Below, in pieces: positions 1 to 64,000 of a stretch of DNA of 64,000 nt. Each line of letters starts with the position of its first letter. Within the stretch, counting starts at the first letter, position 1. The DNA lies in assembly GCF_902833045.1 (NCBI RefSeq), contig NZ_CADFDU010000008.1, positions 62,001-126,000 on the forward strand, written 5' to 3'. The notes beneath the pieces were generated by a model. It did not search any database. It saw nothing but the letters and a program-made list of their open reading frames with translations, and had not been told where the DNA came from. Position numbers and translations under genes: made by a program. This stretch comes from Burkholderia sp. BCC0322 (lineage in GTDB: Bacteria; Pseudomonadota; Gammaproteobacteria; Burkholderiales; Burkholderiaceae).

Positions 1-734
1 GCGTGCTCCGCCAGCAGCCTGGCCTTCGCATCGACGAGCCGCGCCGCATGCGTATCGCGATGCTGGCGCATCCGCTCGGTCGGCCCGACCACCGACAGCC
101 CGTACCAGTCGCCGTCGAGCGTCAGCGCGACCGCGAGCGCCGACAGTTCGGGCGCGCTCTCGCCGAAGTTCTCGGCCCAGCCGAGTTCGCGGAACCGGGC
201 GGTTTGCGCGACGAGCGCAGGCAGGTCCGCCACTGTCGTGTCGGTGTAGCGTTCGAACGTCAACTGCGCGCCGAGCGCCTGCTGCGCGTCGCCGTCCAGT
301 TCCGCGAAAATCGCCTTGCCGATCGAGTTCGCATGCAGCGGGCGCAGCTCGCCCGGCGCGCGCGTGTAGCGGATTGCCTGCTCCGATTCGACGACGTCGA
401 GATAGGTGACGGACACGCCCTGGATCTTGCCGAGCACGGCCGTTTCGCGGCTCGCGTCGCGCAGCGCGACGAGATGCGGATGAACGATGTCGACGACCGG
501 ATCGGTCGCGTCGATCGCGGCGGCGATCGTCTGCAGGCGGCGCGTCGGGTAGTAGCCGCCGCGCTTGCGCACTTCGTACAGGTAGCCGCGGCTCACGAGC
601 GTGCGCGCCATCGCGAGGCAGCTCGACGCCGGCACATTGAGCAGGCGCGCGAGTTCGGTGAGCGGCAGCGGCCGCCGTTCGGCGGCGAACAGCTCGAACA
701 GGTCGAGCGTGCGGGCAACGAGTTTGACGTCCAT
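1..734 (-). CDS. IclR-family transcriptional regulator (3' end beyond window)
   Basis: About 244 codons are visible; the C-terminus is cut by the window edge. The start is the ATG at 734. The first 60 residues form a winged helix-turn-helix (LTELARLLNVPASSCLAMARTL, with a wing at about 50-60), followed by the IclR effector domain (hallmarks such as RPLHANSIGKAIFAEL at about 120-135). IclR proteins bind short palindromes and usually control adjacent catabolic genes. This gene lies last in a same-strand run of CoA-transferase, transporter and acyl-CoA dehydrogenase, 60 bp after the latter, so it probably regulates that run; the palindrome at 4790-4809 is a candidate operator. The effector cannot be inferred. 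Confidence 0.9.
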   Translation of the reverse strand, partial: MDVKLVARTLDLFELFAAERRPLPLTELARLLNVPASSCLAMARTLVSRGYLYEVRKRGGYYPTRRLQTIAAAIDATDPVVDIVHPHLVALRDASRETAVLGKIQGVSVTYLDVVESEQAIRYTRAPGELRPLHANSIGKAIFAELDGDAQQALGAQLTFERYTDTTVADLPALVAQTARFRELGWAENFGESAPELSALAVALTLDGDWYGLSVVGPTERMRQHRDTHAARLVDAKARLLAEH

Positions 735-794
735 GACGAGCGCTTGAATCGGAACGGGAGGTCGCGCACCGGGCCGGCCGCCGGGACGGTACGG

Positions 795-1961
795 TCAGTA
801 CGACTTCGGCAGCCCGAGCACCTTCTCCGCGATGTAGCACAGGATCAGTTGCGGACTCACGGGCGCGAGCCTCGGAATCATACACTCGCGCAGGTAGCGC
901 TCGACATGGTATTCCTTTGCGTAGCCCATCCCGCCGTGCGTCGCGACCGCCGTCTGGCACGCCTGGAACGCGGCTTCCGCGCCGAGGTATTTCGCGGCGT
1001 TGGCCTCCGCGCCGCACGGCTGCCCCGCGTCGTAGCGCGTCGCGGCCTTCATCACCATCAGCCACGCGGCCTCGAGCTGCATCCACGCCTGCGCGAGCGG
1101 ATGCTGGATCGACTGGTTCTGCCCGATCGGCCGGCCGAACACGACGCGCTCGCACGCATACTGCGTCGCGCGACGCAGCGCGGCCTGCCCGAGCCCGATC
1201 GCCTCGGCGGCGATCAGGATCCGTTCGGGATTCAGCCCGTGCAACAGGTAGCGGAAGCCGTCGCCTTCGTTGCCGATCAGGTCGCCTTCCGGTACGCGCA
1301 GGTTGTCGATGAACAGCAGGTTCGAATCGACCGCCTTGCGGCCCATCTTCTCGATCTCGCGCACCTCGACGCACGAGCGGTCGAGATCGGTATAGAACAG
1401 GCTCAGCCCGTCGGTCGGCTTCGCGACCTGGTCGAGCGGCGTCGTGCGCGCGATGATCAGCATCTTGTTGGCCACCTGCGCGGTCGAGATCCAGATCTTG
1501 CGCCCGCTCAGCACGTAGTGGTCGCCGTCCCGGCTGGCCTGCGTGGTCAGGTGCGTGGTGTCGAGGCCCGCATCGGGTTCGGTCACCGCGAAGCACGCCT
1601 TGTCGCGCCCGGCGATCAGCGGCGGCAGGAAGCGCGCCTTCTGCGCGTCGGTGCCGAACACCTGCACCGGGTTCAGCCCGAAGATGTTCATGTGGACGGC
1701 CGACGCGCCGGACAGGCCGGCACCCGATGCGCTGATCGTGCGCATCATCAGCGCGGCCTCGGTCATCCCGAGCCCGGCGCCGCCATGGGCGGGGTCCATC
1801 GCGATGCCGAGCCAGCCGGCCTCGGCGAGCGCCGCGTGGAAATCGGCGGGGAACCCGCCCGCGCGATCGCGTTCGAGCCAGTAGTCGTCGCCGAAGCGCG
1901 CGCAGATTTTCTCGATCGCGCTTTCGATCGCGCGCTGGTCATCGGTCAGGTCGAACTGCAT
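795..1961 (-). CDS. Acyl-CoA dehydrogenase
   Basis: A 388-residue FAD-dependent acyl-CoA dehydrogenase, the family's usual length. FAVTEPDAG (about 124-132) is the first signature, and THGGMGYAKEYHVERYLRE near residue 350 is the second. The C-terminal YEGT glutamate used as catalytic base by short/medium-chain enzymes is absent. A glutamate in LNPER (about 246) sits where isovaleryl-CoA-type enzymes carry their base, which suggests a branched or unusual acyl-CoA substrate (inference). The ATG at 1961 is preferred over an in-frame GTG at 1970 because a GGGAG ribosome site lies about 10 nt before it. It is probably cotranscribed with the CoA-transferase and the transporter, giving a route of uptake, CoA activation and oxidation for a carboxylic acid. 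Confidence 0.9.
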   Translation of the reverse strand: MQFDLTDDQRAIESAIEKICARFGDDYWLERDRAGGFPADFHAALAEAGWLGIAMDPAHGGAGLGMTEAALMMRTISASGAGLSGASAVHMNIFGLNPVQVFGTDAQKARFLPPLIAGRDKACFAVTEPDAGLDTTHLTTQASRDGDHYVLSGRKIWISTAQVANKMLIIARTTPLDQVAKPTDGLSLFYTDLDRSCVEVREIEKMGRKAVDSNLLFIDNLRVPEGDLIGNEGDGFRYLLHGLNPERILIAAEAIGLGQAALRRATQYACERVVFGRPIGQNQSIQHPLAQAWMQLEAAWLMVMKAATRYDAGQPCGAEANAAKYLGAEAAFQACQTAVATHGGMGYAKEYHVERYLRECMIPRLAPVSPQLILCYIAEKVLGLPKSY

Positions 1962-2103
1962 GGAATGCACTCCCGGAAAAAGGCGAGCGGTCGCGCCGCT
2001 CTCAAGAAAACGCCATGCGGCGCCGAGGTTTCCACGCCGAAGGATGTCCCCGTGCGGGATGGCCCGCTCGGCGCGTCGGCACGAAGCGGCCAGTCTCGGG
2101 CGC

Positions 2104-3405
2104 TCACAACGGAAACACGCCCACGATCACCGCGGCGAACACCATCAGCACGGTGGCGGCGAACAGGAACGGAATCGTGAATTTCTGGTGCTCGGCCAGC
2201 TCGACGCCGGTCAGGCCGACGATCAGGAACGTCGCGGGCGTGAGCGGGCTCACCGGGAAGCCCGTCGTCATCTGCCCGAGCAGCGCGGCTTGCGCCATCT
2301 GGATCGGCGGCACGCCGAGCAGCTTGCCGCTTTCCGCGAGCACCGGCAGCACGCCGAAATAGAACGAATCGGGGTCGAACAGCAGGCTGAGCGGCATCGA
2401 CAGCAGCCCGAGCACGAACGGCATGTGACGCGCATGCTCGACCGGCACGTGTGCGACGACCACGTCCGCCATCGCCTTCAGCATCCCGGTGCCGGACATG
2501 ATGCCGGTGAACGCGCCGGCCGCGAGCAGCACGCTCGCCATCATCAGCGCGGCCTTCGCATGCGCGTCGATCCGCTCGCGCTGGGCGTGCACGTCCGGGT
2601 AGTTGATCACGAGCGCGGCGACCGTGCCGAGCATGAACATCACCATCGGGTCGACGATGCCCGACACGAGCGTGACAAGCACGACGAGCGTCAGCGCGAG
2701 ATTGATCCGGAAGCGTTCCGGCCGGCGCAACGCGCGTTCGGCGTCGGTCAGTGCGCGCGGCGCAATCGCGAGCGACGCCGCGCCGGCGCGATCGAGCCCG
2801 AGCCGCTTCGCCTCGCGCACGCCGAGCACGTAGGCGGTGCCGAACACGAACACGAGCCCGACGATCTGCACCGGAATCATCGGCATGAAGATCGCGGAAC
2901 CGGGAATGTGCAGCGCCGCCGACGCGCGCAGCATCGGCCCGACCCACGGCAGGAAGTTGACGCCGGCCGCCATCGACGCCACGCACGCGAGGATGCGGCG
3001 ATCCATCCCGAGCCGCGTATAGAGCGGCATCATCGCCGGCAGCGTGACGAGAAACGTGACGGCGCCCGAGCCGTCGAGATGGATCAGCAGCGCGAGCAGC
3101 GCCGAGCCCGTCACGATGCGTGGCGGATGGCAGCCGATCACGCGCAGCACGCCCGCGATGATCGGGTCGAGCATCCCCGCATCGGTGAGGATGCCGAAAA
3201 AAAGAATCGCAAAAACGAACATCCCGGCGATCGGGCCGATGTTCTGTACGCCGTGCACGATGAACTTGCCGGTCGCGAGCCCGAAACCGGCCGCGAGCGA
3301 CGCGGCCACCGGCACGACGATCAGCGCGACGAGCGGCGACAGCCGTTTCGTGATGATCAGGCCGAACAGCGCGACGATGGCGATCGCGCCGATCCATGCA
3401 AGCAT
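2104..3405 (-). CDS. CitMHS-family citrate/carboxylate-proton symporter
   Basis: A 433-residue inner-membrane protein with about 11-12 hydrophobic segments spread over its whole length. The sequence resembles the CitMHS (citrate-Mg2+:H+ / citrate-Ca2+:H+) family: a first helix at MLAWIGAIAIVALFG, a conserved HLDGSGAVTFLVTLPAMMP stretch near residue 125, and a late PLTPATFLIVGLTGVEL segment. The ATG at 3405 has a strong AGAGGAG site 7-8 nt upstream; an open upstream extension to 3474 has no such site. Its place between a CoA-transferase and an acyl-CoA dehydrogenase suggests it imports the acid those enzymes process. That substrate need not be citrate. Confidence 0.8.
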   Translation of the reverse strand: MLAWIGAIAIVALFGLIITKRLSPLVALIVVPVAASLAAGFGLATGKFIVHGVQNIGPIAGMFVFAILFFGILTDAGMLDPIIAGVLRVIGCHPPRIVTGSALLALLIHLDGSGAVTFLVTLPAMMPLYTRLGMDRRILACVASMAAGVNFLPWVGPMLRASAALHIPGSAIFMPMIPVQIVGLVFVFGTAYVLGVREAKRLGLDRAGAASLAIAPRALTDAERALRRPERFRINLALTLVVLVTLVSGIVDPMVMFMLGTVAALVINYPDVHAQRERIDAHAKAALMMASVLLAAGAFTGIMSGTGMLKAMADVVVAHVPVEHARHMPFVLGLLSMPLSLLFDPDSFYFGVLPVLAESGKLLGVPPIQMAQAALLGQMTTGFPVSPLTPATFLIVGLTGVELAEHQKFTIPFLFAATVLMVFAAVIVGVFPL

Positions 3406-3529
3406 GATGCGTCTCCTCTGCAGCCGGTACGCCGGTGCAGCGCCCGGCAGGGTGTTCGAAGGGGCGTGCGGCACGCAGGGCCGTGCGGCGCCGTCGGGCG
3501 CGCGGCACGGCCGGCGGCCGCGAAGCCGG

Positions 3530-4696
3530 TCAATCCCGGTGTGTGGCGCGATCGCGGCCGTCAGCGTCGGCGAACACCTGCGCCGCGTGTTCGTTCAGCG
3601 CGGGCGGCGGCCGCCGGTACGTGGCCGGCGTGCGACCGAGCTTGATCGGCGACGCGATGCCGCGATGCCGGCCCAGCTCGACCTTCATCTCCCGATGCGC
3701 GACATGCGGATGATCGAGCGCCGCATCGAGCCCGAGCACCGGTGCGCACGGCACGCCGCGGCGCATCAGTTGCTCGGCGAGCGCCGCGCCGTCGTGTCCG
3801 GCGAGCGCCGTTTCGAGCCGCGCACGCAGCGCGGCGCGATTCGCGCTGCGCGCGCGGTTGTCCGTGAAGCGCGGATCGTCGAGCCAGTCGCGCGTGCCGA
3901 GCACGTCGCACAGCCCGGCGAACTGCCCGTTGTTGCCGACCGCGAGAAAGATGTCGACGGTGGCCGTCGGAAAGCTGTCGTACGGCGTGATGTTCGGATG
4001 CGCGTTGCCGGTGCGCACGGGTGCCTTCCGTGAATGGAAGAAGTTCGGCGTATGGGGATGCAGGATCGACAGCGCGCAGTCGAACAGCGTCGATTCGACG
4101 AACTGGCCGCGGCCGCTCGCGTCGCGCTCGCGCAGCGCCATCAGCACGCCGAGCGCGGCGTTCAGCCCGGTGACGAGATCGACGATCGGCACGCCGACCC
4201 GCAGCGGCGCGCCGCCCGCTTCGCCATTGACGCTCATCAGCCCCGCGAGCGCCTGCACGGCGGCGTCGTAGCCGGGCAGCCCGCCGAGCGGGCCGTCCGC
4301 GCCGAAACCCGACACGCGGCAATAAACGAGGCGCGGAAACCGCGCATGCAGCGCGTCGAAGCCGAGCTCCCAGCGCTCCATCGTGCCGATCTTGAAATTC
4401 TCGACGATGGCGTCCGCGTGTTCGAGCAGGCCGAGCAGCCGCTCGCGGTCGGCCGGTTGCGTCAGGTCGAGCGCGATGCCGAGCTTGTTGCGGTTCACGC
4501 CGAGGAAGTACGACGCGGTATCGCCGTCGAACGGCGGGCCCCACGTGCGCGTTTCGTCGCCGGACGGCGGTTCGACCTTGATCACTTCCGCGCCGTGGTC
4601 GGCCAGGATCTGCGTTGCATACGGGCCGCCCAGCACCCGCGACAGATCGATGATGCGCAATCCCGCCAGCGCGCCCTGCTGCTCGTGTTCCGCCAT
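3530..4696 (-). CDS. Family III CoA-transferase (CaiB/BaiF type)
   Basis: 388 residues of the formyl-CoA/carnitine CoA-transferase fold. The N-terminus LAGLRIIDLSRVLGGPYATQ and GAEVIKVEPPSGD (about 35-47) are family hallmarks. Asp173 in VGVPIVDLVTG aligns with the catalytic aspartate that forms the acyl-enzyme anhydride. It moves CoA between carboxylic acids. The start is the ATG at 4696, with AGGAGC upstream. It is the first gene of a minus-strand set with transporter, dehydrogenase and IclR regulator, so it is likely the activation step of a small catabolic pathway. The acid is not identifiable from sequence. Confidence 0.88.
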   Translation of the reverse strand: MAEHEQQGALAGLRIIDLSRVLGGPYATQILADHGAEVIKVEPPSGDETRTWGPPFDGDTASYFLGVNRNKLGIALDLTQPADRERLLGLLEHADAIVENFKIGTMERWELGFDALHARFPRLVYCRVSGFGADGPLGGLPGYDAAVQALAGLMSVNGEAGGAPLRVGVPIVDLVTGLNAALGVLMALRERDASGRGQFVESTLFDCALSILHPHTPNFFHSRKAPVRTGNAHPNITPYDSFPTATVDIFLAVGNNGQFAGLCDVLGTRDWLDDPRFTDNRARSANRAALRARLETALAGHDGAALAEQLMRRGVPCAPVLGLDAALDHPHVAHREMKVELGRHRGIASPIKLGRTPATYRRPPPALNEHAAQVFADADGRDRATHRD

Positions 4697-4789
4697 GCGT
4701 CCCGCTCCTGGTTCCGGTTGATCGGACGGCCGGTTCCGGTTGCCGCACACCTGCGGCGCAGCCTCCCGGATTCGATAAATAATTCTTGT

Positions 4790-4809
4790 GTGTGAATTTA
4801 TATTCACAC
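4790..4809. promoter_or_regulatory. Perfect 8-bp palindrome before the CoA-transferase operon
   Basis: GTGTGAAT (4790-4797) and ATTCACAC (4802-4809) are exact inverted repeats around a 4-bp AT spacer, 94-113 bp upstream of the CoA-transferase start in an otherwise GC-rich region. This is a plausible operator for the IclR regulator at the end of the operon. The assignment rests on position and symmetry only. Confidence 0.5.
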
Positions 4810-4972
4810 TCGGGAATTATGTTGTCAACCCCGACGGCACCCTGAGGCCGGACGGACGGCGCCGCCGTGCGCAAGTGGGGCCGACACCGAACACGACGCG
4901 GTTGCGATGGCGCCCCGCCATTCGCTAAGCTGGCGGGCCATCTTCATCTCGAAAAAACAAGGCGGACTATTC

Positions 4973-5230
4973 ATGAAACGGATGCTGCTCGCGGCCTTCG
5001 TGCTGGCGTCGACGCTGGGCGTCGCCCACGCGCAAACCCGGACGTTCCATTTCGGCGAAGGACAGACGCAGATGCCGGGGGGCGCGCCGCAGGTGGCCTC
5101 ACCGACCGCGCGGCCCGCGCCCGCGCGCCGGCACGTCACGCCGCCGTCCCACCATCGGCGTGCCGTTCACAAGCGCCGCCCACCGCGCCACGCGAAGCCG
5201 GCGCGCAGCGGAATCTATACGCACGCGTGA
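4973..5230 (+). CDS. Small secreted Pro/His/Arg-rich protein
   Basis: 85 residues. The first 22 form a clear Sec signal peptide (MKRMLLAAFVLASTLGVAHA, then cleavage before QT). The mature part is basic and low in complexity, with many Pro, His and Arg residues, and has no recognisable domain. AAGGCGGA precedes the ATG at 4973. The gene is divergent from the CoA-transferase operon and stands alone. Function unknown; it may be a small periplasmic protein. Confidence 0.7.
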   Translation: MKRMLLAAFVLASTLGVAHAQTRTFHFGEGQTQMPGGAPQVASPTARPAPARRHVTPPSHHRRAVHKRRPPRHAKPARSGIYTHA

Positions 5231-5379
5231 CCCGTTTTCCGTTCCGCGAAGCCGTGCACGGAACTGTCATGAACGGCCACTAAGATCGGTGCGGCACCTG
5301 TACGCCGTCGCGGCCCGTTGCCGGAAAACGAGCCGCCGACGCGCATTTTCTCCACGATTCAGCACCTGCTTTACCGAAT

Positions 5380-5802
5380 ATGAGTACCGGGCCGGACACT
5401 CTCGCCGTCATCAAGGAACGCGCCACGATCGTGTGCCGCCAGCGCAGCAGTGTGCTGCTGGTTGCCCGCACCGCGTCGCGCTGGTCGCTGCCGGGCGGCA
5501 CGATCCGGCGTGGCGAGACGCCGCTCGATGCTGCGCTGCGGGAGCTCGCGGAGGAAACGCGGCTGGAGGGGCTAACGCTCGACTACGCGGTGCAGTTCGG
5601 CGGGCTGACCAAGCTCCATCACGTGTTCGTGGCCGACGTACCGGCGCACCTGACGCCGCGCGCGAGCAACGAGATCGCCCGCTGCAAGTGGTTCACCGTC
5701 GACCGGCTCGACACGCTTCGTGCGAGCGTGCCGACGCGCAAGATCATCGAACTGCTGCGGCTCGAGTGTTTCTCGGCGATCGCGAACGGCCGGCCGCGCT
5801 GA
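5380..5802 (+). CDS. NUDIX hydrolase
   Basis: 140 residues. The NUDIX box is complete: G40, E46, R54-E55-L56, E58-E59, in GGTIRRGETPLDAALRELAE and the next residues. These enzymes hydrolyse nucleoside diphosphates linked to another moiety, with the glutamates binding Mg2+. Typical short single-domain member; substrate not predictable. The ATG at 5380 follows a poor ribosome site. It is convergent with the phosphatase-like gene, leaving only 21 bp between the stops. Confidence 0.9.
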   Translation: MSTGPDTLAVIKERATIVCRQRSSVLLVARTASRWSLPGGTIRRGETPLDAALRELAEETRLEGLTLDYAVQFGGLTKLHHVFVADVPAHLTPRASNEIARCKWFTVDRLDTLRASVPTRKIIELLRLECFSAIANGRPR

Positions 5803-5823
5803 CCCCGATATCACCCGCGCCGG

Positions 5824-6150
5824 TCACGCGCGCAGGAACGGACCGGCCTTGCGCTCGAGCAGCGTGACGAGTTCGGGCTGCATGTAGGTGTAACGGTCGG
5901 GAATGTCGAGGCACACGATCTTCTTGTGCCGCAGATGCGTGCCGAATTGCGCCGCCAGCCGCGCCCGGTGGGCACGCTCCATCACGAACACGACATCGGC
6001 CCAGTCGAGCTGCTCGGCGGACAGGCGCGTATCCGCATCGGGCGCGAGGCCCGCCGAGTCCGTTTCGACGGCCGGCCAGGCGGCGAATACCGCTTCGGCG
6101 GTCGGGCTGCGCAGCCGGTTGCGGCTGCAGATGAAGAGCGCCCGCGTCAT
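5824..6150 (-). CDS. Low-molecular-weight protein tyrosine phosphatase-like protein
   Basis: 108 residues. The N-terminus MTRALFICSRNRLRSPTAE carries the CX5R P-loop of LMW phosphatases (Cys8, Arg14) after a beta strand. It is shorter than classical LMW-PTPs (about 150 residues) and lacks the usual C-terminal DP general-acid motif in recognisable form. It therefore belongs to the compact family members whose activity is uncertain. The start at 6150 is the ATG that immediately precedes the motif; an upstream extension to 6261 only overlaps the next gene. Confidence 0.8.
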   Translation of the reverse strand: MTRALFICSRNRLRSPTAEAVFAAWPAVETDSAGLAPDADTRLSAEQLDWADVVFVMERAHRARLAAQFGTHLRHKKIVCLDIPDRYTYMQPELVTLLERKAGPFLRA

Positions 6151-6181
6151 GTCGCTTCGCGGTTGCCCGACACCACCCTGC

Positions 6182-6754
6182 TCACCCTTGCGCAATCGTG
6201 CCCGGCCGGACGTACGCGAGCATGTGCGGCACGTAGTCGGCCTTGCCGAGTTCGACGCCATGATGGCGCAGGATCGCGTACGCGGCGATCGCGTGGAAGT
6301 AGAACTGCGGCAGCGCCCAGTCGCGCGCGTACTGTTCGCCGGTCATGTCGAACGCGATCCCGTTTGGCATCTCGAGCGCGATCGGCAGCGCGGCGCCGCC
6401 GTCGAGCGCATCCGGCGCGAGTTCGCCGAGAAAGGCGAGCGTGCCGGCGACGATCGCCTGCGCGTCGGCGAGCGAGCCGGGTTGCGCATCCGCATTCCAT
6501 CCCGCCTCGCGCAATGCCAGCAACGCGGCCGGCACCGGTTCGCCACGCAGCCGGTGGACGGGCTCCATCGCCTGGAAACACGAGAAGCGCACCTGTGCCG
6601 CGAGCGGATACATGTCGGGCGCCAGCTTCAGCGACATCGCCGCGTCGGGCGCGTCGCCCGCGGCCTGCCGGTGCGCGGCAGCCTTGTCGAGCCATGCGGT
6701 CTGCGCGCGCAGCAGCTGGGTGAAGGTCGGGACGAGAAGTTGGGTCGGTGTCAC
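6182..6754 (-). CDS. DUF1993 domain protein
   Basis: 190 residues matching the DUF1993 family (related to DinB-like four-helix bundles). Recognisable stretches are the N-terminal TPTQLLVPTFTQLLRAQTAW and GEQYARDWALPQFYFHAIAAY near residue 150, plus a late HHGVELGKADYV. The start is the GTG at 6754, placed 7 nt after AGGAG; no ATG fits this frame. Function unknown. DinB-like proteins can bind metals or act as thiol transferases, which is not shown here. Confidence 0.75.
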   Translation of the reverse strand: MTPTQLLVPTFTQLLRAQTAWLDKAAAHRQAAGDAPDAAMSLKLAPDMYPLAAQVRFSCFQAMEPVHRLRGEPVPAALLALREAGWNADAQPGSLADAQAIVAGTLAFLGELAPDALDGGAALPIALEMPNGIAFDMTGEQYARDWALPQFYFHAIAAYAILRHHGVELGKADYVPHMLAYVRPGTIAQG

Positions 6755-6925
6755 GCATGCGCTCCTGTGTTGTGGTTTTCGCCACGATAGCAGCGTCGGC
6801 ACGAATCTGCGTCGAGGCCTGGGCGATGAGCGCGATGCGATGCGGATCGGGTGATGTGGCGCGTGACACGGGCGAGTGCACCCCGACGCGGGATGATGAC
6901 GACGCGCGGCCGCATCCACGCAACC

Positions 6926-7378
6926 TCAGGGCTTGCCCTGTCGCGCCAGGAACCGGTCGAGCTGCGATGCGAACGCCTTGCCGTCGCGCGCGCTGAACGG
7001 CGCCGGCCCGCCCGTGTCGATGCCCGCGCTGCGCAACTGATCCATCATCGCGCGCGTCGACAGGCGTTCCTCGATGTTCTCGCGGCTGAACCAGTTGCCG
7101 CGCGGGTCGAGCGCATGCGCGCCCTTGTCGAGCACGGCGGCGGCCAGCGGGATGTCGGCGGTAATCACGAGGTCGCCCGCTTCCACCAGCTCGACGATGC
7201 GCGCATCGGCCACGTCGAAGCCGGCCGGCACCTGCACCGCCTTGATGAACGGCGACGGCGGCGTGCGCAGAAACTGGTTCGCGACCAGCGTCACGCTGAT
7301 TTCGGCGCGACGCGCGGCGCGAAACAGCATGTCCTTGATGACGGCGGGACACGCGTCGGCATCGACCAGTACTTGCAT
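6926..7378 (-). CDS. YaiI/YqxD family protein (DUF188)
   Basis: 150 residues of the UPF0178/DUF188 family. The start MQVLVDADACPAVIKDML, the middle GDLVITADIPLAAAVLDKGA and NWFSRENIEERLSTRAMMDQ are its conserved blocks. The acidic residues in VDADACP and TADIPLA resemble a PIN-like nuclease fold, but no activity is established. The start at 7378 is the ATG at the conserved N-terminus. The gene lies 60 bp downstream of the cobalamin chelatase genes on the same strand and may be read by their transcript. Confidence 0.88.
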   Translation of the reverse strand: MQVLVDADACPAVIKDMLFRAARRAEISVTLVANQFLRTPPSPFIKAVQVPAGFDVADARIVELVEAGDLVITADIPLAAAVLDKGAHALDPRGNWFSRENIEERLSTRAMMDQLRSAGIDTGGPAPFSARDGKAFASQLDRFLARQGKP

Positions 7379-7438
7379 GGTGGAGTGTTCCAATGGGTTG
7401 AAGCAGAAGCGGCGATCATAGCGCACCGCCGGCCGCCA

Positions 7439-8047
7439 TCAGCCGGCCCGGCCCGTGCACAGCGCGTCGGCCGTCACCCACTGCGCGTCCCACGCCGCGG
7501 CCAGCCGCGCGCCCCGCCCGATCCGTACGGCCGCGTCGTCGAAATCGACGAACACGACGTGATCGGCCGCCGCGGGTTTCGCGGGCATCTCGCGCGTGCG
7601 TCCGTCGGACAGCACCCACAGCCAGCGCTGCTTGCCGGGCTCGCGCCGCGACGCACGCGCGAGCAATTGCGCGGCGGCCGCGATGCCGTCCGCGAGCGGC
7701 GTGCCGCCGCCGCCTTCGACGGGTTCGAGCCAGCGCGCATTCCACCAGCGCGGGACGGCCGGGCCAAAGCGTCGCGCGGCGCCGTTGCCGCCGAAGCAGA
7801 TCAGCGCGGTTTCGACCCGGGCGCGCGCGGCCTGGTCGAAATACGCGACGATCAGCCCCTTCGCCAAGGCAAGCCGCTCGTGAGACAGCATCGACGCCGA
7901 ACAGTCGAGCACGAAGCAATGCAGTGCGGGCGGCGTGCCGGCGCGTTTGCGGAAGCGCAGATGGTCGCGATGCAGCGGGCCGCCGCGTTTCGCGGCCAGT
8001 GTCGCCGGCCACGCCACGGCCGCGCCGGCGCGCGCCGTGCCCGGCAC
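7439..8047 (-). CDS. VWA-domain (ChlD-type) subunit of cobaltochelatase, probably translated by -1 frameshift from chlI
   Basis: The frame encodes the C-terminal half of a ChlD/BchD-like chelatase subunit. AVAWPATLAA is the linker, LHCFVLDCSASML carries the DxSxS metal-ion site of a VWA (integrin I) domain, and RWLWVLSDGRTREM follows. The only conventional start is the GTG at 8047, which has no good ribosome site. The frame is open further upstream to the end of chlI and lies at -1 to it. A slippery A7 and a stem-loop sit exactly at the junction, so the likely product is a fusion in which about 227 residues (from codon 8122-8120) follow residue 357 of ChlI. That gives 584 residues, close to a normal ChlD. 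If read alone, the product is a 202-residue VWA protein. Confidence 0.85.
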   Translation of the reverse strand: MPGTARAGAAVAWPATLAAKRGGPLHRDHLRFRKRAGTPPALHCFVLDCSASMLSHERLALAKGLIVAYFDQAARARVETALICFGGNGAARRFGPAVPRWWNARWLEPVEGGGGTPLADGIAAAAQLLARASRREPGKQRWLWVLSDGRTREMPAKPAAADHVVFVDFDDAAVRIGRGARLAAAWDAQWVTADALCTGRAG

Positions 8048-8067
8048 GCGCGCGGCTGCGCCTGATG

Positions 8068-8128
8068 GCCATCGAGGACCGCGAACGAGGTTCGCGGCGG
8101 CGCCGGCTCGATGGCTCAGCGTTTTTTT
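8068..8128 (-). promoter_or_regulatory. Programmed -1 frameshift signal at chlI/chlD junction
   Basis: Read on the minus strand, the end of chlI is CTA AAA AAA CGC TGA. The A7 at 8128-8122 is a classic slippery heptamer, followed after 6 nt (CGCTGA, including the stop) by a long hairpin. The outer arms GCCATCGAG/CTCGATGGC (8115-8107 with 8076-8068) and inner arms CCGCGAAC/GTTCGCGG (8097-8090 with 8086-8079, 3-nt loop) are all perfect. Slippage by -1 gives ...Lys-Lys-Thr-Leu-Ser and enters the VWA frame without a stop. Frameshifting of this kind has been described for cobaltochelatase chlD genes in other bacteria. Confidence 0.8.
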
Positions 8129-9192
8129 AGCGGCAGCGGCACGACGCCTTTGACGTTGCGCAGCCCCGCCGGCTCGGGCGGCAGGTAGCCCCAGTCGCCC
8201 TGGGATGGCGTGGCATCGTTGTTCGCCGCGCCCGATGGATCGCCGGGGCGCTCGCGCGCATCGGGCGGCGCGTGACCGTCGCGTTCGTCATCGGGTTGCG
8301 GTGCGCCGGACGAGGGGGGCAGGCCCGCGTGGCGCCGGTGCCGCAGCACCGCGTCGGCCACCCGCTCCACATGCGACACCGTGACCGCGTCGGCCTGCTC
8401 CAGCGCGGCAAGCGCGCGCGCCGCGCGCAGCATCACGAGATCGGCGCGCAGCCCGTCGACGGCCGCGTCGATACACAGCGCGCTGACGCGCGCATGGACC
8501 GCATCGTCGAAACCGAGCGCCGCCAGCCGTGCGCGCGCCGCGTGAATCCGGTCGCCGAGCTCGCGTTGCGCAGACGCATGACGCGCGCGAAACGCATCCG
8601 GATCGAGATCGAATGCAAGCCGTGCCTTCACGATCCGCTCGCGCTGTGCGGCGTCGAAGCAGTTCTCCAGCTCGATCATCAAACCGAAGCGGTCGAGCAG
8701 CTGCGGACGCAGCTCGCCCTCCTCCGGATTCATCGTCCCGATGAGCACGAAGCGCGCATCGTGCGCGTGCGACACGCCATCGCGCTCGACGATGTTCACG
8801 CCGCTCGCGGCGACGTCGAGCAGCGTATCGACGAGCCCGTCGGCGAGCAGGTTCACTTCGTCGACGTACAGCACGCCGAGATGCGCCCTCGCGAGGAGGC
8901 CCGGCCGGAAGCGCACGCCGTTTTCGGCGAGTGCATGCGCGAGATCGAGCGTACCCGTCACCTGCTCGTCGCTCGCCGACAGCGGCAGCGTGACGAACTG
9001 CCCTTCGGGCAACAGCTCCGCGAGGCCGCGCGCCGCGGTCGATTTCGCGGTACCGCGCGGCCCGCTCACCAGCACGCCGCCCAGCGACGGATCGATCGCG
9101 GCCAGCAGCAGCGCCTGCTGCAGCGCCTCCTGCGCGACGAGCGCCGCAAACGGAAAGACCGCGCGGGCGCGGTGCGTCGTCGGATCGGTCAT
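8116..9192 (-). CDS. ChlI-type AAA+ ATPase subunit of cobaltochelatase
   Basis: 358 residues. Walker A GPRGTAKS (44-51), Walker B LGVLYVDEVN (105-114) and GTMNPEEGELRPQLLDRFGL (about 152-171) identify a Mg-chelatase-I-like AAA+ protein. With CobN and a ChlD-like subunit it would drive ATP-dependent cobalt insertion into hydrogenobyrinate a,c-diamide in aerobic cobalamin synthesis. The ATG at 9192 overlaps the cobN stop as ATGA, so the two are translationally coupled. The last 45 residues are rich in Pro, Asp and Gly, like the linker of ChlD proteins. This supports the view that the gene also encodes the N-half of a ChlI-ChlD fusion made by frameshift at its 3' end. Confidence 0.92.
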   Translation of the reverse strand: MTDPTTHRARAVFPFAALVAQEALQQALLLAAIDPSLGGVLVSGPRGTAKSTAARGLAELLPEGQFVTLPLSASDEQVTGTLDLAHALAENGVRFRPGLLARAHLGVLYVDEVNLLADGLVDTLLDVAASGVNIVERDGVSHAHDARFVLIGTMNPEEGELRPQLLDRFGLMIELENCFDAAQRERIVKARLAFDLDPDAFRARHASAQRELGDRIHAARARLAALGFDDAVHARVSALCIDAAVDGLRADLVMLRAARALAALEQADAVTVSHVERVADAVLRHRRHAGLPPSSGAPQPDDERDGHAPPDARERPGDPSGAANNDATPSQGDWGYLPPEPAGLRNVKGVVPLPLKKR

Positions 9193-12100
9193 CGCCGTCC
9201 CCCTTCCTGGAATTGTTCGCTCGCGAGCCAGACCGCCTCGATCCGTTCGCGATAGTCGCCCGGCTGCTGCCACAGGCCGCGCTGCATCGCTTCGACGAAG
9301 CGTTCGCAGATGCCGTGCAGCGCCTTCGGGTTGTGCCGTTCGAGGAACGCGCGGGTGGCGTCGTCGAACAGGTACGCGTCGGCGACGAGCGCGTACTGGT
9401 GGTCGGACAGCACGCGCGCGGTCGCGTCATAGCCGTACAGGTAGTCGACGGTCGCCGCCATCTCGGCTGCGCCCTTGTAACCGTGGCGCTTCACGCCGTC
9501 GAGCCATTTCGGGTTGACGACACGCGAGCGGATCACCCGCGCGATTTCCTCGCGCAGCGTGCGCATCTTCGGCGCGGCCGGATTCGCGTGGTCGCCGTGA
9601 TAGATGCTCGGCTGCTGCCCGGACAGGTGCCGCACGGCCGCCGTCATCCCGCCCTGGAACTGGTAGTAGTCGTTCGAATCGAGGATGTCGTGCTCGCGGC
9701 TGTCCTGGTTCTGCACGACGACGTCGATCGTCGCGAGCCGCTCGCCGAACACGTCGGCCGCGGCGTCGCCCGCGCTGTTCTGCGCGTACGCGTGGCCGCC
9801 CCACCGGCGGTAGGCGTCGGCGAGATCGGCGTCGGCCTGCCAGCGGCGCTGGTCGATCAGGTCCTGCAGGCCCGCGCCGTAGCTGCCCGGCCGCGCGCCG
9901 AACACGCGCCAGCCGGCGCGGCGCCGCGCCTCGTCCGGTGCCACGCCCCGTGCGATCCACGTCTCGCGTTCACGCGCGATGCGCGCACGGATCGGGTTCA
10001 GATCCTCGGGCTCGTCGAGCGCGGCCACGGCCTGCACGGCCGCGTCGAACAGATGCATCAGGTTCGGGAACGCGTCGCGGAAGAAGCCCGACACGCGCAG
10101 CGTCACGTCGATGCGCGGCCGGTCGAAGATCTCGATCGGCAGGATCTCGAAGTCGGTCACGCGGTGGCTGCCGTGCGCCCATTTCGGCCGTACGCCGAGC
10201 AGCGCGAACGCCTGCGCGATGTCATCGCCACCGGTGCGCATCGTCGCCGTACCCCATACCGAGAGGCCGATCGCGCGCGGATAGTCGCCGTGATCCTGCA
10301 GATGACGCTCGATCAGTTGCTGCGCGGATTTCAGGCCGAGCGACCACGCGGCCTGCGTCGGCACCGCGCGCGTGTCGACCGAGTAGAAGTTGCGGCCGGT
10401 CGGCAGCACGTCGGGGCGGCCGCGCGACGGCGAGCCGCTCGGCCCCGGCGGCACGAAGCGGCCGTCGAGCCCGCGCAGCAGCTGACGCATTTCCTCGCCG
10501 CCGCATGCGTCGAGCGCGGGCAGCAGCGTCGCACGCACGCGCTCGATCACGGCGAGCGTGTGCGGCCAGTCGCCGGGAGGCGTCGCATCGGCGCCCGTGT
10601 TGCCGCAGCCGGCTGTGCACAACCCGTCGAGCCAGTGCTGCGCAAGCCGTTCGAGCCGCTCGCGCGTATCGCCCGCATGGCGCCACGGCGATGCGTCGAG
10701 CGCCTGCAGGATCGCCGGGCGCGGGCCGACCCACGGCGCGGCCCAGTCGGCCGCGAGCGGATCGAAATCGTCGCCGAGCGCGAGATCGCGCGCGAGCGCA
10801 CCGATCAGCCCTGCCCGCGCACCCTTGCCGTCACCGACCGGAAAGCGTGCGAGCGCGAGCAGCGTGTCGCGCCGCTGGCGCTCGGCCGGCGATACGCCGA
10901 ACACGTGCAGCCCGTCGCGAATCTGCGCTTCCTTCAGCTCGCACAGCCACGCGTCGACGCGCGTGAGCAGCGCATCCTCGCCGCCCGTATCACGCGGCGG
11001 CGACACGCTCAGTTCGTCATGCAAACGATGTTCGGCGATCGTCGCTAGGATCGTCTTGCGCAGCAGCTTCGCGCGCCGCGCATCGACCATCAGCGCTTCG
11101 TAGTATTCGTCGACCTGCCGTTCGAGATCCTGCAGCGGGCCGTAGTTTTCCGCGCGGGTGAGCGGCGGCATCAGGTGATCGATGATCACGGCCTGCGCGC
11201 GGCGCTTCGCCTGGCTGCCCTCGCCCGGATCGTTGACGATGAACGGGTACAGGTGCGGCAGCGGCCCCAGCGTCAGGTCCGGCCAGCACGCGTCGGACAG
11301 CGCGACGCTCTTGCCCGGCAGCCATTCGAGGTTGCCGTGCTTGCCGAGGTGGATGACCGCGTCGATGCGATACGCGTCGCGCAGCCAGAAATAAAACGCG
11401 AGATACGCGTGCGGCGGCACGAGATCCGCGTCGTGGTAGCTCGCGTAATCGTTCTCGCCGCGCGAGCGCGACGGCTGGATGCCGACGAACACGTTGCCCG
11501 CGCGCCAGCCGGCGATCGTGAAGCGCCCTTGCCGCAGCGTCGGGTCGGCTTCGGGCGGGCCCCAGCGTGCGTTCAGTGCGTCGCGCACGGCCGCCGGCAG
11601 CCGCGCGAAACGTGCGACGTAGTCGGCCAGCGGGAAGCTCTGGAATGCGGGACGCAGCGCGTGCACGGCCGTGTCGTTGGTCACGCCTTCGGTGAGCCGT
11701 GCGATCAGCGCGTCGCCGTCGGGCGGCAGGTCGGCCACCGCATAGCCCGCGTCGCGCAGCGCCGCGAGCACGCGCAGCGCGGACGCCGGCGTGTCGAGCC
11801 CGACGCCGTTGCCGATCCGCCCTTCGCTTTGCGGATAGTTCGCGAGAATCAGCGCGATACGCTTGTCGGCGTGGTCGACCGTGCGCAGCCGGCACCAGCC
11901 GCGCGCGAGCGCCGCGACGAACGCGATCCGCTCGGCATCCGGCTGGTAGCGCACGACGTCGACCTCGGTGTGCGGGCAGCGGTACGCGAGCCCCTTGAAG
12001 CTCACCGCGCGCGTGACGATGCGCCCGTCGACCTCGGGCAGCGCGATGTGCATCGCGATGTCGCGCGCATGCAGGCCCTGGTTGTCGGCCACCCACGCGT

Positions 12101-12998
12101 CGCGATTGCCGCCGGACAGGATCACCTGCAATACCGGCGCGTCGCCGGCGAGCACGTCGTGTTCGGGGCTGTCGATCGCGCCGGCTGCGAACGCGGTCGT
12201 GTTCAGCACGAGCGCGACGTCGTGCGTGTCGCAGAGCTGCGTGATGACTTCGCGGCTCACCGCGTCCTTCAGCGACGTGACCGCGATCGGCAGCGGATTC
12301 AGCCCTGCGTCGACGAGCGCATCGGCCAGCGCGTCGAACACGGCCGTGTTCGCGGCCTGCCAGTGCGCGCGATAGAACAGGATCGCGACGACGGGCGCAC
12401 CGGGCGTCCAGCGCGGCCGCCAGTCGTCGACGCTCGCGCGGTCGCGCGCCGGGTGATACAGCGCGGCGGCCGGCAGCGGGCGCGGCGGCTCGGGCGCTTC
12501 GCCGAAGCCGAGCGTGTGGAACGCAATGCTGCGCAGCAGCGCCTCGGCGTTGTGCACGCCGCCTTCACGCAGGTAGCGCCACCACAGCCGGCACAGGTCG
12601 GGCGCGACGGTGCTTTTCGCGACGAGGTTCGGGTCTTCCTGCAGGTCGCCCGAGAACATCGCGAGCGGCAGTTTGCGCTTCGACGCGAGCGACACGGCCT
12701 GCTCGATCCCGTACGGCCAATACGCCTCGCCGCCGAGATGATCGATCACGACCGACTTCGCATGCTGCAGCACGTCGTCGACGTAGAAGTCGACCGACGC
12801 CGGCTGCCGCAGGAACGTGACGTTCGCGAGCCGCACGCTCGGGAAGCCGGCCGGCAGATGCGGCACGACGCTCGCCAGCAGCGACAGCGTCGTGTCGGCC
12901 GAACTCAGGATCACGATGTCGGCCGGCTGCTGGTCGATCCGGACGACGCCCTGCGTATCGTCGACGAAGCCGCCCGGCGTGGTACGCAGCAGATGCAT
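9189..12998 (-). CDS. cobN: Cobaltochelatase large subunit CobN
   Basis: 1269 residues, the normal size for CobN, the corrin- and cobalt-binding H-subunit homologue of Mg-chelatase. Diagnostic blocks are VIHLGKHGNLEWLPGKSVAL (near residue 552), FIVNDPGEGSQAKRRAQAV, MPPLTRAENYGPLQDLE, and the C-terminal GGMTAAVRHLSGQQP. The reaction is ATP-dependent insertion of Co2+ into hydrogenobyrinic acid a,c-diamide. It starts 6 bp after cobW and overlaps chlI by 4 bp, all in the minus-strand arm controlled by the riboswitch at 14441-14640. No truncation is visible. Confidence 0.97.
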   Translation of the reverse strand: MHLLRTTPGGFVDDTQGVVRIDQQPADIVILSSADTTLSLLASVVPHLPAGFPSVRLANVTFLRQPASVDFYVDDVLQHAKSVVIDHLGGEAYWPYGIEQAVSLASKRKLPLAMFSGDLQEDPNLVAKSTVAPDLCRLWWRYLREGGVHNAEALLRSIAFHTLGFGEAPEPPRPLPAAALYHPARDRASVDDWRPRWTPGAPVVAILFYRAHWQAANTAVFDALADALVDAGLNPLPIAVTSLKDAVSREVITQLCDTHDVALVLNTTAFAAGAIDSPEHDVLAGDAPVLQVILSGGNRDAWVADNQGLHARDIAMHIALPEVDGRIVTRAVSFKGLAYRCPHTEVDVVRYQPDAERIAFVAALARGWCRLRTVDHADKRIALILANYPQSEGRIGNGVGLDTPASALRVLAALRDAGYAVADLPPDGDALIARLTEGVTNDTAVHALRPAFQSFPLADYVARFARLPAAVRDALNARWGPPEADPTLRQGRFTIAGWRAGNVFVGIQPSRSRGENDYASYHDADLVPPHAYLAFYFWLRDAYRIDAVIHLGKHGNLEWLPGKSVALSDACWPDLTLGPLPHLYPFIVNDPGEGSQAKRRAQAVIIDHLMPPLTRAENYGPLQDLERQVDEYYEALMVDARRAKLLRKTILATIAEHRLHDELSVSPPRDTGGEDALLTRVDAWLCELKEAQIRDGLHVFGVSPAERQRRDTLLALARFPVGDGKGARAGLIGALARDLALGDDFDPLAADWAAPWVGPRPAILQALDASPWRHAGDTRERLERLAQHWLDGLCTAGCGNTGADATPPGDWPHTLAVIERVRATLLPALDACGGEEMRQLLRGLDGRFVPPGPSGSPSRGRPDVLPTGRNFYSVDTRAVPTQAAWSLGLKSAQQLIERHLQDHGDYPRAIGLSVWGTATMRTGGDDIAQAFALLGVRPKWAHGSHRVTDFEILPIEIFDRPRIDVTLRVSGFFRDAFPNLMHLFDAAVQAVAALDEPEDLNPIRARIARERETWIARGVAPDEARRRAGWRVFGARPGSYGAGLQDLIDQRRWQADADLADAYRRWGGHAYAQNSAGDAAADVFGERLATIDVVVQNQDSREHDILDSNDYYQFQGGMTAAVRHLSGQQPSIYHGDHANPAAPKMRTLREEIARVIRSRVVNPKWLDGVKRHGYKGAAEMAATVDYLYGYDATARVLSDHQYALVADAYLFDDATRAFLERHNPKALHGICERFVEAMQRGLWQQPGDYRERIEAVWLASEQFQEGGRR

Positions 12999-13004
12999 CG
13001 TGCG

Positions 13005-14093
13005 TTACGCCTGTTGCGGTTCGGCCGCGCACGCGGCGTCGAACGCGCGTTGCAGCGCGGCCGCGTCGAGATCCTCGCCGATCAGCACGAAGCGGCTCGC
13101 GCGCGTTTCGCCGTCCTGCCAGCGACGGTCGAAGTAGCTGTCGAAGCGGCGGCCGACGCCCTGGATCACGAGCCGCATCGGTGCGCCGGGCAACGCGGCG
13201 AAGCCCTTCGCGCGGTAAATCGTGTGCGCTTCGACGACGCGCTGCAGCGCGGCGATCGTCGCTTCGCGCGTGCCGGCGTCGCCCGACACGACCACCGAGT
13301 CGAAATCGTCGTGATGATGATCGTGATCGCCGTCGTCGGCCGAGCCGTGATGGTCGTGACGCAGGTGGATCGTTTCCTCCGATGCCGATTCGAGACCGAG
13401 CAGCATCGCGAGATCGAGCTCGCCGCGCGTCGCGCGCACGATCTTCACCTGCGGCGGGATCTCGTCGCGGATCGCGGTTTCGATCTGCGCGAACGCCGCG
13501 TCACCGACGAGATCGGCCTTGTTCACGATCACGAGATCGGCGGACGACAGTTGATCGGCGAACAACTCGTGCAGCGGCGATTCGTGGTCGAGGTTCGGAT
13601 CGGCGCGGCGCTGCGCGTCGACGGCCTGCGGGTTTTCCGCGAACTGGCCGCTGGCGGCGGCCGGCCCGTCGACCACGGTCACGACCGCATCGACCGTGAA
13701 GCTGTTGCGGATCGTCGGCCAGTTGAACGCCTGCACGAGCGGCTTCGGCAGCGCGAGGCCGGACGTCTCGATCAGCACGTGGTCGATGTCCGCGCGGCGC
13801 TCGACGAGCGCTTCCATCACCGGATAGAACTCTTCCTGCACCGTGCAGCACAGGCAGCCGTTCGCGAGTTCGTAGAGCTGGCCCGACGCTTCGCCCTGCG
13901 CGCCGTCGGCATCGTCGCAGCCGATGCCGCAGCCCTTGAGGATTTCGCCGTCGATGCCGAGCTCGCCGAATTCGTTGACGATCACCGCGATGCGGCGGCC
14001 TTCGGCGTGCTGCAGGATGTGGCGCATCAGCGTGGTCTTGCCGCTGCCGAGAAAGCCCGTGACGATCGTGACGGGAAGCTTGCGTAGGGTCAT
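13005..14093 (-). CDS. cobW: CobW-type cobalt metallochaperone GTPase
   Basis: 362 residues of the COG0523 G3E GTPase family. P-loop GFLGSGKTT (13-21), NEFGELGIDGE (40-50), metal-binding CLCC (80-83), NKAD guanine motif and a His/Asp-rich stretch at about 243-264 (HDHHGSADDGDHDHHHDD). CobW proteins bind Co2+ and GTP and are thought to deliver cobalt to the chelatase. The gene sits directly before cobN under a cobalamin riboswitch, which makes CobW, not a zinc or nitrile-hydratase chaperone, the right assignment. Confidence 0.93.
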   Translation of the reverse strand: MTLRKLPVTIVTGFLGSGKTTLMRHILQHAEGRRIAVIVNEFGELGIDGEILKGCGIGCDDADGAQGEASGQLYELANGCLCCTVQEEFYPVMEALVERRADIDHVLIETSGLALPKPLVQAFNWPTIRNSFTVDAVVTVVDGPAAASGQFAENPQAVDAQRRADPNLDHESPLHELFADQLSSADLVIVNKADLVGDAAFAQIETAIRDEIPPQVKIVRATRGELDLAMLLGLESASEETIHLRHDHHGSADDGDHDHHHDDFDSVVVSGDAGTREATIAALQRVVEAHTIYRAKGFAALPGAPMRLVIQGVGRRFDSYFDRRWQDGETRASRFVLIGEDLDAAALQRAFDAACAAEPQQA

Positions 14094-14118
14094 GGTAGGT
14101 CCAGGGTCGAAAATGGAA

Positions 14119-14235
14119 TCAGGCCGGGATCGTCGCGTCGAGGGCGGCGTGGCAGTTCATCTGGCGGATCGCGGGCCTGCCGCCGCGCGATCCGCACGGA
14201 CAGTCGCGGGGTGGGCGGAACGACGAATCGGACAT
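14119..14235 (-). CDS. 38-residue Cys-containing microprotein, first gene after the B12 riboswitch
   Basis: A short open frame (ATG 14235, stop 14119) beginning MSDSSFRPPRDCPCGSRGG and ending MNCHAALDATIPA. It has a good AAGGAAG ribosome site 7 nt upstream and ends 25 bp before cobW. It contains CPC and NCH, three Cys and one His in 38 residues, so metal or thiol chemistry is conceivable. It has no signal peptide or membrane segment. It lies between the riboswitch and the cobalt chaperone, so it should be made only when B12 is low. I do not recognise a family. It could be a translated leader or a small accessory factor in cobalt handling. Confidence 0.55.
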   Translation of the reverse strand: MSDSSFRPPRDCPCGSRGGRPAIRQMNCHAALDATIPA

Positions 14236-14440
14236 GGTGCTTCCTTGCGAACGGTCGACATCGTGAATGCCAACACGGCTGCCGCCGGCCCGGCTCGCGC
14301 AGCCGGCTGTTCCCCGCGACGGCCGGCGCGGGTTCGCGCATGGGCAGATCGGCGGAGGAAGCGGGCAACATGCGGGCGTCGGGCCTGCTGCGGCCGTGGA
14401 CGATGCGCCGCCTCCCCGCGGCGCTGAACCCCAATGTTTA

Positions 14441-14640
14441 GGCCGGTATCCGGGCTGGCGAACACGCCGCTTCGCCTTCCCGGATGCGCGCGGCATCCAG
14501 TGGCGGTCGTCCGCATGCGCGCGGCATGCGGCGAAGCGGCGCTGCGTGGCGCTTGCGCGCGACGCGTTCGCTTACCGTTGCGGGGGCAGCACAGGTTGGC
14601 TCGACTGCGGCGCAGGCGGGCGCCCTGTTTCCCGTTTAAC
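14441..14640 (-). promoter_or_regulatory. Cobalamin riboswitch controlling the cobW-cobN-chlI arm
   Basis: Read on the minus strand the order of conserved elements is complete: TTAAACGGGAAACAGGG at the 5' side, AGCCAACCTGTGCTGCCCCC then CGCAACGGTAAGCG, the B12-box core GCCACTG (around 14500), CGGGAAGG, and the closing CCAGCCCGGATACCGGCC at 14459-14442. This is the adenosylcobalamin aptamer. The 3' edge lies about 205 nt before the microprotein start. I could not assign the expression platform. Confidence 0.93.
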
Positions 14641-14849
14641 TGCGCGCACCGGAGCGGCGCGCGCGAGCACCAAAACGCGTGCGAGTGTAGGCGGCGGTGC
14701 GGGGAGCGTCAAGGCGAACCAGGCCGCCGGGCCCGGTTCCGGATGCCCGGCGCGCAGGGCTGGACGTCGTGCGCGGCGGTTCGCGCGGGTGGATCGCTGT
14801 GCTATCGTAGCGCCGCGTTCGGTGCTCGCATGCGCATTCCGCGCCTGCA

Positions 14850-15023
14850 GTTAAACGGGAAACAGGAGGCGGCCTGCCGCCCGGCCTGTGCTGTCCCCGC
14901 AACGGTACGCCGCCCGCGCGACGCGCTTCCCCGCGCACGCGCCCATGCCGCCCACGATGCCACTGCCCTTCAGCCGGGCGGGAAGGCTGCGGCCTGGCAA
15001 GCGGCCAGCCCGGATACCGGCCG
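14850..15023 (+). promoter_or_regulatory. Cobalamin riboswitch controlling the cobA-cobE-cobO-cobB arm
   Basis: Plus-strand aptamer with the same landmarks: TTAAACGGGAAACAGGAGG (from 14851), GCCTGTGCTGTCCCCGCAAC GGTA (around 14885-14910), GCCACTG (near 14960), GGGAAGG, and GGCCAGCCCGGATACCGGCC ending at 15022. It begins 210 bp from the divergent riboswitch, so both arms of the cluster respond independently to cobalamin. About 190 nt separate it from the cobA start. Confidence 0.93.
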
Positions 15024-15090
15024 ACGCAAGGGGCGAGCCCGACGCTCGCCGAACGCCCGATCCGCGGGGGACGGATGGGGTGCGCATTCC

Positions 15091-15108
15091 GCCCGCGTTC
15101 GCGCGGGC
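15091..15108 (+). terminator. Hairpin between riboswitch and cobA, possible expression platform
   Basis: GCCCGCG (15091-15097) and CGCGGGC (15102-15108) form a perfect 7-bp GC stem with a TTCG loop, followed by a weak pyrimidine run (TTCGTTCG). It lies between the cobalamin aptamer and cobA, where a ligand-dependent terminator would be expected. The U-tract is poor, so attenuation is only a possibility. Confidence 0.4.
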
Positions 15109-15209
15109 TTCGTTCGATCCGCCATGCTTGACCCGTCTGCCGGCCGCCGCCGCGCCGCCCGCCTGCCCCGTTCCACTGTTTCGACACGGTGCGCGCCGTG
15201 CCGCGCCCG

Positions 15210-15959
15210 ATGAGCCGCGCATGGCTCGTCGGCGCCGGCCCCGGCGACGCCGACCTGCTGACGCTCAAGGCCGTCCACGCGATCGGCGCGGCGGACGTGC
15301 TGCTCGTCGACGATCTCGTGAATCCCGACGTACTGCGCCATGCGCGTGCCGACGCGCATATCGAGCACGTCGGCAAGCGCGGCGGCCATGCATCGACGCC
15401 GCAGGCGGCGATCGTCGCCGCGATGCTCGCGCATCTGCGCGCGGGCCGCAGCGTCGCGCGGCTCAAGGGCGGCGACCCGTTCGTGTTCGGCCGCGGCGGC
15501 GAGGAACTGGCCGCGCTCGGCGCGGCGGGATTCCCGGTCGAAGTCGTGAACGGCGTCACCGCGGGCATCGCCGCGCCGGCCGCCATCGGCATCCCGGTCA
15601 CGCAGCGCGGCGACGCGCAGGGCGTGATCTTCGTCACGGGCCACGGCGCGGGCGCCGACGAGCCCGACTGGCGCGCGCTCGCGGCCACGCGCATGACGAT
15701 CGTCATCTACATGGGCATCCGCCGGCTCGACGCGATTGCAACCGCGCTGCGCGAAGGCGGCTTGCCCGGCGATACGCCGTGCGCGGCGATCGAGCATGCG
15801 ACGCGCCCCGAACAGCGGCACGTGCTTGCGACGCTCGATACGCTCGTCGAACGCGTCGGCGCAACCGGCATCGGCTCGCCTGCGATCGTCGTGATCGGGC
15901 GCGTCGCGGCGTTCGCCGACGCTCCCGCGGTACGTGCCGCGCTCGGCGGCCGCGCATGA
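15210..15959 (+). CDS. cobA: Uroporphyrinogen-III C-methyltransferase (SUMT)
   Basis: 249 residues of the tetrapyrrole methylase fold. WLVGAGPGDADLLTLKA at the N-terminus, RLKGGDPFVFGRGGEE near residue 85, and GVTAGIAAPAAIGIPVTQRG are SUMT signatures. It methylates uroporphyrinogen III at C2 and C7 with SAM to make precorrin-2, the branch point to cobalamin. There is no CysG-type fusion to a dehydrogenase/ferrochelatase domain. In-frame GTG codons at 15189 and 15198 are alternative starts; the ATG at 15210 sits right before the conserved beta strand. None has a strong ribosome site. It overlaps cobE by ATGA. Confidence 0.93.
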   Translation: MSRAWLVGAGPGDADLLTLKAVHAIGAADVLLVDDLVNPDVLRHARADAHIEHVGKRGGHASTPQAAIVAAMLAHLRAGRSVARLKGGDPFVFGRGGEELAALGAAGFPVEVVNGVTAGIAAPAAIGIPVTQRGDAQGVIFVTGHGAGADEPDWRALAATRMTIVIYMGIRRLDAIATALREGGLPGDTPCAAIEHATRPEQRHVLATLDTLVERVGATGIGSPAIVVIGRVAAFADAPAVRAALGGRA

Positions 15960-16333
15960 TGCGTGTCGCGCTCGGCATCGGTTTCCGAGCAGGCGCCACG
16001 GCCGCGCAACTCGATGCCGCGATCCGCGCGGCACTGACGCGGTACCCGGCCGCCGAACCGGCGCTCGTCGCCACGCTCGCCGACAAGGCGCGCGCCCGCG
16101 CGCTGCGCACGCTGTGCGCGCGACGCGGCTGGCCGCTCGTCGCGTTCGACGCGGCGCACCTCGCGCGCCATCCCGAACTGGCCGCCAGCGGCCCGTCGGA
16201 TGCCGCGCTCGCCCGCTTCGGCGTCGCGGGCGTGGCCGAGCCATGCGCGCGGCTCGCGGCGCCGCACGGCCGGCTGCTGGGCCCCAAATCCATCCGGGAC
16301 GGCGTGACGGTCGCACTCGCCGGCCCGCTCTGA
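15956..16333 (+). CDS. cobE: CobE / CbiG C-terminal-domain protein
   Basis: 125 residues resembling CobE and the C-terminal domain of CbiG: N-terminal VALGIGFRAGATAAQLDAAI, middle LVATLADKARARAL, and the late VAEPCARLAAPHGRLLGPK with the conserved Ala-rich VAGVAEPCA turn. The family is required for cobalamin synthesis in some bacteria, but its reaction is not settled. The ATG at 15956 overlaps the cobA stop; a second ATG follows at once. Confidence 0.88.
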   Translation: MMRVALGIGFRAGATAAQLDAAIRAALTRYPAAEPALVATLADKARARALRTLCARRGWPLVAFDAAHLARHPELAASGPSDAALARFGVAGVAEPCARLAAPHGRLLGPKSIRDGVTVALAGPL

Positions 16334-16371
16334 ACCCCTTTGTTTCGCTTTCTTTCGACAGGACGAATCCG

Positions 16372-16974
16372 ATGAAAACCGACGCCGAATCCCATCAACG
16401 GATGACCGAACGCCGCCGCGCGGGCCACGAGAAGAAGCAGGCCGCCGCCGTCAACGAAAAGGGCCTGCTGATCGTCAACACCGGCAACGGCAAGGGCAAG
16501 AGCACGGCCGCGTTCGGCATGGCGGTGCGCGTGCTCGGCCACGGCATGCGGCTCGGCGTCGTGCAGTTCATCAAGGGCGCGCTGCACACGTCCGAGCGCG
16601 ACTTCCTCGGCGCGGTGGCCGAATGCGATTTCGTGACGATGGGCGACGGCTATACGTGGAACACGCAGAACCGCGACGCCGACATCGCGACCGCGCGCAA
16701 GGGCTGGGACGAGGCGCGCCGGATGATCGAGAGCGGCGACTACCGGATGGTGATCCTCGACGAGCTGAACACGGTGCTCAAGTACGAATACCTGCCGCTC
16801 GACGAAGTGCTCGCGACGCTGGCCGCACGGCCCGATTCGGTGCACGTCGTCGTGACCGGGCGGCACGCGCCCGATGCGCTGATCGAGGCGGCCGACCTCG
16901 TCACCGAAATGCGGCTCGTCAAGCATCCGTACAAGGAACAGGGCGTGAAGGCGCAGCGCGGCGTGGAGTTCTGA
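16372..16974 (+). CDS. cobO: Cob(I)yrinic acid a,c-diamide adenosyltransferase
   Basis: 200 residues of the CobO/BtuR/CobA-type ATP:corrinoid adenosyltransferase family. P-loop NTGNGKGKST (36-45), VQFIKGA, TWNTQN, VILDELNTVLKYEYL and the C-terminal KHPYKEQGVKAQRGVEF are all diagnostic. It transfers the 5'-deoxyadenosyl group to Co(I). The ATG at 16372 follows CAGGA at normal spacing. It lies 2 bp before the ATG of cobB in the riboswitch-controlled plus arm. Confidence 0.96.
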   Translation: MKTDAESHQRMTERRRAGHEKKQAAAVNEKGLLIVNTGNGKGKSTAAFGMAVRVLGHGMRLGVVQFIKGALHTSERDFLGAVAECDFVTMGDGYTWNTQNRDADIATARKGWDEARRMIESGDYRMVILDELNTVLKYEYLPLDEVLATLAARPDSVHVVVTGRHAPDALIEAADLVTEMRLVKHPYKEQGVKAQRGVEF

Positions 16975-16976
16975 GC

Positions 16977-18281
16977 ATGCCTGCCTGCCCCGCGCTGTTC
17001 GTCAGTGCGCCCGCGTCGGGCCAGGGCAAGACGTCGGTGACGGCGGGCCTCGCTCGATTGCACCGCCGGCTCGGCCGGCGCGTGCGCGTATTCAAGACCG
17101 GGCCCGATTTTCTCGATCCGATGCTGCTCGAGCGCGCGAGCGGCGCGCCCGTGCATGCGCTCGACCTCGGGATGGTCGGCGAGGCCGGCTGCCGTGCGCT
17201 GCTTGCCGACGCCGCGCGCGAGGCGGACCTGATCCTGATCGAGGGCGTGATGGGGCTGTTCGACGGCACGCCGAGCAGCGCCGACCTCGCGGCCGCGTTC
17301 GGCGTGCCGGTCGTCGCGGTGATTTCCGCGAAGTCGATGGCGCAGACGTTCGCGGCGATCGCGTTCGGGCTCGCGCGGTTCCGGCCGGGGCTGCCGTTTC
17401 ACGGCGTGCTGGCGAATCGCGTCGGCTCGGCCCGGCACGCGGAACTGCTGCAACAGGCGCTGCCCGACGACCTGCGGTGGCTCGGGCACGTGCCGGCCGA
17501 TGCGGGCATCGCGTTGCCGGAGCGGCATCTCGGCCTGCACCAGCCGAACGACATTGACGATCTCGACGCGCGGCTCGATCGCGCGGCCGACGTGCTCGCG
17601 CACACGGCGCTTGCCGAATTGCCCCCGGCTGTCGTGTTCGCGGAACCGGAAGCGGCAGCGCCGCTGCCGCGTGCGCTCGCCGGCAAGCGGATCGCGGTGG
17701 CGCGCGATGTCGCTTTTTCGTTCATCTATCCGGCGAATCTCGCGTTGCTCGACAGGCTCGGTGCGCAGGTGCGATGCTTCTCGCCGCTCGCCGACGAACC
17801 CGTGCCGGACGACTGCGACGCGCTGTTCCTGCCGGGCGGCTATCCGGAACTGCATGCGGCGACCCTCGCGTCGAACGCCGCGACCGCGCGGTCGATTCGC
17901 GCGCACGCGGCGGCGGGCAAGCCGGTCGTCGCGGAATGCGGCGGGATGGTGTACCTGTGTGAATCGCTGACCGATGTGGACGGCGCGACGACGCCGATGC
18001 TTGGACTGTTGCCGGGTCAGGCGACGATGCAGCGCCGGTTTGCCGCGCTCGGCATGCAGCAGCTCGATACGCGCAGCGGGACGATGCGCGGCCACACGTT
18101 CCATTATTCGCGGTTCGCGACGCCGCTCGAACCGGTCGCGAGCGCCGCGCGCCCCGACGGGATGTCGGGCAGCGGCGAAGCGGTCTATCGACGCGACGCG
18201 ATCGTCGCGACGTACATGCACATGTACTGGCCGTCGAATCCGGAAGCGGTCATCGCGATGTTCAGCGGGGAAGCGTTCTAG
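16977..18281 (+). CDS. cobB: Hydrogenobyrinic/cobyrinic acid a,c-diamide synthase
   Basis: 434 residues. An N-terminal ATP-binding domain with P-loop SAPASGQGKTS (10-20), KTGPDFLDP and LIEGVMGLFDG is followed by a class I glutamine amidotransferase domain with LPGGYPELHA and nucleophile Cys near 321 in VAECGGMVYLCE, then a terminal ATYMHMYW with the catalytic His. It amidates side chains a and c using glutamine and ATP. It starts 2 bp after the cobO stop and is the last gene of the plus arm. Confidence 0.95.
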   Translation: MPACPALFVSAPASGQGKTSVTAGLARLHRRLGRRVRVFKTGPDFLDPMLLERASGAPVHALDLGMVGEAGCRALLADAAREADLILIEGVMGLFDGTPSSADLAAAFGVPVVAVISAKSMAQTFAAIAFGLARFRPGLPFHGVLANRVGSARHAELLQQALPDDLRWLGHVPADAGIALPERHLGLHQPNDIDDLDARLDRAADVLAHTALAELPPAVVFAEPEAAAPLPRALAGKRIAVARDVAFSFIYPANLALLDRLGAQVRCFSPLADEPVPDDCDALFLPGGYPELHAATLASNAATARSIRAHAAAGKPVVAECGGMVYLCESLTDVDGATTPMLGLLPGQATMQRRFAALGMQQLDTRSGTMRGHTFHYSRFATPLEPVASAARPDGMSGSGEAVYRRDAIVATYMHMYWPSNPEAVIAMFSGEAF

Positions 18282-18368
18282 ACGCGGGATGGCTCGAGTC
18301 ATGCCGGGATGGCGTACCCCGTCGCAACACGCCCGTGCGTACTTCGTGCGGCTGCGGATGGGGTTCGA

Positions 18369-18500
18369 TTGGTGCGTCGCCCGCATCCGGGCCAGGACGG
18401 CCTTGCTGTCGAACGGCTTGGGCGCGCCCGATGCCGCCCCTGCTTTCAATGCTTCCTGCCACGCTCGCCCCTGCGTTTCGCGTGACTCGAGAAGCCACAA
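18369..18500 (-). pseudogene. Remnant of a ParD-like antitoxin gene
   Basis: Minus-strand codons directly after the amidohydrolase stop read LLESRETQGRAWQEALKAG and then SGAPKPFDSKAVLARMRATH. This is the pattern of the C-terminal half of ParD/CopG antitoxins (ALxxGxxSGxPxxFDxxxFxxRMR). The N-terminal ribbon-helix-helix half and any start codon are missing, no toxin gene is adjacent, and the frame runs on without a stop into cobB. I read it as a decayed 3' fragment. The assignment is by remembered family pattern only. Confidence 0.4.
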
Positions 18501-18518
18501 GCCGGCTCGTACGACGGG

Positions 18519-19682
18519 TCACACCAGGAACGCCTCCGCCAGCTTCACCCAGTACGACGCGCCGGTCGGCAGCGCCGCGTCGTTGAAGTCGTAGCCGGGG
18601 TTGTGCACCATGCAGCCCCCTTCCCCGTCGCCATTGCCGATGATCAGGTAGCAGCCCGGCCGCTTCTCGAGCAGGAACGCGAAATCCTCGCTGCCGGTGA
18701 GCGGCACCATTTCGTCGATCAGGTTCGCGTCGCCCACCCACTCGCGTGCGACGTTGCGCGCGAACGCGGTCATATCCGCATCGTTGACGAGCACCGGGTA
18801 GCGGCGCTGGTAGTCGATCGTCGCGGTCGCGCCGAACACGGCGGCCTGCGCATGGACGACCTCCTTGATGCGCGTCTCGAGCAGGTCGCGCACCTCGGGC
18901 TTCAACGCGCGCACCGACAGGCGCATCTGCGCGCGATCGGGAATCACGTTCGGCGCCTCGCCCGCGTGGATTGCGCCGACCGTGACGATCGCCATGTCGA
19001 GCGGCGGCACGTTGCGCGACACGATCGTCTGCAGCGCGATGACGATCTGCGCGCAGACGACCACTGAATCGACCGCCTTGTGCGGCACCGCGCCGTGGCC
19101 GCCACGCCCCTGCACGTCGACGATCACCGTATCCGACGACGCCATGAACGATCCCGGCAGGAAACCGAACTTGCCGGTCGGGAAGCCGGGCATGTTGTGC
19201 ATCGCGAAGATCGCGTCGCACGGGAACCGCTCGAACAGCCCTTCGTCGAGCATCTTCTTCGCGCCGCCGAGCCCTTCCTCGGCCGGCTGGAAAATCAGGT
19301 TCAGCGTGCCCGAGAAGCGGCGCTCACGGGCAAGATGCTTCGCGGCCGCGAGCAGCATCGCCGTGTGGCCGTCGTGGCCGCACGCGTGCATCTTGCCGGC
19401 GATCTTGCTCTCGTACGGCAGGCCCGTGGCCTCGTGGATCGGCAGGGCGTCCATGTCGGCGCGCAGGCCGAGGCGCCGCGCGCCGTCGCCGACCTTCAAC
19501 TGCGCGACGACGCCCGTGCCGCCGAGCCCGCGGTGCACCGTATAGCCCCACGACTGCAGTTGCTCCGCGACGAGGTCGCTCGTCGCGAATTCCTCGAAGC
19601 CGAGCTCGGGGTGGGCATGGATGCGGTGCCGGATCTCGATCATTTCGTCGGCGAGGCCTGCGGGAATCACGCTGTGCGTCAC
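18519..19682 (-). CDS. M20-family amidohydrolase (hippurate hydrolase type)
   Basis: 387 residues. IRHRIHAHPELGFEEF at the N-terminus, metal-binding MHACGHDGHTAML (99-110, Cys101, His103, His106) and IFQPAEEGLGGA (131-142) define the M20D carboxypeptidase/amidohydrolase group, which includes hippurate hydrolases and N-acyl amino acid deacylases. A dimerisation domain with VQGRGGHGAVPH follows, and GSEDFAFLLEKRPG holds a late ligand. The start is the GTG at 19682 with CAGGAG upstream; reading further upstream gives only intergenic sequence. The gene is divergent from the AbiE pair. Physiological substrate unknown. Confidence 0.92.
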   Translation of the reverse strand: MTHSVIPAGLADEMIEIRHRIHAHPELGFEEFATSDLVAEQLQSWGYTVHRGLGGTGVVAQLKVGDGARRLGLRADMDALPIHEATGLPYESKIAGKMHACGHDGHTAMLLAAAKHLARERRFSGTLNLIFQPAEEGLGGAKKMLDEGLFERFPCDAIFAMHNMPGFPTGKFGFLPGSFMASSDTVIVDVQGRGGHGAVPHKAVDSVVVCAQIVIALQTIVSRNVPPLDMAIVTVGAIHAGEAPNVIPDRAQMRLSVRALKPEVRDLLETRIKEVVHAQAAVFGATATIDYQRRYPVLVNDADMTAFARNVAREWVGDANLIDEMVPLTGSEDFAFLLEKRPGCYLIIGNGDGEGGCMVHNPGYDFNDAALPTGASYWVKLAEAFLV

Positions 19683-19763
19683 GGTGTCGTCTCCTGATGT
19701 GCGGTGGTGCTGCCGGGATGTGCAGGCAAGGATAGTCCGTTCAACGGCAACCGGGCAGACGGA

Positions 19764-19793
19764 AAGTTGTCGCGGTAGCAACTCGCAGTTGCC
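19764..19793. promoter_or_regulatory. Overlapping inverted repeats before the amidohydrolase
   Basis: AGTTG (19766-19770), CAACT (19780-19784) and AGTTGC (19788-19793) form two overlapping inverted repeats. One of them, GCAACT-CGC-AGTTGC (19779-19793), is perfect. They lie about 85-110 bp upstream of the amidohydrolase start in the divergent intergenic region. They may be an operator; no regulator gene can be matched to them. Confidence 0.35.
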
Positions 19794-19965
19794 ATATTGG
19801 GAACGGTGCGCGAGCCGCGCAAGCTGGCCGTCCGGACGACTGCCGCGCCGGGGCCGGACACGCGAAACTGTGCGCCACCTGTCAACTTCTTGCGTATGAG
19901 GGCTCCAATGACCATTGCTCGGCATCCTTAAATAGTCATGGATAATCAAAAGCTTGCGAATTCTT

Positions 19966-20018
19966 GTTCACTTTTTGACGCTCGTACATTTTTTGTGTAC
20001 GATGGCAAAAAAGTGAAC
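19966..20018 (+). promoter_or_regulatory. abiEi promoter embedded in nested inverted repeats
   Basis: A sigma70-like promoter is visible: TTGACG (19975-19980), 17-bp spacer, TACGAT (19998-20003). Outer arms GTTCACTTTTT (19966-19976) and AAAAAGTGAAC (20008-20018) are perfect inverted repeats, and inner arms CGTACA (19983-19988) and TGTACG (19996-20001) lie inside the spacer and -10. AbiEi antitoxins are known to repress their own operon by binding inverted repeats, so this is a strong operator candidate. It abuts the ATG at 20019. Confidence 0.7.
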
Positions 20019-21107
20019 ATGCGATTGCCTTCGATGCCCGCGAACCCTTCCCTCTCCATGTCGGAACAGCAGGTGCTCGACGAAGCCTGCGCTGCGTTCG
20101 AACGCGCTACCCGGCGCTTTCGTGCGCGGCCCGTACGCGTGCCGGCCGCCGGCCACGCGCGCGCCGACGCGATGATCCGCTTCGACGTTGCCGGGCACGC
20201 CTTCGAGATGCCGGCCGCCGTCAGCCTGCGCGTCGAATCGCTGGCGGACGCGCTCGCGACACTGCGCCGCCTCGGCGGCGATACCGCGAAGCCTGGGGAG
20301 CGGCCGCTGATGCTCGTCGCGCCATACCTTTCGGCCGAACTGGCCGCCGGCCTGACCGACCAGGGCATCCCGTATCTCGATACCGCCGGCAACGCATGCC
20401 TGATTCAGCCGGAGGCGACCGTGATGATCTCGGGCCGGCCGAAGCCCGCACGCGCACCGCGCCGGCAGGCGTCGCGCGCAACGACGCCCAAGGGGCTGGC
20501 CGTGATGTTCGCACTCGCGACGCAGCCGGGCCTCGTCGCCCAACCGTACCGGGCGATCGCCGCCGCGTCGGACGTCGCGCTCGGCACGGTCAATCTCGCG
20601 ATGGACGATCTGGTCGCGCGCGCCCTCGTCGGGCAGCGCCGCAACGGCGAGCGCCTGATTCCCGACTGGCCGCGCTTCGTGCAGGAATGGGTCGCGCTCT
20701 ACCCGAGCCGCTTGCGCGCGAAACTGCCGAGCCGACGATTTGCCGCGCTCTCGCCCGACTGGTGGCGCGGCTTCGATTTCGCCGCATTCAATGCGCGGCT
20801 CGGCGGCGAGCCGGCGGCCGACCTACTGACGCACGATCTGAAGCCGGCCGCGATCACCGTCTATACGCACGGCACCGCGTCGAACCAGTTGCTGCTACAA
20901 GGCCGCCTGCGCGCTGACGAGCGCGGCGACGTCGAGCTCGTCGAAGCGTTCTGGCCGCCGCTGGCGGCGCTCGCCTGGCCCGAGCAGGACGTACCGGTCG
21001 TGCCGCCGCTGTTGATCTACGCGGATCTCGTCGCGTCCGGCGACAGCCGCAATCTCGCCGTCGCCGAGCGCATCCATGACCGATACCTCGCCCACCCGCC
21101 CGCTTGA
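20019..21107 (+). CDS. AbiEi-family antitoxin / transcriptional repressor (type IV TA)
   Basis: 362 residues from the ATG at 20019. An in-frame ATG at 19938 would lie upstream of the promoter and operator and is unlikely. The protein shows KGLAVMFALATQPGLVAQPY followed by a winged-helix-like block RAIAAASDVALGTVNLAMDD (about 193-212), then a C-terminal domain with LLTHDLKPAAITVYTHG. This matches the larger AbiEi antitoxins paired with an AbiEii-like nucleotidyltransferase. It would neutralise the toxin indirectly and autoregulate. The 3' end overlaps the toxin gene by 32 bp. Confidence 0.82.
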   Translation: MRLPSMPANPSLSMSEQQVLDEACAAFERATRRFRARPVRVPAAGHARADAMIRFDVAGHAFEMPAAVSLRVESLADALATLRRLGGDTAKPGERPLMLVAPYLSAELAAGLTDQGIPYLDTAGNACLIQPEATVMISGRPKPARAPRRQASRATTPKGLAVMFALATQPGLVAQPYRAIAAASDVALGTVNLAMDDLVARALVGQRRNGERLIPDWPRFVQEWVALYPSRLRAKLPSRRFAALSPDWWRGFDFAAFNARLGGEPAADLLTHDLKPAAITVYTHGTASNQLLLQGRLRADERGDVELVEAFWPPLAALAWPEQDVPVVPPLLIYADLVASGDSRNLAVAERIHDRYLAHPPA

Positions 21108-21981
21108 GGTCGACGCACGCCGGCCGCTGGCGCCTGCGGCGCTTGCGCTGCTGCAGAGCGTGTGCTCGACCTGCTCACGCCTCGACGCGGCATTCGTGGT
21201 CGCCGGCGCAACCGCGCGCGACATCCTGATGTGGCACGTTCACGGCATTCAGCCGGCGCGCGCGACGCGCGATATCGACGTTGCGGTGTGCGCGGTGAGC
21301 TGGCCGTTTCACGAGCGACTCATCGACGCGCTCGTCGCAACCGGGCAGTTCGCCCGCGCACCGAAACAGCAGCAGAAACTGCTGTTCGACAGTGGCACAC
21401 ACGGTTTTCGCACGGAGCTGGATCTCGTGCCGTTCGGGCCGCTCGAAACGCCGCCCGGCGAGATCGCGTGGCCGCCCGGCGGTGAGTTCGTGCTGAACGT
21501 GTTCGGTTTTCAGGAAGCGGTGGACACCGCGCAGCCGGTGTCGATCGACGCGCACACCGTGGTGCCGGTGGCCAGCCTGCCGGCGCTCGCGCTGCTCAAG
21601 CTGCTCGCGTGGAAGGATCGGCGCGCGCGCCAGAACAGCGACGCGTACGACCTGCTGTTCCTGCTGACGCATTTCCACGACGCCGGTAATCGCGAGCGCA
21701 TCTGGGATGTCGCGCCGGACCTGCTCGAAATGCACGCGTTCCAGCCGGAACTCGCCGCTGCCGCGCTGCTCGCGCGCGACGCGCAACGGATTGCGTTGCC
21801 GCACACGCGCGACGCGATCCGCGCGCTGCTGTCGGATGAAGCGACTTATGCCGCGCTCGGCCAGGATCTGCTGGCACGCGCGTTCGCGCTGTTGCCCGGC
21901 GAATTCAGCGATGACGCCGACCGGTATCTCGACGCGTTCCGCACCGCCTTTCTCGCATATCGCCCCGCACCGCGCACGTGA
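21076..21981 (+). CDS. AbiEii/AbiGii-type nucleotidyltransferase toxin
   Basis: 301 residues. The nucleotidyltransferase core is recognisable: VVAGATARDILMWH (41-54) in place of the hGGTS motif, and ATRDIDVAV (63-71) with catalytic acids Asp66 and Asp68, then ELDLVPFG for the third acid. LPALALLKLLAWKDRRARQNSDAYDLLFLL is the conserved helix region typical of these toxins (ALKLLAWKDR, KDAYDL). Related AbiEii proteins cause reversible growth arrest and phage abortive infection. The overlap with the antitoxin gene supports a bicistronic TA unit. Confidence 0.82.
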   Translation: MTDTSPTRPLEVDARRPLAPAALALLQSVCSTCSRLDAAFVVAGATARDILMWHVHGIQPARATRDIDVAVCAVSWPFHERLIDALVATGQFARAPKQQQKLLFDSGTHGFRTELDLVPFGPLETPPGEIAWPPGGEFVLNVFGFQEAVDTAQPVSIDAHTVVPVASLPALALLKLLAWKDRRARQNSDAYDLLFLLTHFHDAGNRERIWDVAPDLLEMHAFQPELAAAALLARDAQRIALPHTRDAIRALLSDEATYAALGQDLLARAFALLPGEFSDDADRYLDAFRTAFLAYRPAPRT

Positions 21982-21998
21982 CGCACCGCTGCGGTACA

Positions 21999-22020
21999 GC
22001 CGCGCGACCGTGCGCGCGGC
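21999..22020. terminator. Convergent hairpin between abiEii and vapC
   Basis: GCCGCGCG (21999-22006) and CGCGCGGC (22013-22020) are perfect 8-bp arms around a 6-nt loop, in the 48-bp gap between two convergent genes. It lacks a U-tract on either strand, so it may act only as an RNA 3'-end barrier. Confidence 0.4.
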
Positions 22021-22029
22021 ATGCTGCGC

Positions 22030-22428
22030 TCAGGCCGCCCAGTCTTCGAGCGACAACCCGGCGACACGGCCGAACTCGCGGCTGCTGAGGGTGTCGAGCA
22101 CCGCCCCGGCCGCGATCGCATGCCCGGCGATCGACGTATCGTTCGCGCCGATCGGCGTGCCGCGCGCGGCAAGACCGGCACGAATCGCCGCCGTGTCCCA
22201 CGACAGCACGCCGTCCAGGCGCGCAACGAAGGTCGCCACGAGTTCTGCATGCTTGGGCGACACCTTCCTGCCGAGCGCGCCGAACCGCATTTCGGCATAG
22301 GTGATTGCCGAGACGACGATCCGGTGCTGCGCATTGACGCACGATTGCAGCCGCGACAGCACCACGGGCGGCCGCTCGCGCATGATGAACGAACAGTTGT
22401 TCGTAGCGAGCATGTAGAGCGTGATCAC
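22030..22428 (-). CDS. VapC-like PIN-domain protein lacking a key catalytic aspartate
   Basis: 132 residues, the normal VapC length. The N-terminus should read MLDTN with the first metal-binding aspartate, but here it is MLATN: residue 8 is Ala. The helix VVSAITYAEMRFG keeps its conserved Glu, and TPIGANDTSIAGHAIAAG keeps the later Asp. The usual LVTNNxREF near the C-terminus has become LDTLSSREF. A PIN ribonuclease normally needs all the acidic residues to bind Mg2+, so this toxin is probably weak or dead. The GTG at 22428 overlaps the vapB stop as GTGA. Confidence 0.82.
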   Translation of the reverse strand: MITLYMLATNNCSFIMRERPPVVLSRLQSCVNAQHRIVVSAITYAEMRFGALGRKVSPKHAELVATFVARLDGVLSWDTAAIRAGLAARGTPIGANDTSIAGHAIAAGAVLDTLSSREFGRVAGLSLEDWAA

Positions 22429-22679
22429 CGGCTGGACTCCGTCGGCGCTTCGCCCTCACCGCGGAGGTCGAAGCGGTCGGACTCGATCACGGCCGGGCGT
22501 TCTGCGAGAAAATCGGCGTCGGCCAGCGGTTCGCTCGCGAACGACAGCCACGTAGGCCGCACCGGCCACAGCAGCAGCGTGTCGCCCTCGCGGCGGATCT
22601 CGAGTTCCGTCACCCCCTCGAACTCCATGTCCTTCGGGATACGGATTGCCTGGTTACGGGCATATATGGGCGTACGCAA
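22425..22679 (-). CDS. VapB-like AbrB/SpoVT antitoxin with non-ATG start
   Basis: About 84 residues. ARNQAIRIPKDMEFEGVTEL is the swapped-hairpin DNA-binding motif of VapB antitoxins, followed by EIRREGDTLLLWPVRPTWLS and a toxin-binding tail. The expected methionine is replaced by TTG at 22679. The next ATG in frame (22721) would add an unusual 14-residue leader. Either the start is a TTG or the start codon has been lost. Together with the damaged VapC next door it looks like a decaying TA pair. Confidence 0.75.
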   Translation of the reverse strand: MRTPIYARNQAIRIPKDMEFEGVTELEIRREGDTLLLWPVRPTWLSFASEPLADADFLAERPAVIESDRFDLRGEGEAPTESSR

Positions 22680-22837
22680 CCCGCATGTCGCGCCCCATGC
22701 CGCGGAAGATGTTTTCGCCATTGTTGCGGGCCTGTCGTCGATGAGGAGAGTGATCAATTCTTCACGACGCAGGCCGCGCGGTCCATATGCCGGACGGCCG
22801 ATGCCGGCGCGTCGTGCCGCGCCGCGCATTCGCGCCG

Positions 22838-23854
22838 TCACGGCAACCGGAACGTGTCGAAGAACGTATCGCGCTCGATCATGGTGAGCGCCGCGCGCTT
22901 GTGCGGGAAGTCGAATTCCTTCAGCGTGTGGAACCCGAGCCGGTGCATGTACGCGATATGCCGCACGTGATCGACGCGCGGTTCGCCGACGAGGCGCTGC
23001 GTGCGCGGTTCGTCGACGAACATGTAGTGCAGTACCCCGCTCCACCACGCATGCAGCTTGCCGGCGCTCTGGAAGCGCGGGTCGCCGATCAGCAGGTGCA
23101 GCCCGCGGTCGTAGTCGTGCGCGTCGTAGAACGGCGCGAGACGGTCCTCCTTCGCCCAGTAGAACTCGAAATAGCCGAACGGCGTGTCGTCGAAATAGCC
23201 GATCATCGGGTGCATGTGCGGATCGGCAAGCCGCTCGGCGAGATACGCCGCGTGCTCGTCGCGCGTGCCGCGCTGGTCCCAGAACTGCGCGACGCGATCG
23301 AGGTTCATCCAGCCGCTGAACAGATCCGCGTGCGCGTCGACATCGACCGTGCGCAGGCTGAACGTCATCCCGACCTGCGGCATGGTGCGTGCATAGATCT
23401 CGCCGGCCGGCGATGGCGGCCGCACCGGGTGCCGGTGGCCGTTCGTGATCGCGTAGCGCAGCGGCATGCCGCCCGACGCGGGCGCCTTCAGCCACGGCTT
23501 AGGGTTCTGCCAGAACGTCGCGCGCGACACGGTGAGACGCAGCGTGTCGCCGGCCACCTGCGCGCCGTCGATCACGCCCTCGCGCACCGCGCGCACGACG
23601 TACGACGCAATCGCCGCCGCATCGGCGCCGCCGAGCGGCGCGGTGATCGTCGCCGCGTCGTAGCGCGTGTCGGTGTTGAACAGTGCGACGAACGCCGCGA
23701 GCAGCAGGTCCGGCGAGTCGTCGGGCCGCCACGCGTCGAGCGTGTGCTCGGCGACGGCCAGCGCCTGCCCGCGTGCGGCGCCGTCGAGCGCGGCGGCCAC
23801 TGCACCTTCGACGGCGTCCGGGGCGCCGGCCGGTTTCGTCAGCGTGTCTACCAT
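22838..23854 (-). CDS. orbL: OrbL, IucB-type acyltransferase of ornibactin biosynthesis
   Basis: 338 residues. The C-terminal half is a GNAT domain of the siderophore acyltransferase group (IucB/AlcB-like): WMNLDRVAQFWDQRGTRDEH, HPMIGYFDDTPFGYFEFYW, DYDRGLHLLIGD. It is a paralogue of OrbK. The N-terminal third is divergent and may bind the acyl donor. It is predicted to acylate N5-hydroxyornithine, or otherwise modify the ornibactin acyl chain. The ATG at 23854 overlaps the pvdF stop (TGATG), and it is the last gene of the orbI-orbL transcript. Confidence 0.85.
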   Translation of the reverse strand: MVDTLTKPAGAPDAVEGAVAAALDGAARGQALAVAEHTLDAWRPDDSPDLLLAAFVALFNTDTRYDAATITAPLGGADAAAIASYVVRAVREGVIDGAQVAGDTLRLTVSRATFWQNPKPWLKAPASGGMPLRYAITNGHRHPVRPPSPAGEIYARTMPQVGMTFSLRTVDVDAHADLFSGWMNLDRVAQFWDQRGTRDEHAAYLAERLADPHMHPMIGYFDDTPFGYFEFYWAKEDRLAPFYDAHDYDRGLHLLIGDPRFQSAGKLHAWWSGVLHYMFVDEPRTQRLVGEPRVDHVRHIAYMHRLGFHTLKEFDFPHKRAALTMIERDTFFDTFRLP

Positions 23855-24693
23855 CACAGTGCTCCCGCGTCGTGGCGGTCGGCGAGGACGTGCAGCCCCC
23901 GCTCGAGTGCCGGAAACAGGCTGCGCTGGAAGTTGTTCCAGCGCAGTTCGAGAATCGTGTCGTCCGGCGCGATCGGCGTGTCGAGCACGTCGCAGATCAC
24001 CTCGCCGGAATCGATGCCGTTGTCGACGTAGTGGAACGATGCGCCCGTCATCATCACCGGCTCGACGGACGACGTTGCGCCGCTCGCCCAGTCGACCCGT
24101 TCGCCGCGCGCGCCGTGCAGCGCGTCGAGCGTCGCCCACGCGCCGCGCCGCTGGTACGGCGAACCGTCGGCCGTGATGCCGGGGTGGATGTTGGCGATGC
24201 GCCGGTGAAAGCGCGCGCCGGGCCGCACGAGTTCGTCGAGGATCACGAGCAGCCCGTCGAGCACGACGACGTCGGCTTCGAGTTCGAGCAGGCGCTCGAG
24301 CAGACGGCGCTCGAACGCCTGCTTGGCCGCGGCGCGCTCGCGCGCGTCGCGCGGCAGCCGCCGGTACGTCGACGCAATCGTGCAGAACAGTTCGTCGACG
24401 GGCCGGCCTTGCACCGTCAACCCTTCCGGCAGGATCCACGGGCGGCCCGGCGTACGGGCGAAGCCGTAGTCGGCGACTTTCGCGCGGTCGGCCGGCGAGC
24501 CTTCGTCGTCGTCGACGATCACGCCCTGGAGCGTGTAACGCTCGCCGAGCGGCGAGTCGTTCAGGCGCTCGACGAGGAATTCGAGCGGCGCCTTCATGTA
24601 GCGCGTGCCGCCCTGATAAGCGACCGGCTGGCCGGCGCGATCGGCCGCGCCGTTGCGCAGCGACTGGATGTAGACGAGATTTTTCTTCGGCAT
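23854..24693 (-). CDS. pvdF: N5-hydroxyornithine formyltransferase PvdF
   Basis: 279 residues of the formyl-transferase fold. RIANIHPGITADGSPYQRRG (about 166-182), followed by FHYVDNGIDSGEVICD, corresponds to the catalytic His-Asp region of 10-formyl-THF-dependent formyltransferases (IHP, HxVDxGxDxG). It formylates the N5-hydroxyornithine that becomes residue 4 of ornibactin. The start at 24693 begins MPKKNLVYIQSLRNG. It lies 86 bp after orbA and overlaps orbL. Confidence 0.9.
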   Translation of the reverse strand: MPKKNLVYIQSLRNGAADRAGQPVAYQGGTRYMKAPLEFLVERLNDSPLGERYTLQGVIVDDDEGSPADRAKVADYGFARTPGRPWILPEGLTVQGRPVDELFCTIASTYRRLPRDARERAAAKQAFERRLLERLLELEADVVVLDGLLVILDELVRPGARFHRRIANIHPGITADGSPYQRRGAWATLDALHGARGERVDWASGATSSVEPVMMTGASFHYVDNGIDSGEVICDVLDTPIAPDDTILELRWNNFQRSLFPALERGLHVLADRHDAGAL

Positions 24694-24779
24694 GGAGGCG
24701 TCGTGGAAAAGCGGACGATGGCGCCGCGGCCCGCCCGCGCCGGCCACGCAGGCCGGCCGGCGCGCCGCGGCGCACATCG

Positions 24780-27029
24780 TCACCAGTTGTATTTCGCGGT
24801 CGCGATCACGGTACGGTCGGTCCCGAACACGCAGACGTTCGCCGACTGGCAACCGCTGATGTAGTGGCGGTTGAACAGGTTCGTCCCGTTCACGGCGAAG
24901 CGCCAGTTACGCGTGTCGTAGTGCACGCCCGCGTCGAACAGCGTGACGCTCGATACCGTCAGCGAGTTGTCGGCCGCACCGGCCGATGCGCTCTGGTAGC
25001 GAACGCCGCCGCCGAGGCCGAAGCCCGCGAGCGGCCCCGTGTGCCACGTCCAGTCGGTCCACAGCGACGCCATCTGGCGCGGACGCGGGATGTCGACCGG
25101 CCAGTTGTTCAGCGACACGTCGTTGGCCTTCACGTTCTTCACGTCCTGGTACACGTACGACGCGATCACCGACAGGTTGCGCGTGAGCTTGCCGGTCGCG
25201 CTCAGCTCGATCCCGCGCGAGCGCACTTCGCCGGTCTGCACCGACTTCGTGCCGGTATTGTCCTGGCTCGGCAGCGCCGGCGTGAGCACGTTGGTCTGGT
25301 TGATCTGGTAGATCGCCGCGTTCAGCATCAGGTTCTTGCCGGGCGGCTGCCAGCGCAGGCCGGCCTCGATCTGCTTGCCGCGGGTCGGCTGCGGCAGCCC
25401 GCCGCCGAGCAGGTTCACGCCGATCAGCGGATTGAACGACGTGGCATAGCTGACGTACGGCGACAGCCCGTAATCGCCCTGGTACGTGAGGCCCACGCGG
25501 CCGGTGAATGCCGTCACGTCCGCCTTCGTCGACGTGCCGCCCGCGCGGTCGTCCATCCGCATGTTGACCCAGTCCTCGCGGCCGCCGAGCGTCAGCGTCC
25601 AGCGGTTCCACTTGACCTGGTCCTGCGCGTACAGGCCGAACGTGTTCATCGTCGTGTACGTGTTGGTGCGGAACGTCGCGTCGGGCGTGAACACCGCCGT
25701 CGTGACGGGCTGGTACACCGGGTTGTAGATGTTCAGCGGCGGTGCGGCGGCGAGCCACTCGCTGTCGGTCGCCGTCTGCCGGTTGTACTGGAAGCCGAGC
25801 AGCAGTGTGTGCTGGAGCGGGCCCGTCGCGAAGCGGCCTTCGAGGTTGTTGTCGATGTCGAAGCGGCTGTAGTTCATCTGGAACACGCCGGCCCAGCGCG
25901 ACACGTCGGTCATGCTGCCGTCGACGAAGCCGTTGCCGAACACCGAACCGTTGTCGAGCGACAGGTGCATCAGGCGCGTGTTCTGGCGGAACGTCCACGC
26001 CGGCGTCAGGTTGCGCTCGAACTGGTAGCCGACCGACCACTGCTTCTTGCGGTAGTAGTTGAAGTTTCCGTCGCCCTCGTAGACGTCCTTGTTGATCTGC
26101 CCGTTCGGGTTCGGCAGCACCGTGCCCTGCGCGGGCAGGAAGTTCGACGAGATGTCGCCCCAGTCCTGCAGATAGGTGGCCGACAGCGTCAGCGAGGTGT
26201 CCGCGTCCGGACGCCAGCGGAACGACGGCGCGAGCGCGACGCGCTGGTCGTTGTTCGGGCCGGTCAGCGCGTTGCCGTCGCGTGCGACGCCGACGAAGCG
26301 GTACGCGTACTTGCCGTCCGGGTCGAGCTTGTCGCCGACGTCGATCATGAACTGCTTGCGCGCGTAGTTGCCGATCTGCACGCCGGCCTCGCGCACGCGC
26401 TCGCCGTCGGCGAGCTTGGTCTGCACGTCGACGATCGCGCCCGGGTCGCCCGCGCCGTACAGCACCGAGGTCGGCCCGCGCAGCACGCTGATGCTGTCGA
26501 TCATGTACGGATCGACACGCCAGCTCGCCAGGTTGATCGTGTTCGGCACCTGCAGCCCGTTCACGTACGCGGTCGGCGTGAAGCCGCGCAGCGCCGCGTA
26601 CCAGTCGGAGCGGTTGTCCGAGCCGTACGACGAGAAACCCGGCACGTAGCGCAGCGCCGCGTTCACGTCGGTCGCGCCGGTCATCTCGATCTGCTGCGCG
26701 GTGACGACGTTGATCGTCTGCGGGATCTCGTTGATCGACGTACTGGTCTTCGTACCGGTCCGGCTGCGCTTCGCGACGAGCCCGACCGTGCCGTCTCCTT
26801 CCGAGGCCGCGTTGACGTTGATCGTCGGCAGCGTGCCGGTCGACCCACTGGCCGACGCACCGTTCTGCGCACTGCTGGCCGATGCCGCGGCGCCCGCGTT
26901 CACGGCCGGCGCCGTCTGGGCCTGTGCCTGCCCTGCCGCCACACCGAACGCCACGCTCGCCGCGGCTGCGATCGCACGCAAACGCGTGCCTGTTGCCCAC
27001 TCCATCTTTCTCTGCTCCACTTGTTTCAT
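24780..27029 (-). CDS. orbA: TonB-dependent ferric-ornibactin receptor OrbA
   Basis: 749 residues. A signal peptide ends near AAGQAQAQ. A plug domain begins with TSINEIPQTINVVTAQQIEM and includes ALRGFTPTAYVNGLQVPN and SVLRGPTSVLYGAGDPGAIV, followed by a 22-strand barrel ending in the aromatic YNW. This is a siderophore receptor of the FpvA/FoxA type, without an extended N-terminal signalling domain. That fits control by OrbS and Fur and not by cell-surface signalling. Starts at 27029 and 27005 are both plausible. It sits within the biosynthetic operon between pvdA and pvdF. Confidence 0.95.
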   Translation of the reverse strand: MKQVEQRKMEWATGTRLRAIAAAASVAFGVAAGQAQAQTAPAVNAGAAASASSAQNGASASGSTGTLPTINVNAASEGDGTVGLVAKRSRTGTKTSTSINEIPQTINVVTAQQIEMTGATDVNAALRYVPGFSSYGSDNRSDWYAALRGFTPTAYVNGLQVPNTINLASWRVDPYMIDSISVLRGPTSVLYGAGDPGAIVDVQTKLADGERVREAGVQIGNYARKQFMIDVGDKLDPDGKYAYRFVGVARDGNALTGPNNDQRVALAPSFRWRPDADTSLTLSATYLQDWGDISSNFLPAQGTVLPNPNGQINKDVYEGDGNFNYYRKKQWSVGYQFERNLTPAWTFRQNTRLMHLSLDNGSVFGNGFVDGSMTDVSRWAGVFQMNYSRFDIDNNLEGRFATGPLQHTLLLGFQYNRQTATDSEWLAAAPPLNIYNPVYQPVTTAVFTPDATFRTNTYTTMNTFGLYAQDQVKWNRWTLTLGGREDWVNMRMDDRAGGTSTKADVTAFTGRVGLTYQGDYGLSPYVSYATSFNPLIGVNLLGGGLPQPTRGKQIEAGLRWQPPGKNLMLNAAIYQINQTNVLTPALPSQDNTGTKSVQTGEVRSRGIELSATGKLTRNLSVIASYVYQDVKNVKANDVSLNNWPVDIPRPRQMASLWTDWTWHTGPLAGFGLGGGVRYQSASAGAADNSLTVSSVTLFDAGVHYDTRNWRFAVNGTNLFNRHYISGCQSANVCVFGTDRTVIATAKYNW

Positions 27030-27051
27030 GCGGTCTCCGACCGTGCCTTTG

Positions 27052-28428
27052 TCAAAGAGCGAAAGCCATCCGGCTCGCGCTCACCCCGTTGTCCCGTCGT
27101 TTTTCCTGTGATGCCCGGGCCGCGCCTTCTTCATGGGCGGGTGCGATCTCGTTTTCGAGCGACGCGCAGATTTCGTCCGCGCGACGCGCCAGTACCGACA
27201 GCAGCGTGTCGGACAGGCCGTGGCTGTCTTCGCAGCAGCCTTGCAGGTAGATGCGCGGCGCGAAGTGCTCGGGCGTCGCGAGCAGGTAGTCGCGCGTCAC
27301 GTCGCCGCGTGCAAGCGCGTCACCCAGGTGCGGCGCGAGCCCTTCGAGCAGCGCCGAATGCGTGTCGCGGCGGTAGCCGGTGGCCAGCACGAGCGCGTCG
27401 AAACGCTCGACGCGCGTGTCGCCGCTCATCCGGTCGCGCAGCGTCAGCTCGATGCGTCCGTCGGCGGTGCGCACCGCCGCCTCGATCGCGCTGTTCGCGA
27501 GCAGCGCATGACGCGGCGTGCCGTCGATGCGCTGCAGGTACAGCATTTCGTAGATCTGTTCGATCAGCGGCCGGTCGACCACCGCGTAGTTCGTGTCGCG
27601 ATAACGCTCGAGCAGCGCGCGTCGCGCGTCGTGCGGCTGCGCGTAGACGACATCGGTGAACTCGGGGCTGAAGATCTCGTTGACGAACGGGCTGTCGTCG
27701 GCCGGCTTCAACGCACCGGCGCGCATCACGAGGTTCGCGTCGACGTGCGGGAAGCGGCGCGCGAGATCGATGAACACCTCGGCGGCGCTCTGCCCCGCGC
27801 CGATCACCGCGACGCGGCGGCGCTCGCCGTCCGGCGACGCGACGAGCCGGTCGATGTCGGTCAGGTACGACGACGAGTGGATCACGCGGTCGCGACCGAG
27901 CGCGGCGAACGCGTCCGGAACCGCCGGCGTGCCGCCGACGCCGACCGACAGCGCGCGCGTGACGCGCTGGCGCTCATGGCCGGCCGCGTCGCGCGACAGC
28001 ACGCGCAGCGCGTCGATCCGCGCGCCGTCGCCGTGCACGGGTTCGATCGCCAGGACGGTTTCGCTGTAATGGACGCGATCGTCGAACGCCTCGGCCACCC
28101 AGCTCAGGTAGTCGTGGAACTCCACGCGGGTCGGATAGAAGTTCTTCAGGTTGACGAATTCGTTCAGCCGGCCGCGTTCGAACAGATAGTTGATGAACGT
28201 GTAGCGGCTCTTCGGATCGCGCATCGTGACGAGATCCTTCAGAAACGAGATCTGCATCCGGCAGTCGTCGAGCAGCATGCCGCGATGCCAGCCGAATTCC
28301 GGCTGGCGCTCGACGAAGCAATGGGCGAACGTGCGGGCGCCGCCGCGCTCGGCGAGGCGCACGGCCAGCGCCAGATTCGACGGCCCGAAGCCGACGCCGA
28401 TCAGGTCGAATACGGTTTCTCTCTGCAT
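27052..28428 (-). CDS. pvdA: L-ornithine N5-monooxygenase PvdA
   Basis: 458 residues. FAD-binding GVGFGPSNLALA (11-22), MQISFLKDLVTMRDP (about 58-72), NADPH-binding VAVIGAGQSAAEVFIDL (about 203-219) and the C-terminal LATGYRRD motif define the siderophore N-hydroxylase family. It makes N5-hydroxyornithine, needed for both hydroxamates of ornibactin. The ATG at 28428 lies 32 bp after orbK, in the orbI-orbL operon. Confidence 0.96.
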   Translation of the reverse strand: MQRETVFDLIGVGFGPSNLALAVRLAERGGARTFAHCFVERQPEFGWHRGMLLDDCRMQISFLKDLVTMRDPKSRYTFINYLFERGRLNEFVNLKNFYPTRVEFHDYLSWVAEAFDDRVHYSETVLAIEPVHGDGARIDALRVLSRDAAGHERQRVTRALSVGVGGTPAVPDAFAALGRDRVIHSSSYLTDIDRLVASPDGERRRVAVIGAGQSAAEVFIDLARRFPHVDANLVMRAGALKPADDSPFVNEIFSPEFTDVVYAQPHDARRALLERYRDTNYAVVDRPLIEQIYEMLYLQRIDGTPRHALLANSAIEAAVRTADGRIELTLRDRMSGDTRVERFDALVLATGYRRDTHSALLEGLAPHLGDALARGDVTRDYLLATPEHFAPRIYLQGCCEDSHGLSDTLLSVLARRADEICASLENEIAPAHEEGAARASQEKRRDNGVSASRMAFAL

Positions 28429-28460
28429 GTCTCAGCTCCCTTGTCGGTGAATCCGGCGCG

Positions 28461-29486
28461 TCAGACGTGACGGCCGGAGAAGAAGGTCTCGCGCAGCGTG
28501 CGCATCCACAGCGGCTGCGCGTCGGCCAGCGCGAGACGGCGCTGCCGCGCGAAGCCATGCCGCGCGAGATGGTCGGCAACCCGCGCGTGGCCGGCCGGCA
28601 CGGCACAGCCGACCGCTTCGGTACGCGGGTCGTCGAGAAACAGGTAATGAACGACGGACGGCAGCCAGCCCGCCACGCAATGCGGGCCGCGCCAGCGCGA
28701 CTCGCCGACCAGCATCCGCAGCCCGCGGTCGTAGTCGCGCGCCGCGACGTGCGGCGCGAGCGCGTCTTCCTTCAGCCAGACCGCTTCGAAATACGCGAAC
28801 GGTTCGCCGTCGAAGCAGCCGACCAGCGGAATCACGTGCGGATCGGCGTCGGGCGCCGCGCCTTGCGCGCCGGGCGGCGTGCCCGGCCAGCCGTCGCGCA
28901 CGCGCGGCTCGTCGAACCAGCGCGCGAGTCGCGCGGCGTCCTCGGCCGGCTGCCAGCCGCGCAGCGTGAAGCGCACGCCGAGCGCAGGCAGGTCGCGCGC
29001 GTAGACCTCGCCGCGCGGCGCGGGCGGCCGGCGCGGATGGCGGCGGCCGTCGGTGAACATCGGCAACGTCGCGCACGGCAGATGCGGGCCGACGAGCCAC
29101 AGATCGGCCTGCTGCGCCCAGCCTTCACGCATGCAGCGGCCGCCGTCGGCGAGCACGCCGCTCGCGCGCAACGCATCGAGCGCAACCGCCGGCCACGCTG
29201 CCGGGTCGAGCCGGATCGCCGCGTGGCGGGCGCTATCCGAAAACGCCGCGGCCAGCGCGACCAGCAGCGCACGCCGCTGGTCGGCCGGGGCCGCGCGATG
29301 GTTGTACGCGACGAGGCGCAGCGCGCCATCGTCGCCGAGCTGTGCGCGCAGCAACTGCGCGCCGATGCCGTCGCCCTGCGCGACGCGGATCTGCGTGCCG
29401 TCGCGCACGGCGAACAGGCCGTCCGCGAACGCGAGGCGGCAGGTATCGAGCAGCGTGAATCCGTCCGGACGCACCTCAGCCAGCAT
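28461..29486 (-). CDS. orbK: OrbK, IucB-type N5-hydroxyornithine acyltransferase
   Basis: 341 residues with the same GNAT siderophore-acyltransferase C-terminus as OrbL: LARWFDEPRVRDGWPG, PLVGCFDGEPFAYFEAVWLK, DYDRGLRMLVGESRW. Ornibactins carry a 3-hydroxy fatty acyl group on the N5-hydroxyornithine of residue 1, and an enzyme of this type is expected to attach it. The ATG at 29486 has an excellent AGGAGG site and lies inside the end of orbJ (11-bp overlap). Confidence 0.87.
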   Translation of the reverse strand: MLAEVRPDGFTLLDTCRLAFADGLFAVRDGTQIRVAQGDGIGAQLLRAQLGDDGALRLVAYNHRAAPADQRRALLVALAAAFSDSARHAAIRLDPAAWPAVALDALRASGVLADGGRCMREGWAQQADLWLVGPHLPCATLPMFTDGRRHPRRPPAPRGEVYARDLPALGVRFTLRGWQPAEDAARLARWFDEPRVRDGWPGTPPGAQGAAPDADPHVIPLVGCFDGEPFAYFEAVWLKEDALAPHVAARDYDRGLRMLVGESRWRGPHCVAGWLPSVVHYLFLDDPRTEAVGCAVPAGHARVADHLARHGFARQRRLALADAQPLWMRTLRETFFSGRHV

Positions 29487-32400
29487 GGCGCGCCTCCTGT
29501 CCCGTTTCCGTGTGTGCATCGAGTCGCGCATCAAGTCGCGCGCCGAGTGCCGCGAGCGTCGGCGACGCGAACAGGTCGGCGACCGTCAGCGCGTGACCGG
29601 CACGGGCCGCCGCGTCGACGAAGCGCACGACGTCGAACGAGGTCGCGCCGGCTTCGAACAGGTTGGCGTCCGCTTCGGGTGCGGCCGTCGCGAACGTGTC
29701 GGACCACAGCGCCGCGAGGGCGGCAGCCGCATGCGGTGCACGCGACGACGTCGCCGCGCGCCCGTTGCCTTCCGCCTGCGAGCGATGCGACGCCGGCGCG
29801 ACCGCAGGCTTGTCCGGCGCGCCGAGCGCCGCTTCCGACGCGCCGGCGAAACGCGCGACTTCGTCGTGGTAGACATCGACGAGCGCATCGACGAAACCGC
29901 GGTCGATCAGTTCGTCCGCATACGAGAATGCGGCGCTTACGCGGCCATCCGGATGCTCGACGACGTCGAGCTCCAGCGTGAACACGACGCGATGGCGCAC
30001 CTCGCCGAATCCGGCCAGCGACAGGCCGGCCCAGTCGCGCGCCGCGGCACCCGCCGGGCGCAGGTAGTTGAACATCACCTGGAACAGCGGATTGGCCTGC
30101 GCGGCACGCGGCGCGCGCAGCGCCGCGACGACGTCCGCGAACGGCACGTCGGCGTGCGCGTAGGCCGTGAGCGCCGTGTCGCGCACTTGTGCGAGCACGT
30201 CCGCACGGCGCGCGGCCGGGTCGAGCCGCGTGCGCACGACGACCGAATTGATGAAGAGGCCGAGCGCGTCGCGGGCCGCGTCGCCCGTCAGCTCGCGCGT
30301 CGACGCCAGCACGCCGACCGGCTGGTCGGCCGCGCCCGTCGTGCGGAACAGCGCGGTGTTGAGCGCCGCGTGCAGCAGCATCGGCAGTGTCGCGTGCGCG
30401 GCCGACGCCGTGTCGCGCGCGGCGCGGATCAGGGCGCCGTCGAATTCGAATGCAATGCGGGCCGCACGCCATTGCGGCACGGCCGGTGCGTGCGCGCGCT
30501 GCGGCAGCACGCGCGTCGGCAGATCGGCCAGCGCGTCGCGCCAGTACGCGACGCGGGCCGGATGGCACGGTGCGGGCAGCACGAGCGGCATGGCTGGTTC
30601 AACGGCCTCAACAGCCTCATCGGCCGGCGCGGCGCCGCCTTGCACGCGGGCGACATAGCGCACACGAACCGCGTCGAGCCACAGCTCGATCGATTCGCCA
30701 TCCGACACGATGTGATGAATCGTCACCGACAGCACATGATCGTCTGCCCCGAGCCGCAGGACCCGCGCGCGCCACAGCGGCGCATCGGCAGCGAGGTCGA
30801 ACGGCGCGAGCGCATCCTCGTCGGTCAGCGCCGCGGCACGAACGAGTGCATCGGTTTGCGCCGACAGGTCGACCACCGGCAGTTCGACGGCAACGTCCGA
30901 GTCGATCCGCTGGCCCGGAAGTGCGCCGTCACGCTCGACCAACCGCGCGCGCAGCGCCGGATGCACGATCGCGACATCCGCAAAGGCCGCACGCAGCGCA
31001 TCGACATCGAGCGGGCCGCGCACACGCAGCGCGACCGGAATGTTGTATGCGGCGCTGTCCGGCTGCGCGCGCCACAGGAACCACAGGCCGAGCTGCGCCG
31101 GCGACAGCGGCCACACGCCGTGCGCGTCCGGTTGGGCGACGGCGAGGCCCGGCGCTGCCGCACCGGCATGCGCGGCGCGCGGCGCACCGGCGACCTGCAA
31201 CGCGTACTGCGCGAGCACGGGCGCTTCGAACAGCGCACGCACCGGCACGTCGCGGCCGAGCCGTTCGGCCACACGCGTTGCGACGCGCACGGCGGCGAGC
31301 GAATGGCCGCCGAGATCGAAGAAGTGATCGCCGCGCCCCACGCGCGCGAGATTCAGCACGTCGCACCAGATCGCGGCGAGCGCGGCCTCGTCGCCGTCGT
31401 GCGGCGCTTCGTACGCGCGCTCGACGCGTACCGGCGCCGGCAGCCGTGCGCGGTCGACCTTGCTGTTCGCGTTGCGCGGCAGCGCGTCGAGCACGATCAG
31501 CTGCGCGGGCACCATGTAGTCGGGCAGCGTGCGGCGCAGGTGCGCGTCGAGCGTCGCGGCTTCGACCGGCTGCGCGGCCGCCCTTGCGTCGGCGGTCAGC
31601 TCGACGTACGCGACCAGCTGCGCGCGTGCGCCCTGCCCGTGCACGACCGCGCACGCTTCGCGCACCGCGTCGTGCGCGGCAAGCTGGGCCTCGATCTCGC
31701 CGAGTTCGATGCGCAGCCCGCGCAGCTTCACCTGATGGTCGACGCGGCCGATGAAGTCGAACACGCCGTCCGCGCGACGCCGCACGAGGTCGCCCGTGCG
31801 GTACAGCCGCGCGCCCGGCACGCCGTACGGATCGGGCACGAAGCGCTCGGCGGTCAGCGCCGGGCGGTCGAGATAACCGCGCGCGACGCCGATCCCCTCG
31901 CCGCCCAGATACAGTTCGCCGATCACGCCGACCGGCAGCGGATGCAGGCGTTCGTCGAGCACATGCGCGGTGCGTGCGCCGACCAGCGTACCGATCGGCA
32001 GGTAGGCGGCGTCGCCGAGCATCGCGAGATCGTCGCCGGGCCGGAACATCCACAGCGTCGGCGTGATGACCGTCTCGGTCGGGCCATAGCCGTTGACCAC
32101 GCGCACGTTCGGCAGTGCGCGCCGCAGCATCGCGAACGCCTCGCGCGACGTCGCCTCGCCGCCGACGGTCAGCGAACGCAGCGTCGGCGGCGCACCATGC
32201 GCGAGCGCCCATTCGGCGAGCTGCGCGGCGCAACCGGGCGGCACGTAGGTCATCGTCACGCCATCGCGGACCATCATCGCGCAGGTCTGCGCGGGCGGCC
32301 ACAGCACGTCGGCCGTCACCGACACGGCGGCGCCCGACATGTACTGCGAAAACCAGCCTTCGTGCGCACCGTCGAAGTTGACCGACTGGAACAGCAGGAA

Positions 32401-34488
32401 CACGTCGTTTTCGCCCGCGCCGTAGCGCTCGGCGATCGCCGCGCAATGCCGCGCGAACGACGCATGATCGACGATCACGCCCTTCGGCTTGCCGGTCGAG
32501 CCCGACGTGTAGATCACATAGGCCGCGTGGCCCGGCAGCACGTCCGGCAGCGCGACGTGCGCGGCTGCGTCGAGTGCATCGACTTCATCGGCGCGCCATA
32601 CGCGCAGATCCGGCAGTTCGAGCAGCGACGCGGCGCTCGCGCCGTCGGTCAGCACGTGCGCGATGTTCGCGTCGCCGACGATCTGCGCGAGCCGTTCGCG
32701 CGGATGCGCCGGGTCGAGCGGCACGAACGCGGCGCCCGACTTCAGCACCGCGATCAGCGCGACGAGCAGGTCGACCGAGCGCCGCAGCGCGACGCCCACG
32801 CGCATTTCGGGCCGTACGCCGGCCGCCACCAGATGGCGCGCCAGCCGTGCCGCGCGCGCATCGACTTCGCCACGCGTCAGCGCACGATCGACATCGGCGA
32901 CGCCGCGTGCATCGGGCCGCGCGTGTGCATGCGCAGCGATGCGCGCATGCACGGGTACGAACGGCTCGACTTCGGTCTCGTCCGCCGGCGCGTTCCATGC
33001 AAAGAGTTGCGCCCGTTCGTCGGCGGGCAGCCAGTCGAGATCGCCGACCGGCATGCCGGGGCGCGCGAGCGCATCGGCCAGCAGCGTGACGAAACGTGCG
33101 GCCAGCCGTGCGATCGCGTCCGCGTCGAACAGGTCGAGCGCGTAGATGAACGCGGCGTCGAACGTGCCGTCCGGCGTCGCTTCGACCGAAAGCGTCAGGT
33201 CGAATTTCGCGGACGGCGTGCCCGACGGCAGCAACGCCGCCGACGCCGCGCCGAGCGCCGGCAGCGCGCGGCGCTCGCCGTACGCGGCCATCACCTGGAA
33301 CAGCGGATGGTGACTCGCGCTGCGCGGCACGCCGAGCGCGTCGACCACCTGCTCGAACGGCACGTCCTGGTGCATCTGCGCGTCGACGAGCGCGCGCTGC
33401 GTGCGCGCGACCAGCGACGAAAAATCGCCGTACGCGGGCACGTCGACGTCGATCGCGAGCGCGTTGACGAAGAAGCCGATCAGGCCGGCGACTTCCGCGC
33501 GTTCGCGGTTCGCGGCCGGCACGCCGACGCAGATTCGCGCATCGCCGGTCGCGCGCGCCAGCAGCGCATCGAGCGCGGCAAGCAGCACCGCGAACGGCGT
33601 GGCGCCCGACGCAGCCGCGAATGCGCGCAATTGCGCGCCGATGCGTGCGTCGAGCGAAAACCCATGGCGTGCGCCGCGCGCACTGCGGCGTGCGGGTCGC
33701 GCGGCTGCGCCCGGCAGCGCCAGCACGCCGCGTTGCGGATCGAGCCGTTCGCGCCAGAACGCGAGCTGGCGGTCACGCTCGCCGGCGTCGAGCCAGCGGC
33801 GCTGCCACAGCGCGTAGTCGGCGTACTGGATCGGCAGCGGCGCGAGCGGCACCGGCCGGTCGGACGCATACGCGCGATAGAACGCCGCGAGTTCCTCGAG
33901 CATCACGCCGGACGACCAGCCGTCCGACACGATGTGATGCACGGTCAGCGCGAGCCAGTGACGGGTCGCATCGAAGCGCACCAGATGGGCGCGTACGAGC
34001 GGCGCCGCGCCGAGATCGAACGGCTCGGCTTCGTCAGCCGTGGCGACCGCCTCCGCGCGCGCCGTGCGCTGCGCATCCGGCAGCGCTTCGAGATCGGTTT
34101 CGCGCCACGGGCAGCGCAGCGGCGCGTGGATCGTTTGCGCCACGCCGTCCTGCGTTTCGTCGAAGGTCGTGCGCAGCGCCTCATGGCGCGCGATCAGCGC
34201 GTCGCACGCCAGGCGCAGCGCATGCGCGTCGAGCGGGCCCGTCAGCGCCAGGCGCTCGGTGATGTGATACGCGTCGGGCGCATCGATCAGCCGCGCATGC
34301 AGCCACAGCCGCGTCTGCGCGAACGACGCCGGCACGCGCTCGCTGCGTGGCGTGCGCGGCGGGATCGGCAGCACGCGGAAGTCGATGCCGGCCGCGCCGA
34401 GCTTGTCGATGAAGACCGCGCGCTGCGCGTCGGGCAGTTGCGCGAAACGTGTCGCGAGCGCGAGCCAGTCGGGTTGAACCTTCGTCAT
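29476..34488 (-). CDS. orbJ: Ornibactin NRPS OrbJ (C-A-T-C-T)
   Basis: 1670 residues. Domains by core motifs: C (HHIVSDGWSSG at about 183), A (YTSGSTGKPKG at about 657, YRTGDL, NGYGPTE), T (DHFFDLGGHSL, Ser near 1059), a second C (HHIVSDGES at about 1256), and a C-terminal T-like domain (LFEAGATSFDVVRF near 1608). There is no thioesterase. It would add N5-formyl-N5-hydroxyornithine as residue 4, and the last C domain would release the chain by condensing it with putrescine. The A domain shares the SVNFDxAHExW block with the first A domain of OrbI, consistent with both activating hydroxyornithine derivatives. It starts 9 bp after orbI and ends within orbK. Confidence 0.94.
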   Translation of the reverse strand: MTKVQPDWLALATRFAQLPDAQRAVFIDKLGAAGIDFRVLPIPPRTPRSERVPASFAQTRLWLHARLIDAPDAYHITERLALTGPLDAHALRLACDALIARHEALRTTFDETQDGVAQTIHAPLRCPWRETDLEALPDAQRTARAEAVATADEAEPFDLGAAPLVRAHLVRFDATRHWLALTVHHIVSDGWSSGVMLEELAAFYRAYASDRPVPLAPLPIQYADYALWQRRWLDAGERDRQLAFWRERLDPQRGVLALPGAAARPARRSARGARHGFSLDARIGAQLRAFAAASGATPFAVLLAALDALLARATGDARICVGVPAANRERAEVAGLIGFFVNALAIDVDVPAYGDFSSLVARTQRALVDAQMHQDVPFEQVVDALGVPRSASHHPLFQVMAAYGERRALPALGAASAALLPSGTPSAKFDLTLSVEATPDGTFDAAFIYALDLFDADAIARLAARFVTLLADALARPGMPVGDLDWLPADERAQLFAWNAPADETEVEPFVPVHARIAAHAHARPDARGVADVDRALTRGEVDARAARLARHLVAAGVRPEMRVGVALRRSVDLLVALIAVLKSGAAFVPLDPAHPRERLAQIVGDANIAHVLTDGASAASLLELPDLRVWRADEVDALDAAAHVALPDVLPGHAAYVIYTSGSTGKPKGVIVDHASFARHCAAIAERYGAGENDVFLLFQSVNFDGAHEGWFSQYMSGAAVSVTADVLWPPAQTCAMMVRDGVTMTYVPPGCAAQLAEWALAHGAPPTLRSLTVGGEATSREAFAMLRRALPNVRVVNGYGPTETVITPTLWMFRPGDDLAMLGDAAYLPIGTLVGARTAHVLDERLHPLPVGVIGELYLGGEGIGVARGYLDRPALTAERFVPDPYGVPGARLYRTGDLVRRRADGVFDFIGRVDHQVKLRGLRIELGEIEAQLAAHDAVREACAVVHGQGARAQLVAYVELTADARAAAQPVEAATLDAHLRRTLPDYMVPAQLIVLDALPRNANSKVDRARLPAPVRVERAYEAPHDGDEAALAAIWCDVLNLARVGRGDHFFDLGGHSLAAVRVATRVAERLGRDVPVRALFEAPVLAQYALQVAGAPRAAHAGAAAPGLAVAQPDAHGVWPLSPAQLGLWFLWRAQPDSAAYNIPVALRVRGPLDVDALRAAFADVAIVHPALRARLVERDGALPGQRIDSDVAVELPVVDLSAQTDALVRAAALTDEDALAPFDLAADAPLWRARVLRLGADDHVLSVTIHHIVSDGESIELWLDAVRVRYVARVQGGAAPADEAVEAVEPAMPLVLPAPCHPARVAYWRDALADLPTRVLPQRAHAPAVPQWRAARIAFEFDGALIRAARDTASAAHATLPMLLHAALNTALFRTTGAADQPVGVLASTRELTGDAARDALGLFINSVVVRTRLDPAARRADVLAQVRDTALTAYAHADVPFADVVAALRAPRAAQANPLFQVMFNYLRPAGAAARDWAGLSLAGFGEVRHRVVFTLELDVVEHPDGRVSAAFSYADELIDRGFVDALVDVYHDEVARFAGASEAALGAPDKPAVAPASHRSQAEGNGRAATSSRAPHAAAALAALWSDTFATAAPEADANLFEAGATSFDVVRFVDAAARAGHALTVADLFASPTLAALGARLDARLDAHTETGQEARHAG

Positions 34489-34497
34489 CCGTCGTCC

Positions 34498-37400
34498 TTA
34501 TTGGGTTTCCAGTTCGCCGAGCAGCGCATCGATCGCGCTCGCCGCGTCGGTTTCGCCGCGCGCCGCGCAGGCCGCGTCGATCGCCTCCGCGCAGCGCGCC
34601 AGCGTGCGCGTGTCGAACAGCGTGCGCAGCGGCAACGCGAGCCCCCAGTGCAGATTCGCCTGCGCGTGGGCCTGCGTCGCGAGCAGCGAATGGCCGCCGA
34701 GCAGGAAGAAATCGTCGTCGCGGCCGATCGCCTCCACGTGCAGCACGCGTTGCCAGATCCCGGCGAGCGCGCGTTCCGTGTCGGTCGCGAGCGCGACGTC
34801 AGTTGCCGCTTCGCGCGCCGGCGCGGGCAGCGCATGGCGATCGCATTTGCCGTTCGGCGTGACGGGCAACGCGTCGAGTTCGATCAGTCGCGACGGCACC
34901 ATGTAGGCCGGCAATTGCGCACGGAGCGCGTCGAGCAGCGCCGCCTGGTCGAGCGGGCCCGCGTCGCCACGCGCGACATAGCCGATCAGTTGCTCGTCGC
35001 GCACGATCACGACGGCGTCGTTCACACCGGCCGCCGCGCGCAGCAGCGCCTCGATCTCGCCCGGCTCGATCCGCTGGCCGCGCAGCTTGACCTGCGTATC
35101 GACGCGGCCGAGATAGTCGAGCGCACCGTCGGCACGCCGTCGTGCGAGGTCGCCCGTGCGGTACATGCGCGTGCCCGGCACGAACGGATCGGGCACGAAG
35201 CGCTCGGCGGTCAGCGCCGGACGGCCGAGATAGCCGCGCGCGAGGCCCGCGCCCGCGAGATAGAGTTCGCCGGTCGCGCCGGCCGGCACCGGCTGCCACG
35301 CCGCATCGAGCACGTGCAGTTGCAGGTTCGCGATCGGATGGCCGATCGGCACCGCGGCAGCATCCGCATCGTCGGGGCCGCAGGTCCAGTGCGACACGTC
35401 GATCGCGGCCTCGGTCGGCCCGTACAGGTTCACGAGCGTCGCGTTCGGCAGCAGTCGCGCCGTCTTCGCGACGAGTTCAGGCGCGAGCGCCTCGCCGCTT
35501 GCAACGATCAGGCGCACGCTGTCGCACTGCGCGGCGGCCGAGAAATCGTCGAGATGCGCGGCGAACGCGGCCAGCATCGACGGCACGAAGTGCAGCACCG
35601 TCACGCCGTGTGCGTGGATCGCGGCGGCCAGGCGCGCCGGATCGCGATGGTCGCCTGGCGCGGCGATCGCGAGCTTCGCGCCGATCGCCAGCGGCCACAC
35701 GAATTCCCACACCGATACGTCGAAGCCGAACGGCGTCTTGTGCAGCACGACGTCGTCGCGCGTCAGCCGGTACGCGTGCTGCATCCACGCGATCCGGTTC
35801 GCGAGCGCGCCGTGCGTGTTGCCGGCGCCCTTCGGCTTGCCGGTCGAACCGGACGTGTAGATCAGGTATGCGAGCTGCGCGTCGTCGATCGCCGCGGTCG
35901 CGCCGGCGGCGTCGTGTCCGGTTTCATCGGCCGTTTCATCGGCGAGCAGGTCGGCAACCGTCAGCAACTGCGTGCCCGCACCATCACCGAGCGCAGCTTC
36001 GACTTGCTCGCGCAGATGAGCCTGGGTGATCGCGACGGCCGGCCGCGCGTCGCGCAGCAGGTACGCGATGCGCTCGGGCGGATAGTCGGGATCGACCGGC
36101 AAGTACGCCGCGCCGGCCTTCAGCACGCCAAACAGCGCCATCACCATGTCGAACGAACGCTCGACGCACAGTGCGACCGGCGTGTCGGGCCGCACGCCGC
36201 GCCGGCGCAATGCGGCCGCGATGCGTGACGTGCTGAAGTCGAGTTCGCGATAGGTCGCGCGATGCACGCCGCCGTGAACGTCCGCGTATTCGAGCGCGAT
36301 CGCGTCGGGCGTCGCCCGCGCCGCATCGGCGAATTGCAGATGCAGCGGCTGACGTTGCGCGTCCGGCCAGATGTGCGCGGTGTTGCACGCATGGACCAGC
36401 GCGTCGCGAGTCGCTTCGTCGGCGATCGACAGCGTGCCGAGCAGCGCATCCGGCGTGCGGGCCAGCGCGTCGAGCGCGCATGCAAACGCGCGGTGCCAGG
36501 TTTCAACCTGTCGCGCATCGACGCGCGCGGTGTCGTAGCCGTAGTCGATCGTCAGCTCGGTGCCGCTCTCGATCACGAGCGTCAGTGCGAAATCGGTGGC
36601 TTCGATGCTGCGCACGCCGCTCAATGCCAGCGCGCGCGGATCGGCGTCGCGCGCCGTGTCGTCGACCGGGTAGTTCTCGAACACGACCAGCGTGTCGAAC
36701 AGGGCGCCGCCCGCGCCGCGCGCCCAGCGCTGGATGTCGGCGAGCGGCGTGTGCGCGTGCTCGGCGGCAGCCGCGTTCTCGCGTTGCAGCGTCTGCAGCC
36801 AGTCGGCCGCGCGTTGTTGCGGCGCCGGTGCGGTAATCACCGGCAGCGTGTTGATGAACAGGCCGAGCACCGAATCGACGTCCGCGAGCGCATCGGGGCG
36901 GCCCGCGACGGTCGCGCCGAACGCGACGGCCGGCTGGTGCGTCATCCGCTGCAGGGCGAGCGCCCAGGCGCCCTGCACCAGCGTGTTGACGGTCAGCTTC
37001 AATGCGCGTGCGGTCTGCGCGACAAGCGTCATCGTGTCGGCATCGAGCGTTGCGCGCCACGTGAGCATTTCGGCATCCGCACGGTCGGCCGTGCGTGCCG
37101 CGATCAGCGTCGGTGCGTCGAGTCGTGCGAGGCGTTCCGTCCAGAAGCGCTCGTCGGCGTCGCGGTCGCGCGTGCCGAGCCATGCGATGAAGTCGCGATA
37201 ACGCAGCGCCGGGCGGCTTGCGAACGGCGACACGGCATCCGGATCGCGATAGTCGCGCAGCACGTCGGCGAGCAGGCGCGCCGTGCTCCAGCCGTCGAGC
37301 AGCACGTGATGACGCGTCCACACGACGCGCCATGCATCATCGGTCACGCGGATCAGCGTGAGCCGCATCAGCGGCGGCTCGCGCCAGTCGAAACCGCGGG

Positions 37401-40400
37401 CGCGATCGGCCGCGAGCCATGCGTCGAAATCGGCATCGAGCGTGTCGCCGCGGGTGCGCCAGTCGAGCCGTTCGACCGGCATCCGCGCGTGACGATGCAC
37501 GCACTGCAGCGGCGCGGCTTCGTCCGGCATCACGCTCGTGCGCAGGATGTCGTGGCGGGCGATCGACGCGTCGAATGCGGCCGCGAGCCGGTCGGCGTCG
37601 AGTGCGGTCGCGGTCGCGACGAGCTGGTTCACATAGCTGGCGTGACCGGGCGCGAACAGCGCATGGAACAGGATGCCCTGCTGCATCGGCGACAACGGAT
37701 ACACGTCTTCGATCGTGCGCCAGTCGAGCGGCGCGCGCTCGATCGCGGCCTGCGTGAGACCGGCGGACTGCGCGAGCGGGAAATCGCCCGGCGTCGCGCC
37801 ACCACCGCGATGCGCCACGCGCGACACGCACGTGTCGACAAGTTCGCGCAGCGCCGCCGCGAAGCGTTCGGCGAATGCGTCGATCGTCGTGCGTTCGAAT
37901 TGCGGTGCGCCGTAGACCCAGTGCACTTTCAGCGTGCGCGCGCCGTCACGATCCGTATCGAGGTACGCGTGGATCGCGAGCGTATTGCCGAGCGGCCCCT
38001 GGGGATCGCGCTCGACGCCGGCGCCGCCGAAGCGCGGCACGAGCGCGGCATCGCGCGGCGCGTCGAACTGGCCGAGATAGTTGAACGTGACGCGCGGGCG
38101 CGGCACGGCGACCAGCGCCGCACGCGTCGCCGCATCGCCGTAGTGCGCGAGCACGCCGAAGCCGAGACCCTTGTGCGGCACCGCGCGCAGCACGTCCTTG
38201 ACCGAGCACAGCGTGTCGCGCGCCGTGGCCGCGACCGGCAGCGTCACCGGGTAATGGCTCGTCAGCCAGCCGATCGTGCGGCTGGCATCCGCGTCGTCGA
38301 ACAGTGCCTCGCGGCCATGCCCTTCCAGTTCGATGCGGCACGACGCGGCACCGCTCACGCCGGCCAGCGCCTGTGCGAGCGCCGCGCCCAGCAGCTCGAT
38401 CGTCTGCGTGCGGTAGGCCGCATGCGTATCGGTCAACGCCGCGCGCGTCAATGCCGCGTCGATCGTCTGCACGACGACGGCCGCATCGGCGTTCGTTGCC
38501 GCCGCGTCGGGATGATCGGGCGCGATGTCGTCGCCCTGCGCCATGCCGGCCCAGTACGCAGCCTCGGCCGCGAACGGCGAGCGCGGTTCCGTTGCCGCCC
38601 GTGCGAGCCGTGCGGCCCACGCATCCGCGCGCAGGCCCGGCTGCGACAGCTTGACCGGCGCGCGTTCGCAAGCGGCGCGGTACGCCGTGTCGAGGTCGTC
38701 GAGCAGGATGCGCCACGACACGCCATCGACGATCGCATGGTGAATCGCGAGATAGAGCTGCGTCGCGCCGTCCGGCAAGCGTGCCGCGCACGCGCAGGCA
38801 AGCGGCCCGCGGCCGAGGTCGAGGCGACGCTGCAACGCGTCGAAGCGCGCTAGCGCGTCGGCTTCGTCTCGGGCGGAGACGTCGACGAACGGCAGCGCGT
38901 CGTACGGCTTCGCCGCCTCGCTGGCGTGCCACGTCCCATCGGCGCCACCCGCGAACCGCTGGCGGAATGCGTCGTGATGCGTCAGCAACGATGCGAAGGC
39001 GCGCGCGAATGCGTCGGCGTCGAACGGCCCGCGCACATCGAACGCGACCGACTGGTTCCAGTGGCCCGGATGCGGAATATCGAGCGCGAAGAAGCGCTGC
39101 TGAGCGGGTGTCAGGACCCTCGCAGCCACCGGCGCGCCGGCCGCGACCGCAGGTTGTGCGGCAGCGGCAGCCGCCGCAGCCACGTCCTCCGTCTTCGCAA
39201 TGCGTGCGAGTTCGGCGACCGTCGGGCCGTCGAACAGCTGCTTCGGCGTGAATCGCACGCCGCGCTTGCGCGCACGGGCGATCACCTGCAGCACGAGAAT
39301 CGAATCGCCGCCGAGCGCGAAGAAATTGTCGTCGCGCCCGACCTTCGGCGCCTTCAGCACGGCCTGCCAGACTTCGGCGAGCACCGTTTCGACCGCGCCC
39401 TGCGGGGTATCGCCGGATGCCGTCGCGACCGGCGTGGCCGCCCGTTCACGCAACGCGGCACGATCGATCTTGCCGTTCGCGGTGACCGGCAGACGCGCGA
39501 GCGCGACGAACTGCGCGGGCACCATATAGTCGGGCAGCTTCGCGACAAGCGCTTCGCGCAATGCAGCCTCGTCGAAGGTCGCACCGTCGCGCATCACGAC
39601 GAACGTCGCGAGCCGCATGCGGCCGTCGTGCTCGATCGCGAGGGTTTCGGCCTGTGCGACCTGGCCGGCTGCGCGCACGGCCGCACTAACCTCGCCCGGT
39701 TCGACGCGATAGCCGCGAATCTTCACCTGATCGTCGATACGGCCGAGGAACGCGAGGCGGCCGTCCGCGCGCAAGCGCACGTGGTCGCCGGTGCGATACA
39801 GCCGCGCGCCGGGCGTAAACGGATCGGGGACGAAGCGCTCGGCGGTCTGCGCCGGCCGCCCGAGGTAGCCGCGCGCGACGCCCGGCCCACCCAGATACAG
39901 TTCGCCCGTCGCGCCGGCCGGCACGCACGCGCCGAACGCGTCGAGCACCAGCGCGCGCGCATTCGGCAGCGGCAGGCCGAGTGGCACGCCGCTCGCGGGA
40001 TCGCGCGCATCGGCGGCGATCGACGCCGTGTCGCAGGCTATCGCGCCGACCGTCGTTTCGGTCGGCCCGTAGTGGTTGATCACGCGGCAGGCCGGCGCGA
40101 GCGCGGCCACGCGCGCGACGAGCGCCCACGTGAGCGTTTCGCCGCCGGTCACGAGCGCGTGGCGCGGCAGCACGTCGGCCGGCACGCGCGCATCGAGCAG
40201 CGCCTGCAGGTGGCTCGGCACGATCTTCAGCACACCGATGTCGCGGCGGCGCATTTCATCGGCGAACAGGTCGGGATCGAACGCGCACGCGGCCGGCAGC
40301 AGGTGCAGCGTGCGGCCCGCGCACAGCGCGCCGAACAGCGTCGTGTGGCCGAGATCGGCCGCGACGGTCGACACCATCGCGAACGACGCGTCCGGTGCGA

Positions 40401-43400
40401 ACGCGAGTTCGTCGAGCATCCCCTGCACGTAGTCGGCGAGTGCGCCGTGCGACACGACGACGCCCTTCGGCGTGCCGGTCGAGCCCGACGTGTAGATCAG
40501 GTACGCCCCCTGTTCCGGATGCGGCGCGATGCGTACGCCGGCTGCATGCGCGAGCGAGGCATCCTGCGCGAGCGTGTCGACGTCGAGCGGCTGTGCGTCG
40601 ATGCCGGCCGGCCACGCGGCCGGCTCCGCGACGAGCGCCCAGCGCGCGCCGCAGTCGGCTGCCGCCGCGGCCAGTCGCGCGTCGGGCTGGGCGGGATCAA
40701 GCAACACCGCAAGTGCACCGGCCTTCAGCGCGCCGAGCAAATCGACGACGAAGCGCGCCGAACGTTCGATGCAGACGATGACGGCCGCTTCGGCGGCCAC
40801 GCCGCGTTGGGTCAGCGCGCGCGCGATGCGGTTCGATGCGTCGTCGAGTTCGGCGAACGTCAGCGACACCGACGCGTCGGCGAGCGCGACGCGATGCGGA
40901 TACGCGGCCGCCTGTCGCGCGAACGCGGCGACGATGTCCGCATGTTCGACGCGCAGCGCACGGCCGTCGCGCGGCTGGCGCGAAGCCGCCGATGCGTCAC
41001 ACGGCAGGACGGCCGTGGTTTGATGCGGATCGCCCGCGGCCGCACCCACGAGCGCCGCATAGCTGTCGAGCCATGCGCGCGCGGTGTCGCCGTCGATGCA
41101 GTCGGTCGCATAGGCCGCGACCAGTTCGATGCCATTCGCATCGTCGGTGAAATCCACGGCGAAGTCGAAGCGTGCGGCGAGGTCAGGCCCCGGCGCCGCG
41201 ACGGCCGTCGCGCCCGGCAGCACGCTGTCGTGCCGCGCGTCGAACTGCTGCGCGAATTTCACGCGCAGCCATTCGTCACCGCGCTTGACCGGCGGCTTCA
41301 CCGCATCGACGACGCGCTCGAACGGCACGTCCTGGTGCGCGACCGCGTCGAGCGCCGCCGTGCGCGCTGCGTCGACGAGCGCGCGGAACGGCAGCGTCGG
41401 CGCCACGCGTACGCGCAGCGCGACCGTATTCAGGAACAGGCCGAGCAGCGCGCGCGTTTCCGGGCGCTGGCGATGCGCGACCGGCACCGCGACGACAACG
41501 TCCGTCTCGCCGGTCAGGCGCGACAACCACGCGTCGAGCGCGGCCAGCAGCACCGTGAAGGTAGTGGCCTGCGTGTCGCGCGCGAGTTGCCGCACATCGG
41601 CCGCGACCGCGTCGGGCAGCCGCACCGACACGCGTGCGCCTTGCAGCGTGCGTACCGCCCCCGGCTGACGATCGACCGGCAGCGCGAGCGGGCCCGGCAC
41701 GTCGCGCAACGCGCCGCGCCAGTAGTCGAGCTGACGTTCCCCCTCGCCGCCGGCCAGCATGTCGCGTTGCCAGTCCGCATAGTCGGCGTACTGGATCGGC
41801 AGTTCGGGCAGCGACGGTTCGCGGCCTTCGGCGTACGCACGATAGGCGGCCGACAGCTCGTCAAATGCGCAGCGCGAACTCCAGCCGTCGGTGATCGCGT
41901 GATGGGCGGTGAGCAGCAGGCGGTGACGGTCGTCGGCGAGTGCGACCAGCGTCGCGCGCAGCAGCGGGCCGCGTGCGAGGTCGAACGGTTCGGCCGCGTC
42001 GCGCTCGGCGAGACGCGCGGCGTGCGCGTCGCGGGCGGCGGGCGGCTGGCCGCGCAGGTCGACGTCGACGATCGGCACGTGCAGATGCGCATGAATCCGC
42101 TGCATCACGATGCCGTCGTCGTTGTCGACGAGCGTCGTGCGCCATGCTTCGTGGCGCTCGATCACGTGATCGAGCGCGCGCTGCAACGCAGCGCGATCGA
42201 GCGTGCCGTCGATCGTCCAGTGCGCGGCGATGTGATACGCGGCGCTCGCGTCACGTGTTTGCGCGAGCACCCAGAATCGTTGCTGCGCGAGCGATGCGGC
42301 GCGGTCGACGTGCGGCGCGTACGATTCGACTGCTTCGGCCGGCGCGCGGTGCGCGGAAATGGCGGCCAGCGGTTCGCCGGTTTCGCGTTCCGCACGATCG
42401 ACCGCCTCGGCCAGTTCGAAGAGCGCCGGATCGGCGAACAGCGTATCGAGCCGCAGGTTCACGCGTACTGCCGCGCGGATCGCCGCCTGCAACTGCATCG
42501 CGGCGAGCGAATCGGCGCCCAGCGCGAAGAACCGGTCGTCACGCGACGGCGTGACGTCAAGGCCGAGCAGCGTCTGCCAGAGGTCGGCGAGCTGCCGTTC
42601 GGTCGGCGTGCGCGGTGTGTCGCCGCTGCCTGGTGCGGTGTCGCGCGCGGCGGCAATCTTCTCGCGCAGCGCGGCGCGGTCGATCTTGCCGTTCAGCGTA
42701 TACGGCAGCGCATCGCAACGCACGAACCGGTGCGGCTGCCAGGCGGCCGGCAGTTGCGCGGCCACGTGTGCTTTCAGCACCGCATCGTCGGCCGCCGCGC
42801 GCAACGCGACGCACGCGATCAGCCGCGTCGGCCCGTTGCCGGCTTCGGCGACCACGGCCGCGTCGGCCACGGCCGGATGCGAGCGCAGGCATGCGGCGAT
42901 TTCAGCGGGCTCGACACGCACGCCGCGCACCTGGACCTGATCGTCGAGGCGGCCGAGATAGTCGAATGCGCCGTCTTCGCGCAGCCGTGCGAGATCGCCG
43001 GTGCGGTACACGCGCGCACCGGGTTCGCCGTCGGCATCGGGAATGAAGCGTTCGGCCGTCAGCGCCGGACGGCCGTGATAGCCGCGCGCGACGCACACGC
43101 CGCCCAGCAGCAGTTCGCCCACGCCGTCGCCGCCGTCGATACGCGCGACGCGCGGCCCGATCACGCGGCCGATCGGCAGCGACGCGTACGCGTCGGTGGC
43201 GGCCAGCACGGGCGTCTCGCCCGGCTCGACCGGCCACAGCATCGGCGAAATGACAGCCTCCGTCGGCCCGTAGCCGTTGATCAGGCGTACCGACGGGAAC
43301 GTGCCGCGCACGAACTCGAATGCCTGCTGCGGCAGCGCTTCGCCGCCGAACGCGAGCACGCGCAGTGTCGGCGGCACGCCGTCGCGCGCGGCCACCGCCG

Positions 43401-44181
43401 CGAATTCGCGCAGGTACGCAGGCGGGAACGCGGCGACGTTGACCGATTCATTCACCATCAACGCACGCGCGGCATCCGGCGCGAAGGGCTGCGGCGGCGC
43501 CACGACGATGCTGGCGCCGCTCGCGAGCGGCGCGAGCCAGCATTCATGAGCGGCGTCGAAATTGACCGACGCGAAATGCAGCAGGCGGTCGCCGGCCTCG
43601 ATCGGCAGCGCGGCCGCGAGCGCGTCGCAGTGCGCGGCGAGCGGCCCGTGTTCGACGACGACCGCCTTCGGCGTGCCGGTCGAACCCGACGTATAAATCA
43701 TGTAGGCGGCCGAACGCGGGTGGACGGACACGGCCTCGTCATCGGCGGACATATCCTGCCCGTCCGCCGCTTCTACTTCCGCTGCCACTGCCGCGTCAAA
43801 CGCGTGCTCGAACGGCTGACCGAGCGCCGCACGGCCGGCGGCATCGACGATCCCGTGCCGCAACTGCGCATCCTGGACGATCCAGTCGAGGCGCGCGGCC
43901 GGATGACGCGGGTCGAGCGGCACGAACACGCCGCCCGCCTTCAGCACGGCCAGCAGCGCGACGAACAGTTCGCACGAACGCTCGACGCACACGCCCACCC
44001 GCACTTCCGCGCCGACGCCGGCCGCGCGCAGTTGCCGGGCCAGCCGCGATGCCCGCGCATCGAGCGCGCCGCGCGACAGGCGCAAGTCATTCTGGAAAGG
44101 GATTGCGATGGCGGGTGCGTCGGGCGCGAGGCGCGCCAGTTCGCGGATTCGGTGATGCAGCGCAGTCGGGAAACTCGTCAT
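34498..44181 (-). CDS. orbI: Ornibactin NRPS OrbI (A-T-C-A-T-E-C-A-T)
   Basis: 3227 residues from the ATG at 44181 (AAGGA upstream). Motifs in order: A1 YTSGSTGTPKA (about 160), T1 LGADSL (555), C HHAITDGWSS (759), A2 YTSGSTGTPKG (1227), T2 LGGDSI (1624), E domain HHAIVDGVSW (1813) with VTFNYLGQF, C HHVLLDGWS (2290), A3 YTSGSTGKPKG (2774), T3 LGGHSL (3164). The A-first start suits loading of pre-acylated hydroxyornithine. A2 has the STVAADLGHT block of Asp-type domains and is followed by epimerisation, matching D-beta-hydroxyaspartate. A3 has the FDVSVWE block of Ser-type domains. It is the first gene of the orbI-orbL transcript. Confidence 0.95.
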   Translation of the reverse strand: MTSFPTALHHRIRELARLAPDAPAIAIPFQNDLRLSRGALDARASRLARQLRAAGVGAEVRVGVCVERSCELFVALLAVLKAGGVFVPLDPRHPAARLDWIVQDAQLRHGIVDAAGRAALGQPFEHAFDAAVAAEVEAADGQDMSADDEAVSVHPRSAAYMIYTSGSTGTPKAVVVEHGPLAAHCDALAAALPIEAGDRLLHFASVNFDAAHECWLAPLASGASIVVAPPQPFAPDAARALMVNESVNVAAFPPAYLREFAAVAARDGVPPTLRVLAFGGEALPQQAFEFVRGTFPSVRLINGYGPTEAVISPMLWPVEPGETPVLAATDAYASLPIGRVIGPRVARIDGGDGVGELLLGGVCVARGYHGRPALTAERFIPDADGEPGARVYRTGDLARLREDGAFDYLGRLDDQVQVRGVRVEPAEIAACLRSHPAVADAAVVAEAGNGPTRLIACVALRAAADDAVLKAHVAAQLPAAWQPHRFVRCDALPYTLNGKIDRAALREKIAAARDTAPGSGDTPRTPTERQLADLWQTLLGLDVTPSRDDRFFALGADSLAAMQLQAAIRAAVRVNLRLDTLFADPALFELAEAVDRAERETGEPLAAISAHRAPAEAVESYAPHVDRAASLAQQRFWVLAQTRDASAAYHIAAHWTIDGTLDRAALQRALDHVIERHEAWRTTLVDNDDGIVMQRIHAHLHVPIVDVDLRGQPPAARDAHAARLAERDAAEPFDLARGPLLRATLVALADDRHRLLLTAHHAITDGWSSRCAFDELSAAYRAYAEGREPSLPELPIQYADYADWQRDMLAGGEGERQLDYWRGALRDVPGPLALPVDRQPGAVRTLQGARVSVRLPDAVAADVRQLARDTQATTFTVLLAALDAWLSRLTGETDVVVAVPVAHRQRPETRALLGLFLNTVALRVRVAPTLPFRALVDAARTAALDAVAHQDVPFERVVDAVKPPVKRGDEWLRVKFAQQFDARHDSVLPGATAVAAPGPDLAARFDFAVDFTDDANGIELVAAYATDCIDGDTARAWLDSYAALVGAAAGDPHQTTAVLPCDASAASRQPRDGRALRVEHADIVAAFARQAAAYPHRVALADASVSLTFAELDDASNRIARALTQRGVAAEAAVIVCIERSARFVVDLLGALKAGALAVLLDPAQPDARLAAAAADCGARWALVAEPAAWPAGIDAQPLDVDTLAQDASLAHAAGVRIAPHPEQGAYLIYTSGSTGTPKGVVVSHGALADYVQGMLDELAFAPDASFAMVSTVAADLGHTTLFGALCAGRTLHLLPAACAFDPDLFADEMRRRDIGVLKIVPSHLQALLDARVPADVLPRHALVTGGETLTWALVARVAALAPACRVINHYGPTETTVGAIACDTASIAADARDPASGVPLGLPLPNARALVLDAFGACVPAGATGELYLGGPGVARGYLGRPAQTAERFVPDPFTPGARLYRTGDHVRLRADGRLAFLGRIDDQVKIRGYRVEPGEVSAAVRAAGQVAQAETLAIEHDGRMRLATFVVMRDGATFDEAALREALVAKLPDYMVPAQFVALARLPVTANGKIDRAALRERAATPVATASGDTPQGAVETVLAEVWQAVLKAPKVGRDDNFFALGGDSILVLQVIARARKRGVRFTPKQLFDGPTVAELARIAKTEDVAAAAAAAAQPAVAAGAPVAARVLTPAQQRFFALDIPHPGHWNQSVAFDVRGPFDADAFARAFASLLTHHDAFRQRFAGGADGTWHASEAAKPYDALPFVDVSARDEADALARFDALQRRLDLGRGPLACACAARLPDGATQLYLAIHHAIVDGVSWRILLDDLDTAYRAACERAPVKLSQPGLRADAWAARLARAATEPRSPFAAEAAYWAGMAQGDDIAPDHPDAAATNADAAVVVQTIDAALTRAALTDTHAAYRTQTIELLGAALAQALAGVSGAASCRIELEGHGREALFDDADASRTIGWLTSHYPVTLPVAATARDTLCSVKDVLRAVPHKGLGFGVLAHYGDAATRAALVAVPRPRVTFNYLGQFDAPRDAALVPRFGGAGVERDPQGPLGNTLAIHAYLDTDRDGARTLKVHWVYGAPQFERTTIDAFAERFAAALRELVDTCVSRVAHRGGGATPGDFPLAQSAGLTQAAIERAPLDWRTIEDVYPLSPMQQGILFHALFAPGHASYVNQLVATATALDADRLAAAFDASIARHDILRTSVMPDEAAPLQCVHRHARMPVERLDWRTRGDTLDADFDAWLAADRARGFDWREPPLMRLTLIRVTDDAWRVVWTRHHVLLDGWSTARLLADVLRDYRDPDAVSPFASRPALRYRDFIAWLGTRDRDADERFWTERLARLDAPTLIAARTADRADAEMLTWRATLDADTMTLVAQTARALKLTVNTLVQGAWALALQRMTHQPAVAFGATVAGRPDALADVDSVLGLFINTLPVITAPAPQQRAADWLQTLQRENAAAAEHAHTPLADIQRWARGAGGALFDTLVVFENYPVDDTARDADPRALALSGVRSIEATDFALTLVIESGTELTIDYGYDTARVDARQVETWHRAFACALDALARTPDALLGTLSIADEATRDALVHACNTAHIWPDAQRQPLHLQFADAARATPDAIALEYADVHGGVHRATYRELDFSTSRIAAALRRRGVRPDTPVALCVERSFDMVMALFGVLKAGAAYLPVDPDYPPERIAYLLRDARPAVAITQAHLREQVEAALGDGAGTQLLTVADLLADETADETGHDAAGATAAIDDAQLAYLIYTSGSTGKPKGAGNTHGALANRIAWMQHAYRLTRDDVVLHKTPFGFDVSVWEFVWPLAIGAKLAIAAPGDHRDPARLAAAIHAHGVTVLHFVPSMLAAFAAHLDDFSAAAQCDSVRLIVASGEALAPELVAKTARLLPNATLVNLYGPTEAAIDVSHWTCGPDDADAAAVPIGHPIANLQLHVLDAAWQPVPAGATGELYLAGAGLARGYLGRPALTAERFVPDPFVPGTRMYRTGDLARRRADGALDYLGRVDTQVKLRGQRIEPGEIEALLRAAAGVNDAVVIVRDEQLIGYVARGDAGPLDQAALLDALRAQLPAYMVPSRLIELDALPVTPNGKCDRHALPAPAREAATDVALATDTERALAGIWQRVLHVEAIGRDDDFFLLGGHSLLATQAHAQANLHWGLALPLRTLFDTRTLARCAEAIDAACAARGETDAASAIDALLGELETQ

Positions 44182-44251
44182 GTGCGTGAAGTCCTTCGGT
44201 CCGGCCGCTTCGGCCAAGTCTCGGGGCCGCTTGGGGCGGCTTCACTGGTGT

Positions 44252-44276
44252 GACGAACGGCGTGGCCGATTTTTTA
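44252..44276 (-). promoter_or_regulatory. OrbS-type promoter of orbI
   Basis: Minus-strand TAAAAA (44276-44271), 15 nt, CGTC (44255-44252), about 70 bp before the orbI ATG. The same elements and spacing precede orbE and orbH. This is the signature of iron-starvation ECF sigma factors of the PvdS/OrbS kind. Confidence 0.8.
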
Positions 44277-44289
44277 CCGTTTTGTGCGC

Positions 44290-44313
44290 AAAGCCCGCGC
44301 GAAGGCTTTTTTT
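44290..44313 (+). terminator. Small terminator-like hairpin between divergent orbI and orbE promoters
   Basis: AAAGCC (44290-44295) and GGCTTT (44304-44309) pair around an 8-nt loop and run into T7 (44307-44313) on the plus strand. It lies upstream of the orbE promoter, so it would stop only plus-strand readthrough from antisense of orbI. The stem is short. Confidence 0.35.
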
Positions 44314-44324
44314 GTACACGCCGC

Positions 44325-44349
44325 TAAATATTTGCGCGGCCCGTTCGTC
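44325..44349 (+). promoter_or_regulatory. OrbS-type promoter of orbE
   Basis: TAAATA (44325-44330), 15 nt, CGTC (44346-44349), about 105 bp before the orbE ATG, divergent from the orbI promoter. Same spacing as the other two candidates, with one change in the -35 hexamer. Confidence 0.78.
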
Positions 44350-44453
44350 TATCAGGGAGGAAAGCCGGAACGGGGCCCCGCCTCGCCCGCCGCTTTCACG
44401 TCAGCTTTGCCGTTTCCGCGTTTTCGCTTGCCTTCCCTTTACCGACGTTGCCG

Positions 44454-46199
44454 ATGACTGCCGCCCACGAGCCTTCTTCCCCGCCGCCCCTCGACGCTTC
44501 CCCCGGCCGCCCCGCGGCGCGCCTGATCCTTGCGCTGTTGCGCGAAAGCCGTGCGTCGCTCGCGCTGGCGCTCACCGCGTGCGTGCTGAACGGCGTCGCG
44601 AGCGTGCTGCTCGTCGCGACGCTGAACCGCGCGCTCTCGCAGCCGGGCGCGGCCGACGCGTCGCTCGCGTGGCGCTTCGCGCTGTGCGCGGTGATCGCGC
44701 TCGTCACGCGAATCGTGTCGGGCACGCTGTTTGCCCGCCTGTCGCAGGACACGATGGCGCGGCTGCGCGTGCATCTCGCGCGGCGCGTCGGCGCGGCCGA
44801 GCTGCGCGACATCGAGCGGATCGGCGCGGCGCCCGTGCAGTCGGTGCTGACCGACGACGCCACCAACGTGTCGATGCTGTTCTTCGCGCTGCCGAACCTG
44901 GTCATGCACGGCTCGATCGTGTTCGGCTGCCTCGGCTATCTCGCGTGGCTGTCGTGGCCCGTGTGCCTGCTGGCGCTGGCCGCGATCATTGCCGGCTCGC
45001 TCGGCTATCACACCGGCGATCGCCGCGCGATCGCGTCGCTCGAAGCGGCCGGCCAGGCGCAGGACCGCCTGTTCGGCTATCTCGGCTCGCTGTTTTCCGG
45101 CGCGAAGGAGCTGAAGCTGCACGACGAGCGCGCACGCCAGTTCGTCGACGGCCAGCTCGGCGCCGCGATCGGCGAAGTACGCGATCACCGCCGCCGCGCG
45201 TTCAGCGCATATGCGGTCGGCGTCGGCTGGATCATCTTCCTGTTCTATGTGTTCCTCGGCATCGCGTCGTTCTGGCCGCAACTCGGCGTGCATGCCGATC
45301 CGGCCGCGGCCGCCGGCTACGTCGTCGTGTTCCTGTTCATGCTCGTGCCGCTCGACGGACTCCTGAACAACCTGCCGACCGTCAATGCAGCCCGCGTGTC
45401 GCTCACGCGGATCGAAGGCGTGATGGCCGAATTCGGCGCGCTGCGCACGGTGCCGCCCGCGTCCGATGCACCCGACGTGCCGCCGGCCGGCTCCGTCACG
45501 CTGCGCGGCGTCACGCATGCGTACTTCCACGAGCGCGACGAACGGATGTTCAGCATCGGGCCGATCAACCTGACGATCCAGCCGGGCGAGCTCGTGTTCA
45601 TCGTCGGCGGCAACGGCAGCGGCAAGACGACGCTCGCGAAGGTGCTGACGGGGCTCTACGAACCGGAAGAAGGCACGATCGAGGTCGACGGCCGCGCGAT
45701 CGGCTGGCGCGAGCGCGCCGCGTACCGGCAACGCTTCAGCGCGGTGTTCAACGATTTCCACCTGTTCGATGCGCTGCTCGGCATCGTCGATCCCGACGAT
45801 CCGTCCCGTGCGCAGGCCGATGCGCGCGCAAACGCGCTCGTCGCGAAACTCGCGCTCGACCACAAGGTGAAGGTGGTCGACGGCGCGTTCTCCACCCGCG
45901 CGCTGTCGACCGGGCAGCGCAAGCGGCTCGCGCTCGTCGTCGCGTACCTGGAGGACCGGCCGTTCTACCTGTTCGACGAATGGGCAGCCGACCAGGACCC
46001 GTCGTTCAAGGCCGTGTTCTACGAGCAACTGCTGCCCGAGCTGCGCGCGCGCGGCAAGGCGGTGATCGTGATCACGCACGACGACCGCTACTTCGATCTC
46101 GCCGACCGCCTGCTGAAGCTCGACAACGGGCGCATCGTCAGCGACACGACGCCGGCGCGCTCGCGCGCGCAGGATGGTGTCGATGCGCTGAGCGCGTAA
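44454..46199 (+). CDS. orbE: OrbE, PvdE-type ABC exporter of the ornibactin precursor
   Basis: 581 residues. An N-terminal membrane domain of six helices is followed by an ATPase domain with Walker A GGNGSGKTT (about 383-391), the variant signature LSTGQRKRLAL and Walker B FYLFDEWAADQDP. This is the cyclic-peptide/siderophore exporter family (PvdE, SyrD), which moves peptide siderophores or precursors across the inner membrane. The ATG at 44454 is chosen; a TTG two codons earlier is possible, and neither has a clear ribosome site. It is the only orb gene on the plus strand and has its own OrbS-type promoter and a terminator. Confidence 0.92.
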   Translation: MTAAHEPSSPPPLDASPGRPAARLILALLRESRASLALALTACVLNGVASVLLVATLNRALSQPGAADASLAWRFALCAVIALVTRIVSGTLFARLSQDTMARLRVHLARRVGAAELRDIERIGAAPVQSVLTDDATNVSMLFFALPNLVMHGSIVFGCLGYLAWLSWPVCLLALAAIIAGSLGYHTGDRRAIASLEAAGQAQDRLFGYLGSLFSGAKELKLHDERARQFVDGQLGAAIGEVRDHRRRAFSAYAVGVGWIIFLFYVFLGIASFWPQLGVHADPAAAAGYVVVFLFMLVPLDGLLNNLPTVNAARVSLTRIEGVMAEFGALRTVPPASDAPDVPPAGSVTLRGVTHAYFHERDERMFSIGPINLTIQPGELVFIVGGNGSGKTTLAKVLTGLYEPEEGTIEVDGRAIGWRERAAYRQRFSAVFNDFHLFDALLGIVDPDDPSRAQADARANALVAKLALDHKVKVVDGAFSTRALSTGQRKRLALVVAYLEDRPFYLFDEWAADQDPSFKAVFYEQLLPELRARGKAVIVITHDDRYFDLADRLLKLDNGRIVSDTTPARSRAQDGVDALSA

Positions 46200-46216
46200 C
46201 GCGGCAGACGATCAAA

Positions 46217-46258
46217 AAAATCGCCGGCGCGCTGCAATGACAGTGCGCCGGCGATTTT
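46217..46258. terminator. Bidirectional terminator between orbE and orbB
   Basis: AAAATCGCCGGCGC (46217-46230) and GCGCCGGCGATTTT (46245-46258) are perfect 14-nt inverted repeats. The plus strand continues CGTTTC, and the minus strand runs into T7. The hairpin serves the convergent orbE and orbB transcripts. Confidence 0.9.
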
Positions 46259-46398
46259 CGTTTCGGAAGGACAGGGCCCGTGTGTGCTGTGCGATCGTGG
46301 AATAGCCCGGGCGGTTCACCGCGAATCGTGCCGACCGCAACGCCCTGCCCGTCGAAGCCGAAGCCGCATCGTCCGCCGATCGACCGCCGCGCACGCAC

Positions 46399-47445
46399 TC
46401 AACTCACGGCCGGCAGCTTAAGCATCGTATCGGTCATCACGTCGGCCAGCTTCAGCGCCGACATCGGCCCGCCGAATCCCCAGATATTGCGTTCGACGAG
46501 CGCGATCCGGTGCGCCTTCATCGCGGGCACGAAGCGCCACACCGGCGAATCGAGTTTCGCGGACAGCGGCACCTCCATCCCCGATGCGGTCACGAACAGC
46601 ACGGCCAGCTCACGCTGCCTGAGCAAATCGGCCGACGTCACGTACAACGTGCCTTCCCGTGTCGGCTTCTTCGGCCACGGATCGAGACCGAGCGCCCGCG
46701 CGAGGCCCGCCGACGTGCTGTTGCCCGTATAGGCCCAGTAGCGGTCGGGCAAGCCGAGATCCTGCAGCAGCGCGACGCGCTCGCCCTTTCTGCCCGCGGC
46801 CGCGAGCCGCGCCGCATTGCGCGCGATGCCCGCATCGAGCTGCGCATCGACCGCCTGCGCACGCGCGTCGCGCCCCGTCACCGCACCGATCGTCCGGAAG
46901 ATCCGCCGCATCCAGTCGAGCTGCGTGACCGGCACGCCGCCATCGGACACGTTCGGGCTGAACTGGAACAGGATCGTCGGTGCGATCCGGTCGAGCGCGT
47001 CGAAGATCGGCGCATGCCGGAAGCCGACGCCGATGATCAGGTCGGGCTTGACCGCCGCAATCGCTTCGAGGCCCGGCTCCTGGCGCGAACCGATATCGGT
47101 CACGTTCGCGAGCCGGTCGCTTTGGTAGCCGAGCCAGCCCGGATAGAACGCGGTATCGGCCATCCCGACCGGCACGATGTCGAGCGCGATCACGCTTTCC
47201 GCGAACATGAAGTCGAGCGCGACCACGCGCTGCGGGCGCACCGGCATCGTCGCGCTCGCCTGGGACACGACGGGATTGCCGGCCAGCGACACCGCGCCCG
47301 GCGCACGCACGCCCTGCACGCCCTGCACGCGATGAGCGTCGAGGGTCGCGGCAACGGCGTGGGACCGTGCGCCAAGCGCGCCGCAGCACGCGGCGCCGAG
47401 CGCCGCGAGTGCGCCGAGCGCGTGCCGGCGGCCGGCATCCGTCAC
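46399..47445 (-). CDS. orbB: Periplasmic ferric-ornibactin binding protein OrbB
   Basis: 348 residues of the class III (FhuD/FepB) solute-binding family: [33 protein letters not shown] and a C-terminal [17 protein letters not shown]. The N-terminus [21 protein letters not shown] resembles a Tat-type signal peptide, though the Arg pair is followed by His-Ala. The start is the GTG at 47445, overlapping the orbF stop (GTGA). It hands ferric ornibactin to the OrbC-OrbD importer. Last gene of the orbH-orbB run. Confidence 0.9.
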
Positions 47446-48242
47446 CGGATCGCGTCCTGCCCGGCCAGCGCCGCGTCGTCCATCGTCAGTAGCAGGGGGC
47501 AGCTTCCACACAGTTGCGTTTCTCCAGGAATTTCATAGCGCAGGCAGCACACGCGGCGCGCGCGAAACGGCGTCGGCAGCAGCGCCGAGCGCGGCACGGC
47601 ATCGCGCACCGGCAGGCGCAGCGGATTCGGTTCGCCGTGCACGCAGTTCGAGCCGAACAGCCAGTCCGTATCCCGAACGGGATCGGCCGCGCATGGCAGC
47701 GAACGATACGTATCGAGCAGGTAGTCGAGCAGGTTGCCTGCGTTGCTCCACAGCACGCGCGGCGTGACGCGGCCCATCGCCGCGAGCGCGTCGATCACGG
47801 CGCCAAGATGCGAGACGAGCCCCGCATAGCGTGGCGCCGGGGCGTCGCACGGTTCGCCGAGCGCATCGTGCGGGAAGTACAGCGCGGCGGGCATCCCGTC
47901 GTCGAGCGCGACGAACGTGCGCTCGGGCGTCATGTCGAGCGGGCGGCCGAGCGTCAGCGCGGCGACGACGCCGGCCGGCGCCGCGCGGCCGAAATAGTAT
48001 TTGCTCCATTGCGACATCAGCGCGCGCGCATGCTGCGCCGGATCGCCGCCGTAATGGCCGACCATCGCGTCGAGCACGATGTCGCGGTGCGCGGGCAACG
48101 CGCTGACCGGCACGATGATGCGTCCCGGCGCGTGCGCGTCGTCGGGCATGCCGAGCCAGACGACGTCGAGGTGTTCGGCGAACGGTTCGGGCGCGAACGC
48201 TGAAAAACGCGTGGCAGGCGCGCCGTCGAGCGCGGGCGTCAT
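47442..48242 (-). CDS. orbF: OrbF, FhuF-like siderophore-iron reductase
   Basis: 266 residues. The C-terminal [20 protein letters not shown] supplies the CC-x10-C-x2-C ligands of the unusual [2Fe-2S] centre of FhuF-type ferric reductases. Upstream, [20 protein letters not shown] fits the family. It would release iron by reducing ferric ornibactin in the cytoplasm. The ATG at 48242 overlaps the orbD stop (ATGA), and the stop overlaps orbB. Confidence 0.9.
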
Positions 48243-50329
48243 CGCCCTGCGCGCCGGGCGCGGCGCCCCTCGAGGATCAACAACCCGAGCAGGTACGGTG
48301 CGCCGATCAGCGCGGTCAGCACGCCGGCCGGCACTTCGCGCGGCGCGACGACCGTACGCGCCGCGAGATCCGCCACCCCGAGGATCAGCGCGCCGCACGC
48401 GGCTGCGAGCCACAGCCGCGTACGGTGCCGGCGCGCGCCGAGCATCGTCGCGACGTGCGGTGCCATCAACCCGATGAAGCCGACCGGCCCGACCGCCGCG
48501 ACGGCCGCGCACGCGGCGAGCGTCGCGATCGTCAGCGCGAGCGGCCGCAGCGCGGCCACCGGCAGGCCGAGCGCGGCCGCCTGATCGTCGCCGAGTGCGA
48601 GCATGTCGAGCGGTTTCGCGAGCCACGCAAACACCGGCACCGCGAGCACGCACCACGGCAGCAGCATCGACACCTCGCCCCAGCTCCGGCCATAAGTGCC
48701 GCCGACGAGCCACACGACGAAACGCGCGGGCTGCACGCTTTCCTGCGTGATCAACCATTGCGCGAGCGTGGTCCACAATGCGCCGATCACGATGCCCGTC
48801 AGCGCCACCGCGAGCGGCGCGTAGCGATGCCGGTGATTCAGCGCGAGCGTGATCGCGAGCGACAGTCCGCCGCCGATCAGCGCGGCCGCCGCGAGCGTCA
48901 GGTGGCCCATCAGCGGCCACGTCGACAACGCAAACAGCGTGACCAGCCCCGCGCCCTGCGTAACGCCGAGCACTTCAGGGCCCGCGAGCGGATTGCGCAC
49001 GACGCTTTGCATGGCGACGCCGCTCACCGCCAGCAACGCGCCGGCCAGAAGCGCGCACAGCAGGCGCGGCATGCGCAGGTCGATCAGCATCCGCGCGAGC
49101 GCATCGTGACCGGACAGCGCATCGGACCAGCGCGCGATCGACAGCCACTCGGGGCCGGCCGATACGCCGACCAACACGATCAGCACGCCTGCCGCGACGA
49201 ACAGCGCGGTGCGCAGCGGCCAGCCGAGCCGTTCGAGCCAGCCCACGAGCCGCGTCGAGCCGCCGCCTGCCGCGCGTTCGCCATCCGCATGCAGCACGCC
49301 CGACCACGCGGCGCCGCGCCGGATCATCGCCAGCATCAGCGGCGTGCCGACCAGCGCGATCGCGACGCCGGTCGACAGCGTGGCGTCGAGGCCCGACGCG
49401 AGCACCGCGCTGTCGGTGACGAGCACGAGCGCACCGCCCGCGAGCGCGGACAGCGGCACCAGCACGCCAAGCCGCGCCGCGCGCGCGCCGCGCACCTGGC
49501 GCAGCAGGTTCGGCGCGACGAGGCCGACATACGACAGCGGGCCCGCGATACTGACGGCCACGCTCGTGAACGCGACCGCAACGATCGTCGCGGCGAGCCG
49601 CGTCGCATCGACGCGCACGCCGGCCGCGGCCGCCGCATCGTCGCCGAGCGTGAGCGGATTCAGCGGCCGGATCACGAACGGCAACGCGATGAGCGGCACG
49701 ACCAGCCAGCGCGCGGCGAGCCCGAGGCCCGTCGCGCCCGGCTGGTAGAGGCTGCCGTTGGTCCACAGCGCGGCGCCCGCGATGTTCTGCTCGAAGAACG
49801 CGAGCACGAGCGTCGACAGCGCCGCGAACAGCAGCATGCACACGCTGCCCGCGAGCACGAGCCGCAACGGCGTCGCGCGCCAGCCGCCGGCCGCGACGAT
49901 CGCGATTGCGGCGGCGGCCAGCCCGCACACGAACAACAACGGCACCGACGCGACCCCGGCCAGCGCCGGCACGAGCATCGCCGCGAGCAGGCCGAGCTGG
50001 GCGCCGCCCGTCACGCCGAGCAGGTCGGGCGACGCGAGCGGATTGCGCGTGAGCGACTGGAACAGCGCGCCGGCGATGCCGAGGCAGCCGCCCGCGACGA
50101 GCGCGGCCGCGACGCGCGGCAGGTTGAGGTCGAACAGGAACACGTGCGCGAGCGCGGCGGCATCACTGCCGGGCACGGCGTCCCGCCACACGCGCAGATC
50201 GGGGGCGACGCGCAGCGCCGCGAGCAGCGCGATCAACGTGACGAGGCCGAACGCGATCGCGCCGGCCCGGCCCGAAGCCGCGCCCTTCCCCGCCGCCGCG
50301 AGGCGCTTGCGCATCGCGAACGTCGTCAT
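48239..50329 (-). CDS. orbD: OrbD, double-length FecCD/FhuB-type permease
   Basis: 696 residues, two fused FecCD permease halves as in FhuB. The repeats show LPRVAAALVAGGCLGIAGALFQ with NPLASPDLLGVTGGAQ in the first half, and MPRLLCALLAGALLAVSGVA with NPLAGPEVLGVTQGAG in the second. Each has about 10 helices and a GDDxAAxxG turn for ATPase contact. It imports ferric ornibactin across the inner membrane with OrbC. The ATG at 50329 overlaps the orbC stop (ATGA). Confidence 0.94.
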   Translation of the reverse strand: MTTFAMRKRLAAAGKGAASGRAGAIAFGLVTLIALLAALRVAPDLRVWRDAVPGSDAAALAHVFLFDLNLPRVAAALVAGGCLGIAGALFQSLTRNPLASPDLLGVTGGAQLGLLAAMLVPALAGVASVPLLFVCGLAAAAIAIVAAGGWRATPLRLVLAGSVCMLLFAALSTLVLAFFEQNIAGAALWTNGSLYQPGATGLGLAARWLVVPLIALPFVIRPLNPLTLGDDAAAAAGVRVDATRLAATIVAVAFTSVAVSIAGPLSYVGLVAPNLLRQVRGARAARLGVLVPLSALAGGALVLVTDSAVLASGLDATLSTGVAIALVGTPLMLAMIRRGAAWSGVLHADGERAAGGGSTRLVGWLERLGWPLRTALFVAAGVLIVLVGVSAGPEWLSIARWSDALSGHDALARMLIDLRMPRLLCALLAGALLAVSGVAMQSVVRNPLAGPEVLGVTQGAGLVTLFALSTWPLMGHLTLAAAALIGGGLSLAITLALNHRHRYAPLAVALTGIVIGALWTTLAQWLITQESVQPARFVVWLVGGTYGRSWGEVSMLLPWCVLAVPVFAWLAKPLDMLALGDDQAAALGLPVAALRPLALTIATLAACAAVAAVGPVGFIGLMAPHVATMLGARRHRTRLWLAAACGALILGVADLAARTVVAPREVPAGVLTALIGAPYLLGLLILEGRRARRAGR

Positions 50330-51174
50330 ACGGCGAGATCCCGGTCGAAGACGCCGGCCGCCTGCGGCGCGCCGTCGGTTGACGGCCCGTAGGCCGGCAC
50401 GCACATCGGCGCGCCCGTTTGCGGATGCGCGAGCTTCAGCATCTCGACGCCGAACGCCGCGCGCAGCCGCGCCGGATCGAGCATCGCGTCGGGCGTGCCC
50501 TGCGCGACGAGGCGGCCCGCGCGCATCAGCACGATCTCGTCACTGTACGCGGCCGCCTGGTTCAGGTCGTGCAGCACCCACACGATCGTCAGCCCGCGCG
50601 TGCGGTTCAGCGTGCGCAGCGCATCGAGGATGTCGAGCTGGTGATGGATGTCGAGATAGGTCGTCGGTTCGTCGAGCAGCACGATCGGCGCCTGCTGCGC
50701 GAGCGCCATCGCGATCCACGCGCGCTGGCGTTCGCCGCCGGACAGCGCACCGACGTCGCGGTTCGCGTCGTCGGCGAGGCCGCTCGTCTCGAGCGCCTCG
50801 TCGATCGCCGCATGGTCGGTGCGCGTCAGCCCGCGCAGGAAGCCGCCGTACGCATAGCGCCCGTACGCGACGAGCTCGCGCACCGTGAGGCCCGAAGGAA
50901 TCTGGTTGAACTGCGCGAGCATCGTCAGCTCGCGCGCAAGCGCGCGACGGCGAAACGACGCGAGCGGCTGGCCGTTGACTTCGACATGGCCGGCACGTGC
51001 GGGCTGCAGGCCCGCGAGCGTGCGCAGCAGCGTGCTCTTGCCGCAACCGTTCGGTCCGCACAGCGCGGTAACGCGGCCGGCCGCGATCGACAGGTCCAGC
51101 CCGTCGATCACGACATGGTCGCGATACCCTACCGACAGCCCGCGCGCGGCAAGCGCGGCGGTACGACGCGTCAT
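50326..51174 (-). CDS. orbC: OrbC, ATP-binding subunit of ferric-ornibactin importer
   Basis: 282 residues. Walker A CGPNGCGKST (about 43-52), Q-loop LAQFNQIPSGLTVRELVAYG, signature LSGGERQRAWIAMALAQ, Walker B IVLLDEPTTYLD and a switch His in WVLHDLNQ. Typical FecE/FhuC-type siderophore ATPase. The ATG at 51174 overlaps the orbG stop as TGATG. Confidence 0.95.
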   Translation of the reverse strand: MTRRTAALAARGLSVGYRDHVVIDGLDLSIAAGRVTALCGPNGCGKSTLLRTLAGLQPARAGHVEVNGQPLASFRRRALARELTMLAQFNQIPSGLTVRELVAYGRYAYGGFLRGLTRTDHAAIDEALETSGLADDANRDVGALSGGERQRAWIAMALAQQAPIVLLDEPTTYLDIHHQLDILDALRTLNRTRGLTIVWVLHDLNQAAAYSDEIVLMRAGRLVAQGTPDAMLDPARLRAAFGVEMLKLAHPQTGAPMCVPAYGPSTDGAPQAAGVFDRDLAV

Positions 51175-52181
51175 CAATCCTCCGTTCGGTCGCGCGGGAC
51201 CGTATGACTCTGCGCCATCGCGACGACGACCTTGCGCGGCCCATCGAACGGGTCGCGCGCATGCGCGGTCAGCATGTTGTCGAGCATCAGCACGTCGCCC
51301 GTGCGCCACGGGAACACGATGCGCTGCTGGTCGAGCACGCCGCGGATCTGAGCGAGTGCATCGGCTTCGAGCGGTTCGCCGTCGCCGTAATACACGTTGC
51401 GCGGCACGTTCTCGAGCCCGACCGCGTCGACGAGCGCCTCCTGCATGTCGTCGTCGAGCGCCGACAGGTGAAACAGGTTCGCCTGGTTGAACCACACGCG
51501 CTCGTCCGTGCGCGGATGGCGCGCAACGGCCTGGCAACGTTCGCGGGTGCGCAGCAGCAGTTCGCCGTCGTCGCCGGTGCGCCACGTGCATTCGATGCCG
51601 CGCGCCGCGCACATCCGTTCGACCTCGGCCGGCTCGTCGGTGCCGAACGACTGCTGCCACGGCAGGTCGAGCCCCTGTCCGAAATTGCGCACGTACAGCA
51701 GCTCGCGCTTCTCGAAGCGCGCAACCAGCGCCGGATCGAGCGCGCGGTATACCGCGCGGCTGTCCGCGATCGGCGTCGCACCGCCCTTCGGGGCCGCGAG
51801 CGCGCAGTGGAACCAGATCCGCAGCGGCCATTCGCGTGTGTACGACTGCTCGTTGTGCAGCGGAATCGCACGGTGCGGCGGGTATTCGGTCGACGTGTAG
51901 ACCGCGCCTTCGACCTGGCTGCGCGGCGTCGACGCATATTCATAGCCGATCAGCGGATCGCCGAACGACGCCGCGAACTGCTGGAACGCGTCGATCGACG
52001 GCACGTGAAAGCCCGTGAACAGCACGCCGCCCGCCCGTTCGAGCGTGTCGGCCGCGATCTCGCGCGCGAGCGGCGCGACGTCGTCGATCGACATCCCGTC
52101 GCCGCCGCGCGGCGACACGACGGTGGGCAGCCCCGGCTCGATACGCAGGTCGTCGAGCGTCGGCAACGAAAGCAGGGTCAT
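51174..52181 (-). CDS. orbG: OrbG, TauD/SyrP-like Fe(II)/2-oxoglutarate dioxygenase
   Basis: 335 residues. The iron-binding facial triad is visible: His109 and Glu111 in PLHNEQSY, and a distal His near 306 in NMLTAHARDPFDG, where the following Arg-rich segment binds 2-oxoglutarate. SyrP-like enzymes hydroxylate the beta carbon of aspartate on the NRPS carrier domain, so OrbG is the likely source of beta-hydroxyaspartate in ornibactin. AGAGGA precedes the ATG at 52181. It is 44 bp after orbH and coupled to orbC. Confidence 0.92.
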   Translation of the reverse strand: MTLLSLPTLDDLRIEPGLPTVVSPRGGDGMSIDDVAPLAREIAADTLERAGGVLFTGFHVPSIDAFQQFAASFGDPLIGYEYASTPRSQVEGAVYTSTEYPPHRAIPLHNEQSYTREWPLRIWFHCALAAPKGGATPIADSRAVYRALDPALVARFEKRELLYVRNFGQGLDLPWQQSFGTDEPAEVERMCAARGIECTWRTGDDGELLLRTRERCQAVARHPRTDERVWFNQANLFHLSALDDDMQEALVDAVGLENVPRNVYYGDGEPLEADALAQIRGVLDQQRIVFPWRTGDVLMLDNMLTAHARDPFDGPRKVVVAMAQSHTVPRDRTED

Positions 52182-52225
52182 GCAACGTCCTCTTCAGGTG
52201 GCGCGCCGGATCACGGCGCAGCGGG

Positions 52226-52468
52226 TCACGACGCGCGCGATGCGCGCTCGCCGTCCATCGCGCGGCGCAGGCTCGCGGGGCGCATGTCGGTCCAGACGGT
52301 CTCGATGTGCGCGAGACAGTCGGCTTTCGGGCCGCTCACGCCGATCTCGCGCCAGCCGGCCGGCACGGGCCGGAACGTCGGCCAGATCGAATACTGTTCT
52401 TCGTCGTTGATGACGACCGTATAGACGAGGTCGTCGGTGTCGGCGGAAGGCGTCGTGGCTTGCGTCAT
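52226..52468 (-). CDS. orbH: MbtH-like protein OrbH
   Basis: 80 residues with the full MbtH signature: [38 protein letters not shown]. MbtH proteins bind A domains and are needed for their folding or activity, so OrbH should serve OrbI and OrbJ. It is the first gene of the orbH-orbB transcript; the OrbS-type promoter lies 65-90 bp upstream. Confidence 0.95.
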
Positions 52469-52532
52469 GATCGGAAATCGCTGAGGCGGTTGAAGGTGGC
52501 GAAGCGGCGGTGTCGGCCGCTCCTGTCTGTTA

Positions 52533-52557
52533 GACGATTGGCCGGCGCGGTTTTTTA
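52533..52557 (-). promoter_or_regulatory. OrbS-type promoter of orbH overlapping the orbS stop codon
   Basis: Minus-strand TAAAAA (52557-52552), 15 nt, CGTC (52536-52533). The first three bases of the -35 element are the TAA stop of orbS, so the operon promoter begins exactly where the sigma gene ends. Confidence 0.8.
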
Positions 52558-53211
52558 CCGGCGGCGTGCGCGGCCGCCCAGGAACACCGGGCACGCGACG
52601 CCGCGATGGCACGCGTCGAGGCATTCCGCGCAGTGGCGCTCCGCGTCGCGCACCATGAAGTGCACGAGCGTCTGCGACACGTTCAGCGCGCGCGCCGCAG
52701 TCTGCAGCGTTTCCTCGCGCAGCCGCACCATCTCGAAGGCGGCACGGCTGCGCGCCGGCAGGTCGTCGAGCGCGGCCCACACGCGCCGCAGCGTGTCGCG
52801 CGTCAGCAGCGCGGCTTCCGGCGTCGGCTCGGGCGACGGCACGTCGAAGCCGTCGTCCTCTTCCGTGTGATAGACGTTCTCGAGGCTTTGCCGGCGGCAC
52901 GCGTCGATCGACGCATTGCGCACCATCCGCGTCACGTACGCGACCGGCTGGCGCACCGCGTCCTGGTTCGGGAATTCGACGAGTTTCACGAACACGTCGT
53001 GCACGACGTCCTCGGCGCGGCTCGCGCAACCGACGAAACCGCGCGCGACATTGACGAGCATCGCGCGATGAGAGATCAGCACGTCGAGCAACGCACCCTG
53101 CGCACGGTCCGACGCGGCACGGCGCGCACGCGGCGGCCGGTCGGAAAAATTGCCGAGGAACGGGTTCGCCGCTGCCGCCGCCGGTCGGTCGAGCACTTCC
53201 GCCATCGCCAT
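52555..53211 (-). CDS. orbS: ECF sigma factor OrbS
   Basis: 218 residues of the iron-starvation sigma group. Region 2 covers [15 protein letters not shown] and [14 protein letters not shown] (45-79), with [18 protein letters not shown]. Region 4 covers [20 protein letters not shown] and [13 protein letters not shown] (151-187). The tail has four Cys at 194, 197, 201 and 207, an unusual extension for such factors. It directs transcription of the orb genes under iron limitation. No anti-sigma factor gene is present. Starts at 53211 and 53205 are both possible; ACGGAG precedes the first. Confidence 0.94.
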
Positions 53212-53242
53212 CGATCTGCTCCGTCAAATTCCGAGATAGCGC

Positions 53243-53275
53243 AATTTAACGTAAACGCAAATCATTCTCAATCCG
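53243..53275 (-). promoter_or_regulatory. orbS sigma70 promoter with Fur box
   Basis: Minus-strand TTGAGA (53271-53266), 17 nt, TAAATT (53248-53243) forms a sigma70-like promoter about 30 bp before orbS. A Fur-box-like GCAAATCATTCTCAATCCG (53257-53275) covers its -35 and spacer. This predicts Fur-Fe2+ repression of orbS and so of the whole regulon. Confidence 0.75.
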
Positions 53276-53515
53276 ATTACGGGATGACCCTTTCGGTTGT
53301 CAGGATTTGTCTGAATAATCGATGAAACCGTTGCTCGGACAGATGGGACGGGGCCGCCAGCGGCGCCGCCCTGCGCGCACCGCCGGCGCCGCGCCGACGC
53401 GATCTTTCACGCGTCCGTCGAAACGCCTGTGCGTGTCATGGGCGGTAGCAACTTCTTACCACGTGAAATTTTGAGGGCTCGTACGATCGGGTTGCCGTTT
53501 CCAACGGAGAACGAC
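53276..53515. other. Intergenic region between orbS and the lipoprotein gene
   Basis: About 240 bp without a supported gene. It holds the upstream edge of the orbS control region and, near 53450-53500, the leader of the plus-strand lipoprotein gene. I see no RNA gene or repeat in it. Confidence 0.5.
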
Positions 53516-53755
53516 ATGAAATCCATCGTGTTATCCGCCGTCATGGCGGGCGTGGTATCGAGCGTGATGCTCACCGGCTGCGTCGCCTATCCGGCGCCGG
53601 CCGAAGTCACGATCGGCTGGCATGGCGATCGTTACTGGGACGGAAATCGCTACTGGGAGCGCCGCGACTGGGAGGCTCGGCATCCCGGCTGGCATGACGA
53701 CCGGCGCGACGATCGCCGTGACGACCATCACGACGATCAGCGGCCGCAGTGGTAA
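53516..53755 (+). CDS. Small His/Asp/Arg-rich lipoprotein
   Basis: 79 residues. The signal peptide ends in lipobox LTGC (about 19-22). The mature part has repeated aromatic turns (DRYWDGNRYWERRDWE) and an Asp/Arg/His-rich tail (HDDRRDDRRDDHHDDQ). AACGGAGAA precedes the ATG at 53516. No known domain; the acidic His-rich tail could bind divalent cations. It is followed after 46 bp by another small His-rich exported protein, and the pair may be cotranscribed up to the hairpin at 53942. Confidence 0.75.
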   Translation: MKSIVLSAVMAGVVSSVMLTGCVAYPAPAEVTIGWHGDRYWDGNRYWERRDWEARHPGWHDDRRDDRRDDHHDDQRPQW

Positions 53756-53801
53756 AGCGCCGCCGCTTCCGTAGCCCGCCAATCAACAACAGGACCTCAA
53801 C

Positions 53802-53939
53802 ATGAAGACGCTACTCAAAACCCTGACCGTCGCGGCGCTCGCCGCCGCCGTGCTCGTGCCGGCCATCGCCGAAGCGCATCCGCACCGCGTGTGTCACTTC
53901 GATCATCACCATCACAAGATGTGCCGCTGGGTGCGGTAA
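53802..53939 (+). CDS. 45-residue exported His-rich peptide
   Basis: MKTLLKTLTVAALAAAVLVP then AIAEA forms a signal peptide cleaved before HPHR. The mature part is about 20 residues, HPHRVCHFDHHHHKMCRWVR, with seven His and two Cys, so a metal-binding site is plausible. CAGGACC precedes the ATG at 53802. It is short but has a complete signal peptide, good codon use and its own terminator. I know similar small proteins from Burkholderia but no function. Confidence 0.65.
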   Translation: MKTLLKTLTVAALAAAVLVPAIAEAHPHRVCHFDHHHHKMCRWVR

Positions 53940-53941
53940 AC

Positions 53942-53975
53942 GAAACCAGGCGCCGGGGAACCGGCGCCTGGTTTC
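53942..53975 (+). terminator. Strong terminator after the His-rich peptide gene
   Basis: GAAACCAGGCGCCGG (53942-53956) and CCGGCGCCTGGTTTC (53961-53975) are perfect 15-nt arms with a 4-nt loop, starting 2 bp after the stop codon. TTTC follows the stem. It also lies downstream of the convergent HAF gene. Confidence 0.88.
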
Positions 53976-54004
53976 ATCGCTTTACCTGCATGCAACCACG
54001 CGGG

Positions 54005-55348
54005 CTAGCGTGCGGCCGGCAACCGCAACCGGCATTGCGCCAGCCGCGCCGGGGTGACGGGCATGCGGCAGGCGTCTCGCCGCATGGCTGCGTTCGGCTT
54101 TGCCGCCAGCATGCGTGACGCCACTTTCGGCTGCGACGCCCGTACCCGCGATGCGTCCGCACCCGGACTCGCCGGCCGCAGTGCGCGCAGCGTCGCTGCA
54201 TCGATGTGCACTTGCCAGAATTGCGGCCTCCCGTCGGGATCGTCTTCGCGATAGCCCTGCCCCGTGATGGTCTGCCCGTCGGGGCTGACGCCGATCACGC
54301 CGGTCAGATTCAGCGTGCCGACCGACAGGCCGGCTGCTTCGAGCAGCGCAACGAGGCTGCGCATACCGCTTTGCGGCGTCCAGACGAAGACACGCGTGCC
54401 GTCTATCTGCCCATTGCTGGATTCACCGATCACGACCCGCCCGTCCGTGCTGATCGACGACACGTAGCTACTGTTGTCGCCGTCGAGAAAACCGAGCCGC
54501 TGGATGGTGTCTCCGCCGTTCGTCCACAGCACGGCCTCCGAGTCGACCCGTTGCCCATCCGGCGTGACCACCAGGGTGCCGAGCGAGCCGGCGATCGTCC
54601 GTTCGTCTTCGGTCACGCCACTGGCTATATCCATTCTGGCCAGGCCCGTGTTGATCGTCGGCAACAGTCGTTCGCCGAATCGTGCTGTCCACAGGAGCGC
54701 ACGCGAGCCATACACGCCGTCGACATTGCCGGCGAGCCCGGTTGCCGCATTCCCGGACGACGTCATCGACAGGAACTGCACAGCATAGTCGCCGCCCGGC
54801 GGCAACTCGCGGAAACCCCTCGGCTGGTCCCACATGAACCGTGCATACCGGCCGTCTGTCGTCGTGAAGCTGCCCGTCATCCTGGTGCCGGCGAGGTTCG
54901 CAACTTCGACCCATGCGCCCCGGCCCGCCGTATCCGGAACGAGTTTCTGTGTGCGACCGTCGCCCGGCCATCGCACCGCCCATCGATCGAGGTTGCTGCT
55001 GTCCGCCTGGAGCGCGCTGATCGAACCGCCGATCACCTGGCCATCGGCCGACACCGTCTGCGCCTGCGAGTCGTAGGCGTTTGCCGGCGCGGCCAGCCTC
55101 TGCCAGCCCGTCGCCGCCGACCACGAAAAGGCCATCGAGTTGCCGGGCTGCGCTTCACTCCAGTAGGAACCGATAATCGTCTTGCCGTCCGCGCTGACGG
55201 CATAGCCGTTGTAGCGCATATTGCGCGGCCCGCCCAGGTCGCCGATCACGGTCAACGAATAACCGCCGGCCGAAACCGTCTGTGCGTGAACCGAACTCAT
55301 CGCCGACACGGCCAGCACGGCCGCAACGATACCGCGTCTCAGATGCAT
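54005..55348 (-). CDS. Exported HAF-repeat protein
   Basis: 447 residues. Signal peptide MHLRRGIVAAVLAVSAMSSVHA, then repeats of the HAF family (extracellular repeats with a V/IS-x-DG-x-x-I-x-G core): VSADGKTIIGSYW, VSADGQVIGGS, ISTDGRVVIGES, VSPDGQTITGQG, probably blades of a beta-propeller. Trp-rich stretches (AFVWTPQSGM-like: FVWTPQSGMRSL, LLWTARFGERLL) recur. The basic C-terminal 60 residues lack repeats. GAGGAGAAGGGG precedes the ATG at 55348. Function unknown; it may be an autonomous cell-surface or secreted protein. Confidence 0.82.
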   Translation of the reverse strand: MHLRRGIVAAVLAVSAMSSVHAQTVSAGGYSLTVIGDLGGPRNMRYNGYAVSADGKTIIGSYWSEAQPGNSMAFSWSAATGWQRLAAPANAYDSQAQTVSADGQVIGGSISALQADSSNLDRWAVRWPGDGRTQKLVPDTAGRGAWVEVANLAGTRMTGSFTTTDGRYARFMWDQPRGFRELPPGGDYAVQFLSMTSSGNAATGLAGNVDGVYGSRALLWTARFGERLLPTINTGLARMDIASGVTEDERTIAGSLGTLVVTPDGQRVDSEAVLWTNGGDTIQRLGFLDGDNSSYVSSISTDGRVVIGESSNGQIDGTRVFVWTPQSGMRSLVALLEAAGLSVGTLNLTGVIGVSPDGQTITGQGYREDDPDGRPQFWQVHIDAATLRALRPASPGADASRVRASQPKVASRMLAAKPNAAMRRDACRMPVTPARLAQCRLRLPAAR

Positions 55349-55431
55349 CCCCTTCTCCTCCGTCAGTTCGTCAAAGCAAATCGGGGGCAGCGGTGTGTTT
55401 CGCGACGCACGCCCCTCATGCCAGGCAACGC

Positions 55432-56463
55432 TCAATACAGAAAAATCCGGATCGTCGCCGACGCGTCGAACCGCCCGATCTTCGGTGGTCCGAACGACTT
55501 GAGCACCGCGTCGAGCAACACGGTCTGGTTGGCGACGTTGGCCGGAAACTGCGTGAGCGTGAATTGCTTGTTGAATTCGATCGGCTTGCCCTGACTGTCT
55601 TCCAGGCCGATGCCAAAGTTGCTCTTGCTTTCAGGCACCAGCAGGCCGTTTTGCACAGTACCCTTCGTCGCTTCGAAGTAACCGTCGACGCGCACCGGAA
55701 TGCTGCACTTTTTGGTCAGAGACAGCGAAAACCGCTTGCGCGGCACGGCCGGCAGGAACCCGTTGCCCGAGGCCTGCACCTGCCCGAAATTCACGATGCC
55801 CGGCTCGGGCGTGACCAGCACGTCGACCGTACAGGGTGTGGGCTTGAGCTTCTGCAGCCCGCTCAGCTTGTAACGGAAACTCCCTTTGCTGTTCAGCCCG
55901 TACTTGCCGTCGAACTGGAATACCGCGTAGATGTCCGACGGCGGTGCCACCCACGCTCCACGCTTGCGCACGACGACCTGGTACGCGATGCTGATGGGCC
56001 ATTTCTTGCACAGCCCGGCCTCCACCTCCCGATCGCTCTTGTTGCAGGCTTCAACGGAGCGGTGCGTGTCGATGCCGTCTCCCGGCTGGCTGCTGCGCCC
56101 GTAGTAGTCCTGGCCCTCGAAGCGAATCCCGACTTCCAGCCCCCACGCGACCGGATTCTGCTTCTCAGGGTTGGCGTAAAAGTAAATCTGCTCGTCGAAG
56201 TACTGCAGCCCGTTGGCGATGTCCTTGTAGCAATAGCCGGTGGTCGTGCGCGGCGGCGACACCCAGATCACGTAGCCGTCGGGGGCGTCGGTCGGATACG
56301 ACGCCACGTTGCCGATCGACTCCGTCAGCGACATGCCGCCGCCGTCCGCGACACATTTCAACGCCCATGCCGGCTGCGCAAGCGCGACGAACAGCGCGAG
56401 CACACACCACCGGAGCCACTTGGGCGTCCTCGTCGTCACGCCGCTTCGCATGCCCCCGCTCAT
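55432..56463 (-). CDS. Chaperone-usher fimbrial tip/adhesin-like subunit
   Basis: 343 residues with a signal peptide ending ALAQPAWA. The second half (from about residue 210) has the pilin fold pattern: CTVDVLVTPEPGIVNFGQV, SLTKKCSIPVRVDGYFE, and the C-terminal beta-zipper ending SATIRIFLY. The N-terminal 200 residues are unlike pilins and probably form a receptor-binding domain (CKKWPISIAYQVVV, WVSPPRTTTGYCYKD). This two-domain arrangement suits a tip adhesin. The ATG at 56463 overlaps the chaperone stop. It is the last gene of the operon. Confidence 0.82.
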   Translation of the reverse strand: MSGGMRSGVTTRTPKWLRWCVLALFVALAQPAWALKCVADGGGMSLTESIGNVASYPTDAPDGYVIWVSPPRTTTGYCYKDIANGLQYFDEQIYFYANPEKQNPVAWGLEVGIRFEGQDYYGRSSQPGDGIDTHRSVEACNKSDREVEAGLCKKWPISIAYQVVVRKRGAWVAPPSDIYAVFQFDGKYGLNSKGSFRYKLSGLQKLKPTPCTVDVLVTPEPGIVNFGQVQASGNGFLPAVPRKRFSLSLTKKCSIPVRVDGYFEATKGTVQNGLLVPESKSNFGIGLEDSQGKPIEFNKQFTLTQFPANVANQTVLLDAVLKSFGPPKIGRFDASATIRIFLY

Positions 56464-57206
56464 TTCTTCACGCTCCTGCACGCACCGGCCTCACACGCGT
56501 ACTCCACCGCCACCTGGCCGCCGTAGTCGTCCACGTGCGTGACGAACAGCGTCGTCGGCGTCGCGGCCTTGAACGGCACGTCGGCCGTGCTCATCGGGCT
56601 CACCATCACCGGCTCGAGCGGCACATGCGTCTTCTGCGCCCCCGAAGCCAGGCCGACGATCGTGATGTGATACGGCGTCGGATTGTCGAACACCAGCGTG
56701 TGCGCGGCCGGATCGACCCGCAACGTCATCGGTAGCGTCCAGTCCTCGTCGCGCGCCGGCTGCACGGCCTTCGGCCGGTAGAACAGCTTCATCTGCGTAT
56801 GCAGCGCGATCTGCAGCGTGTTCGGCGTATCCGTCTTCGGCGGCACTTCGCGGATGTTCAGGTAGAACACCGATTCGCGATCGGCCGGCAACTCGGTGCC
56901 CGGCAGCTTCGCGATCCGCAGCACGTTGCGCTCGTTCGCCTCGACGCGCTGCAGCGGCGGCACGACCATCAGCGGCGACGTGATCTTGTTGCCCTTCGCG
57001 TCCTCGAGCCACGACTGCACGAGATACGGGTACGTCGTGCTCTTGTTGGTGATCGTGACGATCGCGGCCTGTTCGCCTTCGTTGAAGATCACGCGCGTGC
57101 GATCGGGCACGATCGCCGCCTGCGCGGCGCCCGCGAACAGCACGCCGGCGGTTGCGAGCACGCACCCTGCGCGCCGCGGGAAGGAAAGGGAGAAGGAATT
57201 TTTCAT
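56460..57206 (-). CDS. Periplasmic fimbrial chaperone (PapD type)
   Basis: 248 residues. A signal peptide ends GAAQA. The PapD fold is indicated by AAIVPDRTRVIFNEGEQAAI, PYLVQSWLED, SPLMVVPPLQRVEANERNVL (with the conserved Arg and Lys of the subunit-binding cleft) and ESVFYLNIREVPPK. It folds and delivers pilin subunits to the usher. The ATG at 57206 lies 16 bp after the usher stop and overlaps the adhesin gene at its 3' end. Confidence 0.93.
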   Translation of the reverse strand: MKNSFSLSFPRRAGCVLATAGVLFAGAAQAAIVPDRTRVIFNEGEQAAIVTITNKSTTYPYLVQSWLEDAKGNKITSPLMVVPPLQRVEANERNVLRIAKLPGTELPADRESVFYLNIREVPPKTDTPNTLQIALHTQMKLFYRPKAVQPARDEDWTLPMTLRVDPAAHTLVFDNPTPYHITIVGLASGAQKTHVPLEPVMVSPMSTADVPFKAATPTTLFVTHVDDYGGQVAVEYACEAGACRSVKK

Positions 57207-57222
57207 CGCTGGATCCGTGAAT

Positions 57223-59709
57223 TCATCGTTCGACCCGTGCGGCCGCTGCATGCGACTCGCCGGGCGTCTGGCACGTCACCGGAATCGGCGTGCCTTCGAG
57301 TTGGAGCTGGTTCGGCAGCGTGTCGATCGTGCAGAGCGTGCGTTCGCCCGCCCGCACCGCCAGCGTGGATTTCGGCTGAACCTGGGTCAGGAACGCCGCA
57401 CCGCCCTCGCCGACGATGCCGAGTTCCTTGCCGTTCGCCACGTCCTGCACCGATGCGCCGAACGGCAGCGGCTTGCCGGCCGGGTCGGTCAGCGTCAGGT
57501 ACAGGTTGCTGCCGCGCGCGGCGGAAAACTTCACGAAGCCGATCGCGCCGTCGGTCAGCACCATGCGCTGGATCGGGTTCGTCACCTGCACTTCGAGCGG
57601 CAGCTTTTCGACGTTGACGGTCGCGTCGTACACGTTGTACGGCGAGATCCCGTCGAGCACCGCGTAGCCGCGCGAATCGGTACGCGAGAGCGTGCCGGAC
57701 AGCGGCACATCGGGCACGCCATCGGTCGACACCAACAAGCGCGTATCGCCCGCATTGCCGTTCGCGTGTGCCGACACGCCGTATTGCGTCGCGACGAACG
57801 AGCCGTCGACTTCGAGCGAGGCGGCCGCGTACGCATTGGCGAGCGTCGACGCCTGCGCGGTCAGCTGATACGCCGACGAGCGCTGGCGGTAGCTCGCGTT
57901 CGCCGACGCGCGTCCATCGGTCGCGCCCGCGTTGATCTGGTAGGTGCGGCCATTCGGATCGTCGTAGATGTAGCCCGCGTTCACGCTCGTGCTGCCGCTG
58001 CCCGTCGTCAGGTTCGACGTGACCGTGTGGCGGCCGCCGATCGGCAGCGTCGCGGTGACCGAGACCTGGTTGCCGCTTGCACCGGCGCTCTGCGTGCGAA
58101 ACGCCGACACGCTCACGTTCAGGTTGCGCAGCGTGCCGATCGAGAACGCGCGCGTCAGCGTGAGGCCCACGCGCTGCTCGTTCGCACGTTCCCAGTAGGT
58201 CGTCTGGTCGTACGAGAAATAGGTCGATGTATCGCCGAAACGCTTCGACAGCGTCGCGGAGTAGCGCTGCTTGCTGTTGGCAAGGCCGTACGCGGTCGGG
58301 TCGCCCGAGAACTGCGCGAAGTTCGTGTACTCGCGCTCGGAGAAGCGATAGCCGAAGAAGCGCACGTCGGCATCGAGCCCGTCGAAGTGCTTCGAATAGT
58401 TGATGCGGTACGAGTTGCCGTTGCGGGTCGCGCCGCTCCACCACAGCTTCGCCCGCGCATGCGTGATGTCGGCCGACAGCGCGCCGAACGCGCCGAAATC
58501 GCGGCCCAGGCCGAGCGCGATCGACGTATAACCCGACGCGGCGATGAAGCCGCCGTACGCCGTGACGTCGAACGGCAGGCCGTAGGCGATTTCACCAAAG
58601 CCGAAGAACGGCGTGATGCCGGCGCCGCCGAACTGTCGCGGCTTGCCGACAGCGGCCTTGTAGCGCAATTGCCCGGCGCGCGCGAGGAACGGCACGGCGG
58701 CCGTCGTCACCTGGAAGCGCTGCACGCTGCCGTCCTCTTCCTCGACGGCGACGTCGAGCGTGCCCTGCACGCTCGTATTGATGTTCTGCAGCGCGAACGC
58801 GCCCGGCGACACGCGCGTCACGTACAACACACGGCCTGCCTGCGAAACCGTCACGGTCGCGTTGGTGCGCGCAACACCCGAGATCAGCGGCGCATAGCCG
58901 CGCAGCGAAGGCGGCAGCATGCGGTCGTCGCTGCGGATCGACGCACCCGTCAGCGCGAACGTGTCGAAGATGTCGGAAGTCAGGTAGTCGTCGCCGAACG
59001 TCACCGTCGACTGGATCGACGGCAGCGCGCGAAAGGCATAAAGCCGGCTGAAGCGGAACGTGCGGTCCGCGTAGGCCGTATTGCCCACGTTCGATTGCGC
59101 CTGGTAGTCGCCGCGAAAGCGCCATGCATCCCAGTTCGCGCCCACCGTCCCGTAGGCCTGGATCGAATTCGTCTGGCTGCCGCCCGTACCGAAGTTGCGG
59201 TTCGTGTTCGCGATCACGCGATAGTCGAGCATCGCGCCCGGAATCCCTTCGGACCAGCGCGACGGCGGCAGGTAGGTCGTGTCGGTGAACTCGAGCGCGG
59301 CCTGCGGAATCGTGATCTTGAGCCGCCCGTCGCTTTTCAGGTAGCGCACGGTCGCCCCCTCGATCGCGCCGAGATCGACGCAACGTCCGCCCTGGAAGCG
59401 CGGCAGGTCCTTCAGGAGCGACGGCTTCAGCCCGAACTGCGCGACGAGTTCCGGCGGCAGGCACGGCTTGCCCGCCCCCGATGTGTCGACGGCGATGAAT
59501 TCGATCGCCTGCAGCCCGTAGAACAGGTCGTTGACCTGCACGTCGAGCATGTACTCGCCGGGCAGCGTGAAGTCCGCTTGCGAGAACTGCGACAGATCGA
59601 CGTTGTTCGAGCCGTCGATGTTCAGGAACGACGCATTGAATTCCGTCGCATGGCTCTGGCTGCTGACAACCAGCACGGAGACGCAAAGGAAGGAATGTCT
59701 GATTCGCAC
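57223..59709 (-). CDS. Fimbrial outer-membrane usher
   Basis: 828 residues. Signal peptide MRIRHSFLCVSVLVVSSQSHA. The N-terminal chaperone-binding domain begins EFNASFLNIDG, and the barrel has FTFGDDYLTSD-like strands, LPPSLRGYAPLISGVARTNA (plug region) and NINTSVQGTLDVAVEEEDGS. A C-terminal domain follows with LPFGASVQDVANG and LCTIDTLPN. The start is a GTG at 59709. It secretes and assembles pilins together with the adjacent chaperone. Confidence 0.95.
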   Translation of the reverse strand: MRIRHSFLCVSVLVVSSQSHATEFNASFLNIDGSNNVDLSQFSQADFTLPGEYMLDVQVNDLFYGLQAIEFIAVDTSGAGKPCLPPELVAQFGLKPSLLKDLPRFQGGRCVDLGAIEGATVRYLKSDGRLKITIPQAALEFTDTTYLPPSRWSEGIPGAMLDYRVIANTNRNFGTGGSQTNSIQAYGTVGANWDAWRFRGDYQAQSNVGNTAYADRTFRFSRLYAFRALPSIQSTVTFGDDYLTSDIFDTFALTGASIRSDDRMLPPSLRGYAPLISGVARTNATVTVSQAGRVLYVTRVSPGAFALQNINTSVQGTLDVAVEEEDGSVQRFQVTTAAVPFLARAGQLRYKAAVGKPRQFGGAGITPFFGFGEIAYGLPFDVTAYGGFIAASGYTSIALGLGRDFGAFGALSADITHARAKLWWSGATRNGNSYRINYSKHFDGLDADVRFFGYRFSEREYTNFAQFSGDPTAYGLANSKQRYSATLSKRFGDTSTYFSYDQTTYWERANEQRVGLTLTRAFSIGTLRNLNVSVSAFRTQSAGASGNQVSVTATLPIGGRHTVTSNLTTGSGSTSVNAGYIYDDPNGRTYQINAGATDGRASANASYRQRSSAYQLTAQASTLANAYAAASLEVDGSFVATQYGVSAHANGNAGDTRLLVSTDGVPDVPLSGTLSRTDSRGYAVLDGISPYNVYDATVNVEKLPLEVQVTNPIQRMVLTDGAIGFVKFSAARGSNLYLTLTDPAGKPLPFGASVQDVANGKELGIVGEGGAAFLTQVQPKSTLAVRAGERTLCTIDTLPNQLQLEGTPIPVTCQTPGESHAAAARVER

Positions 59710-59760
59710 GCGGCGCTACCGGAAGTCCAGGGATGGGGAAAAGGAGGCAAAACGAACGAG

Positions 59761-59780
59761 GAAGGGTGCGCGCACCCTTC
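59761..59780 (-). terminator. Hairpin between pilin and usher genes
   Basis: GAAGGGTGCG and CGCACCCTTC form a perfect 10+10 palindrome 14 bp after the pilin stop, followed on the minus strand by CTCGTTCGTTTTG. A stem-loop here is common in chaperone-usher operons and would let much more major pilin than usher be made, by partial termination or by protecting the mRNA end. Confidence 0.75.
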
Positions 59781-59794
59781 CCCGGTACGGCGGC

Positions 59795-60307
59795 TTACTG
59801 GTAGCGGACGGTGAAGTTCGCGACGCCTTCGGCGGTACCCGGCGTCACGCCGGCTGCGGTCGCTTCGTACATGGCCGCGAAGCGTGCGATGTTCGTGCCG
59901 TTCTGCAGCACGGTCGGTGCCTTCTGCTCGGCGCCGTTGTCGAGGTATTCGCCCGACGCTGCCTGCAGGCGGATGCCGACGTTGGTTGCCGAACCGATCG
60001 TCGCGAGCAGCTTCGGCTGGCCTGCGCTCGACGTGCCCGTGAACGTGAAGTACGCGTTCTGCGCGACGCTCGTGTCGCAATCGGTCAGCTTGATGTCGAA
60101 GTTGGTCGGCGTGGACTTGTCGCCAGCCTGCTTGAACACGTTGGTCGGCACCTTGCCGAGGTTCACGGTCTGGTTGACCGAACCCGAATCGATGCCGCAT
60201 GCGCCCGCGACGATCTCGCCCGTGAAGTTGATCGTGCCGGTGCCCGCTGCGAAGGCCGAGGTCGACAGGGCTGCGAGTGCGACAGCGGTCAGGAGGGATT
60301 TTTTCAT
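59795..60307 (-). CDS. Major fimbrial subunit (type 1-like pilin)
   Basis: 170 residues. Signal peptide MKKSLLTAVALAALSTSAFA. The mature protein begins AGTGTINFTGEIVAGACGID, with the conserved Cys37 and Cys77 pair forming the pilin disulfide, and ends with the beta-zipper VANFTVRYQ. Size and motifs are those of FimA-type pilins. It is the first gene of the operon and is separated from the usher by a hairpin. The ATG at 60307 is the only sensible start. Confidence 0.94.
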   Translation of the reverse strand: MKKSLLTAVALAALSTSAFAAGTGTINFTGEIVAGACGIDSGSVNQTVNLGKVPTNVFKQAGDKSTPTNFDIKLTDCDTSVAQNAYFTFTGTSSAGQPKLLATIGSATNVGIRLQAASGEYLDNGAEQKAPTVLQNGTNIARFAAMYEATAAGVTPGTAEGVANFTVRYQ

Positions 60308-61144
60308 GACATTACCCGTAAGGAGTGCAAATGGAGTAGATGACGTGGCGGACACAAACGGCAGCGCATGGTTGGCTTCCGTCCGTCACGAGGCCGCATT
60401 ATCGAGATAATCGTGAAAGTTTTTTGTAAATCATTGTCAAATGCTTCTGACAATGTTCGATTTATCCCTCTAAACCCATACCACTTCCCACCCGCTTTCA
60501 ATCCAGAGATTTTTATCCGCAGTCCTTTTTTATTCTCTGGAAGCGATTGAAGATTAAAGATATTTTCGATCGGCAGTCGCCACCCACCTGCTCCCCCTTG
60601 CTGGCATTGGCTCCATACAAATCATCCGGGAAAAAGACAAAATCTTGTCCAACGCCGCCATCGTTGCCTGACGACAACGCCAATATCAAATCATTTTCAA
60701 CAAACAGGAAATTAAATCGCAACTCAATCAATATGATTCTTTCGCGCAAACGATTGCGATGCGAATACAAACGTTTTACCGCGACATTTTGCCGCCCTCA
60801 TTATTTCCAATACGTGGTTAATTCGATTGTCAATTCAGGATCGTAAGTCGCACATATGCACGGTCGCCGGAACCAGACATCCGGACCGCATCGCATGGGA
60901 GAAAGAAGCCGAAATGACCCGCACACGTTTGCGCGGGATGGCGACACGAGCGGTCGCAAGACGAGGGCTGTTCCGGAACGTGTACGTGCGCGTTGCGGCA
61001 GGATGACGAACGTCCTGGCCGGCCTGTCGGTGGGGAACGCTATCGCTGGAACAGCGGTATGGATCGAAGGAAGCGGCGGCGGCACGTCGAAGCGTACCGC
61101 CGCCGCCATGCCGCCAGGGGCGTTGTCGCGTCAGGCGACGGGCA
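60308..61144. other. AT-rich intergenic region upstream of the fimbrial operon
   Basis: 837 bp without a supported gene. From about 60380 to 60850 the base composition is strikingly AT-rich (long T and A runs) against the GC-rich window; beyond 60860 it returns to normal. Open frames of 85 (60513-60770, minus) and 99 codons (60547-60846, plus) overlap each other and have no ribosome site or recognisable family. The region must hold the pilin promoter. It resembles H-NS-bound regulatory DNA or recently acquired sequence. Confidence 0.6.
60432..60455. promoter_or_regulatory. Inverted repeat upstream of the pilin gene
   Basis: CATTGTCA (60432-60439) and TGACAATG (60448-60455) are perfect 8-bp arms with an 8-bp spacer, about 125-150 bp before the pilin ATG. 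Symmetry and position suggest a regulator site for fimbrial expression. Confidence 0.45.
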
Positions 61145-62605
61145 TTACGCGGAAGCCGCGGCCTCCGCCGACGCCGGCGACCAGCCGCCGCCGAGCGCAC
61201 GGTACAGCGTAATCGCATTCGCGAGCCGGAGCTGCTTGAGCCGGATCAGCTCCTGCCCCGACTCGTACGTGCTGCGCTGCGCGTCGAGCAGTTCGAGATA
61301 CGTCGCGACACCGCCCGCGAAGCGACGCTCCGCGAGCTTCAGCCGCGCGCCGTCGGCCGCATGGACGTCCTGCTGCGCGCCAAGCTGGCGATCGATCCAG
61401 TCGCGCGCGGCGAATGCATCGGCCACTTCGCGGAACGCGGTCTGCACCGTCTTCTCGTAATCGGCAACCGCGATGTGCTTGCGCGCGTTCGCGACATCGA
61501 GGTTCGCGCGATTGCGTCCGCCCGCGAAGATCGGCAGCGTGATGCGCGGTGAGAACGTCCACACGCTCGTGCCGCCGGTAAACAGGCTCGACAATGCGTC
61601 GCTGACCGAGCCGTAGTCGCTCGTCAGCGTGATGCGCGGGAAGAACGCCGCGCGCGCGGCGCCGATCTGCGCGTTGGCAGCCTTGAGCCGCGCCTCTGCC
61701 TGCCGGATGTCCGGCCGCCGTTCGAGCAGCGTACTCGGTGCGCCGGGCGCCACCGGCGCGATCGACAGCGTGTCGAGCGCGGTCGTGTCGCCGGGTGCGT
61801 TGCGCGCGAAGTCGCCCGCGAGCAACTGCAACGCCCGCACGGACTGCGCATGATCGCGCTGCAGCGCGGCCTGCGACGCGCGCGCGGATGCCACCAGCAT
61901 CTCGGCCGAGCGCAGCTCGATCGCATCGCTCGTGCCGGCCGCATAGCGGCGCTGCGTGAGCGCGGCCATCCGTTCGCGCGCATCCAGCGTGCGCTGCGCC
62001 AGCGCGAGCTGCTCGCGCAGCGAGCGCTCCGACACATAGGCGAGCGCCACGTCGGCGATCACGCCGATGCGAACCGTGCGTTGCGCGTTCGCCGTCGCGA
62101 AGTATTCGGCGAGTGCCGCGTCGGACAGGCTGCGCACGCGGCCGAACAGGTCGAGCTCGTACGCGCTGACGCCGACGCCCGCGCGATACAGCCCGCTGAT
62201 CGCGCTTTCGCGCACGACCGGGTCGTACTGCCGTGCACGGTCGTAGCCCAGGTTCGCATCGACCGACGGCATCAGGTCCGCGCGCTGCACGCCGTACAGC
62301 GCACGCGCTTCCTCGAGACGGCCGGCCGCGACCCGCAGGTCGCGGTTGTTCGCGAGCGCCGCATCGATCCACGCCTGCAACGCGGCGTCGGTAAAGTAGG
62401 CGCGCCAGTCGTCGAGCAGCGCGGCGGCGTCGGGCGACACCTCGGCCGCCGGCGCGGCACTGCCGTCGACCGGCGCATAGGTCGACGGCACCGGCGCCGC
62501 CGGCCGCTCGTAGCGCGGCGCGAGCGTGCAACCGGCCAGCGCGAGCGCGGCGGCCAGCGCAACCTGAACCCGCAGCGCGGCGCGTGCATTCAGCGCAAAC
62601 ATCAT
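61145..62605 (-). CDS. Outer-membrane efflux lipoprotein (NodT/OprM family)
   Basis: 486 residues. Lipobox LALAGC (Cys near 26), then TolC-type coiled-coil repeats: ALVNNRDLRVAAG-like ALANNRDLRVAAGRLEEAR, YELDLFGRVRSLSDAA, and in the second half LERRPDIRQAEARLKAANAQIGAARAAFFP with the family's RPDI motif. It is the channel of the tripartite pump and is coupled to the RND gene by an ATGA overlap; ATGs at 62605 and 62602 both fit. In B. cepacia complex genomes this position is held by the AmrAB-OprA-like system. Confidence 0.9.
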   Translation of the reverse strand: MMFALNARAALRVQVALAAALALAGCTLAPRYERPAAPVPSTYAPVDGSAAPAAEVSPDAAALLDDWRAYFTDAALQAWIDAALANNRDLRVAAGRLEEARALYGVQRADLMPSVDANLGYDRARQYDPVVRESAISGLYRAGVGVSAYELDLFGRVRSLSDAALAEYFATANAQRTVRIGVIADVALAYVSERSLREQLALAQRTLDARERMAALTQRRYAAGTSDAIELRSAEMLVASARASQAALQRDHAQSVRALQLLAGDFARNAPGDTTALDTLSIAPVAPGAPSTLLERRPDIRQAEARLKAANAQIGAARAAFFPRITLTSDYGSVSDALSSLFTGGTSVWTFSPRITLPIFAGGRNRANLDVANARKHIAVADYEKTVQTAFREVADAFAARDWIDRQLGAQQDVHAADGARLKLAERRFAGGVATYLELLDAQRSTYESGQELIRLKQLRLANAITLYRALGGGWSPASAEAAASA

Positions 62606-64000
62606 TGAGAACCCTCCATCGTCGCCGGCTGCGCCCCGCCGCGCCGGCGCGGGCCGACGTCGAACAGGCGGCCGACGATCACGAAAAACAGCGGGACGAG
62701 GAACACCGCGAGCACGGTCGCCGTGATCACGCCGCCGAGCACGCCGGTGCCGATCGCCATCTGCGCGCCGGACGCGGCGCCCGACGCGAACGCGAGCGGC
62801 AGCACGCCGACGCCGAACGCGAGCGACGTCATCACGATCGGCCGCAGCCGCAGGCGCGCGGCCTCGAGCGCCGCGTCGACGAGCGACATGCGCTGCGCGA
62901 CCAGGTCCTTCGCGACTTCGACGATCAGGATCGCGTTCTTCGCGGACAACCCGATCGTCGCGATCAGCCCGACCTTGAAGTAGATGTCGTTCGGCATCAT
63001 CCGCAGCGTGACGCCGAGCACCGCACCGATCACGCCAAGCGGCACGACCAGCATCACCGCGAACGGGATCGACCAGCTCTCGTACAGCGCCGCGAGCGCG
63101 AGGAACACGACGAGCACCGACAGCGCGAACAGCATCGGCGCTTGCGCACCCGACAGCCGCTCCTCGAACGACTGCCCCGACCACGAGAAGCCGGTGCCGG
63201 CCGGCAGTTTCCCGGCGAGCCGCTCGATCGCGGTCATCGCCTCGCCGCTGCTGTGGCCTGCCGCGGCCGAGCCGTTGATCGTGAACGACGGATAGCCGTT
63301 GTAGCGCGTGAGCTGCGGCGGCCCCATCGTCCAGTGCAGCGTCGTGAACGCCGCGAGCGGCACCATCTCGCCATGCGTGTTGCGCACGCGCAGCTTCTTC
63401 ACGTCCTCCGGATCGAGCCGGTGCAGCCCGTCGGCCTGCACGACCACGCGCCGCACCTGCGTGCCGTGCATGAAGTCGCCGATATAGTCGGAGCCGAACA
63501 TCACCGCGAGCGTCGTGTTGATCTCGTCCATCGACACGCCGAGCGCGGACGCCTTCGCGCGATCGATGTCGAGCTTCAACTGCGGCGCGTCCTGCGTGCC
63601 GGCGAACATCAGGTCGGTCAGCGCCGGATCCTTGCGGCCTGTCGCGAGCAGTTGCTCGCGCGCGGCGCTGAACGTCGCGTAGTCGAGCCCGCCGCGGTTC
63701 TGCAAACGGAAGTCGAAACCGCTCGACGAGCCGAGATCGGGCAGCGCCGGCGAGTTCATCGCGAACACCGTCGTGTTCGGCGTGCTCGCGAAGCGCTCGT
63801 TGATGCGCGCGACGATCGCCTGCACGTGAGTGTCTTCGCGCTTGCGCTCCTTCCAGTTTTTCAGCGTGACGAAGATCATCCCGCCGTTCGGCCCCTCGCC
63901 GTACAGGTTGAAGCCGCCAAGCGCATACGTGAACGCGGCCGGCTCGTCGCGGCGGATGGCCGACTCGACCTCCCGCACGCTCTGCATCGTTTCCGCGAGC
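62602..64000 (-). CDS. amrB: RND efflux pump inner-membrane protein, AmrB/AcrB type (5' end beyond window)
   Basis: About 465 C-terminal codons are visible; HAE1 RND proteins are about 1050 residues. Seen are the porter-domain sequence GLDYATFSAAREQLL, DQVRRVVVQAD-like TQVRRVVVQADGLHRLDPED, FTINGSAAAGHSSGEAM, and the C-terminal six-helix block with ALYESWSIPFAVMLVVPLGV, NAILIVEVAKDL and RLRPIVMTSLAFGVGVLPLA. It exports drugs using the proton gradient with a periplasmic adaptor (outside the window) and the OprM-like channel that follows. The symbol is inferred from gene neighbourhood. Confidence 0.85.
   Translation of the reverse strand, partial: LAETMQSVREVESAIRRDEPAAFTYALGGFNLYGEGPNGGMIFVTLKNWKERKREDTHVQAIVARINERFASTPNTTVFAMNSPALPDLGSSSGFDFRLQNRGGLDYATFSAAREQLLATGRKDPALTDLMFAGTQDAPQLKLDIDRAKASALGVSMDEINTTLAVMFGSDYIGDFMHGTQVRRVVVQADGLHRLDPEDVKKLRVRNTHGEMVPLAAFTTLHWTMGPPQLTRYNGYPSFTINGSAAAGHSSGEAMTAIERLAGKLPAGTGFSWSGQSFEERLSGAQAPMLFALSVLVVFLALAALYESWSIPFAVMLVVPLGVIGAVLGVTLRMMPNDIYFKVGLIATIGLSAKNAILIVEVAKDLVAQRMSLVDAALEAARLRLRPIVMTSLAFGVGVLPLAFASGAASGAQMAIGTGVLGGVITATVLAVFLVPLFFVIVGRLFDVGPRRRGGAQPATMEGSQ

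Follow-up and report, generated by a model that had tools for sequence, protein, structure and literature searches.

The chlD gene of the aerobic B12 pathway, located at 7439..9192 on the minus strand of the window (the whole 64-kb stretch of Burkholderia DNA analysed here), is predicted to use programmed −1 ribosomal frameshifting, yielding a long product of 584 aa that aligns collinearly with in-frame homologues. Judged from sequence, we place the probability of this reading at about 0.92. Programmed −1 frameshifting in Burkholderia chlD is of a kind already published and, given the strong backing provided by comparison with related loci, is very likely at work here.

The shift site lies at the 3′ end of a ChlI-like frame of 358 codons (8116..9192, minus strand), which starts at ATG 9192 and closes with CTA (8130–8128), AAA (8127–8125), AAA (8124–8122), CGC (8121–8119) and TGA (8118–8116). 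This end contains the slippery heptamer A_AAA_AAA (8122..8128, minus strand), an X_XXY_YYZ motif placed in frame and upstream of the 0-frame stop, followed by a 6-nt spacer, CGCTGA (8116..8121, minus strand), that includes the stop itself. A putative stimulatory hairpin occupies 8068..8115 on the same strand; its 6-nt distance from the heptamer falls within the 5–8 nt given in an excerpt of PMC4066793. Specifically, a perfect 9-bp outer stem (8115–8107/8076–8068) and a perfect 8-bp inner stem (8097–8090/8086–8079) with a 3-nt loop (8089–8087) form one hairpin, with 9 unpaired nucleotides between the two stems in its 5′ arm and 2 in its 3′ arm. The −1 frame is open from ACG (8122–8120) to a stop at 7441–7439 and encodes a linker and a VWA domain of 227 aa (7439..8122, minus strand), the C-terminal half of the long product, so that the joined protein measures 357 + 227 = 584 aa. 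An A7 run occurs only twice on the minus strand of the 64-kb window. These coordinates bear out the anatomy described in the earlier note, which had named the A7, the 6-nt spacer, the perfect 9-bp and 8-bp arms, the VWA frame at −1 and a product of 584 residues.

The domain content of the two frames matches that of a single ChlD protein. The ChlI-like frame carries Pfam Mg_chelatase, AAA_5 and AAA_lid_2 domains and has the PDB ChlI relatives 8osf, 1g8p and 6l8d, while the −1 frame contributes a VWA_2 domain with a DxSxS motif and is related to 2x31, the magnesium chelatase 60 kDa subunit. The best NCBIfam model of the ChlI-like frame is TIGR02442, which covers residues 65–326 with 375 bits, below its cut-off of 779.45; the two halves match this profile in order, the first at positions 88–347 and the VWA half at 457–586. 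The same model, for a putative cobaltochelatase, is also the best for the joined protein, at 442 bits and thus still below the curated cut-off of 779.45, and the BchD-ChlD model TIGR02031 reaches 265.6 bits, below its cut-off of 499.55, so membership is assigned in neither family. The TIGR02031 alignment nevertheless runs in one stretch, pairing residues 22–533 of the joined protein with positions 1–532 of 608. The CobS and CobT models (TIGR01650 and TIGR01651) match no protein of the window. Moreover, the 584-aa product is collinear over approximately residues 8–574 with eight in-frame homologues from Neptuniibacter, Psychromonas, Motiliproteus, Marinomonas and others, at 38–41% identity, and this end-to-end alignment with unshifted proteins makes the long product look like a normal ChlD. 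The locus has the arrangement of fs-chlD, its AAA+ half lying in frame 0, its VWA half at −1, and the whole collinear with ChlD proteins that need no shift. The earlier reading of two products, the longer one a fusion, is supported, and the gene name changes: the product of the shift would be a ChlD of the usual full length and layout (AAA+, linker, VWA), so the gene is chlD. The unshifted product, which ends in the linker and contains the AAA+ and lid domains, is the AAA+ part of ChlD and would play the role of ChlI.

All elements of the site are kept across the genus. The heptamer reads A_AAA_AAR in 63/63 same-genus loci (61 AAA, 2 AAG), TGA is the second codon after it, at identical distance, in 63/63, and the VWA match lies at −1, with the −1 frame open as far as the match, again in 63/63. 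The two A7 occurrences on the strand and the joint retention of heptamer, stop and −1 VWA frame make the signal more than a chance occurrence. Nor does it reflect a codon habit: before the shift site, the lysine codons of chlI across the 63 loci are split evenly between AAA (103) and AAG (104), yet AAA AAA follows an A-ending codon in 61/63. In one of these loci (L053, genome G051), the −1 frame is 126 codons long and closes 50 bases short of the contig end, which represents either a truncated VWA domain or an assembly error.

The signal extends beyond the genus. Matches were obtained in 123 of the 249 genomes searched across the family, and 93 of these belong to other genera; among 40 loci hand-picked from those 93 genomes the signal is present in 34. 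The other six (L178–L183) lack it, four having VWA in frame 0 and two having no VWA match; in-frame chlD is thus also present in some genera of the same family. Among named loci, taken as the best 80 of a longer list, 71 carry the signal, with 27 heptamers ending in A and 44 in G, and the remaining nine comprise eight in-frame fusions and one unreadable MAG (L088). This 71/80 is not independent of the 63/63, as L064–L069 are Burkholderia and come partly from the same assemblies as the genus genomes. A dnaX-type shift giving a short product was also considered for loci without the signal and was dropped: the 13 such loci show no consistent slip site, and an A run in the linker is found in only one (L128) of the eight named in-frame loci. 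Separately, Eleftheria terrae (L264, 4026–4127) carries the same signal, GCA AAA AAA GCC TGA followed by stem-like sequence, and is annotated as two genes.

The hairpin is supported by pairing and by compensatory change. The pair count used 58 of 64 rows (50 of them distinct), leaving out L055, which has N's in the stem, and L059–L063, in which the stem is longer. Paired cells amount to 97.4%, compared with 94.3% in shuffled alignments and 25–42% in six slid versions, and changes on both sides occur in 7/17 stem pairs, in 21 cells against 3.8 in the shuffles. None of 500 shuffles reaches the observed pairing, both-side-change values or covariation score; the number of further pair types is less distinctive, being reached by 34/500. 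The outer arm, directly after the stop codon, keeps 8/8 pairs in 63/64 genus rows, the exception being L055 with its N's. RNAalifold recovers the same stem from the same alignment, but leaves pairs 38–48 and 41–45 open and adds 33–53. As pair 41–45 fails in 16/50 rows and 38–48 in 4/50, some members of the genus have a shorter inner stem. When the sequences are folded one at a time, the z-scores are moderately negative (mean −1.87; 70/168 below −2), and no weight is placed on them. According to excerpts of a review of fs-chlD (PMC5009743), sequence conservation of the structure is not strong, and compensatory stem changes such as those within this one genus would explain that observation. Together, these comparisons answer the earlier call for an alignment of close relatives, in which the A7 (or A6G), the spacer and the stem are all kept, the last with covariation.

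A rival reading is slippage of a different kind, in which RNA polymerase would add or drop A's within the A7, so that part of the mRNA would code for the joined protein in frame. The A7 is indeed a homopolymer followed by a hairpin, and in excerpts of PMC3711429 the published efficiency rises with run lengths of 7, 9 and 11 A's. However, 44 of the 71 named loci and two Burkholderia loci have A_AAA_AAG, and this shorter A run speaks for slippage of tRNAs; six A's followed by G constitute a ribosomal heptamer (PMC4066793, in part), the stem begins within the distance stated there, and the published blots are interpreted as frameshifting (PMC3711429, in part). Transcriptional slippage is accordingly very improbable, and ribosomal frameshifting is the preferred reading of the heptamer.

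The length of the stem region provides further information on whether it is translated. Within the genus this region measures 48, 60 or 66 nt, changing in whole-codon steps in 63/63 readable rows, and its length is a multiple of three in 33/34 family rows; in the other named loci, mostly Pseudomonas, it is mainly 34 or 28 nt, lengths that are in step with each other. Such triplet lengths indicate that the stem preserves the −1 frame, as expected if the stem is translated in that frame. Codon-position counts were taken from 51 rows of one linker length. The −1 frame signal is strong from codon 25, near GTG 8047 (207/232/645), absent in the stem (78/125/97), and without clear form at codons 18–24 between the stem and GTG 8047 (44/90/93). 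As periodicity over codons 18–24 is not decisive, the argument for −1 translation uses the triplet stem lengths instead.

These counts bear on a reading as two genes, in which a free VWA protein would arise from GTG 8047 or through termination-reinitiation, the −1 frame offering a CTG that overlaps the TGA. In the VWA frame the first available start is GTG 8047, which opens 202 codons that hold the VWA domain; codon periodicity is clear only from about the same point, and Eleftheria terrae is annotated in this way. Conservation of the start argues in the other direction, with a GTG at the same ungapped distance in 38/64 rows. In a scan of 63/64 loci (L055 left out), any start with a Shine-Dalgarno energy of −5 or lower in the stretch from the shift to the DxSxS motif is found in 1/63 loci (L047, a TTG), and an ATG in that stretch in 6/63. 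The chlI start scores −10.8, whereas the cobN start, at −2.5, scores no better than GTG 8047, which has the same value, so the start test alone is not decisive. The search for an efficient independent start at 8047, named earlier as a possible refutation, thus finds no conserved one, with the caution that cobN starts equally weakly. A pair of genes would also leave the heptamer and the covarying stem unexplained and fits poorly with stem lengths that change in triplets; on balance it is very unlikely. A decaying or mis-sequenced chlD, for which the interrupted frame and nothing further speaks, is refuted by the same site and covarying stem in 63/63 same-genus loci and in other families, and can be set aside.

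Anatomy, conservation, covariation, frame keeping and gene context are observed here, whereas the slip, how often it occurs and what the two products do are inferred, as follows. Ribosomes would translate the AAA+ part and reach A_AAA_AAA with the hairpin starting 6 nt downstream, where the two lysyl-tRNAs would on occasion move back by one base. Without this slip, translation would end at TGA, the second codon after the heptamer, and give a ChlI-like small subunit of 358 aa. With it, ribosomes would read through the stem at −1 and produce the 584-aa AAA+-linker-VWA ChlD, the medium subunit. Both products would then work with CobN in cobalt insertion, and the subunit ratio would be set by the slip frequency. 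The short product is tentatively assigned as the small subunit for want of a clear alternative, an assignment weakened by the CobS-like genes of the genus and by the in-frame relatives described below. A two-subunit reading of fs-chlD is reportedly also that of Antonov in MBE in 2020, as the title has it. The same reading is given in excerpts of PMC9227772 (Kuznetsov 2022).

The gene neighborhood is consistent with a cobaltochelatase. The large subunit gene cobN (9189..12998, minus strand; TIGR02257, 1581.9 bits against a cut-off of 822.05) lies immediately upstream, its end overlapping the chlD start by 4 nt, and is preceded by cobW (13005..14093, minus strand; TIGR02475, 482.9 bits against 332.1). 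A cobalamin riboswitch (14424..14689, minus strand; RF00174, 51.2 bits with a gathering threshold of 31.5) stands ahead of the cobW-cobN-chlD series. A second cobalamin riboswitch, at 14803–15039 on the plus strand, is divergent from the first and precedes a uroporphyrinogen-III methyltransferase gene. Elsewhere in the window, 24780–34488 appears by eye to be a siderophore region, with what we take to be a TonB-type receptor, a monooxygenase-like gene and a long non-ribosomal peptide synthetase frame.

Across the genus, cobN and chlD are co-present or co-absent in 65/65 genomes. One ChlI match each (E 1e-40 or better) is found in 63/65, and a cobN match in 63/65, 62 of them above the cut-off; G016 and G058 (the latter 82% complete) lack both. 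The nearest copy by protein, 96% identical, is that of G018. In two complete or near-complete genomes, cobN appears in two slightly overlapping pieces (G026:C1:2399550-2403331 and G064:C1:804562-808339), which may represent a split gene, another frameshift or an error. No genus genome (0/65) has a CobS or CobT match above either curated cut-off (TIGR01650/TIGR01651). A CobS-like gene scoring above 500 bits, though below the cut-off, is present in 19/65 genomes, including G018, and 18 of these 19 have cobN; put differently, 63/65 genomes are cobN-positive with exactly one ChlI match, and 18/63 of them have such a gene, which could be another small subunit. The CobS-like gene occurs as a pair with a CobT-like gene, for example at G018:C3:2289094-2290032 and 2287400-2288260, both below cut-off, and the pair is also found in G016, which has no cobN or chlD match; it is perhaps a different AAA+/VWA system.

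Whether both products are needed can be considered through the in-frame relatives. All eight genomes with a named in-frame chlD have a cobN match (in two pieces in G287 and as only a contig-end piece in G291). All eight do without the shift, and five of them (L096, L098, L116, L122 and L132) lack both a second ChlI (at E 1e-20) and a strong match to CobS. These five relatives, with cobN and without a small-subunit gene found, count against a strict need for both products and suggest that the short product may be dispensable; a chelatase built on the long product only, as a one-product enzyme, may exist in them.

The last letter of the heptamer varies together with the lysine tRNAs of the host. 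Burkholderia G018 has both tRNA-Lys(CUU) and tRNA-Lys(UUU), while in Pseudomonas G298 a scan of all 62 tRNA places gave two tRNA-Lys(UUU) and no (CUU), one weak place giving no gene. The wider survey used a CUU anticodon-arm pattern, with the UUU arm as positive control where CUU was not found, and covered 120/123 genomes, omitting L120 (neither pattern), L088 (site unreadable, no tRNA match) and L078 (same genome as L151). Heptamers ending in A occur with CUU in 74 genomes and without it in 1, and those ending in G occur without CUU in 42 and with it in 3, namely two Burkholderia and one Pseudomonas. The two Burkholderia loci (L042 and L049), G-ending despite tRNA-Lys(CUU), are natural test cases for slip rate. 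The Pseudomonas genome of L121 carries pattern matches for tRNA-Lys(CUU) and an extra (UUU) within 1.2 kb (G338:C1:105520-106705), unlike the others searched, and this pair perhaps sits on a mobile element.

According to excerpts of PMC4066793 and PMC5009743, tRNA-Lys(CUU) is expected to hold AAG and reduce the slip, and insertion elements use AAG in many species that have both lysine tRNAs. It is conceivable, at somewhat less than even odds, that the slip-site letter is tuned to the host tRNAs, with AAA kept where CUU would hold AAG, and the slipperier AAG used in hosts with UUU only. A ChlI tree drawn for 46 of the 120 genomes and read by eye reduces the association to one deep split, one further concordant lineage and four discordant tips; the further lineage is a small MAG, which makes its lack of CUU uncertain. 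With so few independent events, the link is a lead rather than a result: it is new and unproven, and may reflect shared ancestry.

To the extent that sequence can settle the matter, what looks in Burkholderia like a chlI frame with a separate VWA frame is a single gene whose recoding signal has been conserved. The medium subunit of the cobaltochelatase is therefore overlooked where the locus is annotated as two genes, as in Eleftheria terrae. Two questions become testable: what tunes the slip rate in different species, through heptamers that naturally end in A or in G next to differing sets of lysine tRNAs, and whether the short product is needed at all, through in-frame relatives that have cobN and no visible small subunit.

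The locus agrees closely with the published family. Excerpts of PMC3711429 (Antonov 2013, NAR) describe 23 fs-genes with −1 shifts, grouped as a magnesium chelatase cluster that includes Burkholderia by name, so the earlier note was right that such frameshifting is known in chlD; the same source gives reporter frameshifting in E. coli of 63, 40 and 10% for 11, 9 and 7 A's in three genes of the fs-chlD family. A search of the open-access literature found no paper devoted to the Burkholderia shift site. Relative to the fs-chlD family as described in these excerpts, the gene, domain order, −1 direction, poly-A slip site, downstream structure and cobN partner are the same and nothing essential differs; the present analysis concerns one species' copy and adds the covariation, the triplet stem lengths and the tRNA-Lys comparison. 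In-frame ChlI-ChlD proteins of the TIGR02442 type have the same domains, but without a consistent shift site. CobS and CobT of cobNST likewise provide an AAA+ small and a VWA medium subunit to CobN (PMC9227772, in part), although they are two separate genes of distinct families, unlike the single chlD. Finally, E. coli dnaX, with A_AAA_AAG and a stem, shares the heptamer class, the downstream stem and the derivation from a single gene of two subunits that belong to the same complex (PMC5009743, in part); the dnaX shift leads to the shorter product, whereas the chlD shift leads to the longer one.
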